This document shows positions 1 to 21,142 of a stretch of 21,142 bases of DNA, piece after piece (positions within the stretch are counted from its first letter, which is position 1; each line of letters opens with the position of its first letter). The translations under genes were made by a program, and so were the position numbers. Origin of the DNA: a virus; IMG/VR virus record IMGVR_UViG_3300001750_000219, positions 1 through 21,142 of that record. One strand, 5' to 3'. The notes beneath the pieces are model-generated. The model was not told the DNA's origin. It did not search any database and was given only the letters and a program-made list of their open reading frames with translations.

Positions 1-150
1 ATGGAACCGAGGCTTGTTGGTTTAGGTGGTTCTATATCATTATTATTCGGGGATAACTGGTTTCCTGGCATTATCAGCATTATAGGAATGATTATTGTAG
101 TTATGTGCAGAATCAAAGAACTTAATGCATTAAAAAGGAAAACAGAATGA
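1..150 (+). CDS. small membrane protein, 49 aa, may be truncated at the window edge
   Basis: An open frame runs from an ATG at the first base of the window to TGA at 148-150. The peptide has a hydrophobic stretch at about residues 21-35 (FPGIISIIGMIIVV), followed by a basic C-terminal tail rich in K, R and E. This is a one-segment membrane protein layout with the charged end likely in the cytoplasm. The true start may lie left of the window, so the upstream ribosome site cannot be judged. Its stop overlaps the ATG of the next peptide (ATGA), a usual sign of translational coupling. Small membrane peptides in phages are often holin, spanin or exclusion proteins, but no family was recognised, so no function is assigned. 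Confidence 0.4.
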   Translation: MEPRLVGLGGSISLLFGDNWFPGIISIIGMIIVVMCRIKELNALKRKTE

Positions 151-257
151 CCGGCGCTGATATTTTTATAGCTATGCTACTTGCCTTGATAACCAAGGAT
201 ATTATTTACACTATCGGAAAGTATATTTTTATATGGATTAAATATTTTTTAAATTAA
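147..257 (+). CDS. small membrane peptide, 36 aa
   Basis: The ATG at 147 overlaps the previous stop (ATGA). It is preceded by AAGGAA at 135-140, six bases upstream, which is a good ribosome site for so short a frame. The peptide is almost wholly hydrophobic: one segment over residues 5-16 (DIFIAMLLALIT), a short polar break, then a second over about residues 19-34 with aromatic residues. It ends in TAA at 255-257, just before the hairpin at 260-287. It is probably a membrane peptide co-translated with its upstream neighbour. Its role is unknown. A lysis or membrane-exclusion role is possible but not shown. Confidence 0.4.
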   Translation: MTGADIFIAMLLALITKDIIYTIGKYIFIWIKYFLN

Positions 258-287
258 AAAGCCCCTGATTAATTAAAACCAGAGGCT
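253..287 (-). terminator. intrinsic terminator for minus-strand transcription
   Basis: Read on the minus strand, an 8-bp stem AGCCTCTG/CAGGGGCT (287-280 and 267-260, one G-U pair) encloses a 12-base loop and is followed at once by a T run with more AT-rich sequence. On the plus strand the hairpin has a C-A mismatch and no U tract, so it should act on transcripts coming from the right. The only minus-strand genes in the window end at 1894, so this may be the end of the long late transcript. It also forms a hairpin in the leader of the gene at 315. Confidence 0.6.
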
Positions 288-314
288 CTAGCCACATGTG
301 AAACGAGGGAACAT

Positions 315-584
315 ATGGCCGCTAACCATGATAACACAAGAATTAAGTTTCTAATAAAGCACGGTAATAGAATTATTGTTACAGCGTTGTCATTTGCTGG
401 GCTTTATTGGGATGGGTTCAATGATCAGGATGTTTTATTTGGTTTATCAATACTTTTATGGTTATGGCTGCCGGAAATAGACAAATTAGAAGAGAATTGC
501 ATTTGTAATAATGGGTTTATCAAGAAAAAATATAAGCGAACCAGACAAAAACGGATTTCAAGTAAAGATTGTCAGAAGACATAA
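315..584 (+). CDS. hypothetical protein with membrane-like segments, 89 aa
   Basis: The ATG at 315 is preceded by GAGGGA at 305-310, spaced four bases away, which is a clear ribosome site. Residues 19-31 (RIIVTALSFAGLY) and about 38-53 (QDVLFGLSILLWLWLP) are hydrophobic, so one or two membrane passes are plausible. The C-terminal 25 residues are strongly basic (KKKYKRTRQKR). They are encoded in a 74-base overlap with the AP2-domain gene in another frame, so their composition may be dictated partly by that gene. It is the first gene of a tightly packed plus-strand group. No family was recognised. The clear ribosome site argues that it is real. Confidence 0.5.
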   Translation: MAANHDNTRIKFLIKHGNRIIVTALSFAGLYWDGFNDQDVLFGLSILLWLWLPEIDKLEENCICNNGFIKKKYKRTRQKRISSKDCQKT

Positions 585-1011
585 GCAATTCACCCGTTAC
601 TTTGCATATAAATCATGGGGTGGCCGTAAAAACGCATTTAAGGCTGCAAATAACTGGCGTGACCAAATGTTAGTTATTTTAAAAAACACCAAAAGAAGAG
701 CTATAAAAGCTGCGACAAATAACAAATCAACTGGCGTATTGGGCGTATGTAAAACGCATAGCCATGATAATAGGAAAAATTTAACTTATCTCGTTTATGG
801 TGTTAGCTGGATTGATCATAAAGGCAAAAAATACGGTAAAACATTTAGAGTTTGCAATATTAACAAATACGATGGAGAAATGGATTTACTTGCTTTTCAA
901 CAAGCATTAAAATTTCGTAGAGAATGGGAAGATCACGCAGATAATGACACACTTCATTTATTTGATCCATCTACCTATCAAAACTGGAGAGAAGAGAAAA
1001 TTGATAAATAA
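511..1011 (+). CDS. protein with two AP2-like DNA-binding domains
   Basis: The 166-residue protein has two AP2/ERF-like modules. The first covers about residues 8-52: it runs from NGFQVKIVRR through FTRYFAYKSWGGRKNAF to the helix KAANNWRDQM. The second covers about 72-140: STGVLGVCK, then the strand YGVSWIDHKGKKYGKTF, then the helix AFQQALKFRREWE. In bacteria and phages such domains bind DNA and are often fused to HNH homing endonucleases. No HNH motif is visible here, so this is a DNA-binding protein without a nuclease. ATG 511 is the only canonical start in frame before the first domain. It lies inside the previous gene, and no strong ribosome site is seen. The downstream gene begins within its last codons. 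A regulatory role is inferred from the domain only. Confidence 0.75.
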   Translation: MGLSRKNISEPDKNGFQVKIVRRHKQFTRYFAYKSWGGRKNAFKAANNWRDQMLVILKNTKRRAIKAATNNKSTGVLGVCKTHSHDNRKNLTYLVYGVSWIDHKGKKYGKTFRVCNINKYDGEMDLLAFQQALKFRREWEDHADNDTLHLFDPSTYQNWREEKIDK

Positions 1012-1216
1012 AATTAATATATCTGTTAATGGAAAAGCGCTTACTGATGATGAATCCCTGGTTATTCAATACGCATTAGATAATTACGATGATTATTTAG
1101 CAAACAATGGCCTTGGTGAAGACAAATTGGCATTATCTATAAATGATAATTACAGAAACATCATTGAAGATATTCATTATATTATGCGCACTAAAGCCTT
1201 AGATTTCGACACCTAA
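1001..1216 (+). CDS. small conserved-type phage protein, 71 aa, TTG start
   Basis: The frame is open from 944, but that ATG lies deep inside the AP2 gene and adds an unlikely N-terminus. TTG at 1001 sits behind the purine-rich GGAGAGAAGAG (986-996). It gives a protein beginning MINKINISVNGKALTDDE, which resembles a class of small phage proteins that begin with a strand and 'NGK.LTD' followed by a helix. The rest is mostly helical and acidic (LDNYDDYLANNGLGEDK). It overlaps the AP2 gene by 11 bases and its TAA overlaps the nuclease ATG (TAATG). Function is unknown. The resemblance is from memory, and the start choice is an inference from the ribosome site. Confidence 0.55.
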   Translation: MINKINISVNGKALTDDESLVIQYALDNYDDYLANNGLGEDKLALSINDNYRNIIEDIHYIMRTKALDFDT

Positions 1217-1713
1217 TGCAAACAATAATAATCTTTTCCATAATGGCTTTAGTTCTTTTATTTTGGTCATGGGACGCAATATCGTTTATAAACCGGCCCA
1301 AAGAATATGCCGTTGTACGTGTAATAGATGGTGATGGCGCTATTGTGTTAAGCAGAAATAATAAAAAATCAGAAATACGTTTAGCTGATATAGATGCGCC
1401 AGAGATAGGTCAACAATACGGTCAATTCAGTAAACGAACATTACAAACCTTAATCCATCAAAAAATCGTTACATTAAAGCATACAGGCAAAAGAACGTAT
1501 GACCGCGATGTAGTAAGGCTTTATTTAAAAGGTCAAGATATTAATAAACGAATGGTTAGCGTTGGTGCTGCCTGGGTAGAACCTAGGTTTGCTAGAGATA
1601 AATCATATTACGAAGCTGAAGAAAAGGCACGCAAACAAGGTATGGGTTTATGGCATAAAAAAAATCCAATGCCACCTTGGGTCTGGAGACGGCTATTTAA
1701 AGGATATAAATGA
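1216..1713 (+). CDS. membrane-anchored staphylococcal-nuclease-like (thermonuclease) protein
   Basis: The 165-residue protein opens with a hydrophobic segment (about residues 3-18, TIIIFSIMALVLLFWS) that should act as a membrane anchor or uncleaved signal. The SNase fold follows. VRVIDGDG (34-41) holds the calcium-binding Asp at 40. IRLADIDAPE (54-63) holds Arg55, Asp60 and Glu63, equivalent to the catalytic Arg35/Asp40/Glu43. YDRDVV (95-100) supplies Arg97, matching Arg87. The end, PMPPWVWRRLFK, is the usual family tail. All key residues are present, so it should be an active calcium-dependent nuclease, with the domain probably outside the cytoplasmic membrane. A start at ATG 1243 is possible but would remove half the anchor. 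Translation is coupled to both neighbours by overlapping stop and start codons. Confidence 0.9.
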   Translation: MQTIIIFSIMALVLLFWSWDAISFINRPKEYAVVRVIDGDGAIVLSRNNKKSEIRLADIDAPEIGQQYGQFSKRTLQTLIHQKIVTLKHTGKRTYDRDVVRLYLKGQDINKRMVSVGAAWVEPRFARDKSYYEAEEKARKQGMGLWHKKNPMPPWVWRRLFKGYK

Positions 1714-1907
1714 TTACACGATTTTGTTTTATAGAAATTAGCTTAGTCGATGGCGGCCCACTTATTGACTTTTGTAGTATAGAAAGAAATTACAATGAAG
1801 ATGAAACAAACTCATTACTATGTATTAATTTATCTTTATTCAACATCTATCTTGAAATTTTTGGCGTTGTTATATTCAATACTTTTAATTCATTTAAAAA
1901 TGAGTAA
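1710..1907 (+). CDS. hypothetical protein, 65 aa
   Basis: The ATG at 1710 overlaps the nuclease stop (ATGA), which suggests coupled translation. The product is rich in I, F, L and N and looks like a small mixed alpha/beta protein with a strand-rich end (INLSLFNIYLEIFGVVIF), not a clear membrane segment. Its last 14 bases overlap the tail of the convergent minus-strand gene at 1894-2268. No family was recognised. It is accepted because of the tight ATGA spacing and the lack of any other use for the interval. Confidence is moderate because it is short and AT-rich. Confidence 0.45.
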   Translation: MITRFCFIEISLVDGGPLIDFCSIERNYNEDETNSLLCINLSLFNIYLEIFGVVIFNTFNSFKNE

Positions 1908-2268
1908 GTGTAAACGAGTCCAATGTTAATGTTTGTCCTGCTGTAATATTAACTGAATCAAGATTAATATCTGATCCTGTTGTACCGACTGAAATAGCAG
2001 TGACTACATCAGTCGCCCCGCCATTAATAATCCTTGCTTCCGCCGCTGTCCCTGTCGCATTAGCGTTAATATCAGACTTTGGAAATGATGATAAGGTAAG
2101 AACATCAGCAGTAACTGTTCCACAGACGGAATCTAGATCAATTTCTGCTAATACAGTAACCATAAGCGCAGTGCCTATTTGTATCTTTCCAGCACCACCA
2201 TTATCAATTTCATCTCTTACGGCAGTCATACGCGCCGTCTCTGCTGCTGCCGAATATACTATTGCCAT
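1894..2268 (-). CDS. putative virion-associated protein, 124 aa, last gene of the late operon
   Basis: A good ribosome site, AGGAG, precedes the ATG at 2268 by seven A residues. The protein begins with a helix-forming stretch (IVYSAAAETARMTAVRDEID). It then turns into a Thr/Ser/Ala/Gly/Val-rich beta protein with repeated strand-turn units such as TVTADVLTLSSFPKSD and SVGTTGSDINLDSVNITAG. This composition and its place after the tail-tip genes match small phage structural proteins of about 120 residues, of unknown exact role, which I recall in siphovirus tail modules. A tail-tip or head-decoration role is inferred. Its stop overlaps the convergent plus-strand gene at 1710-1907, and no convincing terminator lies between them. 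Confidence 0.65.
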   Translation of the reverse strand: MAIVYSAAAETARMTAVRDEIDNGGAGKIQIGTALMVTVLAEIDLDSVCGTVTADVLTLSSFPKSDINANATGTAAEARIINGGATDVVTAISVGTTGSDINLDSVNITAGQTLTLDSFTLTHF

Positions 2269-2291
2269 TTTTTTCTCCTATTATTTAATAA

Positions 2292-3167
2292 CTAATTTGT
2301 TGATATTTCCATGTAGATATTGCTTGATTGAACAATATGCGTTAAATTTTCAACAGAATAAATATTACTATCATAAACTGCAATATCTCTTGGCAATAAT
2401 CTCCTATCCAGGCGGCACCTTATTGTTGTCGTGCCACTTGCATTTAACCGTAATAAGGACACATCAAATAAATTAACTTGATTAGCCTGATTGCCTAAAA
2501 CAAACGTATTAATACCGCTAATATTAACACTCCAATTACGGCCACCCTGAAATGAAGTAGCAGTATCAATAGCATAATCATTTGATATTTGCGTCACTTT
2601 AGTTCCATCAATTAATCTATCGACATAAGTTACATTGAATGACCCATTATCATTGATTAAATCCTCAATAACTTGGCTATATTTTTCACCATTAGGAATT
2701 GTTAATTCTACCGTAGATAAGCCAGTTTGTTTTAATCGTGTCGTTAAATATGAAACAGGAATTGTAATGCTCGAAATCGTATCGCCTTTAAACGAACAGG
2801 TTACATTTTGTTGATTAATGGATTCATTATCTAGTGTAATAATAGGCCGTGTAGTTATAAAATCGATGCCTGGATCGACAATAGCACCAGGGCCATGTAC
2901 ATTTAAAGGAAAGACTTGAGCATCATCAATAGCTGGTTCTACAAGCGCACCTGTTCCATTAATAACAATTATGTTTGTGCTAAAAACATTATCTATCGCT
3001 GGCTCTACGATTAAACCGATACCTTTAATTGGAATATTGCCTATTGATGAAACATCATCAATAGTAGGCTCCAAAATCTCACCTATATTTTGAGTTGTAA
3101 AATTCAGAACATAGGATGGAATATATCCGTTTTTACTGAAGTTAAGCGTTGTAACAGGTAAAGGCAT
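2292..3167 (-). CDS. putative tail-tip protein with four short repeats and a C-terminal beta domain, 291 aa
   Basis: Residues 29-112 consist of four copies of a roughly 20-residue unit with core E/D-P-x-I-D (LEPTIDD, VEPAIDN, VEPAIDD, VDPGIDF). Residues about 121-289 form a beta-rich domain clearly homologous to the C-terminus of the 545-residue protein two genes upstream. Shared landmarks are C-x-F-x-GDT, ITIP, the NG-F-x-(V/I)-x-Y-(V/I)-D strand, DG(T/S)-(K/Q)-V-T and the ending MDRR/LDRR-x-(L/M)-P-x-D. The gene starts two bases after the stop of the gene at 3170. Position after the tape measure and hub points to an adsorption or tail-tip structure. No enzyme motif was seen. The function is inferred from context. 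Confidence 0.7.
   Translation of the reverse strand: MPLPVTTLNFSKNGYIPSYVLNFTTQNIGEILEPTIDDVSSIGNIPIKGIGLIVEPAIDNVFSTNIIVINGTGALVEPAIDDAQVFPLNVHGPGAIVDPGIDFITTRPIITLDNESINQQNVTCSFKGDTISSITIPVSYLTTRLKQTGLSTVELTIPNGEKYSQVIEDLINDNGSFNVTYVDRLIDGTKVTQISNDYAIDTATSFQGGRNWSVNISGINTFVLGNQANQVNLFDVSLLRLNASGTTTIRCRLDRRLLPRDIAVYDSNIYSVENLTHIVQSSNIYMEISTN
2832..3083 (-). repeat. four tandem copies of the E/D-P-x-I-D protein repeat
   Basis: Codons for residues 29-112 of the 291-residue protein contain four units of about 20-22 residues: GEILEPTIDDVSSIGNIPIK, GLIVEPAIDNVFSTNIIVIN, GALVEPAIDDAQVFPLNVHG and GAIVDPGIDFITTRPIIT. The consensus is G-x-(I/L)-x-(E/D)-P-x-I-D followed by a beta strand. The same unit occurs singly in two other tail genes. 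Confidence 0.75.
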
Positions 3168-3169
3168 AA

Positions 3170-4033
3170 CTATATCAATACAGGGAGTAGCGGGCCTTGC
3201 GACTTAGGTTCGGGTAACTCATCAATATAAATCCATGTAATATCATTATCAATTGTTGTTCCTGATAAATTCCAAATAGGTTCAGCTACACCAGTAGTTC
3301 CTGCGCCACCAGATACCCAAATATAAGGTGTTGTTGATGATGTTACATATTGGCCTGCACTTACCGAAATTGAGCCAGTCCATACTAAATCAATCGTAGG
3401 TATTCCAGTAACAACATAAGGTATATTAGATAAATCTGAACTAAAGGAATATGTTGCCCCTGTAGTTGTTTCTTTGAAATGTTGTGTTCCATCCAATGAA
3501 TTTAAATGTACATCCCAAGAAGTTATGGCTAATGTCTCTATAATTGGGCCAGTGATAGTTAAAGATGCGCCTGTACCTGAAACTGCAAAGTTTTTTATTT
3601 CTGGAGTCGCTGTCCATACTTGAGATGTTTGGGTGTCACCAGTAGTCCATATTCCATCAAATCCAGTACTCGTATCATCAGAAAACTCAACATCCCATCC
3701 CGTTATCAGGTTCCCAAAGGAACCGCCATTATCGTAAGAAAAAACGTTGTATTCATCAACATCTTCCGCAGCGTCTAAAATAACTCCAAAGTAAAATGGA
3801 GGTGTTGAATTTGGGGCGGTTATAATTAGTTGTATTTGTGATGACTGAATATTACCATTGAAGGCACTAGCAGCACTACCAGCAGTTGGTGTAATAGAAA
3901 AAAAAGTATTCCCCGAATTGGTGGTACTGGTGCTAACATCGACACCGCCAGCACTAAAAGAGACTTCGGGAATTGTAGTGGTTGGGTCTCCTATTGACGT
4001 TACTTTAAAACGCCAAGCTATATGTGCTGCCAT
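3170..4033 (-). CDS. putative adsorption protein with discoidin-like and carbohydrate-binding-like parts, 287 aa
   Basis: The N-terminus (AHIAWRFKVT, then PEVSFSAGGVD, and later GWDVEFSDDTSTGFDGIW near residues 112-129) follows the same order as the two duplicated modules of the neighbouring 545-residue protein. That order is AWR, an E-rich strand, an aromatic core, 'F/V-x-(F/Y)-SDD', then W. It is a diverged third copy of a discoidin (F5/8 C)-like beta-sandwich. Near residues 243-269 the segment AGTTGVAEPIWNLSGTTIDN ends in a DITW strand and resembles the 'GTSG..EPTW...G.TV.DG...W' signature of phage carbohydrate-binding repeats. Binding of host surface sugars is therefore likely but inferred. 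It begins one base from the stop of its upstream neighbour and ends two bases before the next ATG. Confidence 0.7.
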   Translation of the reverse strand: MAAHIAWRFKVTSIGDPTTTIPEVSFSAGGVDVSTSTTNSGNTFFSITPTAGSAASAFNGNIQSSQIQLIITAPNSTPPFYFGVILDAAEDVDEYNVFSYDNGGSFGNLITGWDVEFSDDTSTGFDGIWTTGDTQTSQVWTATPEIKNFAVSGTGASLTITGPIIETLAITSWDVHLNSLDGTQHFKETTTGATYSFSSDLSNIPYVVTGIPTIDLVWTGSISVSAGQYVTSSTTPYIWVSGGAGTTGVAEPIWNLSGTTIDNDITWIYIDELPEPKSQGPLLPVLI

Positions 4034-5671
4034 TTAAATCACTTCCTTAGCCGTTAATTCCATAAAACTATTGTTTACATTATTTATCCGACTCACTTGT
4101 TCAACCTCATATTCTTTACCTTTAAAAGTCACAATATCAATTGGCATTACCCTTCTATCCATTTTAGCATTTATAATCGCCGCTCCTTTCAAGTTACGTT
4201 GTAACGAAGTAACATTTTCCAAATCAAGACGCTGTCTATATAAATTAACATTATAGTTAGTTGTACCATAAATATTCAAATTCCATTGTCTTCCTGATTT
4301 ACCAGATGAAATACTATTAATTTTATAAGTTTGTGACGCAGTGGTTACTTGTGATCCATCAGCCAACACATCAATATAATTGATTGTAAATTGACCATTA
4401 TCAACCACATAATTAGACACATCGGTTGAATAAGTGCCATTAATAACAAGGCTTGCTGAACTGAGTCCATTTTTTCTAACTGGCTCCACTAAATCAGAAA
4501 TAGGTATCGTTAAAGGAAGAAGCGTATCTCCCGTAAAGGTACAAGTGATAATTCTTAATATAACTCTCTCAGAATTTAACTTAATTGATGACACAATTGA
4601 AATATTATCGGCACTTGGTTCTTGAATCGCACCCACACCAAATGTGGGCACTACGCCTGGAATAATAAATGACCTTATTTCATTTTTCTGCCATTCGATC
4701 TGATTCGCATAAGAATATCGAGTCACCCACATTGCATTATCAAATGAAGCCTGATCAGTTATAAAATCATCTGAATACTGTATTTCAAATTCACGAGGTA
4801 AACGTGTGCCAAATCCAAAAATATCAATAACTTGAATGGTTAATTCATTAAACAATATGGTAGTATTAAATACCTTGCCAATATAACTATTTAAATGTTC
4901 ATTATCTAAGGTTCTCCATGAATTGCTACCACCTGACCCACTTATATCATCAAATGCATGTTCTGGAAGGTTAACACCATTATCTGATGATGCATAAACA
5001 GAACCCAGCTGACTTGATTGATCGACACCTAATAAATTAAATTCTATTTCAGCAATTTGTACCGAGTTATCGCCCGCGGGTCTATTTATTAATAGTCGCC
5101 ATGCTAAGTGCGAGCCATCGTCAAGTGGCGTTCCTGTGCCTGTGACTGTACCTGTTGACGTAACATTATCAACAGTAGGCTCATAAATTAATCCAATATT
5201 ACCTAAATCAATATTGTAATGTCTTACCTCATTTGCCCCCCAACCTATTTCATTTGTTCTAACATCGGCATCTGTCCAAGTCGCAGACAAAAATGATGCT
5301 TGATCCGTTATTACATCATCGGAATACTGTAATTTAAAATCTTTAGGCGTTCTATCAGTTGACCCAGCAAATGAAATCGCGACAATTTCATAGCTATCAA
5401 CTAAAACAGGAGCTTCAAAAACCTTACCAACACTTTGATTTGTAGGAAAGTTGTTCGGGGTTCCCCACCCAATACCACCGAAACCGACAATTAAATCATT
5501 AAATGCATACTCAGCTAGTTCATTAGACGCTGTATCCTCAATCGATGCATAGGCAGTTCCTGATGAAACAAAACCATGATTTGTGATATTTTGTAATAAG
5601 CGAAGCTCAGCAAAACCGATAAGATTTGCATTATCACTGTTATCAACAAATAACCGCCAAGCTGTATGCAT
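4034..5671 (-). CDS. putative tail-tip/adsorption protein with two discoidin-like modules, 545 aa
   Basis: Two homologous modules lie in tandem at residues 3-155 and 188-337. Each has AWRL at the start, a central AYAS/VYAS, AF(N/D)D, GKVF, then (K/E)FK/EIQYSDD followed by ITDQASF and a Trp. The pattern fits discoidin-like beta-sandwiches that bind surface sugars. One E-P-x-(V/A)-D repeat follows each module (LIYEPTVDNVTSTG at 161-174, AIQEPSADNIS at 348-358). Residues 374-543 form the beta domain shared with the 291-residue protein. The ATG at 5671 overlaps the previous stop as TAATG. Its role as a host-binding tail structure is inferred from position and fold-like pattern; there is no catalytic motif. 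Confidence 0.72.
   Translation of the reverse strand: MHTAWRLFVDNSDNANLIGFAELRLLQNITNHGFVSSGTAYASIEDTASNELAEYAFNDLIVGFGGIGWGTPNNFPTNQSVGKVFEAPVLVDSYEIVAISFAGSTDRTPKDFKLQYSDDVITDQASFLSATWTDADVRTNEIGWGANEVRHYNIDLGNIGLIYEPTVDNVTSTGTVTGTGTPLDDGSHLAWRLLINRPAGDNSVQIAEIEFNLLGVDQSSQLGSVYASSDNGVNLPEHAFDDISGSGGSNSWRTLDNEHLNSYIGKVFNTTILFNELTIQVIDIFGFGTRLPREFEIQYSDDFITDQASFDNAMWVTRYSYANQIEWQKNEIRSFIIPGVVPTFGVGAIQEPSADNISIVSSIKLNSERVILRIITCTFTGDTLLPLTIPISDLVEPVRKNGLSSASLVINGTYSTDVSNYVVDNGQFTINYIDVLADGSQVTTASQTYKINSISSGKSGRQWNLNIYGTTNYNVNLYRQRLDLENVTSLQRNLKGAAIINAKMDRRVMPIDIVTFKGKEYEVEQVSRINNVNNSFMELTAKEVI
4574..4639 (-). repeat. single E-P-x-x-D protein repeat between modules
   Basis: Codons for about residues 345-366 of the 545-residue protein read VGAIQEPSADNISIVSSIKL. 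This is a degenerate copy of the repeat placed between the second discoidin-like module and the C-terminal beta domain. Confidence 0.55.
5129..5200 (-). repeat. single E-P-x-V-D protein repeat between modules
   Basis: Codons for about residues 158-181 of the 545-residue protein include IGLIYEPTVDNVTSTGTVTG. This is a near-consensus copy that joins the two discoidin-like modules and closely matches the end of the 717-residue protein (GIVNDPGIDVITSTGEVTG). Confidence 0.7.
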
Positions 5672-6072
5672 TAAATAATATCCACAATCTTATCCACAGA
5701 AATATCTAAGTCAAAAGTTTGCACTTCATAGTTATAATGCCCTTTATCATCAGGCAAAAGATTGATAACCTGTAATCTTGGTGAATAAGCCATAACAGAA
5801 TCACCAGTTGCAATAATTATTTTTGAGTCCGTTGCTTTCATGGTTGATGAACCATAATCAATCAAATTTTCGGCAATAAGTTCACGTGTTGCCTCTGATA
5901 GATCAGCTTGATATCGATAAACCCTAAGCTTAATATTAGAGAATATAGATTCATCAGGATCATTATTTCCAAATGAATCCTTTGATGTTCCAAAGAGTTT
6001 ATTATGATCATTAATGGCAACAAAAAAATCACCTCTTGGATTAATTGCGCAATATTTATAATAATCAGCCAG
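5671..6072 (-). CDS. tail-module protein of unknown function, about 133 aa, probable CTG start
   Basis: Only a TTG at 5865 gives a canonical start, but the same frame stays open to a stop at 6091-6093. The extra stretch reads as normal protein (LADYYKYCAINPRGDFFVAI and, further on, IKLRVYRYQADLSEATREL). No ATG, GTG or TTG lies in that part. CTG at 6070-6072 stands six bases after GGGAG (6083-6079), an ideal ribosome site, and overlaps the stop of the 717-residue gene by eight bases. CTG initiation is therefore the best reading. A +1 frameshift fusion or a sequencing error is less likely. The stop overlaps the next ATG (TAATG). The product is beta/alpha mixed and of unknown family. Its place between hub and adsorption genes suggests a tail-tip part. 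Confidence 0.65.
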   Translation of the reverse strand: MADYYKYCAINPRGDFFVAINDHNKLFGTSKDSFGNNDPDESIFSNIKLRVYRYQADLSEATRELIAENLIDYGSSTMKATDSKIIIATGDSVMAYSPRLQVINLLPDDKGHYNYEVQTFDLDISVDKIVDII

Positions 6073-8218
6073 TGACTTCTCCCGTACTTGTTATAACATC
6101 TATGCCTGGATCATTAACAATACCCTTACCATTGATTTTGACATAGCCATCTAATAATTCATTGTTAGGATCAAAAATGGGATCATAATTAACTTTATCA
6201 CTTTTATCTGCAATATTAAATTGCTCAATCAAATTCCCATAACCTAAATTTTCAGGATCGTCAACCCTATGATTTAACCATACATCAGATAAAGTTAGCC
6301 CACTATTTACATCAACCAACATCATACTTGAGCTATGCTGTTTCCACCAAGGAGTACCAGAAACTCCACCTCTAGCACCTGATGTAAATGTTAGAAGAAT
6401 ATAACCCGCATTTACAGAAAATCCTAATATTTTAGTAACACTATTTCCACCACCACGAGTTGTTAAATTAAAAGGCGTTGCTTCATCCCATCGATTAAAA
6501 AAAGGAATTGCAATATTAGCTTGTCCAGGCCGAGGTTCAGCATAAGTATAGACTTCTGTATTTATATGTATTTGATCGATTAAAAATAAGTTTCCTTCAT
6601 CATCTATATTATAAACAAGAACAAGAAAACCCCATCCACTAAGGTAACGCCAAGGCAATGGTACTGGATCACCAGCTTTTAGAATAGTATTAGGTGCAAA
6701 CATACGGCCTGTTGCATTGATTACTTTAGCTTCTGCTAACACATAAAGTTTGCTTTCATAAACCTCAATACCGACTATTCCAATAGGATGATCTTCTGCA
6801 AACGATTCATATATTCCAACACCAAAACTTATAGTTCTTCCTCTCATGACATTAGGAAAATGCCACACGATTTGAGGCCTTGCATTTATTTGTTCTGGAA
6901 TAACAGTAAAAAGTTCTAAATCTACGCCATTTCTATATATATGAGCAATATCAAAACTATAAACGTTTTCAATCTCCTCATCATTTTCATCATTTAACAT
7001 GAGTTGACCGCAATTCAAACGTAAGCTCTGTTCTAAATTAAACCGCCAATCTAAAACTTCTGTCTCTGTCTTAAACAAATCAATCTGCGTATTAGAAAAT
7101 CCTCCTAAACTACTTATTTCTCGTGCTAATAATTTCTGATTACTTATATAAATAAGATATTGAACTAAACAACGCTTAGGATCATGCCTAAATCCAATAA
7201 CTCTTGGTTTCTCAGGGTCCCTTTTAATGTATTCGACAATCACCTCATCATCTTTTTTAAAGACCGAAGAACCACATTCCATGTAAACAATCGGCACATT
7301 GTCATGAACGGTATTTAATTCAACCTGATAACGTCCTTCGCCCCCAGTAAAGTCAACAGTATCAAAATCAACAGGAAAAGGCCGTATGCTGCTCCGAAAC
7401 TCCTGATTTTGATAACTGATACGGCATGTTTGTTTTTGATGGTCTATGGACGTTATATTAGCTATTTTGTAATAAGGACGCCATGTTTGCATAGACGGCA
7501 ATGTCATCCAATTCCAAGCGATTGTCCATGCCCCTGAATTTAACACATGCTCATTATGTGGTAAGGTACGTTTATCAACCTCACCAGGGAGCGTTAACCG
7601 TCCTTCTGAATCAATTTTACCCTCTAATTCCTTTAAAGTTTTACCAACAACAGGACGTAAATTAATGAATTGATTGGGATCGTTATATTCATCCATCGAT
7701 TCAATGGTTTCAACAAAAGTTTCAACCTCATTCCCTTCTTTATCTTTTATAATTAAATCTTGGGAATAATCAACGCACCATACTTCAAGGAGTGGCGGGC
7801 TTGTTGAATGATCGTCATAGAGTTGTTTGTTAGCAATAACAGGCGCATACTTTATATTATTAACCTTTATTCTTTCTTCCGTATCCACAAGAACGCGATT
7901 CAGATCAACCAATTTTCGTTGTAATTGGCGAATATCAAATTCCCGTTTTTCCTCTTGAGTCGTTAAGCCGTTAAGTATATCTCGATGCGTTAACGGAAAA
8001 AGGGGTGAAACAATCAATAAATCTAAATCATCCTGTGTATCTATAATCTCCTGTTTAGTTTCATCCAACTTTTCTTGAAGTTTAACTAACTCTTCGTCTA
8101 ATTCTTTTTTTAATTTTGCTAAATCTGCGCGTTGCTTTAATATAAAATCATTACGAAATTGTAATTCAACCGCATACAAACCCTTGCCGGTATGCGATAG
8201 AAGTTTACCCACGCCCAT
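6065..8218 (-). CDS. large tail hub/tip protein with N-terminal coiled coil, 717 aa
   Basis: It follows the tape measure and a 115-residue gene, the usual place of the tail hub or tip protein. Residues about 24-115 are strongly heptad-like (LAKLKKELDEELVKLQEKL and onward), indicating a long coiled coil with a break at about 68-85. A central region with WRPYYKIANI is followed by KKDDEVIVEYIKR and PRVIGFRHDPKRC (about residues 330-360). That is an OB-fold-like pattern of the 'gDeVlV...P.VIGF...P+.C' type recalled from phage spike or hub proteins. The C-terminal half is beta-rich with many aromatic residues. The protein ends in one copy of the D-P-x-I-D repeat. It starts directly after the previous stop. 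No peptidase motif was seen. The hub role is an inference. Confidence 0.7.
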   Translation of the reverse strand: MGVGKLLSHTGKGLYAVELQFRNDFILKQRADLAKLKKELDEELVKLQEKLDETKQEIIDTQDDLDLLIVSPLFPLTHRDILNGLTTQEEKREFDIRQLQRKLVDLNRVLVDTEERIKVNNIKYAPVIANKQLYDDHSTSPPLLEVWCVDYSQDLIIKDKEGNEVETFVETIESMDEYNDPNQFINLRPVVGKTLKELEGKIDSEGRLTLPGEVDKRTLPHNEHVLNSGAWTIAWNWMTLPSMQTWRPYYKIANITSIDHQKQTCRISYQNQEFRSSIRPFPVDFDTVDFTGGEGRYQVELNTVHDNVPIVYMECGSSVFKKDDEVIVEYIKRDPEKPRVIGFRHDPKRCLVQYLIYISNQKLLAREISSLGGFSNTQIDLFKTETEVLDWRFNLEQSLRLNCGQLMLNDENDEEIENVYSFDIAHIYRNGVDLELFTVIPEQINARPQIVWHFPNVMRGRTISFGVGIYESFAEDHPIGIVGIEVYESKLYVLAEAKVINATGRMFAPNTILKAGDPVPLPWRYLSGWGFLVLVYNIDDEGNLFLIDQIHINTEVYTYAEPRPGQANIAIPFFNRWDEATPFNLTTRGGGNSVTKILGFSVNAGYILLTFTSGARGGVSGTPWWKQHSSSMMLVDVNSGLTLSDVWLNHRVDDPENLGYGNLIEQFNIADKSDKVNYDPIFDPNNELLDGYVKINGKGIVNDPGIDVITSTGEVTG
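6068..6139 (-). repeat. C-terminal copy of the D-P-x-I-D protein repeat
   Basis: The last 24 or so codons of the 717-residue gene encode NGKGIVNDPGIDVITSTGEV and then TG and stop. This is the same unit seen in the two downstream tail proteins. Here it forms the extreme C-terminus, and its codons also contain the ribosome site for the next gene. Confidence 0.7.
6073..6083 (-). promoter_or_regulatory. strong Shine-Dalgarno directly before a CTG codon
   Basis: Minus-strand bases 6083-6073 read GGGAGAAGTCA and are followed by CTG at 6072. The purine core GGGAG is six to seven bases from the CTG. The site lies inside the last codons of the 717-residue gene and decides the start of the downstream gene, which has no canonical start codon nearby. 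Confidence 0.6.
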
Positions 8219-8566
8219 TTAACTAACCTTTTTTAATGGCAAAAAATTAAATGAAATAGGGTAAATCCGACTATCTAGACTATCAAGCGCACCTTCAAAG
8301 CAGCCTTCTTTCGTACTGATTAATAAAACTGGATAAGATTGAATTAAATACTTTAACTGCTCAAGTTCTTCGTTAGTAATCCGGCTAACATTAATATTGA
8401 AAGTCATATCTGACCATGCATAACCTAAATCAGTAATAACGCTCTCCCCATCTAATGTAGCGGTTCGAGTATGACGGCGAGTCATTTTACCAAAATCCGT
8501 ATCAGGATTAACATATAAGATTAAATGGCCATCTATATCATACGTTAATGTGCTTATTGCAATCAT
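8219..8566 (-). CDS. tail protein of unknown function, 115 aa
   Basis: The gene lies between the tape measure and the large hub-like protein, two bases after the tape-measure stop and directly abutting the next ATG. In siphoviruses this position usually holds a distal-tail or tip-assembly protein. The sequence is compact and beta-rich, with a helix in the middle (TNEELEQLKYLIQSYP) and strand-forming ends (MIAISTLTYDIDGHLILYV, IYPISFNFLPLKKV). No specific family was recognised. A distal-tail role is inferred from order alone. Its last codons supply the AAGG before the next gene. Confidence 0.6.
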   Translation of the reverse strand: MIAISTLTYDIDGHLILYVNPDTDFGKMTRRHTRTATLDGESVITDLGYAWSDMTFNINVSRITNEELEQLKYLIQSYPVLLISTKEGCFEGALDSLDSRIYPISFNFLPLKKVS

Positions 8567-8568
8567 AA

Positions 8569-11277
8569 CTAACCTGTAATAAATGCAGCACCTTCAGCAA
8601 TTGCCTTAATGCGTATGTTATTAATTAATGACTCTAATACAGCTTGCAATTCAGGTGATAAATTATCTGCGTTAATAGTTATATCACTTCCACCGCGTTC
8701 TATTTGTGCTGTACGGGCATTCAAATGCTTAACGTTAGCAGTATTTAATAATTCTTGCTGATCTAAAAGTCGATCTGCACGATCATTTGCTTTATCGATT
8801 TGATCATCAATAGCTAACTTATCAAAACCACTAGCATTTGCAAACTCTTGATTTAAAGTTCCGAGTAAATCATTTGTTGATACAATTTCACTTGAAATCG
8901 CTTCATAAGCCGCAACTACTCGCTTCGCATCCGCCTCAACATTAGCCACTTCTATTTTTGCAGAGAATTCTAATGCTTTTATTCGCTCATTGCTCGCTAA
9001 TTTAACAAGTGTTTGCTCTAATTCAGCCGCATTTCTTATTGCTAATTCTTCAGATTTAGATAATTTGTCTGTTTCTTCCTTAACCTTTTTTAAATTTTTT
9101 CCAGTATCGTCTAGCGTTCTATTTTTATTGGTATAGACGACTTGACCATTTTCAATGGTTTTTATCCATTCATCCTCAGCCTGCGCCGCATTACTAGTAA
9201 CTTGAGTTAATGCCTTTGTCGATTCAGCGCTTTCTTTTAATGAAGCTGTATTTTGTTCTGTTTCTTTTCTGAGTTCGATTGAATTACCAAGCGCCGCCTC
9301 CACCTCCGCATCAAAATCCCTAACGCCCTCACCTGCACCTTTCCACCCCCCTTCTGCCTCATTCGCTATTAATTTACCATCCTCAACAGCTTTATTAAAA
9401 TCATCCATTGATTTAATAGAAACGCCTGCTTTTTTAGATAATTCTTCAAATGTTTGCGGTAATCTTTTTATTACATCATCTGCGGTTTGTGCATCTTTAT
9501 TAATTCCTTTTACTCTATCCTGCCAATCGTTAAAAGCTTTTATATTTTCAATAATGGCAAAAGCAATAGCTCCCATAGCAGCCGAAAACGCGGCAGCAGC
9601 AGGATTAAACGTAAGTAAGGCTGTTGCAGCAGAGCTAACAGCAGGAACAAAGGCAGCAAATCCTCTTGCTCCCGCAACAACGAGCACTACATCAGCTAAT
9701 AAGCTTAATGTATCACCCAAAAAACCAAGCAATGGTATGACTTTATTTACAGCGGCACCCATGCCAACTAAGTTAGAACCAAAAGCCACCATATCGTTAT
9801 CGCCATCAGCTAATGATTCTAATAGTGATTTTATTGCATCAACAAACGGGCTAAATCCCTCAACAACACCTGCCGTTGCATTAGTTAATAAAGCAATAAA
9901 GTCAACAATACCTTGTAATGCTTGTTCTAAATCTCGCGCATCAGTTAAATCCAAGTCACCGAAAATATTACTTATTTCACCGCCTAGATTTTGAAATGAT
10001 TTAATTAAGCCATCAAAATCAACACCTTTAAACGCATCAGGCAGAGCAACGGCAATACCTTTTAATGTGGCTTCAAAATCAACTAATAACGGTTTAAGTG
10101 CATTAAATAACGGTGCTAACCCGCCTTGTTTTACTATATCTGAAAAAGCACTGGTTAACTCTGACGCACCGCCAGCGACCCCTTTGAAATTATCTAGGAG
10201 TTCTCCACCAACAACAATCCCTAAATTGCTAAATGTCGTTTTAAATTTGTCTACTTGTTTTTCAGCACTATTAAGTCGTAATTCGACCTCTTTAGTAACA
10301 CTGCCAGTGCGCTCCATTGCAGCCGAAGTAATGTTTTGAACTTTCCCTAAATTATCAAAAACAGAAACCATCTTAGATGCTTGTTCAATACCGACTAATT
10401 GAGAGGTAATAACAAGTTTTTGATTTTGATCTAAAGTTTTAAATGCATTAGCGACATCAAGAAATATATCTTTCCCTGAACGCATAACGCCATTTGCATC
10501 AAACTGGGAAACACCGATTTTTTTTAAGGCTTCACCAACAGGCTTGGCATCATCGATTAATTTCAATAGACCTGTTCTTAATGCATTGGCTGCCTCTGGG
10601 CCACTTCTAAAAACTTCGATTACCGGTGTAATCAATCCCGTTGTTTCTTCAAACGTAAACCCCATTTGCTGTGCAACAGGAGAAATACGCCCCATGCCTG
10701 TTGCTAATTCGGCTAAATCTGTCGCATATTTATTCGAAACATTATTCAATGCTTCAATAAACCGTGTGGCTTGATCAGCGCCAGCGCCAAATCCTTTTAA
10801 TGATGAAACTAATATTTCTGACGCACGCGCCGCTTCAACATCACCCGCAATAACTAAATCCAGCGCATCCTTTTGAAGTTTTGCAGATTCTGACGCTGTA
10901 AATCCTGCTTGTTTAAAATTTGCAATGCCTTGTAAAATACTAGATGATGCAACACCATATGTTTCAGATAATTCAAAGACTGTTTTAGTAAATGACTCAA
11001 CAGGCGCATCAATATCACTTAAAACTTTATTTAAATCAATTTGCGCTGATTCAAATTTTGCTGCCTCAGAAACAGCATAAATCCCATAAGCCGCAGCTAA
11101 CCCAAGCACTGCCGCTTCTGTTTTTATAATATCGCCTGCTAATGAGGCTAGCGGAGCTGAGACCTTACCTATGCTACGCTCAAAATCATTTAATTTTCCA
11201 GATACAGAACTTAACCCACTTCCTGTCTGATCAATGGATTTAAATATAATTTCAACAGTACGTTCTAAATCAGCCAT
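8569..11277 (-). CDS. tail tape measure protein, TP901 type, 902 aa
   Basis: The longest gene of the late operon. Its product sets tail length, is threaded through the tube and helps DNA enter the host. Residues about 70-300 match the TP901 core of phage tape-measure proteins: a KFESAQIDLNKVL-like helix, then FKQAGFTASESAKLQ, then LAELATGMGRISPVAQQMGF and GLLKLIDDAKPVG. A hydrophobic Ala/Val/Leu-rich region at about 505-575 (LLADVVLVVAGARGFAAFVP and following) is the usual membrane-penetrating part. Residues about 690-870 are coiled-coil rich. At roughly 1.5 Å per residue, 902 residues would give a tail of about 135 nm. Its ATG overlaps the stop of the frameshift T frame (AATGGCTGA). No lysozyme or peptidase domain is visible. 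Confidence 0.93.
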   Translation of the reverse strand: MADLERTVEIIFKSIDQTGSGLSSVSGKLNDFERSIGKVSAPLASLAGDIIKTEAAVLGLAAAYGIYAVSEAAKFESAQIDLNKVLSDIDAPVESFTKTVFELSETYGVASSSILQGIANFKQAGFTASESAKLQKDALDLVIAGDVEAARASEILVSSLKGFGAGADQATRFIEALNNVSNKYATDLAELATGMGRISPVAQQMGFTFEETTGLITPVIEVFRSGPEAANALRTGLLKLIDDAKPVGEALKKIGVSQFDANGVMRSGKDIFLDVANAFKTLDQNQKLVITSQLVGIEQASKMVSVFDNLGKVQNITSAAMERTGSVTKEVELRLNSAEKQVDKFKTTFSNLGIVVGGELLDNFKGVAGGASELTSAFSDIVKQGGLAPLFNALKPLLVDFEATLKGIAVALPDAFKGVDFDGLIKSFQNLGGEISNIFGDLDLTDARDLEQALQGIVDFIALLTNATAGVVEGFSPFVDAIKSLLESLADGDNDMVAFGSNLVGMGAAVNKVIPLLGFLGDTLSLLADVVLVVAGARGFAAFVPAVSSAATALLTFNPAAAAFSAAMGAIAFAIIENIKAFNDWQDRVKGINKDAQTADDVIKRLPQTFEELSKKAGVSIKSMDDFNKAVEDGKLIANEAEGGWKGAGEGVRDFDAEVEAALGNSIELRKETEQNTASLKESAESTKALTQVTSNAAQAEDEWIKTIENGQVVYTNKNRTLDDTGKNLKKVKEETDKLSKSEELAIRNAAELEQTLVKLASNERIKALEFSAKIEVANVEADAKRVVAAYEAISSEIVSTNDLLGTLNQEFANASGFDKLAIDDQIDKANDRADRLLDQQELLNTANVKHLNARTAQIERGGSDITINADNLSPELQAVLESLINNIRIKAIAEGAAFITG

Positions 11278-11449
11278 TATTAGCTCTGCTATTCCGCTCT
11301 CTGTAAAATAATTCCCATAACACCACTTCAGTACTCGTTAATTCACCCTCTGGAAATAAAGAAGGGCAAGCCTCATATAAGAACTTGCCCCTGGCATCAC
11401 ATAAAGTCATCTTATTTCTTATGCTGTAATTTTCCCAGAGGCTTTCAAC
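11270..11449 (-). CDS. T extension of the tail assembly chaperone, reached by -1 frameshift
   Basis: The -1 frame relative to the upstream chaperone gene is open from 11479 to TGA at 11270-11272. After slippage at 11449-11455 the product continues VESLWENYSIRNKMTLCDAR and then a helix-rich part with LFPEGELTSTEVVLWELFY and RERN, giving a fusion of about 199 residues. In lambda-like phages this G-T arrangement just before the tape measure makes a minor fusion chaperone that holds the tape measure while the short form binds tube protein. An internal ATG at 11410 could also make a free 46-residue peptide, though no strong ribosome site precedes it. The stop overlaps the tape-measure start. Confidence 0.75.
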   Translation of the reverse strand, partial: VESLWENYSIRNKMTLCDARGKFLYEACPSLFPEGELTSTEVVLWELFYRERNSRANNG

Positions 11450-11868
11450 TTTGGGACATTCATACCTAACCCCGTTAATTCAACTATCTTGTTAGTTAAA
11501 GTATAAAATTCAACAGGAAACGTTTCTGCTAACTTTACCGCCGCTGGCATATCAACAACAGGATCAACACTGCAAAATACCAGTTGCTCAAGTCGTTTAA
11601 CAATATCATCAGGTACATTATCAGATAAGCCTATCGCGTGTTTTAATTCATTAACTTGCTCTTGGCTATTACTTATTGCTTTGATAATAGAATCAAGATT
11701 TTTATTTCGACCTGCTGATTCAAACGATTTTGCTATTTCACTTGCAGTTTGCCCTCTAACTTTCCATTTAGGCTCATCATTAAACCATTCTTTTAATGTT
11801 GGAACATCTACAATTTCAATACGTGGCTCAAATTGAGTCCGCATAAACTTTTGAACGTCAAAACTCAC
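11419..11868 (-). CDS. tail assembly chaperone (gpG-like), 149 aa
   Basis: This lies between the tail-tube gene region and the tape measure, the fixed place of the lambda G analogue. Recognisable family features are PKWKVRGQTASEIAK (residues about 33-47), PDDIVKRLEQLVFCSVDP (about 86-103), a VKLAETFPVEFYTLTNKIVE segment (about 111-130) and the end GLGMNVPKLKASGKITA. The protein is mostly helical and soluble. It should bind tail-tube subunits during assembly and is not kept in the virion. Translation starts at GTG 11868, overlapping the previous stop as TAGTG. A slippery heptamer near its end makes the G-T fusion. The family call is from recalled sequence pattern plus context. Confidence 0.8.
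   Translation of the reverse strand: MSFDVQKFMRTQFEPRIEIVDVPTLKEWFNDEPKWKVRGQTASEIAKSFESAGRNKNLDSIIKAISNSQEQVNELKHAIGLSDNVPDDIVKRLEQLVFCSVDPVVDMPAAVKLAETFPVEFYTLTNKIVELTGLGMNVPKLKASGKITA
11449..11455 (-). promoter_or_regulatory. programmed -1 frameshift site, C CCA AAG
   Basis: The minus-strand heptamer CCCAAAG is in X-XXY-YYZ phase with the chaperone frame: the last base of GTC, then CCA, then AAG. A simultaneous -1 slip would re-pair as CCC and AAA and enter the T frame ten codons before the chaperone stop. No clear downstream pseudoknot was found by eye, as in several known tail-gene frameshifts. Confidence 0.72.
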
Positions 11869-12023
11869 TAAGCACCCTCATAGCATTCAACTTCCATCCA
11901 TTCACCACCAACATATTCCTTAAGTGTTCCCACGCCCACATATAAACATTCCTTAAAATCTACGTCCTCTATAAATTCATCCGTCTTATAAACACCACCA
12001 TCATCAAATATGTAAATGTACAT
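11868..12023 (-). CDS. small acidic protein, 51 aa, between tail tube and chaperone
   Basis: An open frame begins at ATG 12023, overlapping the tail-tube stop (TGATG), and ends in TAG overlapping the chaperone GTG (TAGTG). It reads MYIYIFDDGGVYKTDEFIED, then further short strands (CLYVGVGTLKEYVGGEWMEV) and ends CYEGA. Perfect coupling on both sides and a balanced composition support a real gene despite its size. It is acidic and looks like a small beta protein with regular aromatic residues. Small proteins at this point in tail operons are common. The role is unknown. Confidence 0.7.
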   Translation of the reverse strand: MYIYIFDDGGVYKTDEFIEDVDFKECLYVGVGTLKEYVGGEWMEVECYEGA

Positions 12024-13009
12024 CAACCGGCCTTATCGACACTGGCCACATCAGGTGAAATTGTACATGTTACCTGTGGATTGTCCGCCGCACCAAATGT
12101 TCGTGAAATACCAAGCTTTCCTTGAGTTAATATAAACGGAGTTTTAAACTTATCCTGAAAATATCTAAACCATAACGTATCATTTTTTCGAGATAAAATT
12201 GGATCAGTTATGCCATTATTCAATATAGCAGTAAAAGAACCCTGATTTAATGTTTGTGAATTAGAACCAATAGTTGCACCATAAACTTGCGTTGAGGATG
12301 TTGAATGCGTTGTTTCTGCGGGAACAAAATCATTTGCAAACGTTTGTTCAGTAAAAACAGGCTCAGAATAACTTGCATAAACACCTTTTGCGACATCGCC
12401 TGTATGTGATGCAGGTAAAGCCACATCAAACTTAACCGTTGCCGTGGTATTTGCTTTAGTAAACACAGGAAAATCAGCACGTTCAGTATGTGTTCCAACC
12501 ACATCAAATATCTCAGTAACCGTAACTTGTGCCGCGGCTGAGGCCGTCACCCTAACTTGCGCTATTTCTATACTTGTCGTCGGAATATAAGGCGGTCCAC
12601 CTGCTGCGCCCCTTGTTTCACTAAACGCTGCTGTAGCGCCATTTGTTCCTGTAAGCACAGCGATTGCACCAGCATTTGTTATGGTTATTGAATTAACTTT
12701 TGATACATTTGTACCAGCCCGTGTTATTGCTTCATCAGTACTTGCAACAACGGTTGTCACGACACCGTTAAGATTACAAGTTAACGTTGCAATATCAATG
12801 GCATCATCCGTTGCAGATATTGCAGGAATTACAACACCGCCGGTTAATATGCCATTTGGCTTTATATCTGGTGAATTACCAGCCGATTCTGAAAACTGAC
12901 TGGCTTGTGAATTAAATGTTATTCTATCCCCTGAATCAATCAATGCTGACATTGTAAACGGGGTAACTCCTGATTCATAATCAACCCGTGAATTTTCATT
13001 AGAAGGCAT
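12023..13009 (-). CDS. major tail tube protein, 328 aa
   Basis: A Thr/Val/Ala-rich beta protein, lying after the tail terminator and before the chaperone, as tail-tube genes do in siphoviruses. It begins MPSNENSRVDYESGVTPFTM. Strand-rich segments follow through the middle (TLTCNLNGVVTTVVASTDEA; SITITNAGAIAVLTGTNGA), and it ends with NPQVTCTISPDVAS. The middle third has an inserted Ala/Thr-rich beta region that could be a decorating domain. A clean ribosome site TTGGAG stands eight bases before the ATG. Its stop overlaps the next ATG. The tube call rests on order, length and composition rather than a specific motif; the alternative is another abundant tail protein. Confidence 0.7.
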   Translation of the reverse strand: MPSNENSRVDYESGVTPFTMSALIDSGDRITFNSQASQFSESAGNSPDIKPNGILTGGVVIPAISATDDAIDIATLTCNLNGVVTTVVASTDEAITRAGTNVSKVNSITITNAGAIAVLTGTNGATAAFSETRGAAGGPPYIPTTSIEIAQVRVTASAAAQVTVTEIFDVVGTHTERADFPVFTKANTTATVKFDVALPASHTGDVAKGVYASYSEPVFTEQTFANDFVPAETTHSTSSTQVYGATIGSNSQTLNQGSFTAILNNGITDPILSRKNDTLWFRYFQDKFKTPFILTQGKLGISRTFGAADNPQVTCTISPDVASVDKAG

Positions 13010-13025
13010 ATTTTTACTCCAATAT

Positions 13026-13469
13026 TTATATTAAAGAACCTGTTGTTTCAATTTTTGTACTAAACATTAATGGAAAATAAGCAAATCCATTTTTGTATTG
13101 TGTGGTGGGTGATGATTCCCTACGTAAAAAACCATGATCGGACGACAATTGATAACCTGACAACGCAACAATAATCTGCATTAAATATTCACCACCTGCG
13201 ACATCTACCGTTGTTCCATCAGTAATACTGCGATTATCTCTAACAACCAAAACGACTAACCATTTTTGCCTTGCGAATATATGTCCACTTACCTGGCCAC
13301 CTTCAGCCTCTATCTTATCCCCAGAATAAATAACTTGAATTGCAGGAATAAGCTGGCTTCTAGTTGTTACTGTAGCTAGCTCTGAAATTGAAACAACACT
13401 AATATTCGATATTTGATCTCTTAATCTCTCTATAATTAATGATTCTGCAATTAAATAATTTTCCATCAC
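13026..13469 (-). CDS. tail terminator protein, 147 aa
   Basis: The pattern matches phage tail-terminator/gp37-like proteins. An N-terminal helix (LIAESLIIERLRDQI) is followed by VSISELATV, then LIPAIQVIYSGDK and a long strand KWLVVLVVRDNRS, with GEYLMQIIVALSGY as the second helix. Such proteins form the ring that caps the tube and joins it to the head. The frame begins at GTG 13469 or, more likely, ATG 13466, since both overlap the upstream stop (GTGATG). The gene is 16 bases from the tail-tube start. Order in the operon supports the call. Confidence 0.72.
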   Translation of the reverse strand: MMENYLIAESLIIERLRDQISNISVVSISELATVTTRSQLIPAIQVIYSGDKIEAEGGQVSGHIFARQKWLVVLVVRDNRSITDGTTVDVAGGEYLMQIIVALSGYQLSSDHGFLRRESSPTTQYKNGFAYFPLMFSTKIETTGSLI

Positions 13470-13897
13470 ATAGCGTCATCAAAAAAAGACATAGCAAGGT
13501 CTAGTAACTCATCGCCATCATCATCATTGATAAAAAAGAAATCACGAACAGGAACGCCATTACCTAAGACATGCCTATAGGCTTTATTGCTAGAATCTCG
13601 ATCTAAAAATCCAATAACAGCGCCATCATTATCTGCAATAGATGTCATCCCAGATAACATGTTCCCTGTAAAAAATAAATCAGGTTTAGATGTTGGCAGT
13701 CCTTTTTCTTTACGTACTTTCTTTGTAAAATCCGCATATTCAACAAACGGTTTATTGTCAAAATCCACGCCACTTGATGTTTTTTCAAGAATGATTTCAA
13801 TTGTTTTTAAGGCAAGCGCATCATATTGAATAGAATCTAAAGCTTGTGATACCTCTAATTTTAAATCAAAATTCCTTCTTACCTCTACACCACTCAT
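13466..13897 (-). CDS. head-tail joining / virion morphogenesis protein, 143 aa
   Basis: Residues about 16-85 show the order seen in Mu gpG/HK97 gp10-like neck proteins: a long helix (YDALALKTIEIILEKTSSGV), then DFDNKPFVEYADFTKKVRK, then PDLFFTGNMLSGM. The last part corresponds to the 'vdLtlTGdML' signature I recall. The C-terminus is acidic (INDDDGDELLDLAMSFFDD). It overlaps both neighbours by four bases (ATGA), placing it in the connector cluster between capsid and tail genes. It probably acts at the neck as a tail-completion protein. The exact family is uncertain. Confidence 0.62.
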   Translation of the reverse strand: MSGVEVRRNFDLKLEVSQALDSIQYDALALKTIEIILEKTSSGVDFDNKPFVEYADFTKKVRKEKGLPTSKPDLFFTGNMLSGMTSIADNDGAVIGFLDRDSSNKAYRHVLGNGVPVRDFFFINDDDGDELLDLAMSFFDDAM

Positions 13898-14331
13898 ATT
13901 CGCCTCAATAATCTAGGCGAACGCCGTTGTGTTTCTGATACAGAATAAGTAGCATCCTCATTCCAATCATATTTAACACCAACAGCTAATAAACTTAACA
14001 ATTCATCATTGTAGCGTTGCTTAAAAGTATCTACTTCGATTCTAAATGGATCACTTTCATACTCATGAGCCAAAAACAAATAAGCTAATTCCAGTGTTTT
14101 ATAAATAGATAGTCGTTTTAATTGCGTTGGTTCAAGTAATGCTGAATTAAATTGATATGTAATAGTATCTGATGTTTGGCGTTCTTTTGCCGCACCGAGA
14201 AACCAAGAGACCTCTAAATCCCTATCGATAAGCAATTGAGCTTCATCATGCTGCTCTAGCCAACTACCTACACCTAAAGAAAGAATATCTCTTTTTACAT
14301 TAATTAAATCAACATCACTTGAATATGCCAC
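13894..14331 (-). CDS. putative head-tail connector (adaptor) protein, 145 aa
   Basis: The gene is the first full-size one after the major capsid protein, the usual place of the adaptor that docks under the portal. The protein is mainly helical: VDLINVKRDILSLGV, then LEQHDEAQLLIDRDLEVSWF, then KTLELAYLFLAHEYES, followed by the helix FRIEVDTFKQRYNDELLSLL. It ends in an Arg-rich tail (SETQRRSPRLLRRI). This size and helix content suit connector proteins, but no specific motif was recognised. The stop overlaps the next start by ATGA, so translation is coupled to the neck protein. Confidence 0.55.
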   Translation of the reverse strand: MAYSSDVDLINVKRDILSLGVGSWLEQHDEAQLLIDRDLEVSWFLGAAKERQTSDTITYQFNSALLEPTQLKRLSIYKTLELAYLFLAHEYESDPFRIEVDTFKQRYNDELLSLLAVGVKYDWNEDATYSVSETQRRSPRLLRRI

Positions 14332-14335
14332 AATA

Positions 14336-14485
14336 TTACTCAGACGAACTTCGTTTTGCCTGCTCTCTTGCGCTCTTATTTAAATCATTGAGAGAAATTT
14401 CCTTTGCTGGCTCTTCCTTTTTTTCAACTGGCTCATCTTTAGGCTTAGGCCCTGGCTTTTTCTTTACAATAGGTTCATCAGCCAT
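14336..14485 (-). CDS. small Lys/Pro/Glu-rich protein, 49 aa, after the capsid gene
   Basis: ATG 14485 overlaps the end of the capsid gene by eight bases (AATGGCTGA), and the frame runs to TAA at 14336-14338. The product starts MADEPIVKKKPGPKPKDEPV, continues with EKKEEPAKE and ends in a short helix (LNDLNKSAREQAKRSSS). It is highly charged and probably disordered. Short charged proteins just after the capsid gene occur in many phages and may help head completion, but no homology can be shown for so simple a sequence. It fills exactly the gap between capsid and connector, which supports it as a gene. Confidence 0.65.
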   Translation of the reverse strand: MADEPIVKKKPGPKPKDEPVEKKEEPAKEISLNDLNKSAREQAKRSSSE

Positions 14486-15488
14486 TTGTAATCACCGCGG
14501 CTATTCCAACATTTTTACGCTGCCAGATACGATCCCAGTTTCCCGCTGTTTTTAGCTCAGCCGCTGTTGGAGATTCAGCTGCTACAGATGCGCTGGTAAA
14601 ACTAAAACCATAAGGATGAAAAACCTTTGATTCACGAGAATAAATAATCTCTTGGCCTCCACCGTTACCTGTATCTGGTTTTCTTTCAAGTTCCGTTGGC
14701 ATATCGACTTTACCATTACCTGTGCCAATCGCACCTGAAGTAAACAATATAGTTGTATATTTAAATCCAGACGTTCCACCCGCAACAACAGTCATTAAAT
14801 CATCAATAACAATACGATAATTTAAATAAGTTTGAAACAAAATAACTCCATCTGCGTTACGTTCTGTTTGAATCAAGTTTTGCTTTTGTAGTGCAGTATG
14901 AACAACAGAATGCATCGCAATAATTGACAAATCATCAGCCCTATCACCAAGCGTTTGTTTTGCATCAAGTACAGCATTCGCGCTAATTAAGTTTGCAGCT
15001 ACAGCCGCATTACCATCCTCTATTGAAACATCAACAATCATATCAGATGAGTCATTGGCAACATTATCTGCAATAAGACCTTCTGTTTTTGCTATAACTC
15101 TTTTTTCCCAAATTGTCGCCCAATACTTACCTATTTTAGTGGTAATATTTTGAACTGGATTGGGAATACCTAACTCACGAGCTAAATCCATTGATGACCA
15201 ACTTTGATTTAATGCACTTAGTCGCCATTTCTGAACATGCGCACCTAATTTTTTAGGTGTACTGGTAACGGTTGGATCATCTGAACTAATATTTGGATCA
15301 TCAGTAGCCAAAGGTGCATTTGCAATAACATCGCCTACACGACCTCCTACTGCTGCCTGATCATTGATCATCGGGTCAGTTGTTACAACCCCCGATGCTA
15401 TAAATGCGTTTAACTCTACTGACTTTTCATCGATTGCTTCTGCAAAAGTTAGTGGTTCATAAATATCTGCTAATCTTGTACTGGCCAT
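14478..15488 (-). CDS. major capsid protein, 336 aa
   Basis: The gene follows the scaffold gene and has the strongest ribosome site in the window, AGGAGG, four bases before ATG 15488, as expected for the most abundant virion protein. The sequence pattern fits HK97-fold coat proteins. An N-terminal arm (LADIYEPLTFAEAIDEKSVE) is followed by a loop with a polar GGRVGDVIANAP stretch. A long spine-helix region comes next (KIGKYWATIWEKRVIAKTEG), then a central VLDAKQTLGDRADDLSIIAM helix-strand and MHSVVHTALQKQNLI. An E-loop-like Gly/Thr segment and a final beta region complete it. No protease or delta-domain is visible, which agrees with a separate scaffold. Confidence 0.85.
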   Translation of the reverse strand: MASTRLADIYEPLTFAEAIDEKSVELNAFIASGVVTTDPMINDQAAVGGRVGDVIANAPLATDDPNISSDDPTVTSTPKKLGAHVQKWRLSALNQSWSSMDLARELGIPNPVQNITTKIGKYWATIWEKRVIAKTEGLIADNVANDSSDMIVDVSIEDGNAAVAANLISANAVLDAKQTLGDRADDLSIIAMHSVVHTALQKQNLIQTERNADGVILFQTYLNYRIVIDDLMTVVAGGTSGFKYTTILFTSGAIGTGNGKVDMPTELERKPDTGNGGGQEIIYSRESKVFHPYGFSFTSASVAAESPTAAELKTAGNWDRIWQRKNVGIAAVITNG

Positions 15489-15546
15489 AAAGCCTCCTAT
15501 AAATTAAAAATTACTAATTTATTAAGAGACTCCTGCCTGCTTAATT

Positions 15547-15564
15547 AAACGCCTCCTGGCGCTT
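15547..15564 (-). terminator. weak hairpin between scaffold and capsid genes
   Basis: The 86-base gap before the capsid gene holds, on the minus strand, AAGCGCC-AGGA-GGCGTTT. This gives up to seven pairs (one G-U), a four-base loop, and a short T-rich stretch after it. It may be a partial terminator, an RNA-stability hairpin or a processing site that raises capsid mRNA. The rest of the gap is AT-rich leader with the capsid ribosome site. Confidence 0.35.
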
Positions 15565-15574
15565 TTGCTATTTG

Positions 15575-16327
15575 TTACGCTTGCCCTTGTAATTCTAACG
15601 CTTTTTCTGGGTTACTTCGTCTTAATGATGCTTTTTCATCCAACGACATCTCTTTCCATGTTTTACCTTGCACTTCAGTATTACTTCCAGAGGTTGAGCC
15701 ACTACCGCCATTTAATGGGGCTTTTATATAAAACTTACCTTCATCACTATCCGCCCATGTTTTTAGATACTCTTCAAGTGGAGCACCTTCCAATAATACC
15801 GCACCTTTATCACTTAATGTCATGCGGTTACGGAGTAATGATTGAACTCCTGGGAACCCCTCCGTACTGACATTCATCTTACTAATCGCTGTTGATAAAG
15901 TTAAATCAACCTTTTCCTGCAATAATTTTTCAGCTCGATTAAAGTTTTCCTGTGATTTCTTTTCTAGCTCGTCCTTTTCTCTTTCAAAGCTTTCTTGTGA
16001 TAACTTTTTCCATGACTCAAAATCCTTGCCTTTTTGTGCATTTTCTATCTGCTTTAAACGCTCACTTTCATCTAACTTCTGCTTTGCATCCTCAACCTCC
16101 TTATTAATCCGGTCTAATTCCTCTTGCGCTTCCTTACGTTTTAATTCCTCTGACTCCTTTTCTTGTAATATTTCATCCCTATTTTTTTTCAGTCCCTGCG
16201 TTATTGTTTCAGCCTTATCAATTAATACTTTTCGTTGCTCTTCTGATAAATCCTTAAATATATTTTCATCCCCTTCTTTTTCACTATCTTCATTTCCTAA
16301 TTCAAATAATGCATCAAACTCACTCAT
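15575..16327 (-). CDS. capsid scaffold protein, 250 aa
   Basis: The protein is acidic at the start (FELGNEDSEKEGDENIF). It continues as a long charged coiled coil over about residues 25-150, with runs such as RKEAQEELDRINKEVEDAKQ and EKDELEKKSQENFNRAEKLL. A Gly/Ser linker (NGGSGSTSGSN, about 207-217) leads to a small helical C-terminus with TWKEMSLDEKASLRRSNP, likely the capsid-binding end. Length, coiled coil and position directly before the major capsid gene are the hallmarks of a scaffold, which is removed or cleaved during head maturation. It has no protease motif. A promoter-like sequence lies just upstream. Confidence 0.85.
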   Translation of the reverse strand: MSEFDALFELGNEDSEKEGDENIFKDLSEEQRKVLIDKAETITQGLKKNRDEILQEKESEELKRKEAQEELDRINKEVEDAKQKLDESERLKQIENAQKGKDFESWKKLSQESFEREKDELEKKSQENFNRAEKLLQEKVDLTLSTAISKMNVSTEGFPGVQSLLRNRMTLSDKGAVLLEGAPLEEYLKTWADSDEGKFYIKAPLNGGSGSTSGSNTEVQGKTWKEMSLDEKASLRRSNPEKALELQGQA

Positions 16328-16368
16328 ATTTCAATTACCTATTAAATGTATCGATGTATAAAAACAAT

Positions 16369-16397
16369 TATATACCATATAAAACAAAAGGGTGCAA
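16369..16397 (-). promoter_or_regulatory. candidate sigma70-type promoter before the scaffold gene
   Basis: In the 77-base gap between the MuF-like and scaffold genes the minus strand has TTGCAC (16397-16392), a 17-base spacer, and TATATA (16374-16369) preceded by an extended TGG. TATAAT also occurs two bases downstream. The -35 box is a weak match, while the -10 region is strong. The start of transcription would fall about 35 bases before the scaffold ATG. Confidence 0.45.
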
Positions 16398-16404
16398 TTT
16401 TTAC

Positions 16405-17178
16405 TTAAAATACAGCAGATAATACATGACGGCAATTATATCCTCCAGCATAAACGAATATATTTGATCCAGATTTGCCCTTCCAACTTTGATTATTACC
16501 TATTGCCTCCCATTCCTTTGCAGTTTTAATTTGACCTGAATGTGCAAGACAAAAAGGCCTTGAATCATTTATTAAATTACCAAAGTATTTAAATCGCTTA
16601 ATACCAATTTGTTTAGCTATTCTATAATTGGCTGTACGATGATAATTCATTATAGCATCTTGCGTAAATTGTTCAGACCTGACCGCCATAGATACACCAC
16701 GCACATCTTTGTGGCCTGTTAGGATGCCTTGCACTTCTGTTTTTAATTGATCCCTTGATAGCCCAGTTACTGAATAATCAATAATCGATTTATTTAACCG
16801 GCGATTAGTATCAACTGTAATGCTATTATAATCCTCAAAAGTTACTTTTGCTGCTGCAATTAAAGCTCTTTTATTAGACTTATTAAATTTTTCAGAATAA
16901 GTTTCCTTAATAACACGATCAATTTTTTTAAAATCTTTTATAACTTTATTGGTCTTTTGTAAAATACGACGGCTTAATGCGACTTGAACGGCTAAACTTG
17001 CCGCTCTGGCTTGTGGTAAAGACGTACTTGGCGCAACGATATTACCGTCTTGTTTAATATCAATTCGATCAATCTCTGTGAATGCTTTTTTTTCTACTGA
17101 TTCTAATACGCCTAATATTTCGCCCGTATGTGTATCAATAAGTGCATTTATAAAAACCTCTGTATCATCTAACGTCAT
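16405..17178 (-). CDS. minor head protein, MuF-like head morphogenesis protein, 257 aa
   Basis: The C-terminal half carries the Mu gpF / SPP1 gp7-type domain. It includes a helix AMRSEQFT-like stretch (VSMAVRSEQFTQDAIMNYHR), then KRFKYFGNLINDSRPFCLAH and finally GGYNCRHVLSAVF. The Cys-His pairs in PFCLAHSG and YNCRH are typical. The N-terminal half is helical and basic. Such proteins enter the head in a few copies with the portal and help DNA packaging or exit. The gene overlaps the portal stop by four bases (ATGA), the standard arrangement for the portal-MuF pair. No toxin domain is fused to its end. Confidence 0.88.
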   Translation of the reverse strand: MTLDDTEVFINALIDTHTGEILGVLESVEKKAFTEIDRIDIKQDGNIVAPSTSLPQARAASLAVQVALSRRILQKTNKVIKDFKKIDRVIKETYSEKFNKSNKRALIAAAKVTFEDYNSITVDTNRRLNKSIIDYSVTGLSRDQLKTEVQGILTGHKDVRGVSMAVRSEQFTQDAIMNYHRTANYRIAKQIGIKRFKYFGNLINDSRPFCLAHSGQIKTAKEWEAIGNNQSWKGKSGSNIFVYAGGYNCRHVLSAVF

Positions 17179-18584
17179 TGTTCTTCAGTTTCTTCTTCAT
17201 TATCATCTAACACTTCGGGCAATTCTTTTAACGATTCTATTTCCTCATTAATTTTATTAGAAATAGTTAAAGTTACATCAGGCAACACAGTGCGAGATAC
17301 TTTCTTATCAACTTCCTGCCTAAATGTTGTTGATTCAACCATGCTTTTTGCAATAGTCAATAAATCAACATCTTCAGCTTTATCCGATATATCAAAACTT
17401 CTAGGCCGCGAAATAACTACTTCATCGATTAATTCAGGCCGTCCAATCCATAATAACCAAAAATAAATAATCCTTTTCTGAAATCCTTCTAACAACTTAG
17501 ATTCATTTGATAAATTAGAATCCATCAATTGAAATTCCCTCTTCCTTGAATCACCAGATACAGCAGCTTTTGATTGACTAAAAAATGCACTGGCATTAAA
17601 CATTCTAGCCATTTCTATTACTTTTGCATCAATCCAAGATAATATAGCACCAATTGGTTGTCCTGAATCAGATTTTAACCATTCTGGTTTACTCTGTGGG
17701 TTTTGAGGATCAAACTCCATAATACCACGAGGGCCAGCATCATCATCATCCTGATCACCATGTCTTAACAACGGTTTTAGTAATATTTGAAATGCTGAAT
17801 AATCAACAACCTCTTCACCTTGACTCATATTACGTATAATTGATATATCAATGCGGCTAACCTCCTCTGCTGCACTCACACCAACAAAACGGTTATTATT
17901 CTCACCACGTACCAGCCAAACAAAAGGAATAATTCCAAGTGGATTAATACCACTATCGACCAACTTTGGCTGACCATTATGCTCATCGATTTCATAAGTT
18001 TCCCATCGATCACGCCACCAGAGACGATACTGACAACAATCATCAATTAATTTTAAATAAGTAACAATAGGCTTCCCATTAACACGTTCATGCTCCCAAT
18101 CTAAAATATTAAGTGCAGAGAATATGCTTAAATAAGGATAATTTTTTTCCTCAATATCTTGGAGTATAGTTCTTTCATTATCGCCTTTAATAACAGCCTT
18201 ATCAATTAATACCCCAGTATGTCCATAAAGCAATGATAAAAGCTGTTGATCCAATAACCAAGTTTCAAAATCAGTCCCCTCAAAATCGCAATCATCTAAA
18301 AATAATTCGTATAAATCATCATCTTCCAATTTACCATAATCATTAATCGGTTTTTTTTGGGAAAGTAACGTATTTATTATCGTTAATAACCGGCGTGTAA
18401 AATTATAACCATAAGCACTTTCTTTCCTGCGTGTATAATTTAGCTCTGATTCCCGTTCATGCTGCTTAAGCGCCCCCCAATCTATTAATGTTTTAGTACC
18501 CCCAAAAGCCGCACGATAAAGCTTCCATTCAGCAACACGTTTAGCATAATCTTTATGTGTTTTTTTAAGCTCGTCTAAATCCAT
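17175..18584 (-). CDS. portal protein, 469 aa
   Basis: The gene follows the large terminase after one base and precedes the MuF-like gene, as portals do. Recognisable parts include the N-terminal helix with KDYAKRVAEWKLYRAAFGG, then LNYTRRKESAYGYNFTRRLL, and LLSLLYGHTGVLIDKAV, which matches the clip/wing entry. Later come GIIPFVWLVRGENNNRFVG and the long stem-helix region EMARMFNASAFFSQSKAAVS with the GDSRKREFQLMDSNLSNESK helix. The C-terminus is acidic (ELPEVLDDNEEETEEQ). The length fits portals of the SPP1 gp6 / DUF4055-like kind. It forms the dodecameric DNA channel at one head vertex and docks the terminase. Confidence 0.85.
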   Translation of the reverse strand: MDLDELKKTHKDYAKRVAEWKLYRAAFGGTKTLIDWGALKQHERESELNYTRRKESAYGYNFTRRLLTIINTLLSQKKPINDYGKLEDDDLYELFLDDCDFEGTDFETWLLDQQLLSLLYGHTGVLIDKAVIKGDNERTILQDIEEKNYPYLSIFSALNILDWEHERVNGKPIVTYLKLIDDCCQYRLWWRDRWETYEIDEHNGQPKLVDSGINPLGIIPFVWLVRGENNNRFVGVSAAEEVSRIDISIIRNMSQGEEVVDYSAFQILLKPLLRHGDQDDDDAGPRGIMEFDPQNPQSKPEWLKSDSGQPIGAILSWIDAKVIEMARMFNASAFFSQSKAAVSGDSRKREFQLMDSNLSNESKLLEGFQKRIIYFWLLWIGRPELIDEVVISRPRSFDISDKAEDVDLLTIAKSMVESTTFRQEVDKKVSRTVLPDVTLTISNKINEEIESLKELPEVLDDNEEETEEQ

Positions 18585-18585
18585 A

Positions 18586-19848
18586 TTATTTCCAATTTTT
18601 AGTGCTTTTTGTTAACTTAAAGCGTTCTAATGGATATAGGCCCCATACATTATAGCCTAGAGAATCCACAACATCATCGATATTAGAATCGATTCTTTTT
18701 TCAGGCATACCATTTCTATCATAAATCTGCTGTTGTAAAGATAAATCTAAAGTTGGACATTTTTGTTTATTAATTTTTACTTTCCCTGATTCAAATGCTG
18801 CATTTACTGAATTAACACGATCTTTTATAAAAGGATTTTTATTAGGTGCATCAACCCAAAACCCAGCATCCTTCAGCAAACTAATATCACTTAATGACGC
18901 ACTTTTACTCGACGTACCTTTGCCAGATGCATCAGGACGTACAATAATTGAGCAACCATAATATCGGTCTTTTATATATTCAATCATAGTTGGTGTATCT
19001 AAAACACCTAATAACTCATCAACAGCATAACAAGCGTCATTTCTAACCACGTTAATTATCGCCGACATATTTCTAACATTAAAGTCCATTCCAATATGAA
19101 TTGGTTCATTTGGTTGATAAACGACATCTGTATTACATGTATCATTATAGCTGTGATAAACAGTACCGCTCGTTAAATTAACAAACTCGCCTTCAATATA
19201 GGCTTTTATAAGTGGGCCAGGGAACTGAGCTTCTAATCGCTGAATAAATCCTGGAGGTAAATTTTTTTCATTACTGTATGTGGACATCATTACAAGATTT
19301 GATTCTTGTAAATAACGCTCTGATGCCTCATTTTTAAAAAGATCGTAAGTTGCTCTAAATCCTTCAGGCGTAGTTGTTATATATTTCTGATTTATCTTGC
19401 CGTCAGGAAACACCATCCGACAACGAGCTGAAACTTTATCATACGCAAGATGTGCTTTATCGATAGGTAACAAATCAAATTCATCAATAAATGCGTCACC
19501 TATTTCAAAACCTTTTATTGAATGAGGATCATTAAGAGATTTACATATAATTTGACCATAACCTTTTACTTTAACAATATGCTCTGTTCTATTAATACTT
19601 ACATCTACATTAAGTTCATCAAATAATTCTATTATCCTCGGATAAAATATATCTCTTATATCAGCGTAGGTAGGTGCAAAATAACCAAAATTAATACCAG
19701 GATATTTAGTCATTCTCTCAGCGCATAATAACAAACACGCCTGACTCTTGCCACTTCCCATACCGGCACATGCAGCGGTATGCTCTTTTTCACTAAAAAA
19801 GAAATCGTCTTGTGGAATTGTTAAATCTATGTCGATAAGATTATCTAC
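18586..19848 (-). CDS. terminase large subunit, start codon unresolved
   Basis: The packaging ATPase/nuclease. It shows Walker A GSGKS, then GYFAPTYADIRDIFYPRI, a SIKGFEIGDAFIDEFDLL segment with Walker B and catalytic Glu, and coupling motif YITTTPEG. The RNase H-like nuclease has Asp residues in HIGMDFNVR, IIVRPDASGKG and IDSNIDDVVDSLGY. The first ATG (19761) starts right at the P-loop and would delete the strand before it. The frame is open to 19848 and encodes LTIPQDDFFFSEKEHTAACAG, the expected N-terminal segment. No ATG, GTG or TTG lies there, only ATA, ATC or ATT, and no ribosome site. The interval given is the whole open frame (up to 420 residues); initiation by a rare codon coupled to the small-subunit stop is likely. 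Confidence 0.88.
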   Translation of the reverse strand, partial: VDNLIDIDLTIPQDDFFFSEKEHTAACAGMGSGKSQACLLLCAERMTKYPGINFGYFAPTYADIRDIFYPRIIELFDELNVDVSINRTEHIVKVKGYGQIICKSLNDPHSIKGFEIGDAFIDEFDLLPIDKAHLAYDKVSARCRMVFPDGKINQKYITTTPEGFRATYDLFKNEASERYLQESNLVMMSTYSNEKNLPPGFIQRLEAQFPGPLIKAYIEGEFVNLTSGTVYHSYNDTCNTDVVYQPNEPIHIGMDFNVRNMSAIINVVRNDACYAVDELLGVLDTPTMIEYIKDRYYGCSIIVRPDASGKGTSSKSASLSDISLLKDAGFWVDAPNKNPFIKDRVNSVNAAFESGKVKINKQKCPTLDLSLQQQIYDRNGMPEKRIDSNIDDVVDSLGYNVWGLYPLERFKLTKSTKNWK

Positions 19849-20210
19849 TTAATGATATCTGGTTTTGGCGGGCGGTTAATATTAATTGTTCCTTTTAACT
19901 CATCCATGTTATTACTTTCTACTTTATCTGTTTGTCCAAGCCATTGTTTACCAAGCCATATTTGCATAGTAACATTGCCATTTTCTGAGGTTAGCCATTG
20001 CCTCCTCTTTAAACTGGCACGACCGCCAGCTTTTTTTATAACTGAATACTCCGAAAATTTTACTTTTTTTTCTCGCTTACATGCGGATTGCAATGTATCA
20101 TAATCTATATTAAGAACTGAGGCTACCTCCTCGCCAGTACATTGTATTTTACACATTGCATCAACCTTATCCCAGTCAATTCCAATTTTTGGCCGCCCTC
20201 TTTTAGCCAT
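19845..20210 (-). CDS. terminase small subunit, 121 aa
   Basis: The protein starts MAKRGRPKIGIDWDKVDAMC, then has a helix-turn-helix (TGEEVASVLNIDYDTLQSAC, residues about 26-45) as in DNA-recognition domains of phage small terminases. The middle has a basic helix GRASLKRRQWLT, and the second half has MQIWLGKQWLGQTDK, a segment common to this group. It should bind the packaging start on phage DNA and hand it to the large subunit. It stands 17 bases after the methyltransferase stop. Its TAG at 19845-19847 lies in the region where the large-subunit frame begins, so the two are coupled. No ribosome site of note precedes the ATG. Confidence 0.85.
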   Translation of the reverse strand: MAKRGRPKIGIDWDKVDAMCKIQCTGEEVASVLNIDYDTLQSACKREKKVKFSEYSVIKKAGGRASLKRRQWLTSENGNVTMQIWLGKQWLGQTDKVESNNMDELKGTININRPPKPDIIK

Positions 20211-20227
20211 ATCTGTGTAATTGTCTA

Positions 20228-21142
20228 TTATGCATTTTTATCAGAATTATTATTGTAAGTCTCACCTGTAGATTCTAATATAGCTTGCTTCCCTGTGTAA
20301 TCTTGCCAGCGCTTAACTATTAAATCAACATACACACACGAATATTCCATACCATAACAAATACGATTGTTTTTTTCTGCGGCTATAACTGATGTGCCTG
20401 ATCCTAAAAACATATCCGCTACAATTTGATTATTTTCTGAGCTATTTTTAATACAATTCTCAACCAATGCAACCGGCTTCATTGTTGGATGTAAATCATT
20501 CTTTAATGGCTTATCTATATTCCAAACAGAAAATTTATGCTCACCTTTCCCATAAAATTTATGCCGATTATTCCACCCATACAAAATAGGTTCATGTTTA
20601 TAATTATAATCACAACGCCCTAAGACGTGATTATTTTTATTCCATACAATCAGATGACGTAAAGGCATGCGATTTTCATTCATTATCAAAATCATCATTG
20701 AAAACAAATCACCCATTTGTGGACTTGCAATATAATAACTAGAATAATCTGCCATATATGGTGACCATAAAGAAAACACATCAGCCCATAATTGCCCTGT
20801 TTCTTCTATTGTTAAATGATCGTTTTCAATAGGTGTTTGATTTCTATTGCCTTTATCTATTTCATTTAAAAACTTATTCTTATCGGCATAGCTAACTCCA
20901 TAAGGCGGGTCAGTAAATACCAAATCAATAGTTTTGCCATTTAAAAGCTTTTCCACATCTTCAATACTTGTACTATCCCCACATAAAACTCGGTGCCCAT
21001 CTAATAACCAAAGATCACCCCGCTTACTAATTGTCTCATCAGAAACTTCAGGAACAGCATCTTCAGGCGTTAATCCTTCAACCTCTTCAAAAATTAAATC
21101 ACCTAAAAAATCATCATCAAATCCAAGCAAATCAGTATCAAA
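20228..21142 (-). CDS. DNA (adenine/cytosine-N4) methyltransferase, likely ParB-fused, 5' part outside the window
   Basis: Motif IV DPPY is at 20900-20911 and motif I FLGSGT near 20393-20413. Motif IV comes before motif I, the order of beta-type amino methyltransferases. The segment SKRGDLWLLDGHRVLCGDST and the stretch HPTMKPVALVENCI are typical of the phage ParB-like/methyltransferase fusion family. The frame is open through the right edge of the window, and its acidic GFDDDFLGDLIFEEVEG matches the linker after the ParB part, so the N-terminal domain lies outside. It transfers methyl from S-adenosylmethionine to DNA bases. The role in a phage is usually protection from host restriction or control of packaging and transcription. 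The C-terminal tail is polar and ends ESTGETYNNNSDKNA. Confidence 0.85.
   Translation of the reverse strand, partial: FDTDLLGFDDDFLGDLIFEEVEGLTPEDAVPEVSDETISKRGDLWLLDGHRVLCGDSTSIEDVEKLLNGKTIDLVFTDPPYGVSYADKNKFLNEIDKGNRNQTPIENDHLTIEETGQLWADVFSLWSPYMADYSSYYIASPQMGDLFSMMILIMNENRMPLRHLIVWNKNNHVLGRCDYNYKHEPILYGWNNRHKFYGKGEHKFSVWNIDKPLKNDLHPTMKPVALVENCIKNSSENNQIVADMFLGSGTSVIAAEKNNRICYGMEYSCVYVDLIVKRWQDYTGKQAILESTGETYNNNSDKNA

Follow-up and report, generated by a model that had tools for sequence, protein, structure and literature searches.

A predicted lambda-type -1 ribosomal frameshift at C_CCA_AAG in a putative tail chaperone gene next to the tape measure gene

In the virus record IMGVR_UViG_3300001750_000219 of IMG/VR (positions 1 to 21,142; this whole stretch of 21,142 nucleotides is called the window below), a short minus-strand gene, here named G, is followed by an open -1 frame, T, which runs past the end of G up to the tape measure gene. 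The locus raises the question of whether T is reached by ribosomes slipping within G, as in phage lambda, where the G/GT slip site is GGGAAAG, or is expressed in some other way. Our answer, predicted from sequence, is a lambda-type G/GT -1 ribosomal frameshift at C_CCA_AAG, giving the tail chaperone G and a GT fusion, and we assign to this reading a probability of about 0.92. It is supported by the gene order, the alignment of T proteins from the slip codon onward, the excess of synonymous changes, the lack of a start codon for T close to the slip site in 29 of 62 representatives, and the likeness of the G model to the HK97 chaperone; the G-to-T chaperone join proposed in the preliminary description gains its support from the same lines of evidence. 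The features concerned are as follows.

11419 to 11868, minus strand: gene G, putative tail assembly chaperone, zero-frame product of 149 aa; GTG start, TAA stop at 11421-11419
11449 to 11455, minus strand: predicted slip site C_CCA_AAG; re-pairing from CCA to CCC in the P site and from AAG to AAA in the A site
11270 to 11449, minus strand: T extension, -1 frame, 59 codons and TGA; first codon after the slip GTT
11270 to 11868, minus strand: predicted GT fusion, 199 aa, by arithmetic from the coordinates
11270 to 11410, minus strand: T-frame ORF of 46 aa from the ATG at 11410-11408, a possible separate start
8569 to 11277, minus strand: tape measure protein, 902 aa (Pfam PhageMin_Tail, E 2e-38; PHROG tape measure families)
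12023 to 13009, minus strand: probable major tail protein, 328 aa, so called from its position only (phrog_30644, function unknown, E 7e-93)

G and T lie directly ahead of the tape measure gene. Near the 3' end of G, its frame reads GTC CCA AAG TTG, which puts CCCAAAG (11455-11449) in the exact X-XXY-YYZ phase, and the -1 frame is uninterrupted from 11479 to 11270, its translation being INGVRYECPKVESLWENYSIRNKMTLCDARGKFLYEACPSLFPEGELTSTEVVLWELFYRERNSRANNG followed by the stop. A slip at this heptamer would join 140 residues of G to 59 of T, and the terminal TGA (11272-11270) overlaps the tape measure start (ATG, 11277-11275), 8 nt being common to both genes. The phase of the heptamer, the open frame and a fusion of about 199 residues stopping on the tape measure start had all been claimed in the preliminary description and were borne out by the translation and the coordinates. 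The junction peptide predicted for a slip at CCCAAAG is ...GMNVPKVESLWEN...; since the junction residue is lysine, trypsin would cut there and a spanning peptide needs another protease. As to chance, we hand-picked 21 minus-strand genes of the window from the ORF list (6133 codons) and counted 49 XXXYYYZ heptamers in phase. The -1 frame stays open through the gene stop at two of them, by 3 codons counted from the stop in one case versus 49 at CCCAAAG, which is the only one leading into a long -1 extension. A +1 shift was ruled out, as the +1 frame hits a stop 7 bases beyond the G stop.

The family is found also in Halomonas and Marinobacter genomes and in many metagenomic phages, and gene G is annotated as hypothetical in the records of phage MW202621 and of Marinobacter phage PS3; in PS3 the position corresponding to 12023-13009 is likewise occupied by a hypothetical gene. 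A blastn search of 8569-13009 against the phage collection gave no match. For the comparison we used 80 IMG/VR, 9 genome and 2 phage records, minus the cut-off locus L085, i.e., 90 loci; the 80 are those listed of 97 matched viral relatives, so the loci number at least 90. Dereplication at 90% nucleotide identity left 62 representatives, among which the window, L002 and L003, identical over 900 bases, are counted once. Two representatives (L078 and L081), in which T runs off the contig, were left out of the alignments, 60 of the 62 being alignable in full. Slip sites were chosen as the first A_AAG past the LTG motif, except those of L052, L086, L069 and L072, which were assigned by hand.

Beyond the G stop, the -1 frame is open in all 90 loci, reaching a stop codon in 87 and running off the contig in 3. 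In the 60 alignable representatives the T proteins align starting at the slip lysine codon, which lies upstream of the ATG, and K1 and L5 are nearly invariant. For the T frame downstream of the G stop, pS was higher than pN in each of 21 pairs (picked from 472, with each representative used once at most); for the window copy (L007) versus L009 the values are 0.50 and 0.14. Between slip site and G stop the T-frame signal is weak (pS about 0.30 and pN about 0.21, summed over the 21 pairs), with the window pair pointing in the opposite direction (0.19 and 0.32). This last result would suit T being a separate small protein, made from the ATG at 11410 by ribosomes that reinitiate past the G stop, with the opening of the -1 frame further upstream being a coincidence. 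The ATG lies only 8 nt past the G stop and is found at the same position in L004, L009 and many relatives from one clade, and in MW202621 the T-equivalent ORF (569-709) is indeed annotated as a separate gene. As for the window, the preliminary description was wrong in stating that the T frame has no good start of its own; the 46-aa ORF was missing from the ORF list because it falls under the 50-aa cut. However, 29 of the 62 representatives have no ATG, GTG or TTG within T residues 2-20 (33 do), and the conserved alignment begins at the slip codon; on these grounds an independent T gene was rejected as a general explanation. Inspection by eye, moreover, revealed no Shine-Dalgarno-like match of at least 4 bases before the window ATG, and in 57 of 59 other aligned rows a lysine codon with an A before it stands at the slip position. 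We therefore consider separate translation of T improbable. Homology searches of T against PHROGs and Pfam gave no match, and of the 5 chains that Foldseek returned for the T model 4 were aligned, none with Z of at least 2.

The lysine count just given refers to the Lys140 column of the protein alignment, whose position was set without reference to the slip motif; 49 of these 57 codons are AAG. By site class the 62 representatives comprise 58 NNA_AAG, 2 GGA_AAA and 2 GGG_GAA, the last being L069 and L072, in which G_GGG_GAA, a site set by hand, stands immediately upstream of the G stop. The P-site codon accompanying A_AAG is GUA (the commonest), GGA, AAA, CCA, CAA, GCA or GAA. When it encodes valine it is GTA in 26 representatives, while elsewhere in the same genes GTA accounts for 19 of 277 valine codons. 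A canonical XXXYYYZ heptamer is present in 31 of the 62 and absent from the other 31, which rules out the heptamer as the conserved unit; L004, a relative 69% identical to the window, has C_CAA_AAG, so that the window heptamer is not kept even there. Homologues keeping the T frame without any slippery site, the case that the preliminary description had named as adverse, number 0 of 62 once A_AAG, A_AAA and GGGGGAA are all accepted as slippery, although half lack the canonical motif. A_AAG occurs at later lysine columns as well (K142, 7 of 24; K146, 7 of 9). The kind of slip site changes at least 9 times on a tree from a quick search, in which 25 of 59 inner branches are open. We lean, by a modest degree, towards the view that constraint acts on A_AAG, the lysine step in the A site, rather than on the heptamer, the P-site codon being free to drift, and that several switches between slips of two tRNAs on a heptamer and slips of a single tRNA have taken place among lineages, with the product pair retained throughout.

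The same sites bear on two further explanations, both of which we regard as very unlikely. The overlap spans about 20 codons, the -1 frame opening at 11479, and a shift could take place elsewhere within it; in Marinobacter-type relatives as many as three NNA_AAR sites, or more, occur. CCCAAAG, however, is both the sole NNA_AAR site and the sole in-phase heptamer of the window overlap, and it falls on a column conserved in relatives. Slippage of RNA polymerase, rather than of ribosomes, could change the frame at the runs of at least 8 A in L015-L019 and L023, but the window site has AAA only, and no long A run is found in the 46 of 62 representatives whose NNA_AAG site has something other than AAA, CAA or GAA in the P site. 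Turning back to the ribosomal shift at CCCAAAG, little or no enrichment of an upstream Shine-Dalgarno-like stimulator was found (21 of 62 sites versus 139 of 496 control windows). Downstream, the window has a predicted stem with the following arms.

11435 to 11442, minus strand: GCCTCTGG, the 5' arm of a stem of 8 bp predicted to be stimulatory, lying 6 nt past the slip site
11387 to 11394, minus strand: 3' arm CCAGGGGC, pairing with the 5' arm across a 40-nt loop

The loop contains the G stop and the T-frame ATG. Against synonymous shuffles the window stem has p 0.020, and a fraction of 0.003 of same-locus positions pair equally well (0.105 in L009); the stem is probably a stimulator of the shift in the window. 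It is not family-wide. With clades labelled from how T begins, the best contiguous stem falls below 0.05 versus same-locus positions in 17 of 21 KARSRL, 12 of 12 Halomonas, 0 of 12 Marinobacter and 2 of 15 other representatives, and the minimum free energy versus same-gene positions does so in 11 of 21, 2 of 12, 1 of 12 and 4 of 15, respectively (window 0.056, L009 0.40). The Halomonas stem is off by one base in register, therefore the stem columns are common to the window and KARSRL clades only. Synonymous shuffles gave p below 0.05 in 5 of 47 testable cases across the family (mean z 0.70), the covariation term is small (-0.15), and the presence of a stem does not follow the kind of slip site. 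Folds of 70 nt after the slip site have a mean z of about -2.0 (53% below -1.65) versus -0.4 (11%) at one control place; folds of 45 nt gave no signal, and Rfam no match at gathering scores.

As for the G protein, its model (pLDDT 80) has as its best PDB matches the HK97 chaperone 2ob9 and B. subtilis YqbN 3klu, each with Z 8.0 over 101 aligned residues, yet at 12-15% identity, followed by 3fgx (Z 5.6), 5ir0 (Z 4.8) and a next match at 3.1. The Foldseek E-values of these matches are weak (0.12-0.20), and no BFVD match reached 0.001. The evidence that G has the HK97/YqbN chaperone fold is thus moderate and model-based. None of the curated chaperone sequence models in PHROGs, Pfam and NCBIfam matches the window G: Pfam and NCBIfam gave weak matches to unrelated families only, one of 60 G members matches the XkdN-like phrog_389 (E 2.5e-4) with unrelated families scoring similarly. 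Sequence searches of solved structures yielded nothing credible.

The arrangement is that of lambda G/GT (PMC5009743), in which the tape measure gene is preceded by a short chaperone gene and ribosomes shift by -1 into T close to the 3' end of the latter. A site of the lambda kind, G_GGA_AAG, occurs in 18 of the 62 representatives; unlike lambda, the window uses C_CCA_AAG, half of the representatives do without a canonical heptamer, and the chaperone gene is matched by no curated model. The preliminary description rightly called the C-type site different from that of lambda, but the motif is already known and very efficient: according to PMC4066793, C_CCA_AAG combined with the IS3 pseudoknot gave a shift of 54% in E. 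coli, the highest value among 64 heptamers. The A_AAG and C_CA(A) sites of IS elements and the CGA_AAG of B. subtilis cdd share the A-site step, in which tRNA-Lys moves from AAG to AAA (PMC5009743 and PMC4066793), and C_CAA_AAG of L004 resembles the IS-element sites; those products, however, are transposases or incidental, while in the present family a tail chaperone would be made, and GUA is the P-site codon met most often. Actinobacteriophage tail chaperones have a GGGGGAA site called "fivetwo" (PMC10885494), which is matched by L069 and L072 and absent from the other 60 representatives. A literature search on phage tail frameshifts at CCCAAAG or GTAAAG, thin on subscription journals and so not implying absence from print, gave PMC5009743 as the only relevant source among the papers listed; PMC3711429 and PMC11131426 served as further sources. 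The main text of PMC8424206, on PS3, contains neither "chaperone" nor "frameshift".

We suppose that translation proceeds as follows. A minority of ribosomes would slip back one base at C_CCA_AAG, near the end of G, tRNA-Pro re-pairing with CCC and tRNA-Lys with AAA; the stem would probably increase the rate; and the slipped ribosomes would translate 59 further codons in the -1 frame, terminating on the tape measure start and producing GT. On the lambda model, G would serve to coat the tape measure protein and GT to recruit the tail tube protein. That the shift occurs, how often it does so, what the stem contributes and what T binds are all points that we infer. The mechanism itself is a known one, predicted here for a gene left unnamed by curated family models. 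Its recognition here would identify as frameshifted tail chaperones a gene family annotated as hypothetical in the two phage records, whose T part would then no longer be overlooked or mistaken for a stray ORF, and the natural site variants, in which A_AAG is constant and the P-site codon varies, would make a test set for which tRNA slip governs the bacterial -1 shift.

The tail chaperone gene of the window carries a predicted programmed -1 frameshift of the same type as that described for G/GT of phage lambda. The genes concerned are as follows:

11868-11419, minus strand: gene G, 149 aa, GTG start
11277-8569, minus strand: tape measure gene (PhageMin_Tail, E 2e-38)

Gene G ends in ...GGT ATG AAT GTC CCA AAG TTG AAA GCC TCT GGG AAA ATT ACA GCA TAA, where the heptamer CCCAAAG (11455-11449, minus strand) is read in the phase C_CCA_AAG. 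The -1 frame (T) is free of stops from 11479 until a TGA at 11272-11270 (minus strand), where it overlaps the beginning of the tape measure gene by 8 nt, and a slip would by arithmetic yield a GT product of 140 + 59 = 199 residues. Among the 49 in-phase XXXYYYZ heptamers of 21 minus-strand genes of the window, the -1 frame is open through the stop in two, with 49 codons gained past the stop at CCCAAAG versus 3 at the other.

A single search returned two copies of the window (L002 and L003), without any difference over 900 bases, and a 69% relative, L004; the relatives among phage records, MW202621 (44%) and Marinobacter phage PS3 (28%), are both annotated as hypothetical. A four-sequence profile search matched 97 viral relatives, of which the 80 listed were used, and a profile search of genomes gave 9 loci, among them Halomonas, Billgrantia and Marinobacter. 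Together with the two phage records and after removal of one cut-off locus, the sample comprised 90 loci, or 62 representatives at 90% nucleotide identity. From the slip point to beyond the G stop the -1 frame is open in 90/90 loci (the site of L072 was set by hand); in 3/90 it leaves the contig before any stop codon.

The alignment of T proteins from 60 representatives starts at the slip lysine, with the consensus KAxxLxxDxxxxxxLxLxDxRGxFLYxxRPDxFPxGxLTxxExxLWxxYYE. Past the G stop, pS exceeds pN in the T frame in 21/21 selected pairs (window copy against L009: pS 0.50, pN 0.14) and is below pN in the remaining two frames in 17/21 and 20/21 pairs. Between the slip and the G stop both frames code; the T-frame signal there is weak (pS about 0.30 against pN about 0.21, summed over the 21 pairs) and, for the window pair, absent (pS 0.19, pN 0.32). 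As to a separate start of T, the preliminary description erred in denying the frame a good one: the window has an ATG at 11410, and in MW202621 the corresponding ORF is annotated as a gene of its own. A separate start close to the slip cannot account for 29/62 representatives, since these have no ATG, GTG or TTG at T residues 2-20. T is, as judged from sequence comparison, a coding frame beginning at the slip. It is predicted to form helices (pLDDT 83), for which the structural match sought was not obtained.

A candidate stem lies downstream of the slip site:

11442-11435, minus strand: 5' arm GCCTCTGG, 6 nt past the slip site
11394-11387, minus strand: 3' arm CCAGGGGC, able to pair with GCCTCTGG across a 40-nt loop

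The fold of the 70-nt stretch (-17.6, z -1.87) was equalled by 11/200 shuffles, and the pairing was matched by 0.003 of same-locus positions and 0.020 of synonymous shuffles; other controls were weaker. By the same-locus test, a stem at this position is conspicuous in 17/21 and 12/12 members of two other clades and in 0/12 of the Marinobacter type (clades are named from how T begins). Between the clades of the window and KARSRL two pairs are altered on both sides (U-A versus G-C; G-C versus C-G), each counting as one event because the window clade consists of two rows. The predicted stem is probably real in the window and appears limited to certain clades within the family.

None of the curated sequence models searched fits G. 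Its AlphaFold model (mean pLDDT 80) aligns best, at Z 8.0 each, with the HK97 tail assembly chaperone (2ob9) and YqbN (3klu), followed by 3fgx (Z 5.6), 5ir0 (Z 4.8) and a next row at 3.1. Foldseek E-values are weak (0.12-0.20), and BFVD gave nothing at 0.001 or better; its top matches are uncharacterized, and from rank 8 on there are several annotated as tail assembly chaperones. The modelled fold is moderate evidence that G is a chaperone.

Several observations concern neighbouring genes. Between G and the probable major tail protein gene is a 52-aa TTG-start ORF without Pfam or PHROG match (11868-12026, minus strand), and by eye similar DNA precedes G in L004. In Marinobacter phage PS3, T and the tape measure gene are separated by a small gene (5666-6079) whose product looks secreted; by eye, a terminator-like hairpin with a T run comes after this gene. 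In the Marinobacter-type representatives L075, L076, L079, L080 and L094 the next long ORF begins 500-528 bases 3' of T. An ORF at the window edge (20228-21130, minus strand) has a DPPY motif, typical of DNA methyltransferases.

The codon pair at the slip site is GTA_AAG in 26 of the 62 representatives, GGA_AAG in 18, AAA_AAG in 10, GGA_AAA and GGG_GAA in 2 each, and CCA_AAG (window), CAA_AAG, GCA_AAG and GAA_AAG in one each; the heptamer is canonical in 31/62. As A_AAG had been sought when sites were placed, the protein-alignment column of Lys140 is the fair test: 57/59 other rows have a lysine codon preceded by A, 49 as AAG. A_AAG occurs at 4/48 and 1/48 lysines of the well-filled columns 91 and 112, and at 7/24 (K142) and 7/9 (K146) in sparse columns just 3' of the slip. 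GTA, the P-site valine codon in 26 representatives, accounts for 19/277 valine codons at the other positions of these genes. A quick tree from which the site was excluded implies 15 or more changes of the codon pair and 9 or more of the canonical state.

Within this A_AAG/A_AAA family, L069 and L072 have G_GGG_GAA adjoining the G stop codon; GGGGGAA is reported in many actinobacteriophage tail chaperones (PMC10885494, available excerpts). In L058 (GGA AAA TAA), L060 (GGA AAG TAG) and L067 (GGA AAA TAG), G has no further sense codon after the slip codon, which puts a stop codon immediately behind the slip site. L015, L016, L018, L019 and L023 carry an extended run of A there (AAA AAA AAG after a further A), a setting in which slippage by RNA polymerase could likewise yield both products.

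In available excerpts of an E. coli study (PMC4066793), A_AAG leads the tetramers, the six best giving 0.26-5.6% with a pseudoknot, and the highest value over 64 heptamers is 54%, reached by C_CCA_AAG in combination with the IS3 pseudoknot. A review (PMC5009743, excerpts) covers shifting at NNA_AAG, the CGA_AAG of Bacillus cdd and IS1222, and the C_CA(A) of IS3, a form also present in L004; 6-7% was measured for two HK97-like tail chaperone genes (PMC3711429, excerpts). The C-type site does differ from that of lambda, as was first noted, but given these E. coli, IS and phage data it is an already known strong site.

The locus is very probably a lambda-type G/GT programmed -1 frameshift in a tail chaperone gene left unnamed by the curated libraries searched. 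The more interesting part of the finding is that A_AAG appears to have been kept by evolution while the rest of the heptamer was let go.
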